A stretch of DNA of 64,000 bases from an uncultured Eubacteriales bacterium. Its GTDB lineage: Bacteria; Bacillota; Clostridia; Christensenellales; Aristaeellaceae. Positions 1-64,000 of the stretch are shown piece by piece (positions within the stretch are counted from its first letter, which is position 1; each line of letters starts with the position of its first letter). A program made the translations under genes and the position numbers. A model generated the notes under the pieces. It had not been told where the DNA came from and did not search any database. It was given only the letters and a program-made list of their open reading frames with translations. The stretch spans positions 1 to 64,000 of the forward strand of contig OMYT01000017.1 of NCBI GenBank assembly GCA_900315315.1. The letters are read 5' to 3'.

Positions 1-968
1 GGGATTATGAGGAATATAAAAGCTTCGTGCTGCGGAACAGCGGGAATGACTGCATGTGGACCCGGCTGCAGGACGGGTTTCAGAGCCGGCTGATGGATCT
101 GTTCGGGATCACCGTGGCCCATCAGGCATGGAAACCCTATGTGGTATATCTGAACGGTCAGTACTGGGGCCATATGAACCTGCGGGAACGGGTGGACGAA
201 TATATGGTCGCGCAGTTTGAAGGGATGGATCTGGAGGATGCAGGCCAGATGGACCTGCTGGAGGCAAGCAGCAGAGCGAAGAACGGATCCAATACGGAAT
301 ACAAGGCCATGATCAAAAAGATCAAAGCCGGCAATCCGGCCAAAAAACAGGATGATCTGCAGTACATCCTAGACAACGTTGATGTGGACAATTATTTCTG
401 GTTTATGGGCTTCGAGATGTTCTTTGGCAACAGCGATATCGGCAATTTCCGCATCTACCGCCTGAACGCTCCCGGCAGCAAATGGAAATGGCTGATCAAC
501 GATCTGGACTACGGCCTGTGGAACTCCGGATTCAACAGTCCGAAGAGTTATACCAAGAAGAGCGGCATGGGTCAGCTCAATTTCGACAATACGATCTTTC
601 GGAAACTGCTGACCGTTCCGGAATACAAGGACCGGTACCTGACCGTATACGGCGAAATCTATCGAAAACTGACAACGGACACGATGATGGAAGTGCTGGA
701 CGAACTGGTGGAGCTGATAGAACCGGAGATGGTGCGGCACTGGGTCCGCTGGGGACCGGAAAACGACAGAGACATCATTTCCGAAGCGCCGAGGACGGCG
801 GAAGGTGCTTACAAATATTGGCAGAAGCGAGTGGAACGCCTCCGGAACGTGATCCGGAAACGGCCGACAAAGCTGTGGGATTTTACGAAAAAAGCCTTCG
901 GCCTGAGCAATGCGGAAATGGAGAAATACTTCGGTCCGAAACCGCCGATGCCGCCTGAAACCATCTGA
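1..968 (+). CDS. CotH kinase family protein, 3' part (5' end outside window)
   Basis: The reading frame is open from the first bases of the window (frame through base 3), so the gene starts upstream. The first visible residues read YEEYKSFVLRNSGND, which matches the conserved strand-turn of CotH proteins that precedes the kinase core, and the later W-K-W-L-I-N-D-L-D-Y-G segment (near base 490) matches the CotH metal/ATP-binding Asp region. CotH proteins are atypical protein kinases, first known from spore coats; clostridial versions are often exported. About 320 residues are visible; the tail ends in a short Pro-rich stretch. An internal GTG at base 27 is unlikely to be the start because homology-like sequence continues before it. 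Family call is firm, substrate unknown. Confidence 0.85.
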   Translation, partial: DYEEYKSFVLRNSGNDCMWTRLQDGFQSRLMDLFGITVAHQAWKPYVVYLNGQYWGHMNLRERVDEYMVAQFEGMDLEDAGQMDLLEASSRAKNGSNTEYKAMIKKIKAGNPAKKQDDLQYILDNVDVDNYFWFMGFEMFFGNSDIGNFRIYRLNAPGSKWKWLINDLDYGLWNSGFNSPKSYTKKSGMGQLNFDNTIFRKLLTVPEYKDRYLTVYGEIYRKLTTDTMMEVLDELVELIEPEMVRHWVRWGPENDRDIISEAPRTAEGAYKYWQKRVERLRNVIRKRPTKLWDFTKKAFGLSNAEMEKYFGPKPPMPPETI

Positions 969-1088
969 TCCGGACGGACAGGCTCACCGGACGGATCTTC
1001 CTTCGGATGAAATATATAACAGCTCCGAATTGGCAGAGAATGTAGTAAAGATTAGCTGAATGAACGTCAATGTATCGACAGGCAGTGT

Positions 1089-1119
1089 GACCATGGTCTT
1101 CGGATCATGGCCTTTTTTG
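1089..1119 (+). terminator. Rho-independent terminator-like hairpin
   Basis: An imperfect inverted repeat (GACCATG / CATGGCC with one mismatch) is followed by TTTTTTG. It lies 120 bases after the CotH-like gene and probably ends that transcript. The rest of the 438-base gap (969-1406) holds a possible promoter, a short ribosome-bound mini-ORF and a dispersed repeat, listed separately. Confidence 0.5.
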
Positions 1120-1140
1120 TTTGCGGACAAAGAAAAAACC

Positions 1141-1170
1141 TTGTAAATGTTACGACGGCTACACTAAAAT
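1141..1170 (+). promoter_or_regulatory. Possible sigma-A promoter (TTGTAA-18-TAAAAT)
   Basis: TTGTAA at 1141-1146 and TAAAAT at 1165-1170 are separated by 18 bases. It points to the exported protein at 1407. Downstream, near 1230, an AGGAGG-like site precedes a nine-codon ORF (MNKMKGFRT) that looks like a truncated gene start. Weak -35, so moderate confidence. Confidence 0.35.
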
Positions 1171-1280
1171 GAGTATGGATGATCACATGACATGTTTCTG
1201 ATCAACTGAAGGCGGAGGATCTGCGGATATGAATAAGATGAAGGGGTTCCGGACCTGACTGGAGTTGCTGTTACTTCTTC

Positions 1281-1320
1281 GGAAGCAGGGCTTTTTTCAT
1301 TTTTGGCGAATATTCAGATA
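1281..1320 (+). repeat. Dispersed repeat copy 1 (terminator half + CGAATATTCAGAT)
   Basis: Contains GAAGCAGGGCTTTTTTC then GGCGAATATTCAGATA. The same two blocks in the same order occur at 29315, 31895 and 40164, always in an intergenic gap 50-100 bases before a gene start. Upstream CTTC-TTCG-GAAG-CAG can fold as a hairpin before the T-run, so the first half probably acts as a terminator for the preceding transcript. Confidence 0.7.
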
Positions 1321-1406
1321 TAGATGGAGTCGGTTTTCTACAGCTCTGGAATGGACTTCATTGTGATCTCCGGAGCAGACTAACACGTAAAAGGAAGGAA
1401 AAGATC

Positions 1407-2945
1407 ATGAAAAAGGGATTGATTCTGTTACTTGCTGTGCTGCTGATTGCCTGCCTGGCGGTTTCAGTCGGGGCTGCGGAGGACCGGTCGCCGGCAGATG
1501 CTCGGACAAACCTGGAAAATGCCGGCTTCCTGGTACAGGACGGTATTCTGTATGAGTTTGACACCTTGCGGCTGGCGTCGGAGGGGAAGGTGCTGACGGT
1601 TTTCGGGAATAATGCCGGATCCGCCTATGTGATCTTGAATCTGCCTCCGGCTCCGGAGCAGGATGCGGCTCCCGGTGACGCGGAACGGAACTGGGATCCC
1701 GAAATGCCCACTGCCTATGATGATCCGGAGGTGGAGAACTATCCGGAGAATCCTTATTTTGCTCCTGCCGGTATGCACTTCAAGCTCCGTCAGGATGAAG
1801 CGGTGGTGGTGATTACCAAACTGCCGGATCCCTGCAAATACTGGTCTTTCATCGTCTATGACATGTTCTCGGCGGTGATGGAAGGAAAGGATTACTCCAC
1901 TACCCAGGGCTTTTTCAAGGTCGGCAACGAACGGTCCGGGGATTATCATACGATCTTTGCTTCTGTCGGATCTCCCGTCAACCTGCTGAACGCGAAGCAT
2001 GACGGAGACAGCCCCTTCGGTACGGAAACGGTGATCGTGATCTGTGCCAACAGCACGGTGCGCGATACCGTGCTGAAACAGCTGGCTGAGGCCGGATATC
2101 CGGAAGATATCGTCAATGTGATGGAAATTCCTTCCGGCGTTTACAGGGTCGGCCTGGAAAAGGGCCGGGATACCTTCAGCCTCTTCGGTCGGATCTCCCA
2201 GCCGGAGGATCGGGAAGCCTATGAGAAATATATGAAAGGCCTGGCGGAGAACGCGACCGTCCTGCGGGTGACTCCGAAGGAGGAAGTGGAAGAGGCGCCG
2301 TTCCCTGTGGCGCCGCTGCAGGCCCGGGGCTCGGGGCACCATGAAACCGAAAAGCTTGTCAATGCGGCGGAAAACCTCGATACGATCCGCAGGAATATTC
2401 TCGATCAGTACAAGGATGAGTACGACTATGAAGAGTTTTTCACCACCATTCCTTTCTATGACGGGATCACTTCCTACCTGAACGACATGAATGCCCAGGG
2501 CGATGTGCATGACGCGGCTTATCTGATCTCTGGCGATTTTGAACTGAAGAGCGATGAAGATTTTGTGGTGGTTTACGGTGTGAATCATGCCTATACCGGG
2601 AAGGCTCATTATTTCAACGCGGTGCTTCATGAACGTCCTATGGTAAACGGGGTCTGCACCATCTATGATTCCATGTTGGCGGGTTCTGCCGCGCAATATA
2701 TCGGAGAGCATCAGGATGAGGCTGAAGGCTACTATGTTTACAAAATGGCCCGCACGCCCATGGACGAACATACAGCCGTCATTCCATATGCCACCGGCAA
2801 CGAACAGGGACGGTATTACGGCGTTGACAACGGAAGTCCAGTCTTTATCCTCTTTCGGGTCTATCTGGATGAAACAGGGGTGGGAGCTGATTATTATGAG
2901 CTTGTTTATGACCGGGTCATTGTTTTCCACAAGAAAACCAAATAA
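1407..2945 (+). CDS. Exported protein of unknown function, 512 aa
   Basis: A Lys-Lys start followed by a hydrophobic stretch and a VGAAEDR junction is a signal peptide; LIAC at residues 13-16 could alternatively be a lipobox. The start is supported by AGGAAGG nine bases upstream. The mature part is acidic, with no membrane segment and no motif I recognise. Residues 90-120 are Pro/Asp/Glu-rich, and the C-terminal half (from about residue 310) looks like a second globular domain. It sits alone behind dispersed repeat copy 1 and precedes the hybrid kinase gene. Coding nature is clear from length and codon use; function is unknown. Confidence 0.8.
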   Translation: MKKGLILLLAVLLIACLAVSVGAAEDRSPADARTNLENAGFLVQDGILYEFDTLRLASEGKVLTVFGNNAGSAYVILNLPPAPEQDAAPGDAERNWDPEMPTAYDDPEVENYPENPYFAPAGMHFKLRQDEAVVVITKLPDPCKYWSFIVYDMFSAVMEGKDYSTTQGFFKVGNERSGDYHTIFASVGSPVNLLNAKHDGDSPFGTETVIVICANSTVRDTVLKQLAEAGYPEDIVNVMEIPSGVYRVGLEKGRDTFSLFGRISQPEDREAYEKYMKGLAENATVLRVTPKEEVEEAPFPVAPLQARGSGHHETEKLVNAAENLDTIRRNILDQYKDEYDYEEFFTTIPFYDGITSYLNDMNAQGDVHDAAYLISGDFELKSDEDFVVVYGVNHAYTGKAHYFNAVLHERPMVNGVCTIYDSMLAGSAAQYIGEHQDEAEGYYVYKMARTPMDEHTAVIPYATGNEQGRYYGVDNGSPVFILFRVYLDETGVGADYYELVYDRVIVFHKKTK

Positions 2946-2953
2946 TTCCGGGA

Positions 2954-3079
2954 AAGAAGGTTTATCTGCCCATCGCGGCGCTGGGCGAAGCTTACGGTCT
3001 GATGTCTTTGGTGCTTGAAGGGGTTGTTCCCCATACGGAAGCCTGTATGAAGGGAGCTCTTTATGAACTTAATAAATGA
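2954..3079 (+). pseudogene. Possible 3' gene remnant overlapping the kinase start
   Basis: In a frame different from both neighbours, about 40 codons read as well-formed protein (including LPIAALGEAYGLMSLVLEG) and end with TGA at 3077-3079, 17 bases inside the histidine kinase gene. There is no start codon with a ribosome site. I read it as the 3' end of a lost gene whose stop once overlapped the kinase start. Low confidence: 40 codons can be open by chance. Confidence 0.3.
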
Positions 3080-5519
3080 AGAAAAGGACATGAATACAAT
3101 TGAAGAATTGGTTGCTACGAACCGTTTGCTGACTGATTTAACAGAAGCAGGAAGCTGGGTGATCGACTATGCACCGGACGGTTCTGTGGCATCTGTACAA
3201 TGGGGCGATGGCTTCCGCAGACTGATGGGTTATAAAGACTGGCATGATTTTCCGAATGAGTTGGAATCCTTCGTGCAGGGGATTCATCCGGAAGACAGGA
3301 AAGCTTTTGTTGAAGGGATTACTACCAATGTTTTTGATGAAAGCATCATGAGAACAGCGGGATATGATTTCCGCTTTTTCAAAAAGGACGGTTCTATCCG
3401 GTGGCTTCGCAGCAAGGGGATGCTGAGTCGGGATTCCGAAGGCAGACCGTTACAGTACAGAGGCGTGACGATTGATATCACCAAGGAGAAGGAGCACGAT
3501 GCTCTGTACGTCGAACTGCAGAACGAAGCAGCGTCTCTCAACACCATTCATGAAATGCTCGGATCCGGCAAATGGACAATGGATTTTGATGAAACCGGTG
3601 CGATGGTCCGGGTAACCTGGAGCGATGAATTTCGAAGAATGATCGGGTATCATGGCATGGATGACTTTCCGGATGTACTGGAATCCTGGTCCGACCTGCT
3701 ACATCCTGATGACAGGGAGCGTGTACTGAAGGAGTATAATGAAACGATCTCCGACTATACCGGGCAAAAGACCTATGATGTGGAGTACCGTCTGCGGACA
3801 AAAAACAGAGGATATCGCTGGTATCGGGCTGTTGGCAAACCCACTCGCCGTCCCGATGGTTCTCCTATCACCTACATAGGTGTTTTCATGGACATCACAG
3901 AACAAAAGAAAATGATGCAGGAACTGGCAGAACAGCGTGAATCGCTGAGCGTTGCGCTGGAAGACGCCAATCAGGCCAATAAGGCGAAAACAGCTTTCCT
4001 GTCAAACATGAGCCATGAAATCCGCACACCTATGAACGCGATCATCGGTCTGGACCGAATTGCATTGAATGATCCCGGCATTTCTGAAGCGACACGGGAG
4101 CATCTTGAGAAGATCGGGCTGTCGGCGCAGCATCTGCTTAGCATTATCAACGACATTCTTGATATGAACCGCATCGAGTCCGGGCGTATGACCGTGAACA
4201 ATGAAGAGTTTTCTTTTGCGAAGCTGCTGTCCCAGGTCAATACGATGATAAGCGGCCAGTGCAGAGAAAAGGGCCTTGAGTATGTGTGCCGTGTGAATGG
4301 CTCGGTCGGCGATTATTATATCGGTGACGATATGAAGCTACGAGAGGTTTTGATCAATATTCTTGGGAATGCAGTCAAGTTTACACCATCAGGCGGAACT
4401 GTCACATTTATTGTGGAATCAACCGCACGATTCAATGGAAAATCCACTTTGCGCTTTATCATCAGCGATACGGGCATTGGGATGAGTCAGGAGTATCTTC
4501 CGAAGCTGTTTGATGCGTTCAGCCAGGAGGACTCATCCAGAACAAGCCGCTTTGGAAGCACAGGTCTGGGAATGGCCATCACCAGGAGTCTGGTTGAACT
4601 GATGAACGGCACGATTTCAGTGGAGAGCGAAAAGCATAAAGGAACGACGTTTACCGTTATGGTTACACTGATCGACAGCGATCGCAAAAGCGCCGGGGAA
4701 GAAGAAAATGATCTGGATCCCCAGGAACTGTGCGTGCTGGTGATTGATGACGATCCGATCGCCTGTGAACATGCACAGCTTGTGCTGGGGCAGGTTGGCG
4801 TGAACTGTGAAAAAGCGTTCTCCGGGGCGGAAGGCTTGCAGATGGCGGAAGTGCGCTATGCCAGGAGGGAACCCTATAACCTGATTCTGGTGGATTGGCG
4901 CATGCCTGACATGGACGGTGTGGAGACGACACGCCGAATCCGGGATGCCGTGGGGGATGAAACGCCGGTAATTATACTCACCTCATATAATTGGGATGAT
5001 ATTGAGGAGGAAGCTAGGGCGGCAGGAGTTGATACATTTGTTGCGAAACCGCTCTTTGCCGGGGCGGTGCTGGATGAATTCAGGGAAGCTTTCAAAAAGA
5101 AAAAAACGGAGCTTGTCCGGGAAACGGCAGAGCTGAAAGGGCGCAGAGTGCTTCTGGCGGAAGATGTCACGGTAAACGCCGAAATCATGATGATGGTGCT
5201 TTCCATGCGGGAGATTCGGGCCGACCATGCGGAAAACGGGCGCATTGCTTTGGAAATGTTTGAGGAACACGAAGAAGGCTATTATGATGCGATTCTGATG
5301 GATATGCGGATGCCGGAGATGGATGGACTGGAGGCGACCCGGAGAATCAGGGCTGCTGACAAATCTGATGCAAAGAAAATTCCTATCATAGCGTTAACGG
5401 CAAACGCTTTTGATGAGGATGTTCAGCAAAGCATGCAGGCCGGTTTAAATGCCCATCTTTCCAAGCCTGTGGAGCCGGAAACGCTGTTTAAGACGCTGGA
5501 AGAACTGATAAAGCCCTGA
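3063..5519 (+). CDS. Hybrid sensor histidine kinase: PAS-PAS-HisKA-HATPase-REC-REC
   Basis: Two PAS domains (about residues 25-145 and 155-285, each with a PAC-like end such as YRGVTIDIT and YIGVFMDIT) precede a HisKA domain with the phospho-acceptor in FLSNMSHEIRTPMNAIIG (His318). The ATP-binding domain follows (residues 370-535; N box LREVLINILGNAVKFTP, G boxes DTGIGM and STGLGM). Two receiver domains complete the protein: the first has VIDDD, phospho-acceptor Asp in VDWRMPDMDG and Lys in VAKPL; the second has LAEDV, LMDMRMPEMDG and LSKPVEP. No membrane segment is present, so sensing is cytoplasmic. No partner regulator with an output domain lies nearby. GGGAG before ATG 3063 supports the start. 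The next gene is an exported solute-binding-type protein. Confidence 0.95.
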   Translation: MNLINEEKDMNTIEELVATNRLLTDLTEAGSWVIDYAPDGSVASVQWGDGFRRLMGYKDWHDFPNELESFVQGIHPEDRKAFVEGITTNVFDESIMRTAGYDFRFFKKDGSIRWLRSKGMLSRDSEGRPLQYRGVTIDITKEKEHDALYVELQNEAASLNTIHEMLGSGKWTMDFDETGAMVRVTWSDEFRRMIGYHGMDDFPDVLESWSDLLHPDDRERVLKEYNETISDYTGQKTYDVEYRLRTKNRGYRWYRAVGKPTRRPDGSPITYIGVFMDITEQKKMMQELAEQRESLSVALEDANQANKAKTAFLSNMSHEIRTPMNAIIGLDRIALNDPGISEATREHLEKIGLSAQHLLSIINDILDMNRIESGRMTVNNEEFSFAKLLSQVNTMISGQCREKGLEYVCRVNGSVGDYYIGDDMKLREVLINILGNAVKFTPSGGTVTFIVESTARFNGKSTLRFIISDTGIGMSQEYLPKLFDAFSQEDSSRTSRFGSTGLGMAITRSLVELMNGTISVESEKHKGTTFTVMVTLIDSDRKSAGEEENDLDPQELCVLVIDDDPIACEHAQLVLGQVGVNCEKAFSGAEGLQMAEVRYARREPYNLILVDWRMPDMDGVETTRRIRDAVGDETPVIILTSYNWDDIEEEARAAGVDTFVAKPLFAGAVLDEFREAFKKKKTELVRETAELKGRRVLLAEDVTVNAEIMMMVLSMREIRADHAENGRIALEMFEEHEEGYYDAILMDMRMPEMDGLEATRRIRAADKSDAKKIPIIALTANAFDEDVQQSMQAGLNAHLSKPVEPETLFKTLEELIKP

Positions 5520-5603
5520 TTTGGTGTTCGGTGAGGGCTTCGGAGGATGATCTGCGCCGGAAGGCGTTTCCGATAAAAATGAAAAGGAAAAAGGAGCAAA
5601 ACG

Positions 5604-6632
5604 ATGAAGAAACTGTTTTCATTAACCGTAGTTCTTCTGCTGGCAATGAGCATATTGACGGTTCCGTCAATGGCTGCGGGGGAGAATGACGGAGGTGCCT
5701 ACGGCTATTTATCTTATCTAAGTATGACAGAAGCGGATTATGTTTCAAGGCATGAAGCCGAACGGCTTGCGTTTGATTATCTGGAAGAACATGGTGTTTT
5801 GGAATCCGTCGACCGGGGAAGTCCGCGAACGAAGATGATTGCTTATGATTCGCTGGACGCCTTGTTTATGGCGTTGCAGACCGGTGAAATCAATGCCGTG
5901 GATGTACCGAGTTGCACGGCAAGATATATGTGCGCAGTAAATGATCAAGTGAAACAGGCCGTTCTGTATCATCCGGAAAAGGCACAGGGATTCTCACAGG
6001 ATCTGCTGGATCGCCTCTGCAGCGGTTACTCATTTATGATGCTGGAAGAGAATACGGAACTGCGGGATCAGTTCAATGAAGCTATTTCCGCCATGAAGGC
6101 AGACGGTGCCCTGGACCGCCTGATCAAAGAGCAGATAGACGATGTAATTGCGGGTAAAGATGCTGTACCGATCGAAATGCCTGTGTTTGAAGGCGCAAAG
6201 ACAGTGAGGATAGGTGTTACCGGAGCTATACCGCCCATGGATTATATGACTCCTTATGGCATCCCGGCAGGCTTTAATACAGCCGTGCTGGCTGAGATCG
6301 GCACTCGTACAGGGGTTAATGTTGAATTGGTACAGGTGGACAGCGTGAGCCGTGCGCTTGCGCTTTCTCAGGGTTATGTGGACGCTGTGTTCTGGACCCG
6401 TGGATCATCAGAGGGAATGGTCAGGGATGGTATTTCTTCGATGAGTGAAGAAGAACTGAAAGCATACCAACAGAAAAAGGCAGCAGAGCACACAGAAGAA
6501 GAAAATGCGATCATGAGTGCCCTCCGTCGGTCTTTTCCATTTGAAGAATATGCTTGCAGAGATATGCCGGAAGGTGCGATCGTCACGGTTCCATACTACA
6601 CAGACCTGAATGTGCTGGTCGTCCGGAAGTGA
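5604..6632 (+). CDS. Exported solute-binding (family 3-like) protein
   Basis: Signal peptide at residues 1-25 (MKKLFSLTVV...SMAAG). Two segments resemble bacterial extracellular solute-binding family 3: residues 65-165 look like the C-terminal lobe (IAYDSLDALFMALQTGEINAVD, then a DGALDRLIKEQ end), and residues 195-270 look like a second N-terminal lobe (VRIGVTGAIPPMDYM, GIPAGFNTAVLAEIG). The protein may thus be a permuted or tandem partial duplication. No permease or ATPase gene adjoins. AAAGGAG precedes ATG 5604. It is 84 bases after the hybrid kinase and could be co-transcribed with it, but the kinase has no membrane segment with which to read a periplasm-side ligand. Confidence 0.75.
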   Translation: MKKLFSLTVVLLLAMSILTVPSMAAGENDGGAYGYLSYLSMTEADYVSRHEAERLAFDYLEEHGVLESVDRGSPRTKMIAYDSLDALFMALQTGEINAVDVPSCTARYMCAVNDQVKQAVLYHPEKAQGFSQDLLDRLCSGYSFMMLEENTELRDQFNEAISAMKADGALDRLIKEQIDDVIAGKDAVPIEMPVFEGAKTVRIGVTGAIPPMDYMTPYGIPAGFNTAVLAEIGTRTGVNVELVQVDSVSRALALSQGYVDAVFWTRGSSEGMVRDGISSMSEEELKAYQQKKAAEHTEEENAIMSALRRSFPFEEYACRDMPEGAIVTVPYYTDLNVLVVRK

Positions 6633-6703
6633 CCGTTCCGTGGGTCGGGAATAATGATGTTTTGTCAGTAGCAGAAATGATTTAAAAATGGAGGATATGC
6701 TGT

Positions 6704-6934
6704 ATGGCCATGCCTTTTGAGCCTGAAGAGATTGATGATCTGGATGATTCCCTGCTGGATACGATGGATCAGGAGGAAATGGTGGATTTCCGGGATCAGC
6801 TCCAGGAAACACTGGATCAGATGATGACCTGGGAACCGGATCCGGACAGGAATGAGGACGCATATTACGAGTGGCAGGACCGGGTCAATGTTCTGCAGGA
6901 TCTGATTGACGTGATTGATATGCGGACGGAGTGA
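6704..6934 (+). CDS. Small acidic protein, 76 aa, founder of a local family
   Basis: Starts MAMPFEPEEIDD and is strongly acidic; residues 31-76 are predicted helix (LQETLDQMM, EPDPD, YYEWQDRVNVLQDLID). AGGAGG-like GGAGGATATGCTGT supports ATG 6704. The same sequence family appears four more times in the window: as an N-terminal fragment (11300), an internally deleted copy (12167), a 13-codon 3' remnant (25557) and as the last 46 residues of L-serine dehydratase (18178-18318; about 27 of 46 positions identical by eye). No function is known to me. Its repeated appearance at gene borders suggests a gene that is easily duplicated or fused. Confidence 0.8.
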   Translation: MAMPFEPEEIDDLDDSLLDTMDQEEMVDFRDQLQETLDQMMTWEPDPDRNEDAYYEWQDRVNVLQDLIDVIDMRTE

Positions 6935-6950
6935 GGATAACCAAAACGGT

Positions 6951-8035
6951 ATGAGCAGCTTGAAGTTTGTATTTGTCCACGGCCTGTCCGGATGGGGCAG
7001 TTATGATAAGGCATACCGCAGGCTGCCCTATTGGGGTATGCGCGGCGGGGACCTGATGGGCTTTCTCAGGGTAAAGGGCTTCGATTGTTATCGGCCTCTG
7101 TTTCCCCGACCGGAAGCGCCTGGGACCGTGCCTGTGAACTGTATGCCCAGCTGGCCGGCAAACGGACGGATTACGGTAAAGCTCACAGCGGCATATACCG
7201 GCATGACCGGTATGGCCGCGATTTTTCCTCCTGCCCGCTGATTGCCGACTGGAATGATGATACCCGTCTGGTGCTGCTGGGGCATTCCTTTGGCGGAGCA
7301 ACGGTCCGAGTGTTTTCCGACCTGATGGCCCATGGGGATGAGGAAGAACGCGGGTCCGCCGATCCGGATGATCTATCTCCGCTTTTCGCTGGAGGAATGG
7401 AACAACGTGTCCATAGCATTGTGACGCTGGCTTCCCCGATGAACGGCGCTACAGCTTATGATCTTCATGAGGATCCGGGCTTTGATCCGGCCGGTGTCAA
7501 GGTGCCGCAGTGGAGTAAATACTGGGCGAGTGTGATGTCCAGAGGCGCAAGATCCAGGGAAGACGGGCGTGACATCCGGGATTATGCTGCTTATGATATG
7601 CATTTGGACCGGGCAAGGGAAATGAATGAACAAATCAGTACCTTGCCGGGGGTATATTATTTTTCTGTGCCATGCCGGGCTACGGAAAAATCCCCGGACG
7701 GAACCTGCCGGCCCGGTCGGGGAATGGAACCATTGTTTTATGCGCGGAGTTGCCAGATCGGCGCATACACCGGAAAGACCGCCGGCGGTATTGAGATTGA
7801 TGAACGCTGGCGGGATAACGACGGGCTTGTTAATACGATTTCCGCCATGGCTCCGGACGGTGCGCCTGCGAAACCGATGGATCGGGAACAGGTCCAACAT
7901 GGCATGTGGAATGTTTTTCCGGTGCTGAACGGAGATCATATGTGGCTGCAGGGCGGCCTTATGCATAAGCATGATGTTCGGCCGTTTTACCTGGACCTGC
8001 TGACGATGATCAGCGGACTGCCGATAAAGCGTTGA
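6951..8035 (+). pseudogene. Lipase-like alpha/beta hydrolase with a 1-base frameshift
   Basis: The first frame reads LKFVFVHGLSGWGSYD, LPYWGM, LRVKGFDCY and breaks at about base 7091; the next frame continues at ASVSPTGSAWDRACELYAQL with no gap in sense, so one base has been lost. The second part has the nucleophile elbow GHSFGGATVR, a catalytic-Asp/His-like end (NGDHMW) and a DYG..HS block typical of staphylococcal/Bacillus family I.5-I.6 triacylglycerol lipases. No signal peptide. It may be a true pseudogene or a sequence error; restoring one base in 7089-7093 yields about 361 residues. It starts 16 bases after the small acidic protein gene. Confidence 0.8.
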
Positions 8036-8048
8036 GGCAAAGCACAGG

Positions 8049-8474
8049 TTAATATCCTGCAGGATCTTTCACTATCTTCCTGGCAAACTCTGCTGCTGCA
8101 TTAAGGTCAGTCTCATCAGGCTTTCCTTTATGGACACCCTTGAATTCACCTTTACAGTGGAATTCTCTCTCGTCCATCGGGATGCCGGTCTTATCAGCTA
8201 CAGCCTTGACTTTTTTCCAAGTGGAATTCATCATCGCCGCTGATCCAAAGTTAACAATCCTGCCAACTTTTTCTTTGTCAAGCGATGAAACAAATGTTCT
8301 CACCTCGGGATCAATGGTGAAGGCATAGTAGGAGTTGCCCAGGAACAGGATGTCGATGGGCTCTGTGATCGGAGTGGAAATCGGCATTGCCTCAACTCCG
8401 ACAGCTTTGGCTATTGCTTCTGCAAGCCGTTTTGTATTTCCTGTTTTTGTGTAATATCTGACTGCGATTTTCAT
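8049..8474 (-). CDS. Flavodoxin family protein
   Basis: 141 residues with a Rossmann-like flavodoxin fold: YTKTGNTKRLAEAIA near the N-terminus is the FMN phosphate-binding loop (T/S-x-T-G-N-T), followed by LFLGNSYYAF (50s-60s loop) and a GSAAMMNST stretch at the position of the ring-binding loop. Likely an FMN electron carrier or a small FMN reductase acting in the cytoplasm. It is convergent with the broken lipase (13 bases apart). It lies 31 bases downstream of the gene remnant at 8506-8727 on the same strand and may use that promoter. Confidence 0.85.
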   Translation of the reverse strand: MKIAVRYYTKTGNTKRLAEAIAKAVGVEAMPISTPITEPIDILFLGNSYYAFTIDPEVRTFVSSLDKEKVGRIVNFGSAAMMNSTWKKVKAVADKTGIPMDEREFHCKGEFKGVHKGKPDETDLNAAAEFARKIVKDPAGY

Positions 8475-8505
8475 AGGTCTCTTGCATCCTTCCTATCAAG
8501 TACTC

Positions 8506-8727
8506 TTATTCAGCCCGGTTTTCGCCAACCGCCACGATGCGGCCGTCTCCATAGGGATCGCCGTAGCGTTCCTGCAGTGCGCCGTCAGGCAGGGAGTTGA
8601 GATAGTTGATCAGAGCCTCATTGTCGGCGGCCATATCCTGCAGCAGCGCGGTACAGCCTTCAAACATGGTGTATAGCCGGAGATCCGTTCTTTTGCGGCA
8701 AGGATATCATTGATTGTCAGTCCCATG
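8506..8727 (-). pseudogene. Two-frame gene remnant with intact promoter and ribosome site
   Basis: On the minus strand GGAGGAAAAAC precedes ATG 8727, which opens a frame reading MGLTINDILAAKERISGYTP and soon stops. At base 8667 another frame takes over and reads MFEGCTALLQDMAADNEALI... to TAA at 8506. The N-terminus resembles the start of threonine ammonia-lyase-type enzymes; I do not recognise the second part. The most economical reading is a gene with a frameshift, or two gene ends joined by a deletion. The neighbouring promoter at 8770-8798 is well formed, so the region is probably still transcribed into the flavodoxin gene. Confidence 0.5.
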
Positions 8728-8769
8728 TTTTTCCTCCGGAATGGTGTTAAATGGCTGCCGATAATTGAT

Positions 8770-8798
8770 ATTATGAAACGGAGGATGCATCCTGTCAA
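8770..8798 (-). promoter_or_regulatory. Promoter TTGACA-17-CATAAT (conserved-spacer class)
   Basis: On the minus strand TTGACA (8793-8798) and CATAAT (8770-8775) are 17 bases apart. The spacer shares ATGCATCCTCC-like sequence with three other minus-strand promoters at 31668, 40106 and 42921. It drives the remnant at 8727 and probably flavodoxin. Confidence 0.7.
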
Positions 8799-8834
8799 TG
8801 AAAAAAGAGACGGAATGATTCGCCCTTCTATCTG

Positions 8835-9473
8835 TCAGGAATGGAACAGGAGGATTGTGCCGACAGCAACAAACAACTGGCAAAGGATATTGGATGCCTC
8901 TATGACCCAGTGAACTTTCGGGTTTTTCAGATCCGCCTTGATGCCGATTCCGCACAGCATAATGAACAGCAGGATGGCCACGGCATACAGAACAATCGGG
9001 AATACCATATTTCTGCAGGCGGAGAGTGTGATCAGGGAAACATAGGTCAGCAGATAGCCGGCCGCTCCGGTCAGCACGGCGATGGTATTGATTTTCTTCG
9101 TCTGGTGATACAGAAAGACCAGGCTGACAATGATCACCAGGATCAGAAAGATCAGGACGGAAGGCCGGATGTTCATCACAGACTGGAAGAGCATCAGCCC
9201 GGACAGCAGGATTCCGGCATTTACGCAGAAAACCAGAGTGACTGGCATCCGGAACTTAATCACATTCAGCTCGACCAGAACCTTGCCTGTCGGGATCAGC
9301 AAGCCGAAAAAGACCGAAATACCTGCCCCGATCAGGAAGAGAATCCCATAAGACGGCTGCATTTGGGGATACCAGTGGCGGAACAGTTCGATCATGGTAA
9401 TGGTATACAGGATCGGATTGACGTAATCAAGCAATCCCAGCGGTACGGAAAAACGGTTGAACTTCTTTTCCAT
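8835..9473 (-). CDS. Polytopic membrane protein, 212 aa
   Basis: Seven hydrophobic segments are visible, e.g. around residues 42-60 (YGILFLIGAGISVFFGLLI), 75-97, 103-122, 130-150, 157-180 and 190-210 (ILCQLFVAVGTILLFH). A basic, amphipathic N-terminus MEKKFNRF precedes them. No charged transport motif that I recognise. GGAGAATGAGACGAA precedes the start. It stands alone between the remnant at 8727 (same strand, own promoter) and a gap; probably a small integral membrane protein of unknown role. Confidence 0.75.
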   Translation of the reverse strand: MEKKFNRFSVPLGLLDYVNPILYTITMIELFRHWYPQMQPSYGILFLIGAGISVFFGLLIPTGKVLVELNVIKFRMPVTLVFCVNAGILLSGLMLFQSVMNIRPSVLIFLILVIIVSLVFLYHQTKKINTIAVLTGAAGYLLTYVSLITLSACRNMVFPIVLYAVAILLFIMLCGIGIKADLKNPKVHWVIEASNILCQLFVAVGTILLFHS

Positions 9474-9601
9474 TTCGTCTCATTCTCCAAATCAGGTTGT
9501 TGAACCCCAGAACAATATATCACAGAACCGATGTGTCGGAGGTGTTTTTTGTAGGATTATCTTTCTCTCTTTCCCGGAAGCATCCGAAAGGAGTTGATCC
9601 A

Positions 9602-9679
9602 ATGGAACTGGGACTGAAAGAACGCTTCTGTTCCGGAGATCGCCGGAAAACTCTGGACGGGCGCAATACCGACAGGTAA
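9602..9679 (+). other. 25-codon ORF with a good ribosome site, probable 5' gene remnant
   Basis: AAAGGAG lies eight bases before ATG 9602. The peptide begins MELGLKERF, which resembles the start of short-chain dehydrogenases (M-x-L-G-L-K-x-K), then loses sense and stops at 9679. I read it as the 5' end of a lost gene. The rest of the 370-base gap (9474-9843) holds only a terminator and the AT-rich promoter area of the next gene. Confidence 0.3.
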
Positions 9680-9726
9680 CATGAACGGAACAGTAACGCC
9701 CACCGATGCCGGCACGCGGAACATTG

Positions 9727-9756
9727 CTGCTGCCTTCGGGTGGCAGTTATTTTTTG
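9727..9756 (+). terminator. Terminator-like hairpin
   Basis: GCTGCC-TTCGGGT-GGCAG forms a short stem with a loop, followed by TTATTTTTTG. It follows the 25-codon remnant and precedes the AT-rich leader of the DUF6465 gene. Confidence 0.5.
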
Positions 9757-9843
9757 TTGCCGAAATCAAGTTTTAATGTTATTTTTGAATAGAGAGTATT
9801 TTGCATTGATTTATTATATTAAGCTATCTGTGAGGAAAATCAG

Positions 9844-10086
9844 ATGAAAAAGACGGAACAGATGAAGAAACCGGCTGCAGCCAAGTCAGCCGCAAAGAAA
9901 CCTTCGAAGCCTGTGATCTATATCCAGTCCCCCTATGGCGGGGAAATCACTCCGGAGGAAATTCTGGACCGGATGCCCGACGGGACGGAGGCCTGCTATG
10001 TTCGGGTCGACCAGAATCTGATCTGGTGGGTCCGTAAAGACGGGGAGACCGGAGCGGTTCAGATCTGGGGCAGCGACTGGGCCTGA
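9844..10086 (+). CDS. DUF6465 family protein
   Basis: 80 residues: a Lys/Ala-rich flexible start (MKKTEQMKKPAAAKSAAKK) and a compact domain with IYIQSPYGGEITPEEIL, EACYVRVDQNLIWWV and a final IWGSDW. This pattern is DUF6465, a small clostridial domain of unknown function. A paralogue with the same layout lies at 46865-47095, and a 13-codon copy of the paralogue's start lies at 45147. The basic tail suggests binding to nucleic acid or another polyanion, which is inference. It has an AT-rich upstream region (9770-9835). Confidence 0.85.
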   Translation: MKKTEQMKKPAAAKSAAKKPSKPVIYIQSPYGGEITPEEILDRMPDGTEACYVRVDQNLIWWVRKDGETGAVQIWGSDWA

Positions 10087-10110
10087 AGATGAGATAAAGG
10101 TGCAGACAAT

Positions 10111-10776
10111 ATGGAGAAGAACTATATTCCGAACATCCAGAGTTCGCTGCGGCATCATATTCTGAAGATGCCGGAAGCCTGCTATTCTGCCAGCGGGATC
10201 ATCGTGAACGGCAGGCGGATCAAGACCTTTGTTTTTACGACCGATCTGGCAATCATCCGGAACTGTGACGCGGATGCCGTGTTCGCGGTTTATCCCTTTA
10301 CGCCGCAGCAGGCGATCAGCGATGCCGTTATCAAGGCTTCCTATATCCCGGTTTTCTGCGGCGTCGGCGGGGGAACGACGAGGGGATTGAGGACGATTGC
10401 GCTGGCCAAGGATGTGGAATGCCAGGGCGCGATGGGCGTAATTCTGAACGCGCCGATCAACAATCTGAATCTGGCTGCCGTGGCCGCCGCGGTGGACATC
10501 CCGGTGATCATTACCGTGACGCAGGAGAGCACGGATATTTCAGCCCGGCTGGCCGCGGGCGCCTCTGTTCTGAATGTGGCCTGCGGAGGAAAGACACCGG
10601 AGGTTGTGGCAAAGATCCGGCAAAGCTTCCCGGAGATTCCGCTGATTGCCAGCGGGGGGAATACGGAAGAGAACATCGCCAGGACCATTGAGGCCGGAGC
10701 CAATGCGATTACGTTTACGCCCCCATCCACAGCGGAGCTATTCAAGGAAATGATGGAAAAGTACCGGGAAGAATGA
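10111..10776 (+). CDS. TIM-barrel phosphate-binding protein (aldolase/ThiE-like fold)
   Basis: 221 residues. The C-terminal half has a typical phosphate-binding barrel end: IPLIASGGNTEENIARTIEAGANAITFTPP, as in KDPG aldolase, ThiE and related barrels. Earlier strands include DADAVFAVYPF, IPVFCGVGGG and CQGAMGVILNAP. In databases such proteins are usually called hydrolase or dihydroorotate-dehydrogenase-like without an assigned reaction. Start has AAAGGTG upstream. It is 25 bases after the DUF6465 gene and 38 bases before msrC, so the three may form one transcript. Fold call is firm; reaction is not known. Confidence 0.7.
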   Translation: MEKNYIPNIQSSLRHHILKMPEACYSASGIIVNGRRIKTFVFTTDLAIIRNCDADAVFAVYPFTPQQAISDAVIKASYIPVFCGVGGGTTRGLRTIALAKDVECQGAMGVILNAPINNLNLAAVAAAVDIPVIITVTQESTDISARLAAGASVLNVACGGKTPEVVAKIRQSFPEIPLIASGGNTEENIARTIEAGANAITFTPPSTAELFKEMMEKYREE

Positions 10777-10814
10777 TGATCCGGACAAGAAAGAGGATGC
10801 GTAAGTGGCAAATG

Positions 10815-11273
10815 ATGAAGTATGAATTACTGTTTGAACAGGCAAAGGGTATTCTGGAGGTGGAACCTTGGTATGTGTCCGCACTGAGTAATATTTCTTC
10901 GCTGATCATGACCACGCTGTCGGATCTGAACTGGGCAGGGTTTTATCTGTTCAGAAACGGAGAACTAACTGTAGGACCGTTCCAGGGGAAACCGGCCTGT
11001 ATCCATATTACCCCGGGCAAGGGTGTGTGCGGAACCGCGGTTGCCCGGGATGAGACCGTCGTGGTTCCGGATGTGCATCAGTTCCCGGGTCATATTGCCT
11101 GCGATGGTGCTTCGGAATCCGAAATCGTAATCCCAATTCATGCGGGCGGGCAGGTTATGGCTGTATTGGACATCGACAGTCCGGTGAAGAACCGCTTCAG
11201 CACGGAAGATCAGGTGGGGCTGGAGGCGCTTGTACGGCTGATTGAAGAGAAGATGAACTGGGCGGAGCGCTGA
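10815..11273 (+). CDS. msrC: Free methionine-(R)-sulfoxide reductase (GAF domain)
   Basis: Single GAF domain of the fRMsr family. All signature segments are present: LNWAGFYLF, VGPFQGKPACIHI, GKGVCGTA, DVHQFPGHIACD, SESEIVIPI and VLDIDSP. The three conserved cysteines (PAC, GVCG, IACD) are intact, so it should reduce free L-methionine-R-sulfoxide with thioredoxin and help repair oxidative damage in the cytoplasm. ATG 10812 or 10815 (MKYELLFEQ) is the likely start, although no strong ribosome site is close; an in-frame ATG at 10797 sits directly on an AGAGG. About 152 residues, normal for the family. Confidence 0.9.
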   Translation: MKYELLFEQAKGILEVEPWYVSALSNISSLIMTTLSDLNWAGFYLFRNGELTVGPFQGKPACIHITPGKGVCGTAVARDETVVVPDVHQFPGHIACDGASESEIVIPIHAGGQVMAVLDIDSPVKNRFSTEDQVGLEALVRLIEEKMNWAER

Positions 11274-11299
11274 ATCATAGGCATAAAAGGCGGTTGACT

Positions 11300-11374
11300 G
11301 TGTCAATGCCTTTCGAACCTGATGGGGTCGATGATCCGGACGAATCCCTGCCGGAAACGATGGATCAGGAGGAA
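11300..11374 (+). pseudogene. N-terminal fragment of the small acidic protein family
   Basis: GTG 11300 opens a frame reading SMPFEPDGVDDPDESLPETM DQEE, clearly related to the first 25 residues of the protein at 6704. AAAGGCGG precedes it. Homology ends exactly at base 11374, where the convergent serine hydrolase remnant begins; after this the frame is unrelated sequence. The junction shows that a deletion or insertion cut this copy. Confidence 0.7.
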
Positions 11375-11950
11375 TTACTTTGCGAGCCTGTTCGTCAGTT
11401 CCTCTGCAAAAAGAGCATATTCTTTTTTTTCCGTTTCTTCCGCCCAGGCCTTCAGAACGGCGATCTTGCTCCGTGCGTTTTTGACGGAGGGATGATCCGA
11501 ACCCGCATCTTCCGGGATCAGCTTCAGGCTTTCCGCGGCCATATCCGCCAGCAGATCCATCAGCTGGGCGGAAATATCCGCCTGCTCATCCAGGCCGATG
11601 GACAGGATCTGCGGAACAAAACCCAGGGAGGAAGCGGTATAGGCATTTCCGTCAAACTTATTCTGGTTACTCCCGTCAGTCACGGGAGAATTGATTTAGT
11701 TGGTCAGATAAACGATCACCAGATCGCGGGAAGCATCCACCATTGCCAGGGTGTTATCGGGATAGCCTTTCCAATCCGGGAACACGGCTGTTTTCTGCCA
11801 TTCCCGGGCCGGAATTTCGCTCACCCGGAGAACGGACATCACGGGTTTTTCAGTTTCTGCGGCACAGCTGGAAACAAATCCGGCTGTCAGGAGCACGGAG
11901 ATCAATACAGACAGCAGTCTTCTGATTATGGTCACATGTCTTTCAGTCAT
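11375..11950 (-). pseudogene. Serine hydrolase (beta-lactamase-related) remnant: internal deletion plus stop codon
   Basis: Minus strand: ATG 11950 with GAGAGGG upstream starts a lipoprotein-type signal peptide (LLTAGFVSSCAAE), followed directly by the C-terminal part of a class C beta-lactamase-like serine hydrolase (TLAMVDASRDLVIVYLTN, then NSPVTDGSNQNKFDG). The central catalytic domain with the S-x-x-K and Y-x-N motifs is missing, so roughly 200 residues have been deleted. In addition TAA at 11696-11698 interrupts the frame between LTN and INSPV in the same frame, where homologues would have Lys. The gene is dead as an enzyme. Confidence 0.75.
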
Positions 11951-12100
11951 AATCCCTCTCATCCCACAGGTCTCCCTTCGCCGCGCGAGTTGTGTTTGCA
12001 AAACAGAATATTCTCTGCTGATTCAGACTGTTCCTGCCGGGAACGGAGTTGATCCGTGAGCGTGTTTATTTTTTTGCAGGAATGATATGGGTGGTTTTGC

Positions 12101-12129
12101 TTGCACGGATGCAAAAAAGATGGTATTTT
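12101..12129 (+). promoter_or_regulatory. TTGC-class promoter (TTGCAC-17-TATTTT)
   Basis: TTGCAC 12101-12106, 17-base spacer ending AAAAAAGATGG, TATTTT 12124-12129. The same plan (TTGC, 17 bases ending in TGG or TGC, TATWTT) recurs at 16853, 29022 (minus), 43008, 46798 and 53235. It transcribes the short ORF at 12167 and the nucleotidase. Confidence 0.7.
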
Positions 12130-12166
12130 GTGAGCATAAGAAATCATTTATATGGGGGTAAGGCGT

Positions 12167-12268
12167 ATGGCCATGCCTTTCGATCCGGAAGACGCGTATT
12201 ACGAGTGGCAGAACCGGATCAATGTGCTGCAGGATCTGATAGATGCGAGTGATTTGCAGATGGGTTGA
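12167..12268 (+). pseudogene. Internally deleted copy of the small acidic protein, 33 codons
   Basis: ATG 12167 reads MAMPFDPED, then jumps to AYYEWQNRINVLQDLIDAS, i.e. the two ends of the protein at 6704 fused in frame with about 43 residues missing. GGGGGTAAGG lies upstream and the ORF keeps a stop codon, so it may still be translated. It lies between the TTGC-class promoter and the nucleotidase gene and would act as a short upstream ORF. Confidence 0.75.
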
Positions 12269-12311
12269 CAGACCATACAGTAATCATAAAGAAATAGGGA
12301 GCGTAAGGAAT

Positions 12312-14012
12312 ATGAAAAAGCGTTTGGGATTTGTTTTGCTGGTCGTTTTGTGCTTTTCCCTCGCGGCGTGCGCGTTTGCGTATACGGAGGGGCCCGTTGC
12401 TGACCAGGGCATGCAGGCATACCCTGCCGGCAATCCGGAGGACGTAGCCGCGGTGATCCTGCATACCAATGATATTCATGTTGGGTTTGAGGATAACATC
12501 GGATACGACGGCCTTGCACTTTATAAGAAGGAACTTGAGGAGCTGTATGATCATGTGCTCCTGGTTGATGCCGGAGACGCCATCCAGGGCGCCCCGATCG
12601 GAGCCATTTCCAAAGGCGCGGAACTGATCAAAATAATGAACCGCCTTGGCTATGATCTGGCAGTGCCCGGAAACCATGAGTTCGATTTCGGATTTGAGGC
12701 GCTGGAAGACCGGTCGGAGGAACTGAAGTGCGGCTATACCTGTGCCAATTTCTGTGTAACAGGCGGGGAACCGGTGTTTGAGCCGTGGCGGATCCTTGCG
12801 GCCGGGGATGTGAAGATTGGCTTTGTCGGCGTGGTGGCGCCGGATACGTTTGTCAAATCTTCCATCAGGGATATTCTGAATGAAGTTGGCGAACCGATGT
12901 ATGATTTCCTGGCGGATGAGACAGGGGAGCGCCTGGCTGCGGCCCTTCAGCAATCGATCGATGAAGCGCGGAAAAACGGTGCGGACTATATGATCCTTGT
13001 CTCCCATCTGGGAAACAATGATACGATCACGGAAACTTTCCGGTGTGATCCGATCGTTGAAAAACTGTCGGGGCTGGATATGGTGATCGACGCACATTCC
13101 CATGAGCTTTATAACCGGACCGTGAAAGACCGGACGGGGAAGGAGATCCCGATTGCCCAGGCGGGAAAGAAGCTGGAATCAATCGGGCAACTGGTGATCT
13201 ATAAGGACGGCCGCCTGGAGGAAAGCCTCGTGGAAGAAGTCCCGGCCCCGAAGGACCTGGAGGCTGAGAAGGTGACCCGGGGTAAGAAGGAACGGTATGT
13301 GGATCCTGAAATGAAGGCATTTATCGATGAAATCGTTGCCTCTTACGCGGACACGATGGAACGGAAGATCGGGACGCTGTCCTATGACATGATCGTACGG
13401 GACGAAGACGGCTATGACATCAGCCGGGTGGAGGAAAACGGACTCTGCGACTTTGTGACGGATGCTTACCGCGCAATCGGCGGCACGCAGGTTGCGTTCC
13501 TGACTGCCGGCTCCGTACGCAATAATCTGGAGGCGGGTGATGTTACTTATAACAGTATGCTGAATATCCTGCCATATTCCAATGATGTTGTCACGGCTGA
13601 GGTGACCGGACAGATGATCCTGGATGCTCTTGAATTCGGAGTTGCGAAGCTTCCGGACATATCTGCAGGATTTCCGCAGGTCTCGGGGATTACTTTCCAT
13701 GTCAATAAAGAGATCCCGAGCAGCGTTGCGGCAGACGAAAAGAATCAGTTTCTTTCGGTGGACGGGGAACGGCGCGTGACCAATGTAAAGATCGGGGAGG
13801 AGACGCTTGATCCGGAAAAAGAATATACGCTCACCGGCACCAGCTATGTGTTAAACGGCGGCGATGGCTATTCGATGTTCAGGGATGCGGCGATCCTCAC
13901 CATGACCATGCTTCCGGACAACGAAGTGGTCATGAAGTACCTGGAGGAAAATCTGAACGGTGTGATCCCGGACACCTATCAGGAGGCTTCCGGAAGGCTG
14001 ATCTGGGACTGA
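12312..14012 (+). CDS. Exported bifunctional 5'-nucleotidase / 2',3'-cyclic phosphodiesterase
   Basis: Signal peptide MKKRLGFVLLVVLCFSLAAC (LAAC lipobox possible). Metallophosphoesterase domain (residues 50-290): LHTNDIHVGF, LVDAGDAIQG, VPGNHEFDFG, LVSHLG and DAHSHEL supply the metal ligands. 5'-nucleotidase C-terminal domain (residues 350-560): DFVTDAYRAIGG, FLTAGSVRNNLEAGDVTY, ILPYSNDVV, GGDGYSMF. It should release phosphate from nucleotides outside the membrane for scavenging. TAAGGA precedes ATG 12312. About 566 residues, normal length. Alone in its unit, behind the short acidic-protein ORF. Confidence 0.93.
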   Translation: MKKRLGFVLLVVLCFSLAACAFAYTEGPVADQGMQAYPAGNPEDVAAVILHTNDIHVGFEDNIGYDGLALYKKELEELYDHVLLVDAGDAIQGAPIGAISKGAELIKIMNRLGYDLAVPGNHEFDFGFEALEDRSEELKCGYTCANFCVTGGEPVFEPWRILAAGDVKIGFVGVVAPDTFVKSSIRDILNEVGEPMYDFLADETGERLAAALQQSIDEARKNGADYMILVSHLGNNDTITETFRCDPIVEKLSGLDMVIDAHSHELYNRTVKDRTGKEIPIAQAGKKLESIGQLVIYKDGRLEESLVEEVPAPKDLEAEKVTRGKKERYVDPEMKAFIDEIVASYADTMERKIGTLSYDMIVRDEDGYDISRVEENGLCDFVTDAYRAIGGTQVAFLTAGSVRNNLEAGDVTYNSMLNILPYSNDVVTAEVTGQMILDALEFGVAKLPDISAGFPQVSGITFHVNKEIPSSVAADEKNQFLSVDGERRVTNVKIGEETLDPEKEYTLTGTSYVLNGGDGYSMFRDAAILTMTMLPDNEVVMKYLEENLNGVIPDTYQEASGRLIWD

Positions 14013-14115
14013 TCAGGGGCCTTGAAGAAGAAAAGCGTTCCGGCATTACGCACGAAACGGTCCTGGAAGATGACCGTGTGAATCTTCCAAAAGTGTGACA
14101 CTCTGGAACACCCCA

Positions 14116-14144
14116 TTGAAAAACAATCAAACATGAAATATAAT
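14116..14144 (+). promoter_or_regulatory. Sigma-A promoter TTGAAA-17-TATAAT
   Basis: TTGAAA 14116-14121, TATAAT 14139-14144, spacing 17. It lies 42 bases before the DUF1269 gene, whose ribosome site AGGAGG is at 14172. Confidence 0.8.
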
Positions 14145-14185
14145 CAATATCAACAAAAAACTTACTCAAAGAGGAGGATTTCCAC

Positions 14186-14681
14186 ATGTACAATATTGCA
14201 GCCGTAGAGTTCGCTAACGAGAGCGATGCCCGCCAGGCCTTGAAGGGCTTGTCCGAGACCCCCCAAATCAACGGAACCACCATTTATCAGATTGCGCTGG
14301 TGAAGCGTCAGAATGGTGAGCTCAAGCTTTGCGACAACTTCACATCCGAGTATCTCACCGACAGCGATACCGTTAAGGGTGGCCTGCTCGGCGGCCTGAT
14401 CGGTCTGCTGGGCGGCGGCATCGGCGTGGTGCTGGGCGGTGTTGCCGGCGCCCTGTTGGGTGATGCCAAAGACGCTGACAATAAGCATTTAAGCCAGGAA
14501 CTGATCGCTCAGGTGGCTGAGAGAATGGAAGAGGGCGACATGGGTCTGCTCATGACGGTGAACGAGACCGACGCACATGCTGGTGAAGTACAACAACAAG
14601 AACGTCTACCGCTTTGACGCCGAAACCATCGCCAAAGAGGTGGAAACTGCCAAGCAGCAGGCTGAGCAGAAGGAAGACTGA
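14186..14681 (+). pseudogene. DUF1269 membrane-associated protein with a frameshift near its 3' end
   Basis: N-terminal part: MYNIAAVEFANESDARQAL (alpha/beta strand-helix typical of DUF1269), then a Gly-rich hydrophobic hairpin (VKGGLLGGLIGLLGGGIGVV). The frame breaks around base 14573: after LLMTVNETDAH the +1 frame continues with MLVKYNNKNVYRFDAETIAK and ends at TGA 14679-14681 (QQAEQKED), which is the expected C-terminus. One extra base in 14566-14576 explains this. In the present frame the protein ends at 14617 with an unrelated tail. Higher GC and Gly/Leu codon bias than its neighbours suggest it may have been acquired. Confidence 0.8.
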
Positions 14682-14716
14682 TCTCCGTCATTCCACACCG
14701 TAGCTTACACCAATAT

Positions 14717-14760
14717 TACAGGGGGACGGCACTTCCATGATGGAAGTACCGTCCCCCTGT
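14717..14760 (+). terminator. Long perfect hairpin, bidirectional terminator-like
   Basis: ACAGGGGGACGG and CCGTCCCCCTGT, plus inner ACTTCCAT / ATGGAAGT, form a stem of about 20 pairs with a single mismatched pair and one-base loop. A weak T-rich tail follows. It separates the DUF1269 gene from the Sel1 remnant. GGGGGACGG hairpins of this kind recur in many clostridial genomes. Confidence 0.7.
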
Positions 14761-14797
14761 TTGCGAATCAGATTCTTTTGAAGGAGAAGAAACCTCA

Positions 14798-15075
14798 ATG
14801 AAGAATATCATGCTGTTTGTCCTGGCGCTTTGTCTGTGTTTTATCGTTTTCGGCGGATCCGCTTTTGCCGATACCGCGGCAGCGGAAGCCCCGGCGGCGG
14901 AAAAACAGGGCGTGTCGGATGCAATGTTCGGCCTGGGGGAATGCTGCTATGAGGGAAAAGGTCTGGAGAAGGATCTGGACAAATAGGCGGAATGGTACCG
15001 GAAAGCCCTCGATGCCGGATATATGCCGACTGAGGATGACCAGGCACACCTGGAGGCCGTGCTGGGGGAAGACTA
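14798..15075 (+). pseudogene. Exported Sel1-repeat protein interrupted by TAG
   Basis: AAGGAGAAG precedes ATG 14798. Signal peptide MKNIMLFVLALCLCFIVFGG...AFAD, then a Sel1-like repeat: DAMFGLGECCYEGKGLEKDLDK, stop TAG at 14984-14986, and in the same frame AEWYRKALDAGYM, which completes the repeat (A-x-x-W-Y-x-K-A). So a Gln or Lys codon has become TAG. The frame stays open into the convergent HD gene; the natural end is unclear but was probably near 15075. Only one repeat remains, fewer than usual. Confidence 0.75.
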
Positions 15076-15978
15076 TCATTGCGGAAGTGTAAAGGAAGGT
15101 GACAGTTCAACCAGTTCAATCCGCTGCTGCGTAATCACATACGGGGTTCTGCCCAGCACTGCGGCCCGGCATGTGTCCAGTGTTTTCTGCATTTTGGCGG
15201 CCATTTCGTACAGAAGGCGGAGGATTACCCTGTCAGAAGGATCCACATAAAGAATAAAGGAATCTTCCCTGATTTCCAGCCTGCGGACGGCGCGAACCTT
15301 TTTATTCTCGATGATCTGGGTTTCATCTGTCAGGCTTTTAATATCGTACAGCAGAATAGGGTTTCGGGACGCGGCGACGTCAATTTCATCCGCCAGGCGG
15401 ATCAATGCCGAGAGATAGGGAAGGCAGATGGCGTTCCCGTTCGGCACGAAAAATTCAATCGGATATTCCTTTTCATCCAGCAGATCTGTCTTCCTGTGGC
15501 CCCGCGCCACCTGGATAATCGCTTGACGGTGTGCTTCGGAGGGAATATCAAACAGATCCGCGTATTTCCGGATGAACAGCCCGGAAAACTCATGATGAAA
15601 GTCCCGGATCGTGATGGAATAATGATCGCGGGAATGCGTCTCGAAATAATCACCGAAGTCAATTTCCCGTGAGAACAGTTCAAAATCCTTCATGGTGATG
15701 CCCATCCCCGTGTCATGAAGATAACACGCGGCCAGCAGCACATAGAGCTCATCCGCGTTCAGCCGGTCCAGCCGGTCGCCGATGAGCCGGTTGCAGAAGT
15801 CAATAACGGTCAGGGAATGAAGATTGCTGTGGTCCGTGTACTCCGGGAAGATCAGTTTATAGTGCGAAAGAATATACTGCAGAGCGAATACCGCGCTCCT
15901 GAAGCGCGTATGCAGTTCCGGATCCAGATAGTACAGCCGGCGTTCCATCTCAAAATCAAACCTGTCGTTGCTGTCCAT
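15076..15978 (-). CDS. HD-domain protein (phosphohydrolase-like)
   Basis: 300 residues. EYTDHSNLHSLTVIDFCNRL followed by YVLLAACYLHDTGMGI gives the His...His-Asp metal ligands of the HD superfamily; later RGHRKTD and LADEIDVAASR supply further conserved His/Asp. The C-terminal part (VRAVRRLEIREDSFILYV) resembles the tail of HD proteins fused to or partnered with GHKL ATPases, but no such partner is present. Substrate could be a nucleotide or a signalling nucleotide. GGGGAAG before ATG 15978 supports this start over upstream ATGs. Convergent with the Sel1 remnant. Confidence 0.8.
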   Translation of the reverse strand: MDSNDRFDFEMERRLYYLDPELHTRFRSAVFALQYILSHYKLIFPEYTDHSNLHSLTVIDFCNRLIGDRLDRLNADELYVLLAACYLHDTGMGITMKDFELFSREIDFGDYFETHSRDHYSITIRDFHHEFSGLFIRKYADLFDIPSEAHRQAIIQVARGHRKTDLLDEKEYPIEFFVPNGNAICLPYLSALIRLADEIDVAASRNPILLYDIKSLTDETQIIENKKVRAVRRLEIREDSFILYVDPSDRVILRLLYEMAAKMQKTLDTCRAAVLGRTPYVITQQRIELVELSPSFTLPQ

Positions 15979-16126
15979 GGTTTCTTCCCCTGCTCTCATC
16001 GTTATCCGGGTCTCTGCACAGAAGGCTTTTGAGATTCTATCATAAATGAATGACTGACGCAAATATGCTTCGGCATTGCCGGCAGACGGACCAGGACCTT
16101 TGCGGGTTTTCATCAGTCAGAAATAA

Positions 16127-16726
16127 TTAATGCAGGTTTGCAGGCTCCATGGTAAAGACGACATAATCAGTTCCGTCCGGCCGAAGGGTTTTCAGCACAT
16201 ATCCATCCGGAAGCTCCAGCATGTCCCCCAGAGTCACTGTTTGAAAATAATGCAGGATTACATCCGAACTCATAGTGTCCCGATAGGTGTAGGCAATCAT
16301 CTGATTCAGTCCATACATTGCTAAACGCCAGGCGTTTTCCTCCGCCTCATCCGCCAGACACATATACCAGAACAGACAGGGATTGTCTGGTGAAACATCT
16401 TCCGCCTTCTCAAAACCGAAGACGACCTCAATCGCCCAGTCTTTGGACCCATAGTAAAAGCATTCTGTATCAGCGTCATATTCCGTCAGGGAACACGTTT
16501 CAACCAGGCGGTCCGCCTCCTCGTCACCGGATTGCTCACGGATCGGAGCGACATTATAGGGGAGCATTTCATTAAACATGCTCATGAACATCCGGGGAAT
16601 CATATAATTTTCCGTTTCCGCGGTTTCCCCTTCGGCGGAGGTGAGGGTTTCGGCAGTCTTTTCCGCAAATGCAAAGCTAAACATCATCAGAATTCCCAGG
16701 AATATGGCCATCAGTCTTTTTATCAT
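16127..16726 (-). CDS. Exported protein of unknown function, 199 aa
   Basis: Signal peptide MIKRLMAIFLGILMMFSFAFAEK; AAAGGAAG lies before ATG 16726. The mature protein is acidic and contains paired aromatic stretches (ECFYYGSKDWAIEVVFGFE, CLFWYMCLAD). No motif I recognise. A TTGCCT-17-TACACT promoter-like pair lies upstream on the same strand near 16805-16833, divergent from the sdaA promoter. Confidence 0.75.
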   Translation of the reverse strand: MIKRLMAIFLGILMMFSFAFAEKTAETLTSAEGETAETENYMIPRMFMSMFNEMLPYNVAPIREQSGDEEADRLVETCSLTEYDADTECFYYGSKDWAIEVVFGFEKAEDVSPDNPCLFWYMCLADEAEENAWRLAMYGLNQMIAYTYRDTMSSDVILHYFQTVTLGDMLELPDGYVLKTLRPDGTDYVVFTMEPANLH

Positions 16727-16852
16727 GTTGATCTTCCTTTCAGTATTTTTAGGGTTCCGGTATGTATGACGAAAAAAACGCTTCCGGAGTTCCCGACATC
16801 TTTTTTTCAGTGTATATGATGCAGAGGGGGGAGGCAAGGAAATGTTTTTTCG

Positions 16853-16881
16853 TTGCAGAAGGGAAGAGAAAATGGTATATT
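16853..16881 (+). promoter_or_regulatory. TTGC-class promoter (TTGCAG-17-TATATT)
   Basis: TTGCAG 16853-16858, 17-base spacer ending GAAAATGG, TATATT 16876-16881. It precedes sdaA. Between it and the gene, 16935-16950 carries GACTAACACGTAAAAA, nearly identical to 1378-1392 before the exported protein at 1407. Confidence 0.7.
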
Positions 16882-16962
16882 CTGAGTCAGAGAAAGTGTT
16901 TTACAGAAAGCCGGATTAAATACCGGAAGGGACGGACTAACACGTAAAAAGGAGTGATTCAC

Positions 16963-18318
16963 ATGAAAAGTATTCGCAGTGTTTATAAGATCGGGCACGG
17001 GCCTTCCAGCTCCCATACGGTTGGCCCGTATAACGCGGCTGTGCGCTTTGGCAAGAGGCATCCGGATGCGGACAGATTCTGTGTCACGCTGTATGGCTCT
17101 CTTGCTTTTACGGGAGCGGGGCACGGCACCGGAAAGGCGATTCTGTCCGGATTGCCGGGCGCGGAGATCATTGTAGACACGGAGGAAACGGATCTTCCGC
17201 ACCCGAATACTATGCTGTTTACGGCCTACAAAGACGGGCGGGTGCTTGAAAGCGTCCGCGTGTTTTCCGTGGGCGGCGGTTCGATTCGGTTTGAAAATGA
17301 GCCGGATGATGAAGAGCGGGAGATTTATCCCGAGAAAAATTTTGAGGAGATCATGGAGGCCTGCAGACGGGAGAACATGACACTCAAGGACTGGATCCGG
17401 AAACGGGAAGGAGACGGTCTCCGGGAGTATTTATCCACTGTATGGCAGGCTATGCAGGCCGCGATTGAACGCGGGATCCGGGCGGAGGGAATCCTTCCCG
17501 GCGGGCTGGAGGTGGACCGGAAGTCAAAGATCCTTTATGAAAAGCGCTGCTATAACGAAAGTGCGGATGTGACCATGAACCGGGTGATTGCCGCGTATGC
17601 CTATGCTGTCAGCGAGGAAAATGCCAGTGAGAATATTGTTGTAACCGCCCCGACCTGCGGCAGCTGCGGGGTGATTCCGGCGGTGTTCTATTATATGCAG
17701 AAGGACCGCGGGTTTCCGGAGGAAGAGATCCTGGACGCCCTGGCCGTGGCGGCGATGATCGGGAATGTCATCAGGACGAATGCCAGCATCTCCGGCGCTG
17801 AGTGCGGATGCCAGGCGGAAATCGGCAGCGCGTGCTCCATGGCTGCGGCGGGGCTGGCCGCGCTGTACCGGCTGAACCTGGAACAGATTGAGTATGCCGC
17901 GGAGATCGCGATGGAGCATCATCTGGGCCTGACCTGTGACCCGGTGGGCGGCCTGGTTCAGATTCCCTGTATAGAGCGCAACGCAGTGGCTGCCATGCGC
18001 GCCATTTCCGCGGTGAATCTTTCCCGGTTCCTGTATGAAACCCGCAAAATATCTTTTGATGTGGTCGTTAATACCATGTATCAGACGGGGAAGGATATGA
18101 ATGATAAATACCGGGAGACCTCCCACGGCGGATTGGCGGAGATGTATCGTTTCCTTGGCGATGTGTTCGATTCCCGTTCCTGGCTCCAGGAAACCCTGGA
18201 CGAGATGATGGCCGAGGAGCCGGATCCGGACGGGGAAGAGGCCGCGTATGACGAATGGGAAGAACGGGTTCATGAACTGCAGGAGATGATCGACGCGATT
18301 GATTCGCAGACGGATTGA
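16963..18318 (+). CDS. sdaA: L-serine dehydratase (iron-sulfur, single chain) with an added acidic tail
   Basis: Single-chain enzyme with beta domain first (SVYKIGHGPSSSHTVGPYNAA, VTLYGSLAFTGAGHGT) and alpha domain after residue 140. Cluster and catalytic segments are intact: APTCGSCGVIPAV, SGAECGCQAEIGSACSMAAAGL and LTCDPVGGLVQIPCIERN. It deaminates L-serine to pyruvate and ammonia using a [4Fe-4S] cluster. The enzyme proper ends at KYRETSHGGLAE (about residue 392), where homologues stop. Residues 406-451 are instead homologous to the last 46 residues of the small acidic protein at 6704. AAAAGGAG before ATG 16963 supports the start. Confidence 0.93.
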   Translation: MKSIRSVYKIGHGPSSSHTVGPYNAAVRFGKRHPDADRFCVTLYGSLAFTGAGHGTGKAILSGLPGAEIIVDTEETDLPHPNTMLFTAYKDGRVLESVRVFSVGGGSIRFENEPDDEEREIYPEKNFEEIMEACRRENMTLKDWIRKREGDGLREYLSTVWQAMQAAIERGIRAEGILPGGLEVDRKSKILYEKRCYNESADVTMNRVIAAYAYAVSEENASENIVVTAPTCGSCGVIPAVFYYMQKDRGFPEEEILDALAVAAMIGNVIRTNASISGAECGCQAEIGSACSMAAAGLAALYRLNLEQIEYAAEIAMEHHLGLTCDPVGGLVQIPCIERNAVAAMRAISAVNLSRFLYETRKISFDVVVNTMYQTGKDMNDKYRETSHGGLAEMYRFLGDVFDSRSWLQETLDEMMAEEPDPDGEEAAYDEWEERVHELQEMIDAIDSQTD

Positions 18319-18367
18319 ACGATATGGGGTATGGAATCCGTACCGGTTCCTCCCCGTGTTTTACACG

Positions 18368-18395
18368 TTGACCGTCGAGGACTTTTTGCTATGAT
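18368..18395 (+). promoter_or_regulatory. Sigma-A promoter TTGACC-16-TATGAT
   Basis: TTGACC 18368-18373, TATGAT 18390-18395, spacing 16. It lies 65 bases before ATG 18460 of the thioredoxin-fold gene. Confidence 0.65.
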
Positions 18396-18459
18396 CACCT
18401 CTGAAAACTTTTGATAACAGTTTCTGCAGAACGATTCCACGATGAGGAGGGTTTATCCG

Positions 18460-19382
18460 ATGAAAAAAGCGATATCCATTATCTGACAACGTTTAAACCC
18501 GACTTTGTTCAGGAACGCCTGGGAAAGGTGGATACGAAGTTCCGGGAAGCGTTCATTGACGTGGCGGACCAGATCATGCAACATCCGGAACAGTTCGCTC
18601 TGAAGGAACGCGACAAGTCTGGACAGCCGCCGGAACCCGGCACCCGGATCAGTTTTGAGGCGGCTGATTATGATGGCGGCACTGTGACATGCGCGGACCT
18701 GACTGCCGGCAGCAAAGTGACGGTCATCACCTTCTGGCAGACCTTCTGTGAGCCCTGCAAGAAGGAAATGCCGGACCTGGACCGCCTCGCCCGGGAATAC
18801 GGTGATAAGGGCCTGACTGTGGTCAGCTGCGTGTGTGACGCGGCGACAGAGGATTTGCTCAAAAAAGCAAGGGAGATCACCGGTGAGTACCATTTCCGCA
18901 ACATAAAGCTTACGAAAAACCTGTTTGAAGTGCTGCCTGCCTCAAGTACCCCGACTTCCTACTTCCTCGACGGGGAAGGCAGGGTGCTGGATTATCCGAT
19001 CTCCGGCCCGATCCCGGAAGACTATTTCGCCGCGCTGGAAGATTACCTGAACGGAAAAACGGATCAATTCCAGGCGCTGATCATGCAGAAGGTCAATGGG
19101 GGCGAAACGCCGCAGCAGACCAAAGCGGAACAGACATATACAGTCCGGGTTGTGGATCAGAACGGCGATCCAGTCCCGGAAGTTGCAATCGCCTTCTGTT
19201 CTGCAACCGGGTGCACCAATGCCTACACGGACGAAGAGGGTAGATGCGTCTACAAGGGACCGGCCTACAAATACCATGTGACGGTGGTGGAGGCTCCGGA
19301 CGGCTACAGCGAAGATTTCGATGACGATGTTTACACGGAGAAATACAGCTGCAGCATGACCTTTGAGATTGAAAAAGAGTAA
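18460..19382 (+). pseudogene. Thioredoxin-fold (TlpA-like) protein with a frameshift at codon 3-4
   Basis: GAGGAGG nine bases before ATG 18460 marks the natural start, but ATG-A6-GCG opens a frame that stops after eight codons. One more A in the run (A7) would join ATG AAA AAA AGC to the long frame (SDIHYLTTFKPDFVQ...), giving about 308 residues. The body has a thioredoxin domain (residues 60-215; TFWQTFCEPCKKEMP with active-site CEPC, later cis-Pro-like SSTPTSYF) and a C-terminal Ig/transthyretin-like domain (YTVRVVDQNGDPV...). The latter is paralogous to the protein at 19797. No in-frame start with a ribosome site exists downstream. Either a sequence error, slippage or loss of function. Confidence 0.75.
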
Positions 19383-19394
19383 TTGAGCCAAAAT

Positions 19395-19440
19395 GAACCA
19401 AAGGGACAGTCTGTTTGAAACAAAGACTGTCCCTTTGGTT
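19395..19440 (+). terminator. Long near-perfect hairpin after the TlpA-like gene
   Basis: AACCAAAGGGACAGTCT and AGACTGTCCCTTTGGTT pair over 17 bases with inner TTTG/CAAA; a two-base bulge is the only flaw. No long T-run follows. Similar in style to the hairpin at 14717. Confidence 0.7.
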
Positions 19441-19512
19441 TATTGGGATCCTGAAAAGGCGGCCCGGTCTCTTCAGCAGGCATGCCGTATTCCGGATCAT
19501 TCACGCGAATGA

Positions 19513-19656
19513 TTAATCGAAAAAGTGCAGGATGAAATCGATGATTTCTGTGAAGATCCAGCCTTTGCGTTTCTGCTTCTTCCGGAACCGGGCGAATTCC
19601 TCGTCAGTGAGGGGGACGGGATCTTCCTGCGTATCCTTGTGATTGTTCTCTTCCAT
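19513..19656 (-). CDS. Small protein, 47 aa, C-terminal hydrophobic helix
   Basis: Minus strand ATG 19656 to TAA 19513. Acidic start (MEENNHKDTQEDPVPLTDEE), basic middle (RFRKKQKRKG) and hydrophobic end WIFTEIIDFILHFFD. The layout (charged linker, then one amphipathic/membrane helix) suggests a small membrane-anchored protein. GAGAG lies 8 bases upstream. Too short for a safe family call, but the composition and codon use look coding. Confidence 0.6.
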   Translation of the reverse strand: MEENNHKDTQEDPVPLTDEEFARFRKKQKRKGWIFTEIIDFILHFFD

Positions 19657-19796
19657 GATGATGCTCTCTTTTCTATGCTATGTAGTCAGGTGCCGATCGC
19701 ACTGACATAGATAAATACGAAGCATGTGAGGAGAATGGCAGTAAGCGTTTGCAGCAAAGTTTGATTAAGTATTTCAGTGATCCTGAAGGTGCGATC

Positions 19797-20174
19797 TCAA
19801 TCTTTCTTCATGCGCAAGACCCATTCGCCGTATTCGGGTGTGGTATACATGTCAAAGCTTTCGTCCCAACTGTAGCCGTCCGGCACTTCGACAATCTGTA
19901 GGTGGTATTTGTAAGGATCGGCCTTATAGGTGATCGTCCCGGTCTCATCGGTTTCCTGAGGCGTGCAGGCTGCGTCAGTGCAGAAATTCACTACGACACC
20001 TTCTATGGGTTTGCTGTCCTGGTCCACCACATGGAGAATGTAGGCCTGGGGCCCTTCCGCCTGTTGAGTGGCTTCGTCCGCATATTCCCAGCGGACGTTC
20101 GTTCCGGCCTTTTTCCATGATTCAACGATCTCATCGGCAACCTCCTCGTCCGGAAGCATTTTCATTTTGTTCAT
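19797..20174 (-). CDS. Ig/transthyretin-like domain protein, 125 aa
   Basis: Residues 45-125 (ILHVVDQDSKPIEGVVVNFC, TYKADPYKYHLQIVEVPDGYS) are paralogous to the C-terminal domain of the TlpA-like protein at 18460. The first 40 residues (MKMLPDEEVADEIVESWKKAGTNVRW) have no counterpart there. No signal peptide, so the gene may have lost its 5' end and now start at a chance ATG. AAGGAG lies 11 bases before ATG 20174 but only four before another ATG in a closed frame. Cys pair F-C-T-D-A-A-C is shared with the paralogue (F-C-S-A-T-G-C). Confidence 0.65.
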   Translation of the reverse strand: MNKMKMLPDEEVADEIVESWKKAGTNVRWEYADEATQQAEGPQAYILHVVDQDSKPIEGVVVNFCTDAACTPQETDETGTITYKADPYKYHLQIVEVPDGYSWDESFDMYTTPEYGEWVLRMKKD

Positions 20175-20207
20175 TTTGCATGAATCTCCTTTTCAGAATT
20201 CAGGATT

Positions 20208-20247
20208 TTTCCCGGAACATTATAATCCGGGAAAGAGGGGCCGCCAA
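20208..20247 (-). promoter_or_regulatory. Promoter TTGGCG-17-TATAAT with palindrome over the -10
   Basis: Minus strand: TTGGCG (20242-20247), 17 bases, TATAAT (20219-20224). The -10 lies in the loop of an inverted repeat TTTCCCGG (20208-20215) / CCGGGAAA (20227-20234), a layout suited to a repressor. It serves the gene at 20174; the stem might also slow transcripts from the gene at 20281. Confidence 0.6.
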
Positions 20248-20280
20248 TCAGTCATGCTGTGTTCAAAACATTTTGGGATA

Positions 20281-21546
20281 TTATTCTCCCTGTGGCGGCA
20301 CTGCAGGGCTGTCTCCGTCAGTTGACATACCCAGGTATTCTTCCATCCTCCTGAATACTTTTTTCGTAAAGGCGACCGCGTCAACCACCGTCCGGGGGCC
20401 GGAAACGATGTCTCCGGCGGCGAATACGCCGGGAGTGTCCGTTTCACCCCATTCGTTTACCTCCAGCAGCCCCCGCTGCGTCAGCTTGACCCCGGCGGCC
20501 TTCATGTCCGCACCCGGTCCTTGTCCGATGGCGATGATCACGGAATCTGCGGGAACATCGAATACGTGAGAGTAATCCTCTTCGAAGCTGACGCTTCCGT
20601 CTTCGTTTTCGATGCGGTTGACCTGCACGCACCGCACGGAGTTTTCAAGAATGCGAATTGTCTGCGCATAGTGAATGAACTCAACGCCGTCGATCTGGGC
20701 CATTTCGATCTCGTCGGAATTGGCGGTCATGTCGTTTTCACCCATGTAATGCAGTATGGTGACATGGGAATGACTGCGCCGGATGGCTGTTCTCGCCGCA
20801 TCGATGGCTACATTGCCCGCTCCGACAATGGCGACCCGGTTTCCCAGCTTAAAGGCGTCAGGTGTTTTCAGATAGTCCACGGCAAAGTGAACGTGTCCCA
20901 GCGTTTCACCGATCAGCCCCAGCTTTCTCGGCCTTCCGGTGCCGGTTGAAACAAATACGGCCTTGTAGCCGTCCGGGAAGAGGTCCTCAATCAGGATGTT
21001 GCTGCCGATTCTCGTGTTCGGCCTCAGGTGCAGGCCCATGCGCAGCATAATATCCTTGTACAGGTCCAGAAGCTCCCGGGAAAGGCGGAACGGAGGGATG
21101 CCGTATCTCAGCACGCCGCCGATATTATCCTGCGCCTCGAACATGGTCACGTCATATCCTTTCAGAAGCAGCAGAAGCGACATGGTAATACCGGCGGGAC
21201 CGGAACCGGCGACAGCGATCTTGATCCCGTTTTTTTCGATCTTCGGAATCTCCGTTGTCTCCAGATAGAATCTCGAAATATATTCCTCGACGCGGTAGAA
21301 TTGCACCGGTTCTCCTTTTCTTCCCAGCACACAGTGGCCGGTGCAGTTTCTTTCATGGGGGCAGATGACGGATGTTACGGCGGAAAGGGGATTGTTCAGA
21401 AAGAGCAGCTCTCCCGCCTGTTTGATCTCTCCGTTCAGAAACAGCTCCATGACTTTCGGCACGTCCGTCGATACGGGACAATGCGCGGAGCACTGAGCCT
21501 TTTTGCATTTCAGACACTTTAATGCTTCCTGTTTGATAGATGACAC
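20281..21546 (-). CDS. GltD-like FAD-dependent NAD(P) oxidoreductase
   Basis: Cys-rich N-terminal domain with two ferredoxin-like clusters (CLKCKKAQCSAHCPVSTDVPKV, then VICPHERNCTGHCVLG), an FAD-binding Rossmann motif (VAVAGSGPAG), an NAD(P) motif (VAIVGAGNVAIDAARTA) and the C-terminal GVFAAGDIVSGP. This is the fold of glutamate synthase small subunit and dihydropyrimidine dehydrogenase N-terminus. No large GltB or partner gene is adjacent, so it likely feeds electrons to another enzyme. GTG 21546 is the start because AAGGAGG lies eight bases upstream. About 421 residues. Confidence 0.85.
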   Translation of the reverse strand: MSSIKQEALKCLKCKKAQCSAHCPVSTDVPKVMELFLNGEIKQAGELLFLNNPLSAVTSVICPHERNCTGHCVLGRKGEPVQFYRVEEYISRFYLETTEIPKIEKNGIKIAVAGSGPAGITMSLLLLLKGYDVTMFEAQDNIGGVLRYGIPPFRLSRELLDLYKDIMLRMGLHLRPNTRIGSNILIEDLFPDGYKAVFVSTGTGRPRKLGLIGETLGHVHFAVDYLKTPDAFKLGNRVAIVGAGNVAIDAARTAIRRSHSHVTILHYMGENDMTANSDEIEMAQIDGVEFIHYAQTIRILENSVRCVQVNRIENEDGSVSFEEDYSHVFDVPADSVIIAIGQGPGADMKAAGVKLTQRGLLEVNEWGETDTPGVFAAGDIVSGPRTVVDAVAFTKKVFRRMEEYLGMSTDGDSPAVPPQGE

Positions 21547-21684
21547 GAAATAATCCTCCTTTGCTGTGTTCCGGGAAAAGCAATCCTCCACCCTTTACTT
21601 TATTCTATTATATAGCGATTATGTTTGTTTTAAAAGGGGTGTGTCTGATTGGTGATTATATGCAGAATTCTTTTGTTCCGCCCC

Positions 21685-21713
21685 TTGACAATTTGTATGT
21701 TTTCCGATATGAT
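21685..21713 (+). promoter_or_regulatory. Consensus sigma-A promoter TTGACA-17-TATGAT
   Basis: TTGACA 21685-21690, TATGAT 21708-21713, spacing 17. Transcription would begin near 21720, about 90 bases before helD, and run straight into the hairpin at 21749. Confidence 0.85.
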
Positions 21714-21748
21714 GCTCCTCCACACGCTTGCAGGATGAAAGTATGTAA

Positions 21749-21791
21749 GCCTCTGCGAATATGAAAAAACAGCAGAGGCCTTTTATTTTTT
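21749..21791 (+). terminator. Leader terminator (attenuator) before helD
   Basis: GCCTCTGC (21749-21756) and GCAGAGGC (21772-21779) form a perfect 8-pair stem followed by CTTTTATTTTTT. It sits inside the helD leader, between promoter and gene, so transcripts should stop after about 65-70 bases unless read through. No alternative antiterminator stem is obvious by eye. Confidence 0.75.
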
Positions 21792-21809
21792 GGCCGGAAA
21801 GGAAGGGAA

Positions 21810-24017
21810 ATGGAAAACATTCGATTGCCGGATCATCCGGCGGCACAGGAAGAGCATCTCCGTCTGCTTGGCACCTGTGATTCCATCGACCGGGAGATCC
21901 GGGAAGTGGAGGCACTCACCGGGGAAAAGGCCGGGGAATGCATGGACGTGCAGATGAAGGAGGATCCGGACCAGCATGAGGAAGTGACCATGCAGCTGTT
22001 CCGGTTTCAGCTGGACCGGCTCAGGCAGCTGACAATGGCCCGCGGCCAGGCTTACTTTGCCCGGCTGGATTTCATCCCCAAAGGCAGCAGTCCCGAGACC
22101 TGGTACCTGGGGCGCTGGGGCGTCCTGGACCCCGCCACGCTGACGCCGGTGGTGGTTGACTGGCGGTCTCCGGTCGCAAATCTCTATTATTCCGGACAGA
22201 TCGGCAAAATGGATTATGCAGCGCCAGACGGCCGCGTAGAGGGAGAACTGACTCTCAAGCGCATGCTGACCGTGCGGGGCAGGGAACTGGTCAGTCTCTT
22301 CGACAGCGGCATCGTCTCCCAGGAGGCTTACCTGCAGGAGGTGCTGGGCAGCATTTCCACGGACCGGTTGCGGGAGATCGTCACCACCATCCAGGCGGAG
22401 CAGAATATCGTGATTCGTCATCCCCTGAACGCTCACCTGCTGGTACAGGGCGCGGCGGGAAGCGGAAAAACCACCATTGCGCTGCACAGGATCGCCTACC
22501 TGCTCTACACCTTCCAGAAAACACTGAAGCCGGAGAATATGATGATCCTGGCGCCCAATCCGCTGTTCCTGTCCTATATCTCCCAGGTGCTGCCGGACCT
22601 GGGCGTGAAACGCGTGGTGCAGACCACCTTTGAAGGATGGTGCCGGGAAGGCATGGGCCGGCGGATGCCGAAGATTCTGCGGGAAAGCCGGCTGGAAAAG
22701 AATCTCAGCCTTTCTGCCGAGGAGCGCAGGCAGGCCGGACAGCTGGTCCGGCTGAAGGGTTCCCTGGCCTTGATGGAAAAGCTGCAGAGCTGGCTGGACC
22801 GCCTGCAGGAAACCGTCCTGCCGCCGAATGGGTTTAAGATGGCCGGCGTACAGCTGATGGACCGGGCGGAAGTGGAGAAAACTTTCATGACGGATCTGCG
22901 CTATTTTCCGCTTGAACAGCGCATCGGCGAGATGAAAAAGATGATCCACAGGCGGGTGCAGTCCGCCGCTGAGATGCTGAAAGATCAATATAATGTCAAT
23001 GCAGAGCAGATAGCCGGCCGGATCCTCGCCACCATGCGCGACGGCGCGCTGCGGCAGCAGAAGATCCGGGAACTGTATGAGACCCGGGACCAGCGGCACC
23101 GCGAGATCGACGCCCGGGCGGAAAACTACCTGGCCAGGTTCAGGGACAGGTTCCCGCTGCCGGACATGGAAGGGGTATACCGGGCATTTATGCAGGAATG
23201 CGTGCCTGAGGCGCCCCTGCCGGACGGGGAAATCACTTTCCGGCAGGAGGATCTGACGATGCTGGTGCTGATCTGCAAAACGCTTTACGGGCTGAAGACA
23301 AAACCCATGCGGCATATCGTCATCGACGAGTGTCAGGATTTTTCCCCCTTTCAGATCGAACTGCTGAAGGAGACCAACCCCGCGGCAACATTCACCCTTG
23401 TCGGGGACCTTTATCAGGGAATCCGCGCGGATGAAGGAATCCGGAGCTGGGAGGAGTGGAAAGGCCCGGTCTTTGAGGATAAGGCCTCGCTGACCCAGCT
23501 GACCGTCAGCTACCGGAACACGGTGGAGATCATGGAACTAGCCCGGGCTGTGGCCGGCCGGTATCCCATTCATGGCATCTGTGAAACCAGATCGGTCCTG
23601 CGTCACGGAGAAAAGCCGCGGATGATACGGGCCCGGAACGAAAAAGAGCGCCTGTCCCTCATCCGGGAACAGGTGCTTGCCTGGCAGCAGGAAGGGTACC
23701 ACAGTATCGCACTGATTGAGAAGACCGCGGAGCAGGTCCGGAAGCTGCAGAGGCAGATCGGGGCAGAGCTTGGTGCCCATCTGCTTTCGGAGACGGATGC
23801 CGAATACCGGGGCGGTGTGATGATCCTTCCGGCCAGCATTGCCAAGGGCATGGAGTTTGACTGTGTCGGCATCTGCGACGCCTCCGCGGAGAACTTCCCG
23901 GAGGACGAGTTCCTCTGCCGCGTTCTGTATGTGATGATGACACGCCCTCTGCACCGCCTGTGCATCTGGCACCGGGACGAACCCTCGCCCTTGCTTCAAC
24001 CCCTAAAGGAAAAATAA
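21810..24017 (+). CDS. helD: HelD-type RNA polymerase recycling helicase (UvrD superfamily)
   Basis: 735 residues. The N-terminal coiled-coil arm (residues 1-75) is followed by YLGRWGVLDPATLTPVVVDWRSPVANLYY, the HelD signature. Walker A GAAGSGKTT is at residues 214-222; Walker B region IVIDECQDFSPFQ, motif III LVGDLYQGI, motif IV-VI SYRNTVEIM and VLYVMMTRPLHRLC follow. HelD frees stalled RNA polymerase from DNA using ATP. Class II-like short arm. AGGAAGGGAA precedes ATG 21810. The leader carries a strong promoter and a terminator hairpin, so expression may depend on read-through. Confidence 0.93.
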   Translation: MENIRLPDHPAAQEEHLRLLGTCDSIDREIREVEALTGEKAGECMDVQMKEDPDQHEEVTMQLFRFQLDRLRQLTMARGQAYFARLDFIPKGSSPETWYLGRWGVLDPATLTPVVVDWRSPVANLYYSGQIGKMDYAAPDGRVEGELTLKRMLTVRGRELVSLFDSGIVSQEAYLQEVLGSISTDRLREIVTTIQAEQNIVIRHPLNAHLLVQGAAGSGKTTIALHRIAYLLYTFQKTLKPENMMILAPNPLFLSYISQVLPDLGVKRVVQTTFEGWCREGMGRRMPKILRESRLEKNLSLSAEERRQAGQLVRLKGSLALMEKLQSWLDRLQETVLPPNGFKMAGVQLMDRAEVEKTFMTDLRYFPLEQRIGEMKKMIHRRVQSAAEMLKDQYNVNAEQIAGRILATMRDGALRQQKIRELYETRDQRHREIDARAENYLARFRDRFPLPDMEGVYRAFMQECVPEAPLPDGEITFRQEDLTMLVLICKTLYGLKTKPMRHIVIDECQDFSPFQIELLKETNPAATFTLVGDLYQGIRADEGIRSWEEWKGPVFEDKASLTQLTVSYRNTVEIMELARAVAGRYPIHGICETRSVLRHGEKPRMIRARNEKERLSLIREQVLAWQQEGYHSIALIEKTAEQVRKLQRQIGAELGAHLLSETDAEYRGGVMILPASIAKGMEFDCVGICDASAENFPEDEFLCRVLYVMMTRPLHRLCIWHRDEPSPLLQPLKEK

Positions 24018-24159
24018 ACCGTGATATTTTCCGGTTTTGTCCTTTATTTCCGCATCTTCCGGAGTTATGATTTGTTCACGGTCAAAGAATGACCGGGGCG
24101 GCTGAAGAATGCTTTGAATTGTTTCTTCCTTCGGCGGAGGAGAATTCTGAAAATCTCTT

Positions 24160-24187
24160 TGTAACGAAATTCTCTTTCAACCGTCTA
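24160..24187 (+). promoter_or_regulatory. ECF sigma-factor promoter (TGTAAC-16-CGTCTA)
   Basis: TGTAAC 24160-24165, 16-base spacer, CGTCTA 24182-24187. The AAC / CGTC pair with 16-base spacing is the pattern of extracytoplasmic-function sigma factors (SigM/SigX/SigW-like). It lies 73 bases before the PspC gene. The rest of gap 24018-24259 has no gene I can support. Confidence 0.75.
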
Positions 24188-24259
24188 ACCTATGAGTGTG
24201 AAGGGACGGAATCCACGAAACCCTGATCACCCGAATGATTCTGCAGGAGGGATTGTATC

Positions 24260-24526
24260 ATGAAAACGGTTATGACAATCGCTGTCGGAGTGGCTATCGG
24301 GTACTTCATTTATCAGTATTTTGTAAGCAACGGAAAGGGATCTTTGAACGGCCGCATCCATAAGAGTTCGCGTGATAAGAAGATCTGCGGCGTCTGCGGC
24401 GGTATAGCGGAATGGCTGGGTGTCGATCCTACCTTCATCCGTATTGCCTGGGCCTTGTTGGCTTTCGGATGGGGAACTGGTATCCTGCTGTACTTCATCT
24501 GCGCGTTTGTGCTGCCGGAGGAATGA
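24260..24526 (+). CDS. PspC-domain envelope stress protein
   Basis: 88 residues. N-terminal membrane segment (VMTIAVGVAIGYFIYQYFV), a basic linker, then a PspC domain: KKICGVCGGIAEWLGVDPTFIRIAWALLAFGWGTGILLYFICAFVLP. PspC proteins sit in the membrane and help sense or buffer envelope stress. The extra N-terminal helix is not part of the usual 60-residue domain. GGAGGGATTGTATC before ATG 24260 is a strong ribosome site. The ECF-type promoter upstream fits a role in envelope stress. Confidence 0.9.
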   Translation: MKTVMTIAVGVAIGYFIYQYFVSNGKGSLNGRIHKSSRDKKICGVCGGIAEWLGVDPTFIRIAWALLAFGWGTGILLYFICAFVLPEE

Positions 24527-24565
24527 CCGAAAAACGAAAGTTCTGCCGATCATACTTGTGCTTGC

Positions 24566-24604
24566 ATGAAATGTGTTTGTATGATAACATACAACCGTTA
24601 AAAC
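24566..24604 (+). promoter_or_regulatory. Promoter with an 18-base palindrome over the -10
   Basis: TTGTGC (24566-24571), 18 bases, TATGAT (24590-24595). TTGTATG-ATAA-CATACAA (24587-24604) is a perfect inverted repeat covering the -10, a likely repressor site for the phasin-like gene at 24676. Confidence 0.65.
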
Positions 24605-24675
24605 CATATTGAAAGATAACGGATGACGTGTATTCTTTCAATAATGCTGTTCAGTTGTGAAAGGAGAACAAAAAA

Positions 24676-25269
24676 ATGGCTGACAAAAAGATCGCGGCAA
24701 AGAATTTTTTCCCTCCTGTGCCCGGCTGGGACTGGAACAAAGGCGTCCAGAAGAAGCAGTGGAAAAAATTCAAATTTGGCATGGGCAAGCTCTGGGATCA
24801 GTACCAGGATATGCAGAAGGTCGCCAGGAAAGCCTGGAAAGCGCAGTGGGAGACTTTCTTTGCACAACTTATGGACATGCAGCAGACCGTTGCAGATGCC
24901 CTTCCGGATGAAAAGGCCGCTGTACCCGGGATGCCTCCCGTTCCCGTGTCACCGAAGGAATTCATAGAAAAGGCGAAGGAATTCCAGGAGAAAGCCAATG
25001 CACACGCCGTGGAGCAGGCTGATGTTGTATTTGAAATCCAGATTCAGACGCAGCAGCAGGTGAAAGATACGGTTTCGGATGTCGTTGAAAATGTCGAAGC
25101 CAACCTGGATGCGATTCAACCCGTTGCGGAAGAAGCGGAAGAAAAAGCGGAAGTAAAAGCGGAAGAGAAACCGGCCCAGAAACCGGCGCAGAAGAAACCT
25201 GCCCAGAAAAAGCCCGCCCAGAAAAAGCCGGCTCAGAAGAAACCGGCACAGAAACCGGCCGGGAAATGA
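24676..25269 (+). CDS. Phasin-like helical protein with Lys/Ala/Pro-rich tail (paralogue A)
   Basis: 197 residues. N-terminal amphipathic region rich in Trp, Met and Gln (MGKLWDQYQDMQKVARKAWK, FFAQLMDMQQTVADALPDE), a Pro/Gly/Met hinge (AAVPGMPPVPVSPKEF), a long helix (residues 95-160) and a tail of repeated PAQKK units (residues 160-197). This plan recalls phasins (granule-coating proteins with KPAAKK tails) and bacterial H1-like proteins. No polyhydroxyalkanoate genes are in the window. A second copy with the same plan is at 36162. AAAGGAG precedes ATG 24676. The repeat tail is coding, not a separate repeat array. Confidence 0.8.
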   Translation: MADKKIAAKNFFPPVPGWDWNKGVQKKQWKKFKFGMGKLWDQYQDMQKVARKAWKAQWETFFAQLMDMQQTVADALPDEKAAVPGMPPVPVSPKEFIEKAKEFQEKANAHAVEQADVVFEIQIQTQQQVKDTVSDVVENVEANLDAIQPVAEEAEEKAEVKAEEKPAQKPAQKKPAQKKPAQKKPAQKKPAQKPAGK

Positions 25270-25355
25270 TTTCATCTGAGTTTCGATTGGACAGGAACGG
25301 TCTGTTCCGTTCAGCTTGAGACATGGCTGTATAAGATATCAGGAAATGTTCTGAC

Positions 25356-25392
25356 AGGGGGAGAGAAAATGAGCTCTTCTCCTGTTTTTTGA
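25356..25392 (+). terminator. Terminator after phasin-like gene A
   Basis: CAGGGGGAGA pairs with TCTTCTCCTG (two G-U pairs) and is followed by TTTTTTG. It ends the transcript of the gene at 24676. Confidence 0.65.
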
Positions 25393-25439
25393 TTGTATGT
25401 TGCTTTGCTTTTTAGCGATCGGGGTTTCTGATAAATTTC

Positions 25440-25468
25440 TTGCCAGAGTGATGTTTATCTGGGATAAT
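25440..25468 (+). promoter_or_regulatory. Promoter TTGCCA-17-GATAAT with TTATC-TGG-GATAA palindrome
   Basis: TTGCCA 25440-25445, GATAAT 25463-25468, 17-base spacer ending TTTATCTGG. TTATC and GATAA form an inverted repeat around TGG, so the -10 is half of a palindrome. Same arrangement at 49882 and 53816. Serves the pepT region. Confidence 0.75.
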
Positions 25469-25556
25469 GGAAGAGAGGGAAACATCTGGTGACCCTGTAT
25501 GAACGGAAAGACCGGGGCGGTAAAGAACCGGGAGTGATTGAGCCGTGACGGGCTGT

Positions 25557-25598
25557 TATGCAGGACCTGATGGATGCGAATAATACGAAGATGGAGTA
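25557..25598 (+). pseudogene. 13-codon 3' remnant of the small acidic protein family
   Basis: ATG 25557 reads MQDLMDANNTKME and stops at 25598. It aligns with the end of the protein at 6704 (LQDLIDVIDMRTE) at both protein and DNA level. No ribosome site. It lies in the leader of pepT. The remainder of the gap 25270-25639 holds the terminator, the promoter and GACCGGGGCGGTAAAGAA, a short motif also seen near 24089 and 43116. Confidence 0.5.
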
Positions 25599-25639
25599 AT
25601 ACCTAAATTGCTCCGACAAAAAAGAATGGAGACTGGGCA

Positions 25640-26839
25640 ATGAGCAGTGTCAGGGATCGTTTTCTGAGGTATGTCAGGGTGGAAACCACATCATGTGAGG
25701 CGAATGAATGCTGTCCTTCCACACCGGGGCAAAAGATTCTGGGAGATATGCTGGTGAAGGAAATGCGGGAAATGGGCGTTCAGGATGCTCGTATGGATGA
25801 AAACGGGTATGTTTACGGCTCGATACCAGCCAAAGGTATGCCGGATGCGCCGGCGATCGGACTGATTGCGCATATGGATACATCGGACGCTGTTCCCGGG
25901 CCGACCAGTCCGCAGGTGATCCCCTTCTATGACGGCGGGGTGATCCGCCTGCAGAACGGCGTAGAGATCAGTGGTTTTGATTTTCTGCCAGAGCTGAAAG
26001 GACAGGAGCTGATCGTGACGTCCGGGGATTCGGTTCTCGGGGCAGATGACAAGGCCGGTGTGGCTGAAATTATGACCTTGTGCGAACGAATGCTGGCACC
26101 GGACGCACCGGAGCACGGCAGGATCTGCGTTGCCTTCACGCCGGACGAGGAGATCGGGCGTGGAGCTGACCGCTTTGATATCAAAGGCTTCGGAGCGGAT
26201 TTTGCCTATACGGTGGATGGAGACGCCCTGGGTGAACTGGAATATGAATGCTTCAATGCTGCTTCCTGTGTTGTGAAGATCACCGGGATCAGCATTCATC
26301 CCGGGAATGCGAAAAATCAGATGATCAACGCATCGCTGGTGGCAATGGAGTTTGCCGGGATGCTTCCGCCGTGGGAACGGCCGGAGCATACGGAAGGATA
26401 TGAAGGCTTTTATCATTTGACAGAGATGACGGGAAATGAAGAGAAAGCTGAATTGCGTTACATCCTCAGGGATCACGACAGAAGCAAACTGGAAGCAAAA
26501 AAAGCCATGATGAACACCGCATGCGAAGTGCTGAACAAGCGTTATGGCGCCGGGACAGTGGTCCTGGAACTGAAGGACACCTATCGGAACATGAAGGAAA
26601 TTGTGGAGCAGTATCCGGAGATACTGGAAAGGGCGAAGACGGCTTTCAGCGCAAATGGTGTTGAGCCGATCGTTCAGCCAATCCGCGGCGGAACGGACGG
26701 TGCGCTGCTGTCCTTCAAAGGCCTCCCGTGTCCCAATCTTTCGACAGGAGGGTATAATTTCCATGGACGCAAGGAACTGATTCCGGTACCTGCCATGGAA
26801 AAGATGGTGGAAGTGCTTGTGACGCTGATCAGCTTATAA
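25640..26839 (+). CDS. pepT: Peptidase T (tripeptide aminopeptidase)
   Basis: 399 residues, M20 family. Metal and catalytic segments: GLIAHMDTSDAVPG (His, Asp), SVLGADDKAGVAEIM (bridging Asp), AFTPDEEIGRGADRF (catalytic Glu-Glu), YTVDGDALGELEYE and the C-terminal STGGYNFHGRKE (His ligand). Cytoplasmic di-zinc enzyme that removes the N-terminal residue of tripeptides. GGAGACTGGGCA precedes ATG 25640. The gene for a PPP-type phosphatase follows after 18 bases, so they are probably co-transcribed. Confidence 0.96.
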   Translation: MSSVRDRFLRYVRVETTSCEANECCPSTPGQKILGDMLVKEMREMGVQDARMDENGYVYGSIPAKGMPDAPAIGLIAHMDTSDAVPGPTSPQVIPFYDGGVIRLQNGVEISGFDFLPELKGQELIVTSGDSVLGADDKAGVAEIMTLCERMLAPDAPEHGRICVAFTPDEEIGRGADRFDIKGFGADFAYTVDGDALGELEYECFNAASCVVKITGISIHPGNAKNQMINASLVAMEFAGMLPPWERPEHTEGYEGFYHLTEMTGNEEKAELRYILRDHDRSKLEAKKAMMNTACEVLNKRYGAGTVVLELKDTYRNMKEIVEQYPEILERAKTAFSANGVEPIVQPIRGGTDGALLSFKGLPCPNLSTGGYNFHGRKELIPVPAMEKMVEVLVTLISL

Positions 26840-26857
26840 AGGGAAGAAAAACAAGCG

Positions 26858-27568
26858 ATGATCTATGCAACTTCGGATATCCACGGTTATCCTCTGGATT
26901 TGTTTCAGGATCTGTTGAGAAAGGCAGGCTTTGGATCTTCAGATCATCTATATGTGATCGGGGACGTGATCGACCGGAACGGGGACGGCGGCGTAGCCAT
27001 GCTGCGCTGGATGATGCGGCAGCCTAATGTGACACTGCTGCGGGGAAATCACGAGGCGATGATGCTGGACTGCCTTTTCCTGTTCACAATGGACGCAGTC
27101 ACGCTCAGCCTGAATGAACTGGATCCGAAGCAGGAGTACAATCTGTTTCTCTGGCACAGGAACGGCGGAATGACCACCATTGCCAATCTGGTCAAACTAA
27201 ACGAATCAGACCCGGAAGAACTGACCATTTTGCTTGACTATGTCCAATCGGCGCCTGTATGCGCGGAAGTGGCTGTGCCGATGAAACAGTTTGTGCTGGT
27301 TCACGGGGGCCTTAACGGTTTCCGCCCTGAAAAACCAATAGAAGAATATGATCAGAAGGACCTGGTGTGGACCAGACCCTATATCAGCGAGAGATATTGG
27401 GACGACAGGCTGGTGATTCTCGGACATACGCCGACGGAGTATTACGGGGAAAAGGGGCGGGCGTTTGTAACGCCGACATGGATCGATATCGATACGGGAG
27501 CCGCGGGCGGAGGACGCCCGATGCTGCTTCGGCTGGATGATTTGGCGGAGATTTATGCGGATCAATGA
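26858..27568 (+). CDS. PPP-type metallophosphoesterase (PrpE/ApaH-like)
   Basis: 236 residues with the PPP signature in order: ATSDIHGYPLD, YVIGDVIDRNGDGG, LLRGNHEAMMLD and later LVHGGLNGF and VILGHTPTEYYG (His ligands). Such cytoplasmic enzymes act as Ser/Thr/Tyr phosphatases or cleave diadenosine polyphosphates; the sequence alone does not decide. AGGGAAGAAAAACAAGCG precedes ATG 26858. Likely in one transcript with pepT. Its stop codon overlaps the ATG of the small ORF at 27565 (ATGATG), which suggests coupled translation. Confidence 0.88.
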   Translation: MIYATSDIHGYPLDLFQDLLRKAGFGSSDHLYVIGDVIDRNGDGGVAMLRWMMRQPNVTLLRGNHEAMMLDCLFLFTMDAVTLSLNELDPKQEYNLFLWHRNGGMTTIANLVKLNESDPEELTILLDYVQSAPVCAEVAVPMKQFVLVHGGLNGFRPEKPIEEYDQKDLVWTRPYISERYWDDRLVILGHTPTEYYGEKGRAFVTPTWIDIDTGAAGGGRPMLLRLDDLAEIYADQ

Positions 27569-27747
27569 TGGCTTCGCCGAAACGGATCATCCCGGAGGAT
27601 CGGGAAGGACAGGAACAGCTTGTATGGCTGATAGAAGGAAAAATGAGCCGGGCAGATTACTATGAAATACAGGGGTGCGAGCGGGAAGACGAGGTCAATG
27701 TATGGCAGGAGATGGTTTTGCGATCAACGCGACGGCCACGTCGTTGA
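27565..27747 (+). CDS. Small ORF coupled to the phosphatase, possible gene fragment
   Basis: 60 residues. ATG 27565 overlaps the TGA of the preceding gene. Residues 10-30 (IPEDREGQEQLVWLIEGKMS) resemble the last 25 residues of the msrC product (STEDQVGLEALVRLIEEKMN), and DYYEIQG..VNVWQEM resembles the end of the small acidic protein. The last 53 bases overlap the convergent glycerate kinase gene. It may be a chimeric fragment rather than a working gene. Confidence 0.35.
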   Translation: MMASPKRIIPEDREGQEQLVWLIEGKMSRADYYEIQGCEREDEVNVWQEMVLRSTRRPRR

Positions 27748-28951
27748 CATTTGTGCCCGTTGGGCCGGTAAAGATCAGTCCGCCTGTCTTTTCCAGGGCA
27801 TGATATGCGTCGTTGCTCCGTAATACAATATCAATATCTGCCCCCTGTTCTTCCAGAATCCTGCATGTATCGCCGTCCACATAGCCTCCGGCAGCGTCTG
27901 TCGGCCCGTCTGTTCCGTCACTGCCGACGGAGAAAACAGCTGTTCCGGCTATTCCGCGGATTCCGGGTGCGGCTGCCAGGGCAAGCTCCTGATTTCGTCC
28001 GCCATGTCCGTTTCCCGTAAGTACGACAACCGTTTCCCCGCCGGCGATAAACGCAAGGGCTTTCCCGTCCTCTGCGTGTGTTTTTGCAATGGAGGCAAGG
28101 AAACTGCCGGCATCTTTTGCCTGACAGCAAAGACAGTTTGTCAGAATCACCGGTTCATATCCCAGCCGGCGACAGGCTCCGGCTGCGGCGGAACAGAGTT
28201 CCCGTACGCTTCCGTTAATCTGTGTATGGACATTGTCCAGCGCCTTTGGTGTTTCCGCATCCAGCAGGTCCAATGCATGATCCGACATTTTCAGACCATA
28301 TTTCTTCTGAATCCGCCGTGCATCTTCTGCTGTGGAAGAATCCGGGCATGCCGGTCCGGAAGCGATCATATCCAGCGGATCTCCCAGAATATCCGAAAGC
28401 ACGACGGCTTCGATCTGTGCCGGTCTGCAGTGCAGCGCGAAGCGTCCGCCCTTTACGGCGCTGAGACGCTTACGGATGATATTGATCTCTGTGATATCCG
28501 CTCCGCAGGACAGCAGCTGCTCTGTAATCTCCTGCAGTTCCGTTCCGGGAATCAGCGGCTTTTCAAAAAGGGCGCTGCCACCTCCGGAGAGCAGAAATAA
28601 CACGGTATCCTTTTTCGTCAGATTTGTCGTAAGATCCAGCGCTGCCTGCGTTCCCATAAAAGAGTTTTCATCCGGCACAGGATGTCCGGCTTCATAGCAA
28701 GTGAAGTTGGCAATGGATCCCTTTACATGGTTGTATTTTGTCACGACCACGCCGTTTTCAATCCGGCTGCCCAGACATTCCGAGGCTGCTTTGGCCATCT
28801 GCCATGCAGCCTTTCCTGCTGCCACCAGCAGTACTCTGCCGGAAAATGCCATGTTCTCCAGCGCCCGCCGGACAGCGGTGTCCGGCAGGACTGACGCGAT
28901 TGCTTCATTTATAATCTGGTCGGCGTGGTCTCTCAGTTTTTTTGATGTCAT
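27695..28951 (-). CDS. Glycerate 2-kinase, type 2 (MOFRL family)
   Basis: 418 residues. N-terminal DUF4147 domain with LLVAAGKAAWQMAKAA and LFLLSGGGSALFEKP, then the MOFRL domain: IAGGETVVVLTGNGHGGRNQELALAAA, VGSDGTDGPTDAAGG and GPTGTNVNDV. Phosphorylates D-glycerate to 2-phosphoglycerate, linking glyoxylate, serine or hydroxypyruvate breakdown to glycolysis. ATG 28951 (MTSKKL) is chosen because GAGGTG precedes it; the in-frame GTG nine bases upstream is part of this ribosome site. Transcribed alone. Confidence 0.93.
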   Translation of the reverse strand: MTSKKLRDHADQIINEAIASVLPDTAVRRALENMAFSGRVLLVAAGKAAWQMAKAASECLGSRIENGVVVTKYNHVKGSIANFTCYEAGHPVPDENSFMGTQAALDLTTNLTKKDTVLFLLSGGGSALFEKPLIPGTELQEITEQLLSCGADITEINIIRKRLSAVKGGRFALHCRPAQIEAVVLSDILGDPLDMIASGPACPDSSTAEDARRIQKKYGLKMSDHALDLLDAETPKALDNVHTQINGSVRELCSAAAGACRRLGYEPVILTNCLCCQAKDAGSFLASIAKTHAEDGKALAFIAGGETVVVLTGNGHGGRNQELALAAAPGIRGIAGTAVFSVGSDGTDGPTDAAGGYVDGDTCRILEEQGADIDIVLRSNDAYHALEKTGGLIFTGPTGTNVNDVAVALIAKPSPAIH

Positions 28952-28993
28952 GCGCTTCACCTCGCGGATAAATCGTCTGTTGGATTGAAATCA

Positions 28994-29022
28994 ATATAGC
29001 AGAAAAACAAATACGGAGCAAT
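28994..29022 (-). promoter_or_regulatory. TTGC-class promoter (TTGCTC-17-TATATT)
   Basis: Minus strand TTGCTC (29017-29022), 17-base spacer ending TCTGC, TATATT (28994-28999). TGC before the -10 gives a TGN extension. Drives glycerate kinase. Confidence 0.7.
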
Positions 29023-29105
29023 GAGAAGAAGAGGTGTTTACGGACAAGTGAATATAGGCCGGAGAATTTGCCGGAGAACGAAAAACTGCTGCTGCCTTCG
29101 GATAG

Positions 29106-29255
29106 ACGCCCTTATTTCGGTTTTTCCTTGATGAATCCGTTATTTCGGTGAATGAGCGGGGCATGCTGTCTGCAAGGACTCCCGGAGACACGCGCCTGAA
29201 GGTGACATTTCCCGGCGGAAAAGAAGCCGTATTCAAAATTCATGTTACTGAATGA
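29106..29255 (+). pseudogene. 3' remnant of an exported Big-domain (Ig-like) protein
   Basis: From about 29124 the frame reads DESVISVNERGMLSARTPGD, TRLKVTFPGGKEAVFKIHVTE and stops at 29255. This is the last third of a bacterial Ig-like (Big_2) domain, as in the protein at 53928. The frame is closed upstream by TAG at 29103, and no start or signal peptide remains. The gap 28952-29447 otherwise holds the glycerate kinase promoter, a terminator and dispersed repeat copy 2. Confidence 0.6.
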
Positions 29256-29301
29256 CCGTAAGTAATATTTTTTAATTTTTTTCGGCGCTGCCGGCAAAAC
29301 G

Positions 29302-29333
29302 GCCTTGCTTTTTTGAAAGCAGGGCTTTTTCTT
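29302..29333 (+). terminator. Terminator (first half of dispersed repeat copy 2)
   Basis: GCCTTGCTTT pairs with AAAGCAGGGC (one G-U pair), loop TTTG, tail TTTTTC. It follows the Big-domain remnant. Best-preserved hairpin of the four repeat copies. Confidence 0.8.
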
Positions 29334-29354
29334 TTTTTATCGAATATTCAGATA
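29315..29354 (+). repeat. Dispersed repeat copy 2
   Basis: GAAAGCAGGGCTTTTTC, short T-rich linker, then CGAATATTCAGATAT. 94 bases before the small membrane protein at 29448. Compare 1281, 31895 and 40164. Confidence 0.75.
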
Positions 29355-29447
29355 TGGGATAGTATGAATGCGGCCCGGAATGAATAGATCGCAGGAAGGC
29401 AGGCCGCAGTATATCGCAACACATCAGACAGAGAGGTTGTGGAATAA

Positions 29448-29843
29448 ATGAAACTGATTGTGAAACTGCTTTGCATTCTTGCCTGCGGATTGATCGGGCT
29501 CAGTGTTGTTGTTCCGTTCATCTCCGCTTCGCCCGTTAATGTGACGGTATCAAAGAATCTGATGGAAGGCGGCCATGGAACGATTGTTCTCATTATTGCC
29601 GGGGTCGGGCTGGTCGCTTCATTGTTTGGCTGGTTCTTTCTGTCTGCCCTGTCGGGTGTGGCAGCCTTTGTCATGTTTTTTATCGAAAAAGGCTCAATCA
29701 GGGATATCCTGGGCATAAAGGAAATTGATGCGCTGATCAATCTGGTGACCCAGAACGGCACCGGATATTATCTTCTGCTTGTCGGGGCGATCGCATTGGT
29801 TGCGTTTTCAATTGTGGGGATGATCATAAAAAAAGTGATGTAA
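29448..29843 (+). CDS. Small four-helix membrane protein, 131 aa
   Basis: Hydrophobic segments at about residues 4-27 (first may act as signal anchor), 46-66 (IVLIIAGVGLVASLFGWFF), 68-85 and 105-128 (YYLLLVGAIALVAFSIVGMII). A short outside loop follows the first helix (SASPVNVTVSKNLMEG). No family recognised. GAGAGG lies 10 bases before ATG 29448. It precedes the AroE-like gene by 30 bases and may be co-transcribed with it. Confidence 0.75.
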   Translation: MKLIVKLLCILACGLIGLSVVVPFISASPVNVTVSKNLMEGGHGTIVLIIAGVGLVASLFGWFFLSALSGVAAFVMFFIEKGSIRDILGIKEIDALINLVTQNGTGYYLLLVGAIALVAFSIVGMIIKKVM

Positions 29844-29873
29844 GAATGAGATGAATTGAAGGAGGCTTATGCT

Positions 29874-30740
29874 TTGCAGCAGGAGAAGATTTACAGAGCA
29901 GAACTGACGGCGTGCTTCGGGGATCCTGTGGATGAAAATCCGACAGGGGTGATCGAGGAGGCCGGTTATAAAACGCTGGGGTTGAATTACCGCTATCTGA
30001 CAGTCCGGGTGGAAAAGGATCGTTTGCCGGATGCTGTGAACGGTGCACGCGCGATGGGGTTTCGCGGATTTAATCTGACGATTCCTCATAAAGTGGCAGT
30101 GATTCCGCTGCTGGATGAACTGACGGAGGCTGCCCGGTTGATCGGGGCAGTGAATACGGTTATTAGCGAGAACGGCAAACTGATCGGGGAGAACACGGAC
30201 GGTAAAGGATTCCTGACCTCCCTGCGTGATAATGGGATCGATCCGGCAGGAAAGACGATAACGCTTCTGGGGGCCGGCGGAGCTGCCCGGGCGGTCAGTG
30301 TGGAGCTGGCACTGGCCGGTGCACGGCACATCAACATCATTAACCGCGGCGAGGAGCGGGGTATGGAACTAGCTTCCGCTGTATCGGAAAGAACGAATGC
30401 GGCAGCTTCCTATTTCCGCTGGATTCCGCAGGTGAGTATCCCGGAGGAAACGAACATTCTGGTCCAGTGCACAAATATCGGGCTGTTTCCGGATGTGACA
30501 GGGAAACCGGATGTGAATTATGATACGCTTCGGCCGGAAATGGTCGTTGCTGATGTGGTTTTCAACAGGCCGGATACGCCTTTCCTGCAGGAGGCGGCCC
30601 GGCGGGGTCTGAAGACCATTACCGGGCTTGGTATGCTTGTGAATCAGGCAGCTTTAAATTTCAAATTATGGACCGGGCAAGACGCTCCTGTCGGGGTGAT
30701 GACAGAAGCGCTGGCAAGAGAATTCGGGCTGGATCCGTAA
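29874..30740 (+). CDS. Shikimate dehydrogenase-like enzyme with altered substrate loop
   Basis: 288 residues. Catalytic Lys is present in NLTIPHKVAVIP, catalytic Asp in GENTDGKGF, NAD(P) loop in TLLGAGGAARAVSVEL and NINRGEE-type strand (HINIINRGEE), and the C-terminal GLGMLVNQAALNFKLWTG fits AroE. But the N-terminal shikimate-anchoring S-x-S of AroE (G-x-P-x-x-x-S-x-S-P) is replaced by GDPVDENPTG. So the fold and chemistry are kept while the carboxylate-binding loop differs; the substrate may be quinate or another hydroxy acid. TTG 29874 is the likely start with GGAGG eight bases upstream. Confidence 0.85.
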   Translation: MQQEKIYRAELTACFGDPVDENPTGVIEEAGYKTLGLNYRYLTVRVEKDRLPDAVNGARAMGFRGFNLTIPHKVAVIPLLDELTEAARLIGAVNTVISENGKLIGENTDGKGFLTSLRDNGIDPAGKTITLLGAGGAARAVSVELALAGARHINIINRGEERGMELASAVSERTNAAASYFRWIPQVSIPEETNILVQCTNIGLFPDVTGKPDVNYDTLRPEMVVADVVFNRPDTPFLQEAARRGLKTITGLGMLVNQAALNFKLWTGQDAPVGVMTEALAREFGLDP

Positions 30741-30756
30741 GCTCTCGGTCAGTCCC

Positions 30757-30782
30757 GCATGGATTTCTCCGATGCCTTTTTT
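30757..30782 (+). terminator. Terminator after the AroE-like gene
   Basis: GCAT-GGA and TCC-ATGC pair with one bulged G, followed by CTTTTTT. It lies 16 bases after the stop codon. Confidence 0.65.
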
Positions 30783-30917
30783 GCCGGAGTACCTGTGCCG
30801 ATAAAGTACCGGATAAAAACCGATCGTTCATTTTCTATCCATTCTTTTCGGAATAACGCGCGGATCATTCTTCCCGCGATATGGGTATGATTTGTGGTGT
30901 GTGGATACTGAAATTGG

Positions 30918-31634
30918 TTATCTCCAAGGCGGGTTGGCCTTTTCAGCGGGGGCTCTCTGGACCAGCATGACATCAGACAGACATACTATATTGGCTTTTT
31001 TGGTCCCCTTATAAACAGACCGGATCACAATCCAGACAGAATATACATTTTCATGGCGGCCCACATCCAGTTTTTCCCAGCTGTCGGTTTTCTCCTCTGA
31101 CAGCGTAAACTCCATGATATCCATCTGCTCCCTGTCCGGATAATCGAAAAGCACCTGGATTTCCTTTGGTCTGGCATACTGGAGATATTGGTCTTTTCCT
31201 TTGCTGCCGGGAATTCTGTTTCCGTTCCGTATCCAGATTTCATCGACATCTTCGCCTTCGATAATCAAGCTGAGCCAGCCTTTTTCCTCAGCGTTTTTCT
31301 TTGCGGTGAACTGCCAGCAGGTGGATTCGTCCTCATCGCAGGCCTTCTCCGGAGCATAGAGATACTTGTTCTTTTTTGCCTTTACAAAGGAGGATCCGTC
31401 AATCCGGAGAATATCTACCATCACATGGTCTGTTTCCCCGGGAATCTGCGTGAGATTATCATTCACATCCGACGGAGCAGGACTCGGAGCAGCGCAATTT
31501 GTGCAGTAATTGCCGTTGTTGGCGCCCTGACCGCATTCAGGGCAGATCCAGTAATCCGATTCCGCCGGGGCGGACAGCGGGAAAACAAGCAGCAATGTCA
31601 GGATAAGCAGATAGAATCTTTTGTTCAGCATCAT
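30918..31634 (-). CDS. Exported zinc-ribbon protein with discoidin/NADase-type glycan-binding-like domain
   Basis: 238 residues. Signal peptide (MLNKRFYLLILTLLLVFPLSAPAE), a four-Cys zinc ribbon (WICPECGQGANNGNYCTNCA), a Pro/Ser linker and a beta-sandwich: APEKACDEDESTCWQFTAKK, then GWLSLIIEGEDVDEIWIRNG. The K-A-x-D-x-D-x-S-T-x-W-Q-F pattern is seen in NADase-type glycan-binding and F5/8-type domains. A zinc ribbon outside the membrane is unusual; it may fold before export or stay near the membrane. GGAGAAACCTG precedes ATG 31634. Convergent with the AroE-like gene. Confidence 0.75.
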   Translation of the reverse strand: MMLNKRFYLLILTLLLVFPLSAPAESDYWICPECGQGANNGNYCTNCAAPSPAPSDVNDNLTQIPGETDHVMVDILRIDGSSFVKAKKNKYLYAPEKACDEDESTCWQFTAKKNAEEKGWLSLIIEGEDVDEIWIRNGNRIPGSKGKDQYLQYARPKEIQVLFDYPDREQMDIMEFTLSEEKTDSWEKLDVGRHENVYSVWIVIRSVYKGTKKANIVCLSDVMLVQRAPAEKANPPWR

Positions 31635-31649
31635 CAGGTTTCTCCAAAG

Positions 31650-31696
31650 TTATTATTGATAATAACTATTATGAATCGGAGAGTGTTTTCTGTCAA
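31650..31696 (-). promoter_or_regulatory. Promoter TTGACA-17-CATAAT plus 16-base palindrome
   Basis: Minus strand TTGACA (31691-31696), 17 bases, CATAAT (31668-31673); spacer shares CTCC-x-x-TT with the class at 8770, 40106 and 42921. Between the start point and the gene, TTATTAT-TG-ATAATAA (31650-31665) is a perfect palindrome, a possible operator. Confidence 0.65.
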
Positions 31697-31894
31697 ACAG
31701 AGAATGCAAAAGAAAAATTCATAGCGATCAACGATTTGTTTTTTTGGTGGCTTTTTTATATCTGATTTCTGCTTCATATTATTTTCGATATTTTCGTTAC
31801 GGTCAGGTGTAAATCCTGTCCGGAGGTGCCCAATGCCGACTTATGAAAGATGAGGATAAGACAAAGAGGATGAATGATGGATGCCTTACTTTCA

Positions 31895-31933
31895 GAAGCA
31901 GGGCTTTTTTCGTTTCCGGCGAATATTCAGATG
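31895..31933 (+). repeat. Dispersed repeat copy 3
   Basis: GAAGCAGGGCTTTTTTCG, short linker, GGCGAATATTCAGATG; also shares ATAGTCGGCTTTCT with copy 1 downstream. An upstream GCCTTACTT half-stem makes an imperfect terminator. Lies 66 bases before the thioesterase start. The rest of gap 31635-31998 holds the minus-strand promoter and a short ORF-like stretch fused in frame to the thioesterase that I do not consider coding. Confidence 0.75.
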
Positions 31934-31998
31934 AGGCGATAGTCGGCTTTCTGAATGGTTTTTTATTTTCGATATCAAGGAAAACGGGGGGAACACGG

Positions 31999-32400
31999 AT
32001 GAAGCATAAGGTTCAGTACTATGAAACAGATATGATGGCTATTACGCACCATTCAAACTATATACGCTGGATGGAGGAGGCTCGTGTTGACCTGATGGAT
32101 CAGATCGGGTACCCTTACAGCCGTATGGAAGCAGAAGGAGTCCTTTGCGTTGTGAAAAGCTTGCAGGTGAATTTCCTGAAACCATGCACATTCGGGGATG
32201 ATGTGGATATTACCATTGGAGTGAAGGATTTCAATGGTGTAATCATTACTTTGATTTATGAGATGAAAGTCAAAGACGTTCCGGTGTTTACCGGTACATC
32301 AGAGCATGTTTTCCTGAACCGTGAAGGCAAGTTTGTTCGCATGAAAAAGGCCATGCCTGAATTCTGCGCAGCCATTGAGCAGCAAATGAAAAAACCGTAA
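31999..32400 (+). CDS. Acyl-CoA thioesterase (YbgC/4HBT hotdog fold)
   Basis: 133 residues. The 4HBT signature is clear: VQYYETDMMAITHHSNYIRWMEEAR (catalytic Asp region), followed by QVNFLKPCTFGDDVDI and TSEHVFLNREGKF. Single hotdog domain, forms homotetramers in relatives, and hydrolyses short acyl- or aromatic-CoA esters in the cytoplasm. GGGGGGAACACGG precedes ATG 31999, so the in-frame upstream extension is not used. It begins a same-strand run: thioesterase, Sm-like/GNAT protein, adenylating ligase. Confidence 0.9.
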   Translation: MKHKVQYYETDMMAITHHSNYIRWMEEARVDLMDQIGYPYSRMEAEGVLCVVKSLQVNFLKPCTFGDDVDITIGVKDFNGVIITLIYEMKVKDVPVFTGTSEHVFLNREGKFVRMKKAMPEFCAAIEQQMKKP

Positions 32401-32453
32401 CGGGACGATTCATATTCAGAGAAGAAAGGCAGGATCATAGGGGAGGTGCTGAG

Positions 32454-33077
32454 ATGATCAATTTACCAAACTGTAATGAAAAAATGATTCAGGTTACAGA
32501 TGTCACCGGCCGTATCTTCACCGGAATTGCGGAGACAGAGCCTGCGGACTATTGTTTTCATGAATATGGCAGGGACGAAGAGGCAATAAAAGTCTGTAAT
32601 TATATCATTTACAGTTCGGACATCCGGGAGATCAGACTTCTTCCGGAGCTGGAGATTATTCGTGCCACAGAAACCTGGCAGCAAGCCGGAGCTTATTACG
32701 TCCGCATTCAGGCTATGGCGAAGAAGCATCATATACCCCTGCGGGCTGAGTTTGACGAACATGACGGCCCGGAAACGAAGTATATCATAGTCACTGATCA
32801 TGACTTTCCGATCGCCACGGCGCGGATGTATCCGATCAATGAGCAGTCCATGATGATCGGGAGAGTTGTGGTGCTTCCTGAATACCGGCACAGGGGGATC
32901 GGTACAATGGTGGTGGATGCCTGTGAGGAATGGGCGGAGGATCTTCGTTATTTGAAGACCGTTGTCGAAAGCCGGGACAATAAAGTTGAATTCTATGAAG
33001 AGCTGGGGTATGAAGTAACTGGAGAGATGAAGGACGGAGAAACCTTTCGCTGTATCAGAATGGAAAAAACATTATGA
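32454..33077 (+). CDS. GNAT acetyltransferase with an N-terminal LSM (Sm-like) domain
   Basis: 207 residues. Residues 1-65 look like a small Sm/LSM beta-barrel (MINLPNCNEKMIQVTDVTGR, YIIYSSDIREIRLLPE), as in stand-alone clostridial LSM-like proteins. Residues 75-207 are a GNAT domain of the short PhnO/ElaA-like type: IATARMYPI, GRVVVLPEYRHRGIGTMVVDA (acetyl-CoA loop R-x-x-G-I-G) and KVEFYEELGYEVTGE. Such LSM-GNAT fusions are uncommon to my knowledge. GGGGAGGTGCTGAG precedes ATG 32454. 53 bases after the thioesterase gene, probably one transcript. Confidence 0.82.
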   Translation: MINLPNCNEKMIQVTDVTGRIFTGIAETEPADYCFHEYGRDEEAIKVCNYIIYSSDIREIRLLPELEIIRATETWQQAGAYYVRIQAMAKKHHIPLRAEFDEHDGPETKYIIVTDHDFPIATARMYPINEQSMMIGRVVVLPEYRHRGIGTMVVDACEEWAEDLRYLKTVVESRDNKVEFYEELGYEVTGEMKDGETFRCIRMEKTL

Positions 33078-33098
33078 TCGCATTGAGAAGTGCGAATG

Positions 33099-33147
33099 AT
33101 TGTGATATCATACTGTCATTGTGATATCACGTTATTGGGGTAATTAT
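33099..33147 (+). promoter_or_regulatory. Tandem GTGATATCAY sites in the ligase promoter
   Basis: ATTGTGATATCA occurs at 33099-33110 and 33118-33129, 19 bases apart; the second is the full palindrome GTGATATCAC. TAATTATACT follows at about 33141-33150 and can serve as -10 with TTGTGA (33119-33124) as -35. Two half-turn-spaced operators over a promoter suggest a dimeric repressor or activator. Confidence 0.6.
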
Positions 33148-33176
33148 ACTCTGTTTTTTGAGGCAAAGGAGACTTT

Positions 33177-35222
33177 ATGAAAACGGCAAGTATTTTTGAT
33201 GTGACAGCTGGCAAGCGAAAGGTAAAGAAGGAACAAAAAGCATGGAAGTACATTCAGGATCTGTGCAGCCTGAATGATGCCGATTTGAACAAACTGGCTG
33301 TTATTGACGGAAACAGGAAATATACCTACAGCGGCATGTTCCGTGAATGGGAGCGTTATGCCTCGGTTTTTACCGCGCTGGATATGACGGAAGAACAGAA
33401 TGCCCGTGTAGGTATTCTGGGGTCCACCTGTGCGGAGGTTATTATTGCATTCTACGGCCTCAATATGGTTGGTGCGCAGGTTTCCCTGGTGGCGTCCTGG
33501 TCAGCCTTTAATGCTGAACGGATTAAGCAGACTATCCTCCAGGAGAAGCTGACGGACTTCATTCTCACGGACGACCTGGCACAGCCGGATTTGGTCGGGG
33601 AGCTTCTGCTCAAACGGGAAGAGCTTGGGCTTAACCATGTGATCATCCTGCATGTTCACATGGCCGGCGCTACTTCCAGCCCGATGATGACGGCGGCACA
33701 GGAAACCAAGCATGCATTTATGAAGACGCTTTACCGGCCGATCTGTATGGAGACGCTGCTGGCGTCCTTCGGTTACCGGTCTGTACGATACTCCAGGCGG
33801 GAGATCGACGAAACTGCCTTCATCATTCATACCACCGGCACTACCAGCGGGGTCGGAAAGCCTGTGCCCCTGTCGGATGCCGCGCTGAACGCGGCGGTGG
33901 AGAGGTTCATGATGTTGAAGGATCTGTCACTGCCATACGATCATCTGGTGTCCACAATCATGGTGGATCTCAGCAACTCTTACGGCATTATCGATCAGGT
34001 TCATCTGCCTTTTGCGATGGGCGCGACGGTGGTGACGATTCCCTTTGGATTCCTGAATCCCTTGTACTATAAAGCTATCTCGACTTATCGTGTCTCCTTC
34101 TTTTTCAGCGTCAGCTCGATGTTTGAACGCTGGTTAAAACTGCCGGACGATACTCCCTTCGACTTTTCCAGCCTGAAGTTCGTGGCTCTGGGAGGAACGG
34201 CGGTATCCGCGGCGGAGAAGAAGCGTTACCATGAATTCCTCGAAGCCCACGGCGGCAAAGACGTTACGATTCTGAACGGCTACGGCCTGTCTGAGTTGGG
34301 TGGAGCGTGCTGTCTCTCTTCTCCGGAACTGGATGATGAAACCATCGGTTATCCGATGCCCGGGATTACTATTCGGCTCCGCGATGAAAAAACCGGCCGT
34401 TTCTTCTCGCCCGGGAAAAAGGGCGGCGAGGGGGTGCTTTACATGACCGCAGACTCCATGGCTGCGCCAAAGCTGGACGGAAAGGATATCATCAAGGTCG
34501 AGATTATTGAACGGAAGCCCTATATCTGTACAAACGATCTTGTACGCGTGGACCCGGACGGGCGGATCACCTATCTTGGCCGGGCCAACCGCTTCTTCAT
34601 GCGGGAGGAAGGCAGAAAATATGAGTCCGGCAGGGTGGAAGCGGAGTTTTCCCGTCTGGAGGATATCGGGGGCTGTGCTGTCTTGCCGGTATACCGCAAG
34701 CTGCGCCATGACACGATCCCTATGCTGTGCATCGAGAGCCGGAAGGGGGCCGGTGACCCCAGGGACGTTGCCCGCAAGGCCCTTTGCCGTGTTTTCATCG
34801 AAGAGAAGACGCTGACGGAGGACGACATTCCCAGCCGTGTTATGCTGGCGGAGACGCTTCCCCGGAATGCCAACGGCAAGATCGACATGTATCAGCTCAA
34901 CAGGGGAGAGGTCTCCGGCGATATATATACAGTGGATCCGGTCCGTGAGCAGGACCGGATGTCGGATTTCATCCTTACGCCCTGTCAGGATGATTCGGGG
35001 GATATTGTCGAACAGATCCTGGTCAGCATAACCGACGATTTCAAAAATAGAACACCTGCAAATCCGGAAGACTACAAGCTTTATGAATATATCAATTCCA
35101 TGTTCTACATGCACCAGCAGATGATGAACAATATGTTCGGCATGATCGACCAGTGGTTCCCCTGGGTCAGCCCGTTTATGCCCTTCGGCCGGATGCCGGA
35201 AAAGCAGAAAAAAGAGGAATGA
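33177..35222 (+). CDS. AMP-dependent acyl/aryl-CoA synthetase-like enzyme (ANL family)
   Basis: 681 residues. ANL motifs: A3-type P-loop IHTTGTTSGVGKPVPLS, NGYGLSELGGACC (A5), YICTNDLVRVDPDGRITYLGR (A7/A8) and a C-terminal domain with catalytic Lys in LPRNANGKIDMYQLN (A10). Activates a carboxylate as acyl-AMP and likely transfers it to CoA or a carrier. After the ANL core there is an extra 100-residue tail that ends in a Met/Trp/Pro-rich stretch (MHQQMMNNMFGMIDQW, PFMPFGRMP), unlike standard family members. AGGAGACTTT precedes ATG 33177. Tandem operators lie upstream. Confidence 0.88.
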   Translation: MKTASIFDVTAGKRKVKKEQKAWKYIQDLCSLNDADLNKLAVIDGNRKYTYSGMFREWERYASVFTALDMTEEQNARVGILGSTCAEVIIAFYGLNMVGAQVSLVASWSAFNAERIKQTILQEKLTDFILTDDLAQPDLVGELLLKREELGLNHVIILHVHMAGATSSPMMTAAQETKHAFMKTLYRPICMETLLASFGYRSVRYSRREIDETAFIIHTTGTTSGVGKPVPLSDAALNAAVERFMMLKDLSLPYDHLVSTIMVDLSNSYGIIDQVHLPFAMGATVVTIPFGFLNPLYYKAISTYRVSFFFSVSSMFERWLKLPDDTPFDFSSLKFVALGGTAVSAAEKKRYHEFLEAHGGKDVTILNGYGLSELGGACCLSSPELDDETIGYPMPGITIRLRDEKTGRFFSPGKKGGEGVLYMTADSMAAPKLDGKDIIKVEIIERKPYICTNDLVRVDPDGRITYLGRANRFFMREEGRKYESGRVEAEFSRLEDIGGCAVLPVYRKLRHDTIPMLCIESRKGAGDPRDVARKALCRVFIEEKTLTEDDIPSRVMLAETLPRNANGKIDMYQLNRGEVSGDIYTVDPVREQDRMSDFILTPCQDDSGDIVEQILVSITDDFKNRTPANPEDYKLYEYINSMFYMHQQMMNNMFGMIDQWFPWVSPFMPFGRMPEKQKKEE

Positions 35223-35235
35223 GCGGAGAAGTTTT

Positions 35236-35781
35236 TTACAGGAACCACCGATAAGCTTCCGTAGGTTCGTCATAGCCCCAATCTTCTTTATGAACGGTGT
35301 ATGACGTTATGAAACCGTTCTTTTCCAGCGAACGGGCAGCTGCTTTGTTGTCAGACATCGTGCTGGCTGTAATAATTTCGATATCGGTTTCTTCAAAAAG
35401 ATAATCAGCCATCAGTTTTGCCGCTTCAGTACCGATTCCGCTTTTCCAGTATTGCTCCCGCAGGCAAACTCCGATGCTGACCATATGCAGGTGATTCCTT
35501 TAATCGTAGAATTCTGCCAACCCGCAAAGATCTGATGGTTTTTCCATGAGACATATACCGAGAAACAGGTTTTGCTTTTTCTCAAAATGCTCACCGTAAA
35601 GATCATGGAGCAACTGATCCATGTCGGTATATTGCTGCTCAAGAAGATAGCTCGGCTCGTAACGGTAAATGTTTTTTCTGTAGCCCATTTCCTGAAGGGC
35701 TTCCCGGTCGTTTTCCGTGATTTTTTTGTGGATAATCCGTTCTCCTTCAAGACAGGGAATCTCATCAAACAATTTTTTCAT
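35236..35781 (-). pseudogene. GNAT acetyltransferase interrupted by TAA
   Basis: Minus strand ATG 35781 to stop 35236. First part (MKKLFDEIPCLEGERIIHKK ... LCGLAEFYD) and second part (MVSIGVCLREQYWKSGIGTEAAKLM ... TAYR) are in the same frame, separated by TAA at 35500-35502. Related proteins have YDYKRNIHMVSIG here; losing three bases from TATAAA would create the TAA. The acetyl-CoA loop (QYWKSGIGTEAAK) is in the second part. Restart at ATG of MVSIG has no ribosome site, so the enzyme is probably inactive. Confidence 0.8.
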
Positions 35782-35997
35782 TCTGCTGCCTCACGCGTTT
35801 TTTTCTGAAACCGGAATCGGCTCAAATGTTTTCTATACAGATTATACACCAGATGAAAAAACGCTATGCAATCCTCACGAACATAATATGCCGGGCGATC
35901 GGGGCGGAAAGATCAGGCATCTTCGGAGTATGGAAAACGGTAATAGTCAGAGACAAAAAAAGATGTAAGTTTTTTATCAGAAAAAAGAACGAAGGCC

Positions 35998-36026
35998 TTG
36001 AAACGAAAGAGAATTCCAGATATAAT
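35998..36026 (+). promoter_or_regulatory. Near-consensus sigma-A promoter TTGAAA-17-TATAAT
   Basis: TTGAAA 35998-36003, TATAAT 36021-36026, spacing 17. 130 bases before phasin-like gene B. The remaining part of gap 35782-36161 contains no gene I can support; a possible GNAT promoter (TATAAT on the minus strand near 35842) lies in it. Confidence 0.85.
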
Positions 36027-36161
36027 AAACTTGCAGGAAATGAAAAGAATGAATGATCTGTATGAAAGGAACGGAAAAAGGAGTCTGATTGGCAGCGACG
36101 ATCTCGGAGCCGACCATTCAAACAATAGATCTATTTTTTGAATTTGAAAGGAGAAACAAAA

Positions 36162-36932
36162 ATGGCGAACAAAAAGAACAATGCGAAGGATTTCTTCTCT
36201 TCCATGCCTTTCTGGGGTTGGGCCGATGACAGCGGCAAGGACCAGTGGGAAGAATTCAAATCTGGTATGGAGAAGCTCTGGAAACAGCAGCAGGAAATGC
36301 AGAAGGCCGCAGAGAAAGCTTGGAAAGAGCAGTGGGATACATTCTTCTCCAAACTCATGGAAATGGAGCAAACCGTTGCAGACGCGCTGCCGGATGAGAA
36401 GCCCGCTGCACCCGGAATGCCTGCTGCCCCCGTGTCCCCGAAGGAGTTTGTAGAAAAAGCAAAGGAATTCCAGGTAAAGGCTAACGCGCATGTTGTGGAA
36501 CAGGCCGAAAATATGCGTAAAATCCGGACGAAACGGCGCCAGCAGGTGAAAGAGATCGTTACGGATGCCGTTAACAATGTGAAAGCCAATATTGAAGCGG
36601 TTCAACCTGTACCTGTAAAGGAAGAAAAAGCTGAAGAGAAGCCGGAAGTGAAAACGGAAAAGAAACCGGAAAAGAAGCCCGCTCAGAAACAGGCTGCAAA
36701 GTCGAGCAGCAAATCGAAGAGTAAATCCGGCGGAAAATCAAATACAAAAACCGCAGAGAAACCGGCCCAGAAGACAGCCCAGAAAGCGGCTCCGAAGCCC
36801 GCTCAGAAGCCGGCACAAAAACCCGCCTCGAAGCCGGCCCAGAAACCCGCAGAGAAACCGGCTCAGAAGCCCGCAGAGAAGCCCGCGGAGAAACCGGCCG
36901 AAAAGCCCGCAGAGAAACCGGCTGAGAAATAA
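36162..36932 (+). CDS. Phasin-like helical protein with long Lys/Ala/Pro-rich tail (paralogue B)
   Basis: 256 residues. The first 140 align with paralogue A at 24676: GMEKLWKQQQEMQKAAEKAWK, FSKLMEMEQTVADALPDEK, a PGMPAAPVSPKEF hinge and KAKEFQVKANAHVVEQAE. The tail (residues 145-256) is longer than in A: a KSSSKSKSKSGGKS stretch, then PAQK and PAEK units repeated many times. Strongly basic-to-mixed tail resembles histone H1/AlgP or phasin C-termini. AAAGGAG precedes ATG 36162. Strong promoter suggests high expression. Function unknown; granule coat or nucleoid association are the two main ideas. Confidence 0.8.
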   Translation: MANKKNNAKDFFSSMPFWGWADDSGKDQWEEFKSGMEKLWKQQQEMQKAAEKAWKEQWDTFFSKLMEMEQTVADALPDEKPAAPGMPAAPVSPKEFVEKAKEFQVKANAHVVEQAENMRKIRTKRRQQVKEIVTDAVNNVKANIEAVQPVPVKEEKAEEKPEVKTEKKPEKKPAQKQAAKSSSKSKSKSGGKSNTKTAEKPAQKTAQKAAPKPAQKPAQKPASKPAQKPAEKPAQKPAEKPAEKPAEKPAEKPAEK

Positions 36933-36967
36933 TTTTACATCCTGATCAGATCATACTGATTCTGAAT

Positions 36968-36997
36968 GAAAAGACCCGGCAAAACCGGGCCTTTTCA
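36968..36997 (+). terminator. Terminator after phasin-like gene B
   Basis: GAAAAG-A-CCCGG, loop CAAAA, CCGGG-C-CTTTTC: long stem with T-rich 3' arm followed by ATTTT. Confidence 0.85.
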
Positions 36998-37035
36998 TTT
37001 TGGGTTATGCCGTGAGAGACATAACGGCGATAAAA

Positions 37036-37692
37036 TCAGTCATCTGCTTTGGATGACATATGGTTTGTATCATAGTATTCAGGAAACACAACGCCGTTGA
37101 GGATCCAGACATCAGAAAGATCAGGCTCGTCGTTTTCATTTACGCGGCATACCAGATAATCTCCATCACCATGGGGCGCGTTGGGAAGATTCGTATGCAG
37201 TACATCACCCCAGGCCGTTTTCACCGTAACAGAAACATTCAGCGGTACATGCATGGCAAAGTATGAATCCGGTTCCGCACGGGAGATCACATCAATATAG
37301 GAATCCCTGTCTGCGAAATCGATTTCGCTGATCTCACTGCCATCCGGTTTTGTGTAGGTTGAAATGACCTTGGGCAGTTTTGATGCCCACATCTCGCCAA
37401 AGGATCCTTTAAGGATTACTGTGATACCGTCATCAGTCACGGTATAATCAACGACTTCCAGATCGTTATGAAAAGAAGTTTCTTCGGAAACCATCATAGC
37501 CTGTACGGTGTATGCCTTTTTACCGGTGAGGAACCACGCTTCATGCCCCTGTGCCAGGTAATCTTCCAACATCATTACAGATTGTACGGGTGCATATTCT
37601 ATCTTCGGCAATTCTGCACAGGACGGAACAGCAGTTGCTGTCAGCAAAAGGAGTAGGGCCAGGAATATGATCGATTGAATATTTGTTTTCAT
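37036..37692 (-). CDS. Exported protein of unknown function, 218 aa
   Basis: Signal peptide MKTNIQSIIFLALLLLLTATAVPSCAE. The mature part is mostly beta (LEVVDYTVTDDGITVILKGS, NVSVTVKTAWGDVLHTNLP) and ends in an acidic stretch. No motif recognised. GGGAGGCTGAG precedes ATG 37692. Convergent with phasin-like gene B. It may follow the small gene at 37812 on the same strand, but a terminator lies between them. Confidence 0.75.
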   Translation of the reverse strand: MKTNIQSIIFLALLLLLTATAVPSCAELPKIEYAPVQSVMMLEDYLAQGHEAWFLTGKKAYTVQAMMVSEETSFHNDLEVVDYTVTDDGITVILKGSFGEMWASKLPKVISTYTKPDGSEISEIDFADRDSYIDVISRAEPDSYFAMHVPLNVSVTVKTAWGDVLHTNLPNAPHGDGDYLVCRVNENDEPDLSDVWILNGVVFPEYYDTNHMSSKADD

Positions 37693-37800
37693 CTCAGCCT
37701 CCCGATATAAAAAAAACTTCCGGTTATGATCAGGAACCCCGGAATGACGGATAATGGCAGCCGAAGCGGCATACTGAGCGGGGGAAAATGCTGTAAAAGA

Positions 37801-37827
37801 AAAAGGCCGATTTAACGGTCTTTTTCT
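37801..37827. terminator. Bidirectional terminator overlapping the end of the gene at 37812
   Basis: AAAAAGGCCG, loop ATTTAA, CGGTCTTTTT. The stop codon of the small minus-strand gene lies in the loop and its last codons form one arm. Confidence 0.75.
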
Positions 37828-37997
37828 TCAGCCATAACAGGCGGCGTCGGCTCACCGGCGGCGCTGACCCACTCCATATCATCCAGGGTCAGCTCTTTGG
37901 CCTGGCAGCGGGCGTGTACGGTGTCGATCATCTGCTGCAGGTCTTTGTTCGGCTCAAACTTCTGATAGTCAAACAGGCGGAAGAGTTTCTTTTCCAT
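37812..37997 (-). CDS. Small protein with a leader-peptide-like pattern, 61 aa
   Basis: 61 residues. MEKKLFRLFDYQKFEPNKDLQQ is followed by a helical stretch and ELTLDDMEWVSAAGE, then a short Pro/Glu tail. The L-x-x-D-D-x-E-x-V-x-A-A-G pattern looks like the end of Nif11- or GG-type leader peptides of RiPP precursors, and the short tail could be a core or just a spacer. No maturation enzyme or peptidase-containing transporter is close; the next upstream gene is an exported nitroreductase. Similar FDYQKF...SAAG small proteins occur in other clostridia to my recollection, without known role. GGGAGATACGGGAG-type site precedes ATG 37997. Confidence 0.6.
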   Translation of the reverse strand: MEKKLFRLFDYQKFEPNKDLQQMIDTVHARCQAKELTLDDMEWVSAAGEPTPPVMAEEKDR

Positions 37998-38112
37998 CTC
38001 CCGTATCTCCCTTCAAAGTTCATTCACTGATATATATGCAGAAAAAACGGCTCCTGTCAATACAGCATGATAAATTTTTATTCGGAGCCGGCCAGAATGT
38101 CTGCTCAAATGA

Positions 38113-38140
38113 GACAGAGGCCGCAGAAGCGGCCTCTGTC
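38113..38140. terminator. Perfect 12-pair hairpin
   Basis: GACAGAGGCCGC, loop AGAA, GCGGCCTCTGTC. No T-run on either side. It lies between the nitroreductase gene end and the small gene at 37812; may end or protect the nitroreductase mRNA. Confidence 0.6.
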
Positions 38141-38247
38141 AGATGAATATGGGAAGGAATTCGAGCTGTAATATCCCTCATGATGCAGCCGACAAAGCAA
38201 GTGCAACTGACTTGCGACTGGCGATCACAAAGAGACCGTGAAAAAGC

Positions 38248-38965
38248 TTACTGAATCATACTGCTCTTTGATTCGAGAGATTCCCGGGTTGTGGCGCTGC
38301 TGGCTGCGTCAACGCCGGAGTCGGCTTTGCCGATCAGCAGTACGGCCACAGCTTGCATGGAAGGATCTACACCAAGCTTTTCGCACAGTGTGTCATGATT
38401 CTCGCCATTCAGTGTTCTGGTCGGAGAAGAAACGATTTTTACACCGTATCCCAGAGAGGAGGCAGCGATGACCATATTCTGAGTAGCAAGGCCGCAGTCA
38501 AAACTGGCATCCGGAGATTTGGACTCTCCGCTTTTGTAGATGATGATAGCTGCCGGGGAATCACCCAGTGAAGCTTTGGCACCGCTTCCGCCCATCGGAG
38601 GAGCGGGCATATCGCCATTCGGTGCACCTGCGGGCATTCCTTCGGGCATTCCCTCAGGAACTCCTTCCGGTTTACCTTCCGGGAAACCTTCGGGTTTTTC
38701 ACCCGTGGGAGGAGTAAAACCCATACCGGAGCCGGCAATTTCCTTCATGACATCCTGATTGGTCACGGCCACGAAGAACCAAGGCTGCTGGTTGATTGCA
38801 CTCTCGGTGGAAAGGCCGGCCCGCAGGATCGTTTCCAGATCTTCGGCAGGAACCACTTCATCCGTAAATGCCTGTGTGGTCCTGGTGCTCAAAATCACAT
38901 CAATTGCTGAATCCGCATAAGCAGCGGAAGCAAGCATGAGCATCAGAGCCAGGATACCGCTTCAT
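38248..38965 (-). pseudogene. Exported nitroreductase-family protein, start out of frame
   Basis: AGGAGGTATTCAAT precedes ATG 38965, but this ATG is one base out of frame with the body. The body frame reads SGILALMLMLASAAYADSAID upstream, a signal peptide lacking its start; adding two A (ATGAAAAGC) or losing one would repair it. The body has nitroreductase segments VILSTRTTQAFTDEVV, INQQPWFFVAV and SLGDSPAAIIIY...GLATQNMVIAASSLGYG. Between them is an insert rich in Pro, Gly, Glu and Met (residues 75-110, GKPEGVPEGMPEGMPAGAP). A nitroreductase with a signal peptide is unusual. ATG 38943 could give a protein with a shortened leader. Confidence 0.7.
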
Positions 38966-39133
38966 ATTGAATACCTCCTGATTCGATTGATTTGGTATAA
39001 ATACAGAATATAATCGAAACCTTAAATGAACCTAAAAAAGATTATTGACAAATGCCTCAGATCTCATATCGGGTGATGCCTGTCAGATTGATGGAAAAAA
39101 CACCGCAATCAGCGGCGCAGGAACACGGCGGGC

Positions 39134-39301
39134 TTACTTATTCTTGCTCATCCCGTTCCAGACAGACAGGCAGGCAACGATGATGCCGCCGATAACCACG
39201 GCGATCCAGCTCTTGGACCAATCATTTGCCAGCAGTCCCCAAACAACCATGACGCCGACGGAAAGCATACAGATGATCGGAATAATCTTCTTGATATCCA
39301 T
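39134..39301 (-). CDS. Small two-helix membrane protein, 55 aa
   Basis: Minus strand ATG 39301 to TAA 39134. AAAGGAGGATCTTTAC is a near-perfect ribosome site. Two hydrophobic helices (IIPIICMLSVGVMVVWGLLA and SWIAVVIGGIIVACLSVW) are joined by a short NDWSK turn, with a basic end SKNK. Small membrane proteins of this type are common in clostridia; no specific function. Confidence 0.8.
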   Translation of the reverse strand: MDIKKIIPIICMLSVGVMVVWGLLANDWSKSWIAVVIGGIIVACLSVWNGMSKNK

Positions 39302-39333
39302 GTAAAGATCCTCCTTTGAAATGGTTTGTCAAT

Positions 39334-39361
39334 ATTATATTCATAACTCAAAGGCAGTCAA
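39334..39361 (-). promoter_or_regulatory. Promoter TTGACT-16-TATAAT
   Basis: Minus strand TTGACT (39356-39361) and TATAAT (39334-39339), spacing 16, 33 bases before the small membrane protein start. Confidence 0.75.
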
Positions 39362-39445
39362 TATTTTTTGCCTGAACGGTGATTTTGATGTCTGAACGGT
39401 TATGTGGAACGGGCAGGCAGCAGTATTCCGCGAAGGGACCGGCGA

Positions 39446-40069
39446 TTACCGGGGCTTTGGCAGACTCCAGCGATAATAAGCGGCGAGGAGACGGAGAATG
39501 ACAATCAGGATTGCGCCGACCGCCATGGCGGGGAGATCCCCGATCACAGACCAGAGCAGGGCACACGCCCAGGCGCCGATGATTGAAGCACATGCGTAAA
39601 AGTGTTTCACGAAGATATAGGGCCTGTTGCCGGCGAACACATCCCGCAGAATTCCGCCGCCGACGCCTGTGAGTACACCGACAAAGGTGACCAGAAAGAG
39701 ATTGTTCCCGGCGACGGAGGTCTTTGCGACCTGAACGCCGACTACGGTGAACAGGCCCAGACCGATGGAATCCATGATCAGCAGCAGTATATCATAGACC
39801 GAACCTTTTTTCTCAAGGGAGGAATAGATGGGACGGATAAAGACGATGATGCTGACGATGACGGCAGTAATGGCAAAGATCGGGTTTACGAATGCTGCCG
39901 GAGGTGTGATGTTAAGGATCAGATCCCGGAGGATCCCGCCGCCGACGGCAGCTGTCAGCCCGAGAATCGAAACACCGAATATGTCCATTTTCTTCTGAAT
40001 GCCGACAATTGCCCCGGATATCGCAAAAGCTACGGTCCCGATGATTTCCAGGATCAGAAGGATTTCCAT
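39446..40069 (-). CDS. TRIC-type cation channel / UPF0126 family protein
   Basis: 207 residues, seven membrane segments. Two copies of the family repeat are clear: AFAISGAIVGIQKKMDIFGV...AVGGGILRDLIL and TVVGVQVAKTSVAG...GVGGGILRDVFAG. The paired GGG-I-L-R-D motifs are diagnostic of prokaryotic TRIC channels (YadS/YicG). Probably a membrane potassium/monovalent cation channel that balances charge, or a glycine transporter as reported for YicG relatives. AAGGAGGCAGC precedes ATG 40069. Confidence 0.92.
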   Translation of the reverse strand: MEILLILEIIGTVAFAISGAIVGIQKKMDIFGVSILGLTAAVGGGILRDLILNITPPAAFVNPIFAITAVIVSIIVFIRPIYSSLEKKGSVYDILLLIMDSIGLGLFTVVGVQVAKTSVAGNNLFLVTFVGVLTGVGGGILRDVFAGNRPYIFVKHFYACASIIGAWACALLWSVIGDLPAMAVGAILIVILRLLAAYYRWSLPKPR

Positions 40070-40105
40070 GCTGCCTCCTTGATGGTTTCTGCTTTCAGCC
40101 TACCT

Positions 40106-40134
40106 ATTATGTACAGGAGATGCATGAATGTCAA
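40106..40134 (-). promoter_or_regulatory. Promoter TTGACA-17-CATAAT (conserved-spacer class)
   Basis: Minus strand TTGACA (40129-40134), 17-base spacer containing ATGCATCTCC, CATAAT (40106-40111). Drives the TRIC gene. Confidence 0.8.
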
Positions 40135-40163
40135 TGAAAATCAGGAATTCCGTTTGTTTTTAC

Positions 40164-40203
40164 GAAAGCAGGGCTACTTTTTGTCTTTGACGAATATTCA
40201 TCT
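40164..40203 (+). repeat. Dispersed repeat copy 4
   Basis: GAAAGCAGGGCTACTTTTTG, linker, GACGAATATTCATCTTT. The most divergent copy; the hairpin half is poor. 47 bases before the HAD gene at 40250. Confidence 0.65.
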
Positions 40204-40249
40204 TTGGCAGTTACCGGTTTTGGAGCAGCATTCAAACAGGAGGTGCGGA

Positions 40250-40969
40250 ATGCATCACAACTTTCTTTTTGATCTTGATCAGACATTGCTGGATTTTCAT
40301 GCTTCCGAATATAAAGCGCTCGGCATCGTCCTGAGAGCAAATGGTCTTTCATTCTCGGATGAGATTTATCGGGCTTTTAAAGCATACAATAAATCCCTCT
40401 GGCTGGAACTTGAAAAAGGAACCATCTCCAGGACTGAACTTTTCACGAAGCGATTTCAGGATGTCTTCGTCCGCTGCAAAGGTGATACAGCCGGACTCAA
40501 CCCGCTGAAGATTAATGATGATTTCATCCGGACCATGTCCGTGAACGGTGTGCTGATGGACGGCGCATTGGAATTTGTAAAAAATGTGAAGGAAACCATA
40601 GCGGACGCAAGAATTTATATTGCCTCCAACGGCGCAACCATAAATGCGAAAGGAAGGATTGCGACCACAGGACTTGATCGGTATATAGACGGCTTATTCG
40701 TCAGTGAAGACATGGGAGTAACAAAGTCCGATGCGGCATTTTTCGATATTTGCCTGGATCAGATCGGGGAACCCGGATCATCATGCATTATGATCGGTGA
40801 TTCGCTTTCTTCAGATATGCTGGGCGCAAAAAACGCGTCCCTGGATTCAGTATGGTTTATGCCGTCCGGAGATATTGAAGAGGCGATGAAAGCTTACGAT
40901 ATCAACTACTGTGCTTCTTCCTTTGATGAACTGTATGAAGTTCTCAAAGAGTGGTCGGTCAGCCATTGA
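40250..40969 (+). CDS. HAD hydrolase, YjjG-type nucleotidase
   Basis: 239 residues. HAD motif I FLFDLDQTLLDF, motif II YIASNGATINAKGRI, motif III Lys in MGVTKSDAAFF, and motif IV IMIGDSLSSDMLGAKNA. The cap and these motifs fit the YjjG/YfnB non-canonical pyrimidine nucleotidase subgroup, a cytoplasmic Mg-dependent enzyme that removes phosphate from (d)UMP-like and modified nucleotides. AGGAGGTGCGGA precedes ATG 40250; an open in-frame stretch upstream is antisense to the TRIC gene and not coding. Confidence 0.88.
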   Translation: MHHNFLFDLDQTLLDFHASEYKALGIVLRANGLSFSDEIYRAFKAYNKSLWLELEKGTISRTELFTKRFQDVFVRCKGDTAGLNPLKINDDFIRTMSVNGVLMDGALEFVKNVKETIADARIYIASNGATINAKGRIATTGLDRYIDGLFVSEDMGVTKSDAAFFDICLDQIGEPGSSCIMIGDSLSSDMLGAKNASLDSVWFMPSGDIEEAMKAYDINYCASSFDELYEVLKEWSVSH

Positions 40970-41035
40970 GGAATAATCGGAGATCATTGCGCTTAATGCC
41001 GTATGACGGATGATTATAATCGGAGATGAATTTTT

Positions 41036-41674
41036 ATGAATATCGGTATTATTCAAGCCACTTCACAGGCGGAAAAGAATCAGTTGGTGTTTGATGCGGT
41101 CAAAAAGTATGCAGCCAATGATGAGATCATCAATTTCGGATGTAAAGCAAATGAACCGGAACGGTTCAGCTATGTGGAAATCTCAGTGCTTGCGGGTCTG
41201 CTGCTTGCGAGCGAGGCGGTTGATTTCATTGTGACAGGATGTTCTTCGGGTCAGGGAATGATGCTGGCCTGCAACAGTTTCCCGGGTGTTTTATGCGGAT
41301 ATGCGCCTTCTCCGATGGATGCCTATCTATTTGCCCAGATCAATAACGGAAACGCGGTTTCGCTTCCGTTGGGAGAAGATTATACCTGGGGCGGTTATGA
41401 AAATTTTGAGAATACTATTGCAAAGCTTTTCTCCGAGCCTTTCGGACAGGGATATCCGAAGGATGAAGCAGCCAGAAAAATGAAGGATACCCGGATACTT
41501 AAAGAGATACGACGCAATTCGCAGTGTTCCGCGGCAGATTTGCTGGATTCACTGGATCAATCCTTTATTGAGCATATCATGTGTAAGCAGGACGTAGTCC
41601 AATACATTCTGCGGCATGGAAAAAACAGTATCGTGCAATGGATGCGGGAAAAGGCAACAAGACAATATTGTTGA
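41036..41674 (+). CDS. RpiB/LacA/LacB family sugar-phosphate isomerase-like protein
   Basis: 212 residues. The first 150 residues match the RpiB fold: IGIIQATSQAEKN, FIVTGCSSGQGMMLACNSFPGV (anion loop, with Cys at the catalytic position of RpiB) and YLFAQINNGNAVSLPLGEDYTW. A C-terminal helical extension of about 60 residues (KDEAARKMKDTRILKEI ... MREKATRQYC) is longer than in typical RpiB (about 150 aa). Probably isomerises a ribose, allose or galactose phosphate in the cytoplasm; substrate unknown. Confidence 0.85.
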   Translation: MNIGIIQATSQAEKNQLVFDAVKKYAANDEIINFGCKANEPERFSYVEISVLAGLLLASEAVDFIVTGCSSGQGMMLACNSFPGVLCGYAPSPMDAYLFAQINNGNAVSLPLGEDYTWGGYENFENTIAKLFSEPFGQGYPKDEAARKMKDTRILKEIRRNSQCSAADLLDSLDQSFIEHIMCKQDVVQYILRHGKNSIVQWMREKATRQYC

Positions 41675-41699
41675 TTGGACTCAATTCAAAAGAAAATCA

Positions 41700-42218
41700 T
41701 CAGATGATTTCAGCGAACACTCCGTCCAGAGCGGCGATGAATACCTTATGTACAGTATCTGCCGGAATGGTTTCTCCGTTCAGTTTCAGATCCATCGTGG
41801 CACACGCGTCTGCTGCCAGTTTCACCTGATAGCCGTAATCCATTGCTGCCCGCACGGTCGTGTCCACACACATATGGGTCATCATACCGCAAACAATCAG
41901 TGTGTCTGCCTGAAGCTTTTTCAGATATTCGTCCAGTTCTGTTTCCAGAAAGCTGTTCGGATATCGTTTGACGATGACTTTATCACCTTTTTCCGGCCTG
42001 ATTCTGTCTGAGATTTCCGCTCCTTTTGTACCTTCCAGGAAAAAAGAATCGTTCGGCGGATTGAAATGCTGGATGTAAATGATCGGCCTGCCGTTTATCC
42101 GGCTGTCGGCGATCAGTTCCTGTATTCTTTTTTCCGTTTCATAAGGATGAACCAGTTCATTGGTTCCACCGGGGAAATAATCGTTCTGTACGTCGATTAC
42201 CAACAAGGCTTCCCGCAT
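41700..42218 (-). CDS. Cysteine hydrolase, isochorismatase family
   Basis: 172 residues. Catalytic triad is visible: Asp in LLVIDVQNDYF, Lys in VIVKRYPNSF and Cys in VCGMMTHMCVDTTVRAA with the preceding cis-peptide G-M-M. Members hydrolyse amides (nicotinamide, ureidoacrylate) or isochorismate; specificity is open. No ribosome site stronger than AGAAAC is seen before ATG 42218. It is convergent with the RpiB-like gene and in line with the FMN reductase gene upstream on the same strand (73 bases). Confidence 0.9.
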   Translation of the reverse strand: MREALLVIDVQNDYFPGGTNELVHPYETEKRIQELIADSRINGRPIIYIQHFNPPNDSFFLEGTKGAEISDRIRPEKGDKVIVKRYPNSFLETELDEYLKKLQADTLIVCGMMTHMCVDTTVRAAMDYGYQVKLAADACATMDLKLNGETIPADTVHKVFIAALDGVFAEII

Positions 42219-42291
42219 GTTTCTTTATACCCCCTTTGTAAATACAATTCAAAGAAATGATCTGCCATATAAAACCTTTTTCAATATCTGC

Positions 42292-42870
42292 TTACAAACC
42301 GGTGCTTTCCTGAATAATCCGGATGGCGTCCTGGAGAAGGATTTCCGTATCTGCACCGATCAGATCAAGATTCTCTGCGCAGATTATTTCTGTTTCCGGA
42401 ATTCCGTAAAATGTGTGTGCCAGGGATTTTATATATCCATACCCAAACGCATCAGAATAAATCGGGCCACCCGCTGTTGTTACATAATACAGCTTTTTTG
42501 CTCTGCACAGGCCTTGAGGTTCACCGCTTTCAGTATAGCGAAAAGTGATGCCGACGGCATTGATCTGTTCAATATACTGCTTTAAAGCGGCCGGGAATGA
42601 GAGATCCCAGAACGGGGCGGCGATGACAATCAGATCAGCAGCGGCAAAGGAGCGGGCCATGGTGAACATCGGATGGTTGTATGCACCTGTGGAAAGCAGA
42701 CGATCTCTTTTTGAAATGAAGCGTTCATCCGAAATTCCGAAATGAATGTCTTCCAGCCTGATTTCCTCTGTTTCACCGTTCAGACAGGAAATCAGATAAT
42801 CTGCGAGCCTTTTTGTTCTGGAGTTTTTTCTGACGCAGGCATTGATATAAAGTATTTTTTTCGGCATCAT
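42292..42870 (-). CDS. NAD(P)H-dependent FMN oxidoreductase (flavodoxin fold, AzoR/KefF-like)
   Basis: 192 residues. Flavodoxin-fold start KILYINACVRKNSRTKRLADYLI (FMN phosphate loop), middle AADLIVIAAPFWDLSFPAALKQYIEQI (P-F-W-D-L-S-F-P is typical of the azoreductase/NQO group) and LYYVTTAGGPI (ring-binding loop). Likely quinone or azo reductase acting against electrophiles. GAGGAGTCTC precedes ATG 42870. Its promoter carries an operator-like palindrome, in line with induction by stress. Confidence 0.88.
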   Translation of the reverse strand: MMPKKILYINACVRKNSRTKRLADYLISCLNGETEEIRLEDIHFGISDERFISKRDRLLSTGAYNHPMFTMARSFAAADLIVIAAPFWDLSFPAALKQYIEQINAVGITFRYTESGEPQGLCRAKKLYYVTTAGGPIYSDAFGYGYIKSLAHTFYGIPETEIICAENLDLIGADTEILLQDAIRIIQESTGL

Positions 42871-42890
42871 GAGACTCCTCAAAATGTAAT

Positions 42891-42949
42891 GGTTTGAAAA
42901 AACAAAGTTCAAACCTGTTTATTATGAGAGGAAGGCTGCATTCTGTCAA
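42891..42949 (-). promoter_or_regulatory. Promoter TTGACA-17-CATAAT with GGTTTGAA palindrome
   Basis: Minus strand TTGACA (42944-42949), 17-base spacer with ATGCA and CCTTCC, CATAAT (42921-42926). Immediately after the -10, GGTTTGAA-N9-TTCAAACC (42891-42915) is a perfect 8-base-arm inverted repeat, placed where a MarR/HxlR-type repressor could block transcription. Confidence 0.75.
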
Positions 42950-43007
42950 CGCAAATATAAAAAAACCCGTACATAGGTGTTATTCAGGTTGAAACAGCGG
43001 CTTTTTC

Positions 43008-43036
43008 TTGCATGGAATCGGAAAAGATGGTATTTT
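43008..43036 (+). promoter_or_regulatory. TTGC-class promoter (TTGCAT-17-TATTTT)
   Basis: TTGCAT 43008-43013, 17-base spacer ending AAAAGATGG, TATTTT 43031-43036. Nearly identical in the spacer end to the promoter at 12101. Serves the leader ORF at 43056 and the kinase. Confidence 0.75.
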
Positions 43037-43055
43037 GTCTTCAGCGGATGGCAAC

Positions 43056-43136
43056 ATGACCATCAAAACAATTGCGCGCGCAGCCGGAACGGACCCAGGC
43101 TGCTTCGCTGTGAAGACCGGGGCGGTTAAGAAATGA
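43056..43136 (+). other. 26-codon leader ORF overlapping the kinase start; LacI-like N-terminal remnant
   Basis: ATG 43056 starts 20 bases after the -10 and reads MTIKTIARAAGTDPG, like the first helix of a LacI-family DNA-binding domain (M-T-I-K-D-I-A-x-x-A-G-V), then ends AVKTGAVKK. Its TGA overlaps the kinase ATG (ATGA at 43133-43136). I read it as the stump of a lost regulator gene that now couples translation of the kinase, which lacks its own ribosome site. Confidence 0.5.
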
Positions 43137-43909
43137 AAATGATCCGACACAGTGTTGAAATAAACGGAATCAATGTAGAAGCGGTATACAGCGAAAGGGA
43201 AGTCAATGAGGTTTTCCTGCCGTTGCTGCGAAAACTGACTGGATTGCAGGCGGAAAAAGGGCGCCGCATTCTGGCAATGCTTGCCGCGCCTCCCGGCGCG
43301 GGCAAAACAACGCTCCTGAGTTTTTTGCAAAGGCTTTCCGGTGAACATGAGGATGTCGGGCAGATCCAGGTGATCGGCATGGATGGTTTTCACAGAAGAC
43401 AGGAGTTTCTGCTGAGCCATACCGTGGAACGGGACGGGAAAGAAATCCCCATGGTTTCGGTAAAAGGTGCACCGGATACTTTTGACCTGGAAAAGCTGAC
43501 GGAGAGTGTCAGACGGGTTGCTTCGGGAGAGATTTTCGGCTGGCCGGCGTACGACCGTATGCTCCATAATCCGGTGGAAAATGCTGTAGAGATCAATAAC
43601 AGTATTATTTTGCTGGAGGGAAATTATTTGCTGCTGGATGCGGACGGATGGCGGAATCTTTCCTCCTTTGCGGATTTCACGATTTCTGTTCGGGCTGAGG
43701 AAACACTGCTCAGGACCCGCCTGATCGACAGAAGAATCAAAACCGGCGTAGAGAGGGAAGCCGCGATTCGGTTTGTGGATTTCAGCGATATGCCGAATGT
43801 CAGGCTGTGCCTGAAAAAAACAATGCGCGCGGATCTGGAACTGATGATCCTCGAAGACGGGCGGTTTGACCATTATAAAAATGACGGCGCAGATGAATCC
43901 GGCTTCTGA
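43133..43909 (+). CDS. P-loop nucleoside/fructose kinase-like protein (PRK/PanK-like)
   Basis: 258 residues. Walker A AAPPGAGKTTLLSFL, then VIGMDGFHRRQEFL (substrate Asp), FGWPAYDRMLHNPVE, ILLEGNYLLLDADGW and a lid with RLIDRRIKTG. This order is that of the YggC/FrcK-like branch of the uridine kinase/pantothenate kinase superfamily, which phosphorylate sugars or nucleosides in the cytoplasm. ATG 43133 overlaps the leader ORF. The DUF2974 gene follows after 24 bases, so the two are probably co-transcribed. Confidence 0.88.
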   Translation: MKMIRHSVEINGINVEAVYSEREVNEVFLPLLRKLTGLQAEKGRRILAMLAAPPGAGKTTLLSFLQRLSGEHEDVGQIQVIGMDGFHRRQEFLLSHTVERDGKEIPMVSVKGAPDTFDLEKLTESVRRVASGEIFGWPAYDRMLHNPVENAVEINNSIILLEGNYLLLDADGWRNLSSFADFTISVRAEETLLRTRLIDRRIKTGVEREAAIRFVDFSDMPNVRLCLKKTMRADLELMILEDGRFDHYKNDGADESGF

Positions 43910-43933
43910 TCACCAAGAAAGGAGGGGAATCAC

Positions 43934-45025
43934 TTGGCAAATATTTTTGACTATCTGGACTGGCGTGCAGATGTTCCTTTTTCTGCGGCCCCTTTCAATG
44001 AAGTTGATAATCTTATTCTTGCTAAGCTGGCATATACCGATTTCAGCGGTATAGTCCCTTCAGACGGTACAAAGGTGCAGCTTTCCGATGCCTGCCGGTT
44101 GTTCTTCTCACAGCATACGCATGAGGAGATCCGGGCCAATACATCCTTTACGGCCAAGGCGCCTCTGCTGATGGAGAAAATGACAGAAGGACAGCGATTC
44201 GGAAGTATGACACTGAGATACTATGTTGAAAAAAGCGGAGATGGCTTTCAGTTTTCGGCTGTTACTTTCGACCTTGCTGACAGAACGGAGTATGTGGCAT
44301 TCCGGGGGACGGACGGAACAGTTGCCGGTTGGAAGGAAGATTTTAACTTTACCTTTATGGATGAAACAGAAGGCCAGCGCCTTGCGGTTCAGTATCTGAA
44401 CAGGATCAAAGGAAAAGTCCGGGTTGGCGGACATTCCAAAGGCGGGAATCTTGCTGAATACGCATCCGCGTTCTGCAATGACCAGGACCGGATTCTGGCG
44501 GTTTACAGCAATGACGGGCCCGGGTTTCAGGAAGAGGTTATTCAACGGGAAGAATTTCAGCGGATTCTCCCCAGGGTGAAGAAAATCATCCCTGACAGTT
44601 CGATTATCGGTCTGCTTTTTTCCGGCGGTGAAGACTATGTGGTTGTCAAAAGCAAAGCTTTCGGAATCATGCAGCATGACGGATTTACATGGCTGGTCAA
44701 TCGGAACAGCTTCGTAAATGCGCCTCTTTCTGAGAAGAGCAGGATGGCACAAAAGACGATCGGGTCTTTGCTTGATAAGATAGAAGATGAGGACATGCAA
44801 ATGTTTACGGATTTGGTTTTTTATGTGATAGAATCAACAGGTCAGGACAGATTCAGCAGCATGAATGCAGACAAGCGGAAAACTGCGGAATCCATCATGA
44901 ACACGCTCTGGCGGCTTCCGAAGGAGAAACAGCAGGAATGGTTTAAGCTGATCGGGAAGCTGGGCCTGGGCAGCAGTCAGATGATATCAGGTTTTTTGTC
45001 AGGACTGGTTAAACCAAAACAGTAG
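43934..45025 (+). CDS. DUF2974 (Mbeg1-like) alpha/beta hydrolase
   Basis: 363 residues. MANIFDYLDWRADVPFSAAPFNEVDNLILAKLAYTD-type start, EYVAFRGTDGTVAGWKEDF (oxyanion region), nucleophile elbow VRVGGHSKGGNLAEYASAF and SNDGPGF are the marks of DUF2974, a lipase-like family widespread in Bacillota. No signal peptide. TTG 43934 is the start, with GGAGGGG eight bases upstream. Possibly a cytoplasmic esterase; no biochemical role known for the family to me. Confidence 0.9.
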   Translation: MANIFDYLDWRADVPFSAAPFNEVDNLILAKLAYTDFSGIVPSDGTKVQLSDACRLFFSQHTHEEIRANTSFTAKAPLLMEKMTEGQRFGSMTLRYYVEKSGDGFQFSAVTFDLADRTEYVAFRGTDGTVAGWKEDFNFTFMDETEGQRLAVQYLNRIKGKVRVGGHSKGGNLAEYASAFCNDQDRILAVYSNDGPGFQEEVIQREEFQRILPRVKKIIPDSSIIGLLFSGGEDYVVVKSKAFGIMQHDGFTWLVNRNSFVNAPLSEKSRMAQKTIGSLLDKIEDEDMQMFTDLVFYVIESTGQDRFSSMNADKRKTAESIMNTLWRLPKEKQQEWFKLIGKLGLGSSQMISGFLSGLVKPKQ

Positions 45026-45061
45026 TCTCTGATTTACGGAAAAGATAAATCCGGATTCATC

Positions 45062-45087
45062 CCGCACAAACAAATTTACTTGTGCGG
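45062..45087 (+). other. Hairpin after the DUF2974 gene
   Basis: CCGCACAA, 10-base loop, TTGTGCGG. No T-run on the plus strand, so weak as a terminator; could be a processing or protein-binding site. Confidence 0.5.
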
Positions 45088-45146
45088 AGAATTAAAAAAG
45101 TTAAATTTCTCAGCTAAAGATAATGGTTTATTCAGGAGGGGAGTCC

Positions 45147-45188
45147 ATGGCAGAGAAGACGGCTGCTGTGAAGCGTGATGAAGTATGA
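45147..45188 (+). other. 13-codon DUF6465 N-terminal remnant overlapping the next gene start
   Basis: AGGAGGGGAGTCC lies just before ATG 45147, which reads MAEKTAAVKRDEV and stops at 45186-45188. The DNA matches the start of the DUF6465 gene at 46865 (MAEKKTAAKK). The following GNAT gene starts inside it at 45178 and lacks a ribosome site of its own. Confidence 0.6.
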
Positions 45189-45828
45189 ATTGCTTAGTGT
45201 CAGGCAGATTCGGGAGATCTATACGGAAAGAATAAAAAAGGATTTTGCACCTGATGAGGTTAAACCGCTGTCGTGGATTCTGAATGGTTTATCCGCCGGG
45301 CACTATGCCTGTTACGGGGCCGTGGAGGAAGACAGGATTGCCGCCTACGCATTCTTTGTGATTGACGGCCGAAACGCAATGGTGGATTATCTTGCCGTAT
45401 GCGAGAATTTACGGGGAAGAGGCACAGGCAGCTTGCTGATCCGGATGATGACAGATGATCTGCAGCAGAAATATGACTGTGTGCTGCTTGAATCGGAAGA
45501 TCCCGATTATGCTACAGACGAAGAGGATCGCAATGTTCGTGAGCGCAGAATCAGATTCTATCTCCATAACAGGCTTGTCCCGACAGGGATCAGGTCTGAA
45601 GTGTGGCATGTGCATTACAGAATCCTCGCGCTGCCGGTGGGGCATATGCTGCCGGATGAAGAGATCGGCAGGATTTATTCGGGTATATATCGTGTGATGA
45701 TGCCGGAAAAATTTTATAAAACGATGCTTTCATATCGTATTAATGCGATGCCTGCGCCTGCGGCGATGCGAAATGAAAATACACCAGGTCGGATTACGGA
45801 ATGTCAGCGACAAAATACGGAAAAATGA
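45178..45828 (+). CDS. GNAT family acetyltransferase, 216 aa
   Basis: MKYELLSVRQIREIYTERIKK-type start, then AYAFFVIDGRNAMVDYLAV and the acetyl-CoA loop CENLRGRGTGSLLIRMM (R-G-x-G-x-G), followed by VLLESEDP and RIRFYLHNRLVPTGIRSEVWHVHY. This resembles small clostridial GNATs of unknown substrate. The first codons MKYEL match those of msrC at DNA level. Translation probably depends on the overlapping leader at 45147. Its stop abuts the stop of the YdcF-like gene on the other strand. Confidence 0.88.
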   Translation: MKYELLSVRQIREIYTERIKKDFAPDEVKPLSWILNGLSAGHYACYGAVEEDRIAAYAFFVIDGRNAMVDYLAVCENLRGRGTGSLLIRMMTDDLQQKYDCVLLESEDPDYATDEEDRNVRERRIRFYLHNRLVPTGIRSEVWHVHYRILALPVGHMLPDEEIGRIYSGIYRVMMPEKFYKTMLSYRINAMPAPAAMRNENTPGRITECQRQNTEK

Positions 45829-46665
45829 TCACGGATTGATTTGAAGCGGCGGAAGTTCATGAATATCGTATGTTTCGTAATAAATCTGAAATGCTGTTTC
45901 CATATCGCCGGAAAGCTCAATCAGTGCTCCTGCCTGGAACATGGCGGACAGTGTGCCGTCTGGCGCATGCCATGCGGCATTGCTGACAACCGTACTGTCA
46001 CTGTCCCTGAGAATTGCTTCCGCGCCGAATAATAATATACCTGTGGGAATATGATAGTCGCTGGAAATAATGGCGATCTGCTTTACCTGTGGATACCTTT
46101 CCGCCAGAATATCATAGGTGAAGATAGCATTTTGTGCGGTAGTCAAGGAGTGATCCTCAACAATGATCCTGGCAGGATCTACGCCCTGCAATTCTAGCCA
46201 CTCCGCCATGCGTCCTGCTTCCGTTGCCGTTGGTTCATCAGCAGCAGTGCCCCCGCCTGTACAGACGATGAACGCATTCGGATATTGTTCCGATGCCGCG
46301 AGCAATACTTTAAGCCGCTCAAGCAGTTCATCCCGCATTGTACCATCCGGGTTCAGCTGGAAACCGAGCCCAACCAGACACAATGAATCATCCTGAGGCA
46401 GATCATCCGGAAGTTTTTCATGAACGGTAAACGGCGCTTCCCAGAGATCCAGGATGCGCACCCATTTTTCACCGAGAGACGCGTCAAGGGAAGCAAGAGC
46501 GGACAGAGCCTGTTCATCTCTTGTTCCCGTGGCTGCATAGGAAACCACTGCCCGTTCGATCTGAGATTGGGCTGCAGCGTGTGATGCGTCCTCGGCGACG
46601 GCGGGGAACAATATTGTAAGAGTTACGCATAATACAAGAATCAAAGCGATCAGGCCGGATTTCAT
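45829..46665 (-). CDS. Exported YdcF-like (DUF218) protein
   Basis: 278 residues. Signal peptide MKSGLIALILVLCVTLTILFPAVAE, a helical spacer, then the DUF218 domain: CLVGLGFQLNPDGTMRDELLERL, AFIVCTGGGTAADEPTATEAGRM, IIVEDHSLTTAQNAIFT and IISSDYHIPTGILLF. Family members (YdcF, SanA, VanZ-neighbour proteins) bind nucleotides or act in envelope/peptidoglycan assembly. GAGGAGGTACCAGA precedes ATG 46665. A TTGACA-18-TAATAT promoter lies upstream on the minus strand near 46742-46771. Confidence 0.88.
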   Translation of the reverse strand: MKSGLIALILVLCVTLTILFPAVAEDASHAAAQSQIERAVVSYAATGTRDEQALSALASLDASLGEKWVRILDLWEAPFTVHEKLPDDLPQDDSLCLVGLGFQLNPDGTMRDELLERLKVLLAASEQYPNAFIVCTGGGTAADEPTATEAGRMAEWLELQGVDPARIIVEDHSLTTAQNAIFTYDILAERYPQVKQIAIISSDYHIPTGILLFGAEAILRDSDSTVVSNAAWHAPDGTLSAMFQAGALIELSGDMETAFQIYYETYDIHELPPLQINP

Positions 46666-46797
46666 TCTGGTACCTCCTCATCAGAAACAGGGATTTTCAA
46701 GGTAAACCGGGGTCTGCTCAATGCAGAAAAGACAGTATTATATTATCTTATGCCATATCTTCATGTCAAAATAATCTTCCCGGGGGATTTTTTATAC

Positions 46798-46826
46798 TTG
46801 CGCGGAAATAAAAAAAATGGTACCTT
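46798..46826 (+). promoter_or_regulatory. TTGC-class promoter (TTGCGC-17-TACCTT)
   Basis: TTGCGC 46798-46803, spacer ending AAAAAAATGG, TACCTT 46821-46826. The -10 is weaker than in the other members, but the TGG extension is kept. 39 bases before the DUF6465 gene. Confidence 0.6.
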
Positions 46827-46864
46827 GGTAGCAGAAGAGAAACAGGAATATGGAGGAAGGCAAC

Positions 46865-47095
46865 ATGGCAGAGAAGAAAACTGCTGCAAAGAAGACAGTG
46901 ACGACGAAACTGGCTGTGAAGAAAACAAAAAAACCCGAGATCTATATCCAGTCCCCATACGGTGGCAACATCACGCCGGAAGAGGTAGCAGACCTGGTTC
47001 CGGTCGGAACGGAGGCTTGTTATGTCCGGGTTGACCAGAATCTGATCTGGTGGGTACGCGGGGATGAGACCGGAGCGGAGTATATTTGGGAATAG
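46865..47095 (+). CDS. DUF6465 family protein, second copy
   Basis: 76 residues. Lys/Ala/Thr-rich start (MAEKKTAAKKTVTTKLAVKK) and the domain EIYIQSPYGGNITPEEVADL, EACYVRVDQNLIWWVRGDETG ending in IWE. Paralogue of 9844. GGAGGAAGGCAAC precedes ATG 46865, so the in-frame upstream ATG 46850 is not used. Alone or leading a short unit with the two small genes that follow. Confidence 0.85.
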   Translation: MAEKKTAAKKTVTTKLAVKKTKKPEIYIQSPYGGNITPEEVADLVPVGTEACYVRVDQNLIWWVRGDETGAEYIWE

Positions 47096-47165
47096 TTGCT
47101 TTTTCATGTATTTTTGTATATGATTGTTCAGGCAAAATGGAAGTTCATTGGGAAAGGATGGTATC

Positions 47166-47411
47166 ATGAAAAAAGTTATCTGCAATATTGAATATGATAC
47201 AGATGCTTCCGAGCTGATCATGAACAAGACGTATGGCAATTTCGGCGATCCGTGGGGCTATGAGGAGCGGCTGTATAAGAATGCGGGCGGTAAATATTTT
47301 GTCTATTGTTTCGGCGGCTTCAATTCGCCTTATCCCAAAGAAGTCATTAAACGTATTGCGGCGAATAAGGTTGAGAACTGGATCGAAGATACAAAACGAA
47401 CCATGACGTAA
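47166..47411 (+). CDS. Small protein of a widespread YDTxTA-type family, 81 aa
   Basis: MKKVICNIEYDTDASELIMNK is followed by EERLYKNAGGKYFVYCFGG and SPYPKEVIKRIAA. The pattern Y-D-T-x-x-A ... LY ... G-x-Y-F matches small phage- and plasmid-associated proteins of unknown function that I have seen in Bacillota. AAAGGATGGTATC precedes ATG 47166. 34 bases before the next small gene. Confidence 0.7.
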   Translation: MKKVICNIEYDTDASELIMNKTYGNFGDPWGYEERLYKNAGGKYFVYCFGGFNSPYPKEVIKRIAANKVENWIEDTKRTMT

Positions 47412-47445
47412 GAACATTTGACGAATTCGAAAGGAAGGTGTCACT

Positions 47446-47718
47446 GTGAACGGAAGAAGAATGTTCCTGGATGCGGTATCAGAAAATCAAGTGATTGTTC
47501 AGCATGTACAACTGTTCCGGATGCCCCTGTTTCTGACAATGCTGGATGAGGAATTCGGGAAATATGACGATACGGCCTGGGAAAATGAAAACACAGTGGG
47601 GGAGATTGCGCGGAAAGTGATGCCGATTACGCTCAGCCAGTTCGGAATCTCCATCGGTGAGACCGAATCGGTTATCGTTCAGTGTCTGGATGATTTTGCA
47701 AAGAAAAAAGGCGTATAA
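47446..47718 (+). CDS. Small protein of unknown function, 90 aa
   Basis: GTG 47446 start with AAGGAAGG eight to ten bases upstream. Mixed helix (RRMFLDAVSENQVIVQHVQLF, LFLTMLDEEFGKYDD, ARKVMPITLSQFG) without hydrophobic segments; the end is basic (DDFAKKKGV). No family recognised. Probably in the same transcript as 47166. Confidence 0.6.
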   Translation: MNGRRMFLDAVSENQVIVQHVQLFRMPLFLTMLDEEFGKYDDTAWENENTVGEIARKVMPITLSQFGISIGETESVIVQCLDDFAKKKGV

Positions 47719-47737
47719 AGCCTTTCGGATCTTGTGC

Positions 47738-47768
47738 GGGGAGGAGCGTTTTGCTCTTTCCTGTTTTT
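47738..47768. terminator. Bidirectional terminator between convergent genes
   Basis: GGAGGAGC-GTTTT-GCTCTTTCC stem with G-U pairs, followed by TGTTTTTA on the plus strand. Confidence 0.5.
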
Positions 47769-48147
47769 ATTTCAACCCAACATTCGAATCAGGCACGGTC
47801 ATCCAGATTCGAAAGGATTGATCATCGGGATCAGCGGATAAGACAGGATGCTCTTCCGCCAGAGCGATGTCCATCCGGTATTGTTCATTTTGACTTTTCA
47901 GGGCTTCTATTCTGGAAGATGCATTTCGAATGCTGCTGCCGGTGGTGCTGAGCATGGAAATATCCATGGACAGCAAACCGAAAAGCAGAATGAAAACGAC
48001 AATAAAAAAAGCAACAACCATATCTCCGCGAATTCCTTCTTTGGAGAAAATATTCAGCTTTTCGTTTCTCTCATTGACAACCTGACGACGGCAGTCCCTT
48101 TGACTGGCTGCTGTCGTGATTCGATACTGGTTCTGCCGGGTTGTCAT
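47767..48147 (-). CDS. FtsL/DivIC-like single-pass coiled-coil protein, 126 aa
   Basis: Basic cytoplasmic part (residues 1-48), one membrane segment (MVVAFFIVVFILLFGLLSMDI), then a short coiled coil (SSIRNASSRIEALKSQNEQYRMDIALAEEH) and a C-terminal domain. This topology is that of FtsL/DivIC septum proteins, but the gene is outside any division cluster and lacks the usual small C-terminal motif, so the call is structural only. GGAGGCGGCACAA precedes ATG 48147. Confidence 0.6.
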   Translation of the reverse strand: MTTRQNQYRITTAASQRDCRRQVVNERNEKLNIFSKEGIRGDMVVAFFIVVFILLFGLLSMDISMLSTTGSSIRNASSRIEALKSQNEQYRMDIALAEEHPVLSADPDDQSFRIWMTVPDSNVGLK

Positions 48148-48293
48148 TTGTGCCGCCTCCGATTGTAAAATAAAAAACAAAACAGGAAGAATTGTCCTGA
48201 CTGATATATTATGTTTCAGAGCGGGTGCTTTGTCAAGCATAACAGCAACAGGAGGTATGCTGTTCAGTTTCGGAGATAGATCGGTAATATGTC

Positions 48294-49703
48294 TTATGCA
48301 GCTTTATGTAAATGGATGATATTGGCATTGTTTCTGAATTCTTCGGTATCCGGTAGCAGACGCTGGCGGAGGGTACGCATAATCTGGAAATAGCAGGGGA
48401 AGAGGAAAAGATCGGCAAGGATCCAGGCTGCGGGACTTGCGAAGCATGCTCCGGTAAATCCCACGGCAGGAACCACAAACAGCGCAATGGCGGAACGGGC
48501 GATCATTTCAGATAACCCCGCCAGCATGGCAACTCGCGTAAAGCCCATTCCCTGAATGCTCAGACGCAGAATGTTGACAAAGAGCAGGGGAATATAGAAA
48601 GCGACATTGATTGTCAGATACTGGATTCCCATGGTTGTGACTTCCGGCGCGGCATTTGCATCAATGAACATGCCAAGCAACGGTCCGGAGAACAGCATGA
48701 CAACGCCGAAGGTCACAAGGCAGTAGACAAAGCCCACGCCGGCTGTACAACGCAGCCCCTGATGGATCCGGTCCAGTTTTCGGGCTCCCATGTTCTGCCC
48801 GGCATAAGTTGCTATGGTAGTGGCCAGTGCATCAAAAAAACAGGCAAAAAAAGCACTGAGTTTTACTGCTCCGCTGACTGCGGCGACAGCGTTTACCCCC
48901 AGCCCGTTTACAGACCACTGAACGAGGACCGAACCGATTGCCGTGATGGAGAACTGCAATCCCATGGGCAGGCCTGTTCCGAGCATTTTTTTTGCAAGGA
49001 CGGGATCAAAATGCCGGTCATCCCGATTCAGGCGGAGAACCGGGAATCGGCGGATCATCACGATTACGCAACCGATCCCGGCCAATAACTGGCTGACGGC
49101 GGTTGCAACAGCCGCTCCGGCTACATCCATACCGCAGACGATGATCAGGAAAAGATCAAGGACAACATTGATCAGTGAGGCGAGGATCAGAAAGAAAACG
49201 GGGGTGCGGCTGTCTCCCAGGGCGCGGAGAATACCTCCGGCCATGTTGTACAGGATGCAGCAGGGAATAGCAGCAAAAATGATCCCGATATAGCTGGCGG
49301 AATCGTCAATGATCTCTTCCGGCGTGTTCATCAGGCGCAGGAGCGGCTTGCAAAGAAGGGCTGAAACCACCGCAAACAGCAGGCTCAGGATAGCGCCGAG
49401 CATAATCGCGTGCCAAACACAGCGGCGCATCTCTGTTTCGTTTTTCGCGCCGAACGCCTGGGCAATCGGGATTGAGAAACCGGAGCAAAGGCCGAGGCAC
49501 ATACCGATCACGAGGAAATTCACAGCACCGGTAGCGCCGACAGCAGCAAGGCGCTCCGCGCCGAGAAACCGGCCGACGATTGCGGTATCCACAAAACTGT
49601 AAAATTGCTGGAACAGAACGCCGAATAACAGCGGAAGTGCGAAGGAGACAATCAATTTCAGCGGGCGGCCCTCTGTCAGGTCGCGCGTCATAGTCCGGGA
49701 CAT
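48294..49703 (-). CDS. MATE family efflux transporter
   Basis: 469 residues, 12 membrane segments. Typical MATE start TRDLTEGRPLKLIVSFALPLLFGVLFQQFYSFVDTAIVGRFLG, with the second-lobe counterpart GLPMGLQFSITAIGSVLVQWSVNGLG and TIATYAGQNMGARK. Exports cationic drugs or metabolites by Na+ or H+ antiport. AAAGAGGTTTCCAGT precedes ATG 49703; a longer in-frame upstream stretch is not needed. Transcribed alone. Confidence 0.93.
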   Translation of the reverse strand: MSRTMTRDLTEGRPLKLIVSFALPLLFGVLFQQFYSFVDTAIVGRFLGAERLAAVGATGAVNFLVIGMCLGLCSGFSIPIAQAFGAKNETEMRRCVWHAIMLGAILSLLFAVVSALLCKPLLRLMNTPEEIIDDSASYIGIIFAAIPCCILYNMAGGILRALGDSRTPVFFLILASLINVVLDLFLIIVCGMDVAGAAVATAVSQLLAGIGCVIVMIRRFPVLRLNRDDRHFDPVLAKKMLGTGLPMGLQFSITAIGSVLVQWSVNGLGVNAVAAVSGAVKLSAFFACFFDALATTIATYAGQNMGARKLDRIHQGLRCTAGVGFVYCLVTFGVVMLFSGPLLGMFIDANAAPEVTTMGIQYLTINVAFYIPLLFVNILRLSIQGMGFTRVAMLAGLSEMIARSAIALFVVPAVGFTGACFASPAAWILADLFLFPCYFQIMRTLRQRLLPDTEEFRNNANIIHLHKAA

Positions 49704-49743
49704 ACTGGAAACCTCTTTCTGCGGCAAATCAGCCGCATGAGGG

Positions 49744-49772
49744 GTTATAGCACTTTTCCAGGTTAGAAACAA
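49744..49772 (-). promoter_or_regulatory. Promoter TTGTTT-17-TATAAC (TGC-extended)
   Basis: Minus strand TTGTTT (49767-49772), spacer ending AAGTGC, TATAAC (49744-49749). Drives the MATE gene. Confidence 0.65.
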
Positions 49773-49881
49773 GAGGGCAGATTCGGGACCTTTCCGGACA
49801 GAAAGGACATCCGAAAGAACAATTTTTATTAAGTATTCCGACCGACCGGTATGTTCAGATCCGGATATCTTATATAAATAC

Positions 49882-49910
49882 TTGCCAGAAGATCGTTTAT
49901 CTGGGATAAT
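49882..49910 (+). promoter_or_regulatory. Promoter TTGCCA-17-GATAAT with TTATC-TGG-GATAA palindrome
   Basis: TTGCCA 49882-49887, GATAAT 49905-49910, spacer ends TTTATCTGG, as at 25440 and 53816. 123 bases before the SH3b protein. The rest of gap 49704-50032 shows no gene. Confidence 0.75.
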
Positions 49911-50032
49911 AAATCCGCACAGCAGCAGTCTCTTTTTTCGATAGGCTTTCAACTCTGATGATTGTTTTCATGAAAGAATAGAGTATTCAAAAAGAAAAAC
50001 AGGGCAATATAATTACAGCAGGAGGGAAAAAA

Positions 50033-50755
50033 ATGAAAAAAGCCGGTATCTGTTTGTTTCTTGTGTTGTCTTTGATCGCCACGGTTGCTTTCGGAGAGAT
50101 TATCCATCCAATCGGTGCCGGACAGCTTGGCTTCGATGCAGTGGTGATCAGCAAGACAGTCTCAGTCCGTCCGACCCAGAACGCAAACGCAAAAGCGGTA
50201 AAAAAACTGAATTACGGAGATCACCTGGCCGTTATGTCTCTCGGGAATGGATGGTGTGAATGCTACCTATCAGAAACAGAGGGCCTCAGCGGTTATGTAC
50301 TGGAGGACTATATTCTGATTGATCCGGCCTACCTGACAACGGAAGAGTCAACTCCCGTATATGCCTGGCAGGCCCGGAATGCGAAAAAAGTTGGGCTTCT
50401 TGGCCGGGGGGAAACTTATCCGATTATCCGGATGGAGGGAGACTGGCTTCTGATCAGCCTGCGAGGCGCTGCAGGCTGGGTTGTCCGCCCTAATGGTGAC
50501 GTCACAGGCACAGCGAGAATGGGAACGGCAGATGTCCGCAGGAGGGCCGAGAATTATCTTCTTTCCACAGCTCCCTGGGTGGATGGAAAGAAAGTAACAT
50601 CCGAAACCCTGAAGGATTATTATGTTTTTGTGGAATTTGATGAGACTACCCGGGAATGGCTTGTGACATTTGATTCAAGGAGAAACGAAGAATTCAAAAT
50701 CGTTGTCGACGACAATACGGGAGAAGCATGGGATTACGGGCCGTCTTACGGCTGA
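50033..50755 (+). CDS. Exported SH3b-domain protein, 240 aa
   Basis: Signal peptide MKKAGICLFLVLSLIATVAFGE. First SH3b domain at residues 35-95 (VSVRPTQNANAKAVKKLNYGDHLAV, YVLEDYILID), second at residues 105-155 (STPVYAWQARNAKKVGLLGRG, GWVVRPNGD). The C-terminal 70 residues (DVRRRAENYLLSTAPW, WLVTFDSRRNEEFKIVVDDNTGE) look like a PepSY-type strand pattern. Probably cell-wall associated. AGGAGGGAAAAAA precedes ATG 50033. Convergent with the next SH3b gene. Confidence 0.82.
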   Translation: MKKAGICLFLVLSLIATVAFGEIIHPIGAGQLGFDAVVISKTVSVRPTQNANAKAVKKLNYGDHLAVMSLGNGWCECYLSETEGLSGYVLEDYILIDPAYLTTEESTPVYAWQARNAKKVGLLGRGETYPIIRMEGDWLLISLRGAAGWVVRPNGDVTGTARMGTADVRRRAENYLLSTAPWVDGKKVTSETLKDYYVFVEFDETTREWLVTFDSRRNEEFKIVVDDNTGEAWDYGPSYG

Positions 50756-50822
50756 TGATGAAGTCTTTGCTCAGATGAAACTTCTCAACATCAAAAGATA
50801 TGAATATAAATGATCTACTGCC

Positions 50823-51710
50823 TTATTTCAGATACCTGGTGACGATATAACCAGTGATACCGTTGTAACGAATCAGGCTGTACCAGACCCCCCATTCCAG
50901 CAGTTCGACTTCAGTTCCGTGGGGAATCCGGGCCAGAATATTCTTGTTGGTGTCTGTTGTTGTACTGGAGCGCAGGTTGACGAAGCTCCCCCAAGGATGG
51001 GAGACTGTTTTCGTGCCGACGGGTGTCGGTTCCGGACCGGGAGGGAACGGACCAGGCATATCATAGGACAGGAAAGTCAGCATCATAAAGCCCAGCCGGT
51101 CACCGACCGACACATAAGCCCAATCGCCCCGACGGGCCAGGACGAGTACTCTCGTGCCGACCCGGTAGGAACCGATTGCGGTATACCATGTGGAAGGGCC
51201 CGCCCGAAGGTTCAGGCTTTTTCTGTTTGCTGTATCAACGTACATCACGGTACTCTCTGTGACCGGCCAGCTCAGTACATTCACCGGTTCATACGAGGCA
51301 TATGATGAACCTGAAGAAGCAGGTCCGGGGGTTGGAGTGGCCGGAGCTTCCGTCTTGACGGGAATCGGGGGCGTCTCTCCCTCATAGAACAGTTCAAGAA
51401 AATTGGTACTCATATAACCGATTTTTCCTTCTCCTTCGACGAGGACCCACCGGCCGGCACCCTGCTCATATACCTTTACGAGGGTACCGCCGCTGAGAAC
51501 GCCTACCCGGGCTGAATCTTCCTTTGGTTCAGCCCGCATGTTGATCCGCCCGTACGGAGTATATTTAACCACGGCCATCAGCTGTTTTGTTTCCGGAGCC
51601 GGAGAAGCTTCCGGTGCAGTTGATACATCCGCTATGACAGGCAGGACGGCAGACAGCAATGTGAGAGCCAGCATGAATGAGAGGAATTTCTTTATCCGTT
51701 TTTTATCCAT
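50823..51710 (-). CDS. Exported triple SH3b-domain protein
   Basis: 295 residues. Signal peptide (MDKKRIKKFLSFMLALTLLSAVLPVIAD), three SH3b domains: RINMRAEPKEDSARVGVLSGG (about 50-105), SLNLRAGPSTWYTAIGSYRVG (about 160-215) and FVNLRSSTTTDTNKNILARIP (about 240-295), joined by Pro/Thr-rich linkers. Each begins with the N-[LM]-R-x signature. Binds peptidoglycan in related proteins; no catalytic domain is present. ATG 51710 is chosen because AAGGG lies eight bases upstream; GTG 51719 is nested in that site. Confidence 0.85.
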   Translation of the reverse strand: MDKKRIKKFLSFMLALTLLSAVLPVIADVSTAPEASPAPETKQLMAVVKYTPYGRINMRAEPKEDSARVGVLSGGTLVKVYEQGAGRWVLVEGEGKIGYMSTNFLELFYEGETPPIPVKTEAPATPTPGPASSGSSYASYEPVNVLSWPVTESTVMYVDTANRKSLNLRAGPSTWYTAIGSYRVGTRVLVLARRGDWAYVSVGDRLGFMMLTFLSYDMPGPFPPGPEPTPVGTKTVSHPWGSFVNLRSSTTTDTNKNILARIPHGTEVELLEWGVWYSLIRYNGITGYIVTRYLK

Positions 51711-51824
51711 TCGAATCACCCTTTTTTCAATTTGGAAAATGTTCCTGAAGCGAGGCTTTCAAAATACTTACGAAAACCAACGGTGTTTTCATCCCCGGAA
51801 CGGCTTTTTCTGTAGTAACCTGTA

Positions 51825-53084
51825 CTATTGTAATACAGCGGACAGCGCCCGGATCAAATAATTGAGGTCTTTTGCGCCGGCTGTTTCGTAGGCTGAGTGC
51901 ATAGCCAGCTGGGCAAGACCGATATCCACGGTCTCGACAGAGATATGTGTATTGGAAATGTTTCCCAGCGTGGAGCCGCCAGGCTGGTCTGAACGATTTG
52001 CAAAGTGCTGTACCGGTACGCCTGCCTGTTCGCAGATCACGGCAAAGCGGGCGGAGGAGACTGCGTCCGTGGTGTATTTCTGAGCGGCATTGTGTTTGAT
52101 CACGATGCCTTTGTTCATGTATACGCGGTTCTGGGCGTCATACTTATCCGGGTGATTGGGATGCAGTGCATGGGCATTGTCAGCAGAGACCATGAAGCTT
52201 CCTGCAATGGCAGCCCGAATCTCGCTGTCGGAGGCGCCCAGGGCGGAGCCGGTCCTTGTCAGCACGTCATGCAGGAAGGAAGAATCCGCCCCCTGACGGG
52301 TGGATGAACCGACTTCCTCATTGTCAAAGACTGCGCAGACATTGATCATGTCCTTTGCTTCGCTTTCAGTCAGGGCGGTCATACCGGCCCAGGCGCACTC
52401 GAGGTCATCGATACGTCCGCAGGAGAAAAAGGCGTCATCCTGCCCCCAGACGCTTGCCCGTTCCCGATTGTACAGGAAAAGATCATGGCCGAGGATGTCC
52501 TCTCGCTTCACGCCGGCGGTTTCGGCAATTTCATCCATCAGGCTGCCGGGGTTTTCCGCATCTCCGTACAAAGGCAGAAGATCTGTCTGCGGGTCATATT
52601 TGAAGCCGTTATTGACATCCCTGTTAAAGTGAATCGGCAGGTTTGGAATCAGAACAGCGTCCCGGTCGAGGTTCACCAGACGGACTCCGATCCCGTCTCT
52701 TTCTCGCAAGGCCAGGCGGCCGGCTACGGACAGCGGTCTGTCCAGCCAAGTAGACATGATCATGCCGCCGTATTTTTCCACATTCAGCCGTGTGTAAGCT
52801 GTGCCGCGGTCTTCAAAGGACGCCTTCAGTTTAAATGTCGGAGAATCCGCATGCGCGGCGATGATCCTGAAAGATGAAAAACCTGTTTCCGGTACCGCAA
52901 AAGCGATCAGAGCGGAATCATTGCGGATCACAAAATATTTCCCGCCGGCATCCACAAACCATGGATCCGTTTCTTTCAGTTCGCAGAAACCGCTCCGCGT
53001 CAGCATCTCGCGGAAACATGCTGCCGCGTGGAATGATGTCGGTGCCTGCTCTGTAAAAGTCAGAAAATGTTCCAACCGATCCAT
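51825..53084 (-). CDS. apeB: M18 family aminopeptidase
   Basis: 419 residues. Metal ligands and motifs of M18: RIIAAHADSPTFKLK (His-Asp), SCGRIDDLECAWAG (bridging Asp), CAVFDNEEVGSSTRQGADS (Glu-Glu), FMVSADNAHALHPNHPDKYD and a C-terminal GNISNTHISVETVDIGLAQLAMHS (His). Di-zinc cytoplasmic aspartyl/leucyl aminopeptidase. GGGGGAATTCAG precedes ATG 53084. Promoter is divergent from the phosphatase-like gene at 53301. Confidence 0.95.
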   Translation of the reverse strand: MDRLEHFLTFTEQAPTSFHAAACFREMLTRSGFCELKETDPWFVDAGGKYFVIRNDSALIAFAVPETGFSSFRIIAAHADSPTFKLKASFEDRGTAYTRLNVEKYGGMIMSTWLDRPLSVAGRLALRERDGIGVRLVNLDRDAVLIPNLPIHFNRDVNNGFKYDPQTDLLPLYGDAENPGSLMDEIAETAGVKREDILGHDLFLYNRERASVWGQDDAFFSCGRIDDLECAWAGMTALTESEAKDMINVCAVFDNEEVGSSTRQGADSSFLHDVLTRTGSALGASDSEIRAAIAGSFMVSADNAHALHPNHPDKYDAQNRVYMNKGIVIKHNAAQKYTTDAVSSARFAVICEQAGVPVQHFANRSDQPGGSTLGNISNTHISVETVDIGLAQLAMHSAYETAGAKDLNYLIRALSAVLQ

Positions 53085-53121
53085 CTGAATTCCCCCTGCA
53101 TGGTTTTCTTTGCTTTACAGA

Positions 53122-53151
53122 ATTATATCTATAGAACATCTTTCAAGTCAA
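53122..53151 (-). promoter_or_regulatory. Promoter TTGACT-18-TATAAT
   Basis: Minus strand TTGACT (53146-53151), TATAAT (53122-53127), spacing 18. Drives the M18 aminopeptidase. Confidence 0.7.
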
Positions 53152-53234
53152 GCAGAGCTCAGAACCGAATCGCAGTTTACGGAAATAAAGGCAGCCTCAA
53201 AAAAACCGAGGCAGAATAAAGAATCATATTATTG

Positions 53235-53263
53235 TTGCGTAAACCAAGACAGAATGCTATATT
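53235..53263 (+). promoter_or_regulatory. TTGC-class promoter (TTGCGT-17-TATATT)
   Basis: TTGCGT 53235-53240, spacer ending AGAATGC, TATATT 53258-53263. Precedes the phosphatase-like gene by 38 bases. Confidence 0.7.
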
Positions 53264-53300
53264 TTGAGTTAAGGGAAGGTTTTGCACAGCAGAAAGACGG

Positions 53301-53771
53301 ATGAATGAGGCTGAAAGCATGACAGAAGGCGCGGTTGAAGTTGTTCCCGGCCTGATTCTGGGCGGATTGGATGACGTGTCTGATTTGATTGGAATGAGAT
53401 CGAACGTGCTGGTACCTCTTGACAGGCTGCCCGGAAGCGTTTGGAATTACGGTTTTCGTGGAGAAATCCTGTATTGCCCTATAAAAGACAGGGGTATCCT
53501 GCCGGATGATGTGCTTGATGACCTGGTTAAAAAAATTGTGTCACGGCTATCGGCAAAGAAACGCGTTGCAATTTTCTGTTCGGGAGGGCTTGGGCGGACC
53601 GGTTATGTGGCGGCATGTGTGCTCTGCCGATTGGGAAATAAAACTCCTATTGCGTTTCTGCGCGGAAATTACCGATATAATGCTGTGGAAACAGAGGATC
53701 AGATCGAAGCGGTATACCGGTATTGCCAGCGGCATTCACATTCGGAGAGTGAGCAGCCTTTGAGGCAATGA
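53301..53771 (+). CDS. Dual-specificity/tyrosine phosphatase-like protein
   Basis: 156 residues. The phosphate-binding loop FCSGGLGRTGYVAA has the C-x5-R of cysteine-based protein phosphatases, with the general acid possibly in the IKDRGIL loop (Asp about 60). N-terminal EVVPGLILGGLDDVSDL is like atypical dual-specificity phosphatases. Cytoplasmic. ATG 53301 or 53319 may be used; GAGG precedes the second at a good distance. May act on phospho-tyrosine, phospho-serine or inositol phosphates. Confidence 0.82.
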   Translation: MNEAESMTEGAVEVVPGLILGGLDDVSDLIGMRSNVLVPLDRLPGSVWNYGFRGEILYCPIKDRGILPDDVLDDLVKKIVSRLSAKKRVAIFCSGGLGRTGYVAACVLCRLGNKTPIAFLRGNYRYNAVETEDQIEAVYRYCQRHSHSESEQPLRQ

Positions 53772-53815
53772 CTCTTGGTAAGGGCTCCATGCTTTCGGGA
53801 GATGGATTCCGGGTC

Positions 53816-53844
53816 TTGCTATAATGGTCATTATCTGGGATAAT
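53816..53844 (+). promoter_or_regulatory. Promoter TTGCTA-17-GATAAT with perfect ATTATC-TGG-GATAAT palindrome
   Basis: TTGCTA 53816-53821, GATAAT 53839-53844, spacer ends ATTATCTGG. The 15-base palindrome is perfect here. Serves the Big/PDZ protein at 53928. Confidence 0.75.
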
Positions 53845-53927
53845 TATCAGAGAATAAGTGAGAATCTCCTGCCGGAGGGAAAACATAACTGAAACCGGAC
53901 AGCAGGCAAACCTGAGGAGGGAATCGG

Positions 53928-55544
53928 ATGTCAGACAGGAACTCAGCCAGGACAATGGCTTTCGTTCTTCTGGTGTTAACACTTTTTTGCGCATGGATGC
54001 AGGCTGCTGCCGAATCAGAACCGGCATTGCGCTTTGAAACTGAAAAGATTAATGTCCCGGTCCAAAAAACGGTCAAAGTGATGCCTGTGCCGGAGAATAT
54101 AGAAAACCCCAAGGCGCTGAAATTTAACTGGACATCCGCTGATGAACAGATTGCCACGGTGTATAACGGGACGATCAAGGGGATTTCCCCGGGAGAAACC
54201 GTCATTACATGCAGCGCAGAACTGGCAGATGGGAAGCAAATCAGCTGTGCACTGAACGCAAGCGTCGCTATCCCAGTAAGAACAATCAGAATCGGGACAA
54301 AGGCAAATACATCCGTCAGAGTCGGTGAAAAGTTGGCCATCGATTATACGGTTTTACCAGCAAATGCCACGGTTAAATCCCTGACATGGGAAAGCAGTGA
54401 TACGAACATAGCTACAGTTGATAACGATGGCATTGTAACCGCTGTTTCAGCCGGAAAAGTGATTATTACGGCTTCCTCAAACGATGGCAGCAGGGAAATT
54501 GCCAGAGTGACGTTGTACATTCCCTCTCTTTTATGTGAAACAGATCATCTGGAGCTGACGAATCCGGAAGGCGCTTCTTTTGATGTCGATTACTTTGGTA
54601 CGGACTGGGAAAATGATATAACGGTCGTAACTGACAAAAAACTGTTTTCATATCAGACAGAAAAAACGGGGAGTAAAGTCACGATTCATGTGGACGGCGA
54701 AACAGCCGGCACCGGCAGGATTGAAATCAGGAACAGGAAGGATCCCGCGGCCAAAGTTTTCGTCAATATCAATGTCAGCCAGGAAGCAATACCGCTCAGC
54801 AAAGAAGTATACATTGATAAGGTCATATGGAGGAACGATCAGGGAAGCGTAACGATCCGGAATAATACCGGCGAAAATATTCATGAAGTCAAAATGGTTG
54901 CAAAGTACTATGATCAGTCCGGCAATCTGATGTATATGACGGACGGAGGGTGTGAAAGCGTAGGCGGTGAGTTTTGCTATTACGGAAATAAGAATATAGA
55001 CATTAGAAAGGAAAGTGCGCTGAACTGGGACATCAAAACAACGCATTTCAATAGAAGTTCATGGATAGAAATAGCTGTTTACAGATACGGAAAAGAGAAT
55101 GGGACGACAGTCTGTATTCCGGAAAACGGATTTCGTTGGTTTTCTTCCAAAACCCAGTCATATATCAATGCTCCGGAAATGATGAATATTAACTGTTATC
55201 CGGAACAGGAAACAATGGATCGCGCTGAGCTGCTCAATCCCGGTTTCGTAAGTGAACATGCCGTAGAAGGCTGGCTGGCTTCCCATTTCGGATATCACAG
55301 TGCGGGAATCCATATCAAGGGAGTGGAAGATTCTTCTGCAGCGGACAAAGCGGGATTACAGGCAAATGACCTGATCATTGCCGTTGACGGAGTTCAGTAT
55401 GCAGATGATGCCTGTATTCTTGAAAAAGGAAAAGAAAAGATGCTTGACGGGAACAGTATCACGGTTACGATTGAACGGTACGGTCAGGAAGGAACGATTG
55501 ATCTTGTCTTTGCACCCGTAGCATCGGACCAGGATGAGCAGTAA
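53928..55544 (+). CDS. Exported protein with two Big_2 (Ig-like) domains and a PDZ domain
   Basis: 538 residues. Signal peptide (RTMAFVLLVLTLFCAWMQAAAE). First Ig-like domain about residues 35-118 (WTSADEQIATVYNGTIKGISPGETVITC), second 120-200 (LTWESSDTNIATVDNDGIVTAVSAGKVIIT). A middle beta region (200-430) includes EVYIDKVIWRNDQGSVTIRNNTGE. The PDZ domain is at about 455-530 (SAGIHIKGVEDSSAADKAGLQANDLIIAVDGVQY). No protease domain is present, so PDZ may bind a partner. AGGAGGGAATCGG precedes ATG 53928. Confidence 0.88.
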   Translation: MSDRNSARTMAFVLLVLTLFCAWMQAAAESEPALRFETEKINVPVQKTVKVMPVPENIENPKALKFNWTSADEQIATVYNGTIKGISPGETVITCSAELADGKQISCALNASVAIPVRTIRIGTKANTSVRVGEKLAIDYTVLPANATVKSLTWESSDTNIATVDNDGIVTAVSAGKVIITASSNDGSREIARVTLYIPSLLCETDHLELTNPEGASFDVDYFGTDWENDITVVTDKKLFSYQTEKTGSKVTIHVDGETAGTGRIEIRNRKDPAAKVFVNINVSQEAIPLSKEVYIDKVIWRNDQGSVTIRNNTGENIHEVKMVAKYYDQSGNLMYMTDGGCESVGGEFCYYGNKNIDIRKESALNWDIKTTHFNRSSWIEIAVYRYGKENGTTVCIPENGFRWFSSKTQSYINAPEMMNINCYPEQETMDRAELLNPGFVSEHAVEGWLASHFGYHSAGIHIKGVEDSSAADKAGLQANDLIIAVDGVQYADDACILEKGKEKMLDGNSITVTIERYGQEGTIDLVFAPVASDQDEQ

Positions 55545-55599
55545 TTAACTTCATTATTATTTCGATGGCGGCAGAAAAAAGGCTAACAGGAGGGATACG

Positions 55600-55905
55600 A
55601 TGGTACGGCATATGATTATCTGGACTCTGAAGGATGAATACAGCGATGCAGAGAAAGCGGATATCAAAAAAGGAATTAAAGACGGTCTGGAGGGACTTCA
55701 GGGGAAAATACCCGGAATGGTGAGCATTCGGGTGCTGACAGAAGGACTTCCGAGCGCCAATACGGACCTGATGCTTGATTCCCTGTTTGAGGATGCCGAT
55801 GCACTGAAAGGTTATTCGGTAAACCCGCTGCACCAGGCGGTGGCAAACGGAAAAGTCAGACCGTACACAAAAACCAGAAGCTGCTTTGATTTCGAAGAGA
55901 GATAA
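55600..55905 (+). CDS. Dabb-family (stress-responsive alpha/beta barrel) protein
   Basis: 101 residues. MVRHMIIWTLKDE start, a helix (KKGIKDGLEGLQGKIPGMVSIRV), DLMLDSLFEDADALKGYSVNPLHQAVANG. The H-x-x-x-W/F-x-L-K start and Y-x-x-[NH]-P-x-H near the end are Dabb marks. Forms dimers; enzymatic role varies and is unknown here. AGGAGGGATACG precedes ATG 55600. 56 bases after the Big/PDZ gene. Confidence 0.9.
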   Translation: MVRHMIIWTLKDEYSDAEKADIKKGIKDGLEGLQGKIPGMVSIRVLTEGLPSANTDLMLDSLFEDADALKGYSVNPLHQAVANGKVRPYTKTRSCFDFEER

Positions 55906-55962
55906 CACGAACCGTTTCTCCGTTCCGGATCCGTTTTTCTTCGGGAAAGGGGTTGTTTGGGC

Positions 55963-57843
55963 ATGAATGCTGAAGAACGCAGAATCATTGCCGTCTGTAC
56001 TTCCTGGGAGGATGTAGAAAATCTGAATCTTGTACTGAACCGGCTGATCGAAGCGGCAGAGGAGCACGGTTTCCTTCCGCTTTGTATTGCGTTTGACCGG
56101 AACGGTGTCGAATCCCGCGGAGAGGAAAGTATTCGGGAGTTCATGAACATGTTCAGAGTCCCGGACCTTGCCGGCATCATGCTTTTTGGGGAAATGATCC
56201 GCTCGGATCCCATCAATAAGCATATTATCCGGATTGCCGGGGAAAAGAAGATTCCCGTCTTCATGCTGGAGAGACAGTATGAAGGCTGCATCAATATGGA
56301 TCTGCAATATCATGAGGGCTTTGAGAAGGTTGCAAGACATATGATCGAAGATCATGGATGCAGGGATATCGTGATGGTGGCGGGGATCAAGGGAAATTCC
56401 TATTCGGAGGACCGGATTGACCTGTGCCGCCGGATTCTGGAGGAGCACGGCGGCTCTTTGCCGCCGGAGAAGGTGATTTACGGGGATTACTGGGATGAAC
56501 CGACGATGCGGGCACTGGATGGTTATTTTTCCGGAGGGGGTAGGATGCCGCAGGCTTTCCTGTGCGCAAATGACGCAATGGCAATCACCGTATGCATCTA
56601 TTTGAGTGAGAGGAACGTACGGGTGCCGCAGGAGGTGCTGGTGGCCGGATTTGACGGGATTCTGCCGGGTGAGAACCACGAACCGTCATTGACGACAGCC
56701 AGGCCCGATTTCCATTTCATGTTTGCGAAAATGCTGGAACGGGCGGGAAACTGGAAGACGGAAGACGCGGGAAAAACAGAAACCTGGGCGATTCCCTTCG
56801 AATTTGTTCCCAGGGAATCCTGCGGTTGTAAACGTCGAAATGCTTTTCTGAACACCCAGAAAGCCGGGGAACTGAAGATTATTAATCTGGAATATACACG
56901 CCATATCCGCGCAATGGGTAATTTTATCCGTACGACCCTGAGCATGGATGATCTGGGGAAACTGAAAGAACATCTAACGCAGGAGTTTGCACAGCGCTCG
57001 AATCCGTATTATTTTGCCGCTGTTCTGAATGAACACGACCGCCAAACCGCTCAGCCGATACTGCACAGCAGACATGGACTGTTCCTTTCGGATACAGCTT
57101 TCCACTGGAAAGAAGATCCGGTGCCGGATGAGGAAGTACTCAGAGCGGACCGCTCCGTCCGGATTGTGATGGCCCAGTTGCTGCAGAACGAGCAGGAAAC
57201 GATGGGGTATTTAATTTCCGGCATGAAAAATCTGAGCCTGCGGGAACAGGAAAGGTTTGAGGAAGAGGCGCTGTTCCTTTCGGCTGCTTTGAACGCGGTG
57301 ATCGGCAACCGGAGGCTGGCGGAAGCAAATGATGCGATCCTCAAGATGGCGGAGCATGATTATCTGACAGGACTATATAACCGAAGAGGATTCCTGCGGG
57401 AACTGGAGCGCAGACTGAAACTGCCGGAAGCGCAGGGGAAGATCCTGACACTGTTTTCAATGGATATGGACCGACTGAAGGGCATTAATGATATTTACGG
57501 ACATCAGGAAGGAGATCACGCGATTCAGTGCCTGGCATACGGACTCGAGAAGGAATTCGGCGGAAAAGGAATCTGCGCCCGATACGGCGGGGATGAATTC
57601 GCGTTTGCACTGCTGGAAGAAAAGTCGCTGCAGCCTGAACTTGAGGAAATCCGTTCGCGCATAGAGAAAACTGCCCGCGAAAAGTGCGGGCAGCGGGAGT
57701 ATACAATATCGGCAAGCTTAGGGGCCTGTTCAGCCGTTGCTGATGGTCAGCTGTCGCTGGACGATATGCTGGCCGAGGCGGACAGGGCACTTTATGCGGA
57801 TAAGGGAAAGAGAAAAAACAGGCGGGCATCTGATCGCAACTGA
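55963..57843 (+). CDS. LacI-type ligand-binding sensor with GGDEF domain (diguanylate cyclase)
   Basis: 626 residues. Residues 5-280 form a periplasmic-binding-protein-like type 1 domain without a DNA-binding helix (IAVCTSWEDVENLNLV, GIMLFGEMI, VARHMIEDHGCRDIVMVAG, PQAFLCANDAMAITV, VLVAGFDGILPGENHEPSLTT). A helical/GAF-like linker follows (320-460), then a GGDEF domain with HDYLTGLYNRRGFL, DMDRLKGINDIYGHQEGD and active site RYGGDEFAFALL. Expected to make c-di-GMP in answer to a cytoplasmic ligand. No signal peptide or membrane segment. ATG 55963 is preceded by AAAGGGG. 57 bases after the Dabb gene. Confidence 0.92.
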   Translation: MNAEERRIIAVCTSWEDVENLNLVLNRLIEAAEEHGFLPLCIAFDRNGVESRGEESIREFMNMFRVPDLAGIMLFGEMIRSDPINKHIIRIAGEKKIPVFMLERQYEGCINMDLQYHEGFEKVARHMIEDHGCRDIVMVAGIKGNSYSEDRIDLCRRILEEHGGSLPPEKVIYGDYWDEPTMRALDGYFSGGGRMPQAFLCANDAMAITVCIYLSERNVRVPQEVLVAGFDGILPGENHEPSLTTARPDFHFMFAKMLERAGNWKTEDAGKTETWAIPFEFVPRESCGCKRRNAFLNTQKAGELKIINLEYTRHIRAMGNFIRTTLSMDDLGKLKEHLTQEFAQRSNPYYFAAVLNEHDRQTAQPILHSRHGLFLSDTAFHWKEDPVPDEEVLRADRSVRIVMAQLLQNEQETMGYLISGMKNLSLREQERFEEEALFLSAALNAVIGNRRLAEANDAILKMAEHDYLTGLYNRRGFLRELERRLKLPEAQGKILTLFSMDMDRLKGINDIYGHQEGDHAIQCLAYGLEKEFGGKGICARYGGDEFAFALLEEKSLQPELEEIRSRIEKTAREKCGQREYTISASLGACSAVADGQLSLDDMLAEADRALYADKGKRKNRRASDRN

Positions 57844-57861
57844 GATCATGGGCTTTTCCGA

Positions 57862-60507
57862 TTATTCTGTACGGAGGGCTACCACCGGATCCTTGCGGGC
57901 AGCGATACCGCTGGGGATCAGACCGGCAATCAGGGTCAGGAACATGGAGATTGCCACCAGGATGAGCCCGGCAAGCGGGGGCAGAGAGGCAATATCCGGA
58001 ATGCCGGTCAGGTTTCCGAGAATCAGGTTTGCGATGACAGTCAGAAGCAAGGTTACCAGGATGCCGATAACACCGGCGGCAAACCCCACAATGAGTGTTT
58101 CGGCATTGAAAACCCGGGAGACATCCCGGCGGGAAGCGCCGATGGCCCGCAGGATCCCGATTTCCTTGGTGCGCTCCAGCACGCTGATATAGGTAATAAT
58201 CCCGATCATGATTGACGAAACAACGAGGGAAATACTGACAAAGGCAATCAGTACGTAGCTGATGATGTCTGTGATGGTAACGACGGAGGACATGAGCAGC
58301 CCCACATAATCCGTGTAAGTGATTTCTTCGCCGGGCTCCGCGTTTTGATTATACTCGTCGATCAGCTCCTGAATTTTCTGTTTTGCCTCAAAATTCTTCG
58401 GATAGATATAAATGACAGCCGGTTTGTCCGGATCGCTGACACCGAGGGTGGAGAGGTTCTGCTCGTACGAGTTCCCGCTGATCATCATGGTGCCCTTCTG
58501 GACGAACTGGGTCAGAAGATCCTTGGTCAGGAGTGGTTTGTAGGCATCCGGGATCATGCCGGCGGGAATGATCCCTTTTTCTTCCATGAGCGTCAGGAAC
58601 TCCGGCACATCCATGTTGTCCAGCAGGCTCATGGCGTCGATTGCAACAGAACTGAAAGGCTGGCCGGTGAAGACGTCAATATCGGGATTCGAGGTCTGCT
58701 CTTTGACGATCTCACTGTCGGCAATCTGTTTCAGGAGATAATCCGTAAGCTCTCGGCGGTACCCGACGCCGCCGCCCATCGAGGTTGCGACAGCACCCTG
58801 AGCAGGCCGAAGAATACCGACTATCTTGATTTCCATGGCATTTGCAAGAACATCCTTCATATATTCCGGGTCATTGCCGCAGTCTTTCCAGAATGTTCCG
58901 GACTTGACATAGCGATCAGTGGGGAGAAGCATACGGAAGGACAGATTCATCAGTTCGTCATAGGTGAACTCCATTTCAGTACTCTCGATTGCTTCGCCCT
59001 GCATGAGGCGGACAACGGCGTCCCTCAGTTCGCTCTGATCCTTGAGCCCCAGGGTATAGAGGGTGTAATCACTCAGTTCATTCCGGCTGTTGAGAATGAT
59101 GACCATCTCGTCCATTTTTTCCGGCATGCGGCCGGCTAGCACGTCATACTGACTGGCGAGAAGATCCGGATTGTCCAGCATGGGCTCAAAAACGTTCATC
59201 CGTCGCATGGTGGTATCCATCATGGTTTGCTGGATGCCGGCCATGGAGGCGCCGGTATTCAGCATATCCATCATACCGGTGGCTTCCATGGTCGTGGAAG
59301 GATTAACCTGAACGGGAGTATCTCCGTCTGTCCGATAGAGATATAGGGAAGAATTGTATTCATACTGAATGCCGGAAACCAGATCTTCAATCACGGAGGC
59401 CGGATCCTCCAGCCATTTTTTAAAAGGCGTCAGATTATTTTCCGTGATACTGGTCATCCAGGAGGACAGCATCTGGGTCATTCGTGTGCCGGAATAGACT
59501 TTTCCGTCCTCGTGCTCCCGGTTCTCTGTATCGATACCCATAAGGCCGGAGAGCGTGCCTGACATATCCATGGTCCGTTCATCGATCTCCAGGGGGTAGG
59601 AGGAAAGCGTGTCGCGCTGGACCCGCTCGATATAGCGGTTGACCCCGTTGGACAGGCTCAGGATCAGGGCGATGCCGATAATACCGATGGAGCCTGCAAA
59701 GGCGGTGAGGATGGTCCGGCCCTTTTTAGTCAGCAGATTGTTCAGGGAAAGGCCCATGGCGGTCCGCAGGCTCATGAAAGACTTCCTGGCATGGCATTCC
59801 GGAGATTGTGCGGCGGTATCGCTTTCCATGCAAACAGGCTGTGAATCACTGACGATCTTTCCGTCAAAGAGGTTGATGATCCGGGTGGCATAGGTATTGG
59901 CCAGTTCTGGATTATGGGTCACCATAATGACGAGCTTGTCCCGGCTGATCTCCCGGAGGATTTCCATAATCTGGATACTGGTTTCACTGTCCAGCGCACC
60001 GGTGGGCTCGTCAGCCAGCACGATATCCGGGTTATTGACCAGGGCCCGGGCGATGGCTACGCGCTGCATCTGGCCGCCGGAAAGCTGGTTCGGACGTTTT
60101 TTCAGCTGGTCCTGCAGGCCTACGCGTGTCAGGACCTCGACGGCCCGGCGGCGACGCTCTTCGCGGCTGACCCCGCTGAGCGTGAGCGCCAGCTCGACAT
60201 TTGCCAGGACGCTCTGATGCGGTATCAGGTTATAGCTTTGGAATACAAAGCCGACAGAGTGGTTGCGGAAGGTATCCCAGTCGCTCTCCGTGAAATCCTT
60301 TGTGGATTTTCTACGGATGATCAGATCGCCCTCGGTATAGTGATCCAGGCCGCCGATGATGTTCAGCAAGGTTGTTTTTCCGCAGCCGGAAGGACCGAGA
60401 ATGGCTGCGAATTCGCTTTCACCGAATTCGAGATTGACCCCGCGAAGTGCTTCCACCTTGGAATCGCCGGCAGCATAATGCTTTGTAATTCCCTTTAAAG
60501 TCAGCAT
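57862..60507 (-). CDS. ABC transporter, fused ATPase and FtsX/MacB-type permease
   Basis: 881 residues. ATPase domain 1-225: Walker [17 protein letters not shown], signature [15 protein letters not shown], Walker [16 protein letters not shown], His in VTHNPELA. After a linker, the first membrane helix is at about 265-290, a large outside domain (290-730) follows, and three C-terminal helices carry the FtsX domain ([47 protein letters not shown]). One polypeptide holds both parts, and half-transporters likely form dimers. Likely moves peptides, lipids or drives envelope mechanics. ATG 60507 has AAGGAA upstream. Confidence 0.93.
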
Positions 60508-60541
60508 CAGTTAATCATTCCTTACAAATTAAATGCAACAT

Positions 60542-60571
60542 ATTTTATCACAGTAAATATGTTTAACACAA
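60542..60571 (-). promoter_or_regulatory. Promoter TTGTGT-18-TAAAAT
   Basis: Minus strand TTGTGT (60566-60571), TAAAAT (60542-60547), spacing 18, 35 bases before the ABC transporter start. The rest of the gap to 60736 has no feature I can support. Confidence 0.55.
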
Positions 60572-60736
60572 GTGAAGACACCGCGCCCTGGATGAAATCT
60601 GTGTGAACGGATACCGAAGATGATGTGGATAAAAAAACAGAAACAGGAGCGTAAGCTTCTTCTGAAATGGCTGGGGTGGAGGTTTTTTTAGATGAGATCA
60701 CGAAATACTACATGATCAGAAAAGAGGCTGAAGGAT

Positions 60737-61318
60737 ATGGGCTATGAGCTGAAATCGGCGCGTTATCTGGCGCGGGATGTACTGGAACGGGCTGTGCAGC
60801 CGGGAGATACGGTGATTGATGCCACGATGGGAAACGGACATGATACCCTGATGCTGTGCGAAGCGGTTGGGCCCGAAGGAAAGGTTTATGCCTTCGATAT
60901 CCAGGAGGCAGCTGTAAAGGAGACCGGGAAACTGCTTTTGGTTCACGGAATGGCGGACCGGGCCAGACTGATTCACAGCGGGCATGAACATATGCGGGAA
61001 TTTGCAGAGGAACCGGTTCAGGCGGTTGTGTTTAATCTCGGCTGGCTGCCAGGAGGAGATCATTCCGTCACAACACACTGGGAGACAACTTCCTGTGCCG
61101 TTCAGGCGGCACTGGAATTGCTGAAGCCTGGCGGGGTGCTGGTCATCTGTGCTTATCCGGGTCATGCTGAAGGTGACCGGGAACGGAAGGAACTGCCCGG
61201 ACTGCTGAGCAGTCTGAGCAATCGGGAGTACAATGTGCTGCGTCAGCAGTTCTTGAATGCGGGTATCGGAGCGCCTGAATGTTTTGTGGTACAGAAGTTG
61301 ACAGTGGCTAGTGAATAG
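60737..61318 (+). CDS. mnmM: Class I SAM-dependent methyltransferase, MnmM (YtqB)-like
   Basis: 193 residues. Motif I VIDATMGNGHDTLMLCEAVG with the characteristic N-G-x-D-T, VYAFDIQEAAV (motif II), VVFNLGWLPGGDHSVTT (motif IV, with G-G-D typical of the YtqB family) and LLKPGGVLVICAYPGHAEGDRE. In Bacillus this enzyme methylates 5-aminomethyl-2-thiouridine of tRNA at the wobble base. ATG 60737 (MGYELKSARYLARDVL) has AAGAGG 10 bases upstream and fits the family start. The 3' end is followed by a short tract of TAG-TGA-type tandem repeats (61305-61330). Confidence 0.88.
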   Translation: MGYELKSARYLARDVLERAVQPGDTVIDATMGNGHDTLMLCEAVGPEGKVYAFDIQEAAVKETGKLLLVHGMADRARLIHSGHEHMREFAEEPVQAVVFNLGWLPGGDHSVTTHWETTSCAVQAALELLKPGGVLVICAYPGHAEGDRERKELPGLLSSLSNREYNVLRQQFLNAGIGAPECFVVQKLTVASE

Positions 61319-61419
61319 TGACTAGTTGATAGAATGGGGATTCATCGACTGTACCCGAAATGACATTGAGCGGTTGGGATGACACGGAGATTGTCGGGAT
61401 AGCGAGGAGGAAGAGCAGA

Positions 61420-62451
61420 ATGCAGAAGAGGATCACTACGTCGGGGCCGCTGCACGACGAGAATGGGAAATTGATCGAGACCGGATACGCGACGAAACTG
61501 CTCAGAACCTACGACCGCAGCCGAGTGGCGGCAAAGCGGACGCGGATCAAGGAGTGGGACTACTACGCAGTCTGCACCGACCGCTTTGCCCTGGCGCTGA
61601 CGATCGACCATAACGGCTACATGACCATGGACAGTATTTCTTTGCTGGATTTTGAAAAAAATAAACAGGTGACGAAGTCGGTTATCGGTCTTCCGTTCAT
61701 GAAGAAACGGGAGCTGCCCATCACAAGTGAGAAGGGCGATATCTGCGTGAAGGGGAAAGAGTATATGCTCTCGTTTGAAAATGACGGGCATGACCGCCGT
61801 CTGATCGGTTTTATGAACAATTTCAGCGGCAGGGAAACCGTTTCCTTTGACCTGTATCTGACCGATGCGCCGAAGGAGAGCATGGTGATCGTGACGCCTT
61901 TCAGGGATCATCCGGAAGCCTTTTTCTATAATCAGAAAATTAACTGTATACGGGTTGCCGGCTGCATCCGCTTAGGCCATGAGGAATATACATGCGACCC
62001 ATCGGATACTTTTGCCGTCCTGGATTGGGGGCGGGGCGTATGGACGTACGACAATACCTGGTACTGGGGTTCCGCTTCCGGCCTTGCGGACGGCGTTCCT
62101 TTCGGGTTCAATATCGGTTACGGCTTCGGGGATACATCCGCGGCCAGCGAGAATGTGTTGTTTTACGGTGGGAAGATCCATAAACTGGGTCAGGTAAAAT
62201 TTAAAATTCCGCAAAAGGACGGAAAGGATCATTTCATGGCACGGTGGAAGTTCACGAGCGATGACGGGCGGTTTAAGATGAAGTTTGAGCCTGTCATGGA
62301 CAGAAGCTCAAAGACCAGCCTGGGAATCATCTGTTCGGATCAGCACCAGCTATTCGGGCGGTTTACAGGGACTGCAGTGCTGGACAACGGGAGGAAAATC
62401 CGGATTAACAATCTGATGGGGTTTGCGGAGAAAGTACGGAACAAGTGGTAA
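61420..62451 (+). CDS. DUF2804 domain protein
   Basis: 343 residues. Starts MQKRITTSGPLHDENGKLIETGYATKL-like, as in DUF2804, and carries its later marks: IKEWDYYAVCTDRFALALT, WGRGVWTYDNTWYWGSASG and FNIGYGFGD. All-beta, probably a soluble AttH-like/lipocalin-type sandwich; role unknown. GAGGAGGAAGAGCAGA precedes ATG 61420. No membrane segments. Alone, then the exported beta-helix gene follows after 93 bases. Confidence 0.9.
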   Translation: MQKRITTSGPLHDENGKLIETGYATKLLRTYDRSRVAAKRTRIKEWDYYAVCTDRFALALTIDHNGYMTMDSISLLDFEKNKQVTKSVIGLPFMKKRELPITSEKGDICVKGKEYMLSFENDGHDRRLIGFMNNFSGRETVSFDLYLTDAPKESMVIVTPFRDHPEAFFYNQKINCIRVAGCIRLGHEEYTCDPSDTFAVLDWGRGVWTYDNTWYWGSASGLADGVPFGFNIGYGFGDTSAASENVLFYGGKIHKLGQVKFKIPQKDGKDHFMARWKFTSDDGRFKMKFEPVMDRSSKTSLGIICSDQHQLFGRFTGTAVLDNGRKIRINNLMGFAEKVRNKW

Positions 62452-62544
62452 GTTTTCAAGTTTATTTTAAGGTTCATGTGTATCATAGGGGTCAGCCGGA
62501 AGAAACGGCTGACCCTGAATGATTGATGAAAGAAGGCAAAGAAC

Positions 62545-63984
62545 ATGATTAAAAAGATCATTGCGATTCTGATTACTCTGGCGATGCTGTTCAGCATTAG
62601 CCTGTCCGCGTTCGCGGATGATAGCGGAGAGCCTCCGGAACCGCCTTCGGGCGACATGACGCCGCCGGACGGCGGAAACGGACAGCCCCCGGAGAAACCG
62701 GACGGCAATCCTCCGGACGGAGCGCCCGGCGGCGGATTCGGAGGCGGAACCCCTCCCGGAAGAGAGACGGCGGACTTTACTTACACAGCGGTGACAGAGC
62801 TTACCGAGGCGGCGGAGCAGGCGGAGCAGACTTATACATCGGAAACCGCGGACGAAAGCGCGCTGATAATCAATACGTCGGACGCTGTGACAATCACCAA
62901 TCCGACCGTTACAAAGACCGGCGACTCCAATGGCGGGGACAACTGCAATTTCTATGGCCTGAATGCGGGCGTGCTGGTCATGGGCGGAAGCACTGCGACG
63001 ATCAGCGGAGGAATCATTGAAACCTCGGCCAGCGGCGCGAACGGGGTTTTCTCTTACGGAGGGAACGGCGGCAGGAACGGCACGGAAGGCGACGGAACGA
63101 CCGTGAATATTTCCGATACGATCATCACTACGACCGGCGACGGGTCCGGCGGAATCATGACCACCGGCGGCGGAATCACCAATGCGTCGAATCTGACTGT
63201 GACAACCTCCGGCAGGTCTTCAGCGGCGATCCGTACGGATCGGGGAGGCGGAACGGTTGTCGTGGACGGTGGAACATATACTACTAACGGTCTGGGATCT
63301 CCGGCGATCTATTCCACGGCGGATATTACCGTAAAGAATGCGACGCTGGTATCGAACCTGTCCGAAGGTGTATGCATTGAGGGTATGAACTCCATTACAC
63401 TGGAGAATTGCGACATGACGGCAAACAACACCCAGTGTAATGGAAAAGCCACTTTCCATGACACGATTATGATTTATCAAAGCATGTCCGGAGACGCGGA
63501 CAGCGGTACCTCCTCTTTCACTATGACCGGCGGAAGCCTGACCAGTCAAAGTGGGCACATGTTCCACGTGACCAATACTCATGCGGTGATCACTCTGCGC
63601 GGAGTGAACCTGGTCAACGAAGGAAGCGATATCCTGCTGTCTGTATGCGATGACGGATGGAGCGGCGCGGACAATATCGCGGAACTGGTTGCTGACGGGC
63701 AGAAGCTGGAAGGCGCAATCCTGGTCGGAGAAGACTCAACGCTGAAACTGACGCTTACCAACGGATCAACGTTTGAGGGATATATCAACGGTGAAATCGA
63801 GAACGCGAAAGGAGAAACCTTGTCGACAAAGATCGGAACGGTGGAGGTTTCGCTGGATGAAACGAGTACCTGGACGCTGACGGCAGACACATATATCACT
63901 GGTTTTGCCGGAGACGCGGCCAATGTAAACGGAAACGGATATACGCTGTATGTGAATGGTGAGGCGCTGGAAGGGATCAGCTGA
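62545..63984 (+). CDS. Exported right-handed beta-helix protein with Pro/Gly-rich N-terminus
   Basis: 479 residues. Signal peptide (MIKKIIAILITLAMLFSISLSAFAD), Pro/Gly/Asp-rich linker (residues 28-80, PPEPPSGDMTPPDGG...), then beta-helix repeats rich in Thr, Ser, Gly and Asn (ITNPTVTKTGDSNGGDN, ATISGGIIETSASGANG, ITLENCDMTANNTQ). Such proteins resemble adhesins or polysaccharide-binding/lyase scaffolds; no catalytic residues can be named. No cell-wall sorting signal at the C-terminus (ends YVNGEALEGIS). AAGAAGGCAAAGAAC precedes ATG 62545. Confidence 0.85.
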   Translation: MIKKIIAILITLAMLFSISLSAFADDSGEPPEPPSGDMTPPDGGNGQPPEKPDGNPPDGAPGGGFGGGTPPGRETADFTYTAVTELTEAAEQAEQTYTSETADESALIINTSDAVTITNPTVTKTGDSNGGDNCNFYGLNAGVLVMGGSTATISGGIIETSASGANGVFSYGGNGGRNGTEGDGTTVNISDTIITTTGDGSGGIMTTGGGITNASNLTVTTSGRSSAAIRTDRGGGTVVVDGGTYTTNGLGSPAIYSTADITVKNATLVSNLSEGVCIEGMNSITLENCDMTANNTQCNGKATFHDTIMIYQSMSGDADSGTSSFTMTGGSLTSQSGHMFHVTNTHAVITLRGVNLVNEGSDILLSVCDDGWSGADNIAELVADGQKLEGAILVGEDSTLKLTLTNGSTFEGYINGEIENAKGETLSTKIGTVEVSLDETSTWTLTADTYITGFAGDAANVNGNGYTLYVNGEALEGIS

Positions 63985-64000
63985 TTTAAATTCAGAATAA

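Follow-up and report, generated by a model that had tools for sequence, protein, structure and literature searches.

The L-serine dehydratase gene (sdaA) of an uncultured Eubacteriales bacterium ends in a tail that is a real homologue of a small acidic protein, and the fusion is genuine. The gene occupies positions 16963..18318 (+) of the window, that is, the whole 64,000-nucleotide stretch that was analysed, and encodes 451 residues; its small relative, which we call the module, exists as a free-standing gene of 76 codons at 6704..6934 (+), recognised by its ORF, by homologues in related genomes, and by an AlphaFold2 model. In the reading that we prefer, to which we assign a probability of about 0.6, the loss of an ancestral stop codon joined sdaA to a module copy, and the tail is now carried as a tolerated passenger.

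The enzyme itself is a short-form, single-chain [4Fe-4S] L-serine dehydratase. It scores 412.9 bits against TIGR00720, above the curated cut-off of 345.1, and contains the Pfam domains SDH_alpha and SDH_beta; the nearest solved structure is PDB 4rqo from L. pneumophila (E = 6e-81). Cysteines C283, C325, and C336, invariant across 21 aligned rows, align with cysteines of 4RQO and are presumably the cluster-binding residues. In family score, domains, and cysteine positions, SdaA thus resembles this type 2 (single-chain) enzyme, whereas its GGLA motif falls at residue 392 rather than 470 and is followed by 59 residues rather than six. The two also differ at their very ends, as the L. pneumophila enzyme binds the fourth iron of its cluster through a C-terminal cysteine, according to PMC12647591, and SdaA has no such residue but ends in DSQTD. 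The TIGR00720 score does not demand a C-terminal cysteine; it is present in 45 of the 99 sdaA C-termini that we read and in one of the 20 from the genus (G012, locus L034). An element around ATGGTATTTTGT, repeated upstream at window positions 12095-12131, 16847-16883, 43002-43038, and 46792-46828, may be a promoter type of the organism.

The tail after GGLA (18139..18315, +) comprises a linker and a hairpin, as modelled by AlphaFold2, and at 59 residues is the longest of the 99 C-termini, which come from 103 loci (four unreadable) and include at most 98 distinct ones, L049 and L027 being one record. Its module-derived part (18163..18315, +) is laid out as helix, EPDPD turn, and helix: the ~51 residues that close SdaA form an ungapped alignment with residues 26-76 of the protein encoded at 6704, and over the 44 positions from LQETLD onwards 27 are identical (E = 6e-13 in a search within the organism's own genome). 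The first-pass annotation had put this identity at 27 of 46 by eye and had also reported similar DNA, and both observations are borne out; the nucleotide identity is 79% over 136 nt (E = 2e-26), and a repeat search of the window pairs the same two places over 155 nt at 75%. Among 200,000 shuffles of 25 tail residues, scored against the 6704 copy with the register fixed, not one did as well. Ten free copies have 19 invariant positions in the overlap, and the tail retains 14 of them. The predicted hairpin, the EPDPD turn, and the Y/D-E-W core are common to both proteins, but SdaA lacks the module's first ~25 residues, the N-terminal FEPEEIDDLD part among them, and the remainder is tethered to an enzyme. 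The accompanying statement that family members stop at GGLAE does not stand, since 19 other C-termini of the genus continue for 5-31 residues past GGLA.

As a free-standing protein, the module is acidic (26 D+E, 4 K+R at 6704), and is predicted by AlphaFold2 (mean pLDDT 90.1) to combine two short helices with a hairpin of two helices (residues 23-42 and 51-75) that turns at EPDPD. A hairpin is likewise predicted in the tail of SdaA (helices 391-417 and 426-450) behind a stretch of low confidence (residues 379-400, pLDDT < 50), with ten-residue blocks at 70-87 across residues 401-450, in a model with nearly no homologous rows covering the tail. The free state is commoner than the fused one: eight other genomes of the genus each carry a single close-type copy (E < 1e-20). 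A module profile matches 49 of 308 family genomes at E <= 0.001, the window's included, and, at E <= 1e-4, two of 390 others from a sample of the whole class. A distant subfamily of the small acidic protein (L148, L149, and L152) lies near an opposing gene, which we take to encode an NAD(P)H-hydrate dehydratase/epimerase; the two are directly convergent in two genomes and have one ORF between them in the third.

The module is an uncharacterised family, and none of the family libraries searched returned a convincing match. The 6704 protein matched nothing in Pfam and nothing among plasmids and phages, and its best NCBIfam match was weak (0.057). Also weak were the matches of 12 module members in Pfam (best single-member E 0.0013, FAM186A/B), of two members in PHROGs (best 0.0074), of the module profile among PDB sequences (best 0.027, P450 BM3), and of the module among PDB folds (best E 2.5).

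With a profile of the C-terminal half, the 308 family genomes gave no further long host frame: apart from the window's, of 456 aa, none exceeds 171 aa; this profile missed the half-length tail of the metagenome-assembled genome (MAG) RUG10998, described below, so short remnants may escape detection. The window's own genome holds a second in-frame fusion, on contig C146. In two other species, loci L022 (1141-1701, G036) and L023 (1171-1698, G002) combine a zinc-ribbon start, recognised by eye, with a weak module relative at the end (E 1.5e-4 and 5.6e-4), possibly a separate natural fusion. Among the weaker matches of the full module profile are a 328-aa frame in G132 and other longer frames.

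Seven module copies or fragments lie in different neighbourhoods of this genome, four of the seven within 12 kb of window sequence. Besides the 6704 gene and the sdaA tail, the window holds an N-terminal stub with module residues 1-26 (11300..11377, +; E 7e-7, 84% over 69 nt), which begins 26 nt 3' of a GAF-domain gene (10773-11273, GAF by Pfam), and an internally deleted copy of 33 aa in which residues ~1-8 are joined to ~51-76 (12167..12268, +; 84% over 76 nt). Contig C117 carries a free copy 162 nt behind an ORF that matches, by eye, the closing part of a Sel1-repeat frame (921 aa) in G003; on C146, a reading frame begins as a Sel1-type protein and runs on, without a frame change, into 26 module residues (51-76); and C181 has a remnant of ~40 nt. 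A short DNA match at C76:2543-2577 was dropped, as it reads by eye as the end of an unrelated HTH-type protein. The 6704 and C117 copies are alike only from ~12 nt before the gene to 3 nt behind it, the 12167 and 6704 copies have ~50 nt of upstream flank in common, and free module genes follow different genes in different relatives. The GAF-gene neighbourhood was considered as the ancestral site, and in G036 the GAF gene does lie 1.1 kb from the free gene; in three of the seven other close-copy genomes, however, more than 1 Mb separates the two, in the other four they lie on different contigs, and this place is therefore not treated as ancestral.

Three further features of this genome were recorded in passing. 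Sel1-repeat proteins are expanded, with 18 matches at E <= 1e-8 as compared with 0-3 in each of the 44 other genomes of the genus (on contigs C97, C165, C181, C191, C196, C146, and others). The lipase-like gene (Lip_C) behind the 6704 copy, at 6915-8035, seems to be split near 7100 between two frames (ORFs 6915-7241 and 7031-8035) by a frameshift or sequencing error. Arrays of 12-nt repeats at window positions 36608-36934 and 25125-25206 adjoin two mutually similar stretches (24672-24971 and 36158-36457, 76%) and apparently encode lysine/proline/alanine-rich protein ends.

Alignment of sdaA from related genomes shows that the tail is not general. A match at E <= 1e-20 was found in 22 of 45 genus genomes, the window's included; besides the window's, 19 C-termini were readable in 18 genomes (G043 twice), and three partial matches gave none. 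The tail is absent from 18 of these 19, which end 5-21 residues after GGLA in sequence unlike the module, as judged by eye. The remaining one, from RUG10998 (G032), has the first 31 tail residues in an ungapped register with the window's, ending QMYQYISQTVEDHPWLESALNHMMTDAPDED and then a stop, which sits at the hairpin turn. None of 200,000 shuffles of 28 of these 31 residues matched the window's tail as well, and against the free copies six (6704) and 51 (C117) of 200,000 did. A residual second half in the DNA 3' of the stop is doubtful: 0.3% of placements match 30 nt equally well, but the gapped score is equalled by 188 of 500 shuffles. The fusion is thus seen in two species, at half length in RUG10998. 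A nucleotide FastTree of 18 sdaA cores (15 from the genus and three others; partial copies and five genus copies that are more distant are omitted) groups the window's gene with that of RUG10998 at a support of 1.000; a protein tree of the same rows does not resolve this grouping. Around sdaA in six relatives, we saw neither the gene order sdaA-module gene nor other genes of window positions 1-26000, save for homologues in G043 of the sensor kinase at 3063-5519.

How old is the fusion? The tail is identical to each of its own genome's two free copies at 27 of 44 residues and to the free copies of seven other species at 25-29 of 44. Because RUG10998 shares the tail, and because by protein the tail is no closer to the free copies of the window's genome than to those of other species, the fusion is probably older than the split between the two species. 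Silent sites give a contrary sign: tail dS, which over 44 codons carries a large error, is 0.445 against the 6704 copy, 0.735 against G027, 0.766 against C117, and 1.419 against G001, and the first of these values lies below the dS of 0.595 between the two sdaA cores. Taken at face value, this would suit a fusion that arose within the window lineage, or gene conversion there at a later time between tail and 6704 copy. Of the "recent fusion" claimed at first, then, the fusion stands by homology and by the existence of the free form, and "recent" is doubtful given the half-tail in RUG10998 and the even protein distances, even though the silent sites of 6704 are closest. As for constraint, the cores of the two species differ with dN 0.063 (dN/dS 0.11) and their tails with dN 0.42-0.63 and dS 0.54-0.82 depending on the cut (dN/dS 0.72-0.78), which indicates that the tail is weakly constrained in one line, if not in both. 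The window's tail against four free copies gives a dN/dS of 0.17-0.50, a value that includes the time before the fusion.

We picture the origin of the tail as follows. In the common ancestor of the window species and RUG10998, sdaA would have lost its stop codon and become joined in frame, most likely by a deletion, to about codon 26 of a small-gene copy lying downstream on the same strand. The part acquired would be the helical hairpin, so that SdaA would end in a flexible linker and an acidic hairpin; the window species would have kept this tail whole, and RUG10998 would retain no more than its first helix. Module duplicates in general would decay and at times fuse to the gene upstream. For the joining step, the C117/C146 pair offers an analogy: a free copy behind a Sel1-like end on one contig and a Sel1 start fused to the module on the other point to a deletion that brought a gene and the module copy behind it together, and we propose the same for sdaA. 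Since this short SdaA lacks the C-terminal cysteine for the fourth iron, its end is free to vary and could bear an addition without touching catalysis. The data show the homology, the tail common to both species, its weak constraint between them, and further broken or fused copies in the genome, and the hairpin is predicted; we infer a single origin, a deletion as the joining event, and no effect on catalysis. The tail is most likely a passive, tolerated passenger. Counted against this explanation are the low dS between tail and 6704, the unresolved protein tree, the lack of the sdaA-module order in relatives, the invariant positions kept by the window's tail and its dN/dS against free copies, the doubtful match behind the RUG10998 stop, and the scarcity of homologous rows for the tail in the AlphaFold2 model. 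C-termini gained by stop loss have been reported (PMC4494051), and those cases resemble ours in the lost stop codon and the gained tail but differ in that the part added to SdaA is an existing protein module and not non-coding sequence.

The tail might instead be a functional add-on, its hairpin binding the free protein's partner or another SdaA chain and so linking serine breakdown to it or regulating that breakdown. The hairpin predicted at moderate confidence, the 14 of 19 invariant positions retained, and the zinc-ribbon proteins L022 and L023, which suggest that the module can be a domain, all favour this, and the dN/dS of 0.17-0.50 against free copies would also fit a useful tail. The dN/dS between species and the truncation in RUG10998, which does without the second helix, speak against an important regulatory or binding role; the module's matches are weak throughout in family libraries and solved structures, and no other long host frame turned up with the C-half profile, which itself missed RUG10998. 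We regard a functional tail as rather improbable, though it comes next in our ranking. If, on the other hand, one free copy had been split by an insertion or rearrangement, the stub at 11300-11377 would be its N-half and the sdaA tail, 6.8 kb on, its C-half. Both are on the same strand and nearly complementary (residues 1-26 and ~26-76), but by our estimate end points this close arise by chance about one time in ten, and RUG10998 has the fusion with no N-half found at E up to 10, so that we hold a split copy to be quite unlikely.

The module had also been called mobile-looking, and it could be a self-spreading coding element that inserts into genes or at their ends. Rickettsia-type palindromic coding elements have a palindrome or strong hairpin in their DNA. 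The seven copies and fragments in varied neighbourhoods (one fused to another gene), the limits of 6704/C117 similarity, and the varied genes preceding free copies in relatives bear out the description to that extent. No inverted repeats of at least 12 nt were found around five copies examined (those other than C146 and C181), however, and the RNA fold of the 6704 gene is like that of shuffles (z 0.34). Neighbouring window genes scanned with Pfam, some of which have no family, include no transposase, and there is no plasmid or phage match; the upstream flank that the 12167 copy shares with 6704 is as expected of ordinary duplication, and close-type copies are single in eight relatives. That the hairpin gene is a self-dispersing unit, moving with little beyond its ribosome-binding site, settling behind other genes, and repeatedly becoming their C-terminal domain, is in our view very unlikely; if true, host proteins of this lineage would acquire a common protein-binding tail. 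An assembly artefact deserves consideration in a metagenome-derived genome of 197 contigs (89% complete, 3.8% contaminated), but it is scarcely credible here: the separately published RUG10998 has the same junction, and at 22-37% of its bases the tail is unlike the nine free copies with which it was compared, and so is no chimaera of them.

Stop loss followed by toleration of the joined module thus remains our reading. The locus shows the gain of a domain whose own family is uncharacterised, and is not a new kind of system. The SdaA group to which it belongs is mostly without the C-terminal cysteine found in better-known enzymes, and the end of the protein varies freely; against that background, the free gene, the stub, the deleted mini-gene, the two in-frame fusions, and the half-length version make this a readable case of an enzyme gaining a C-terminal domain.
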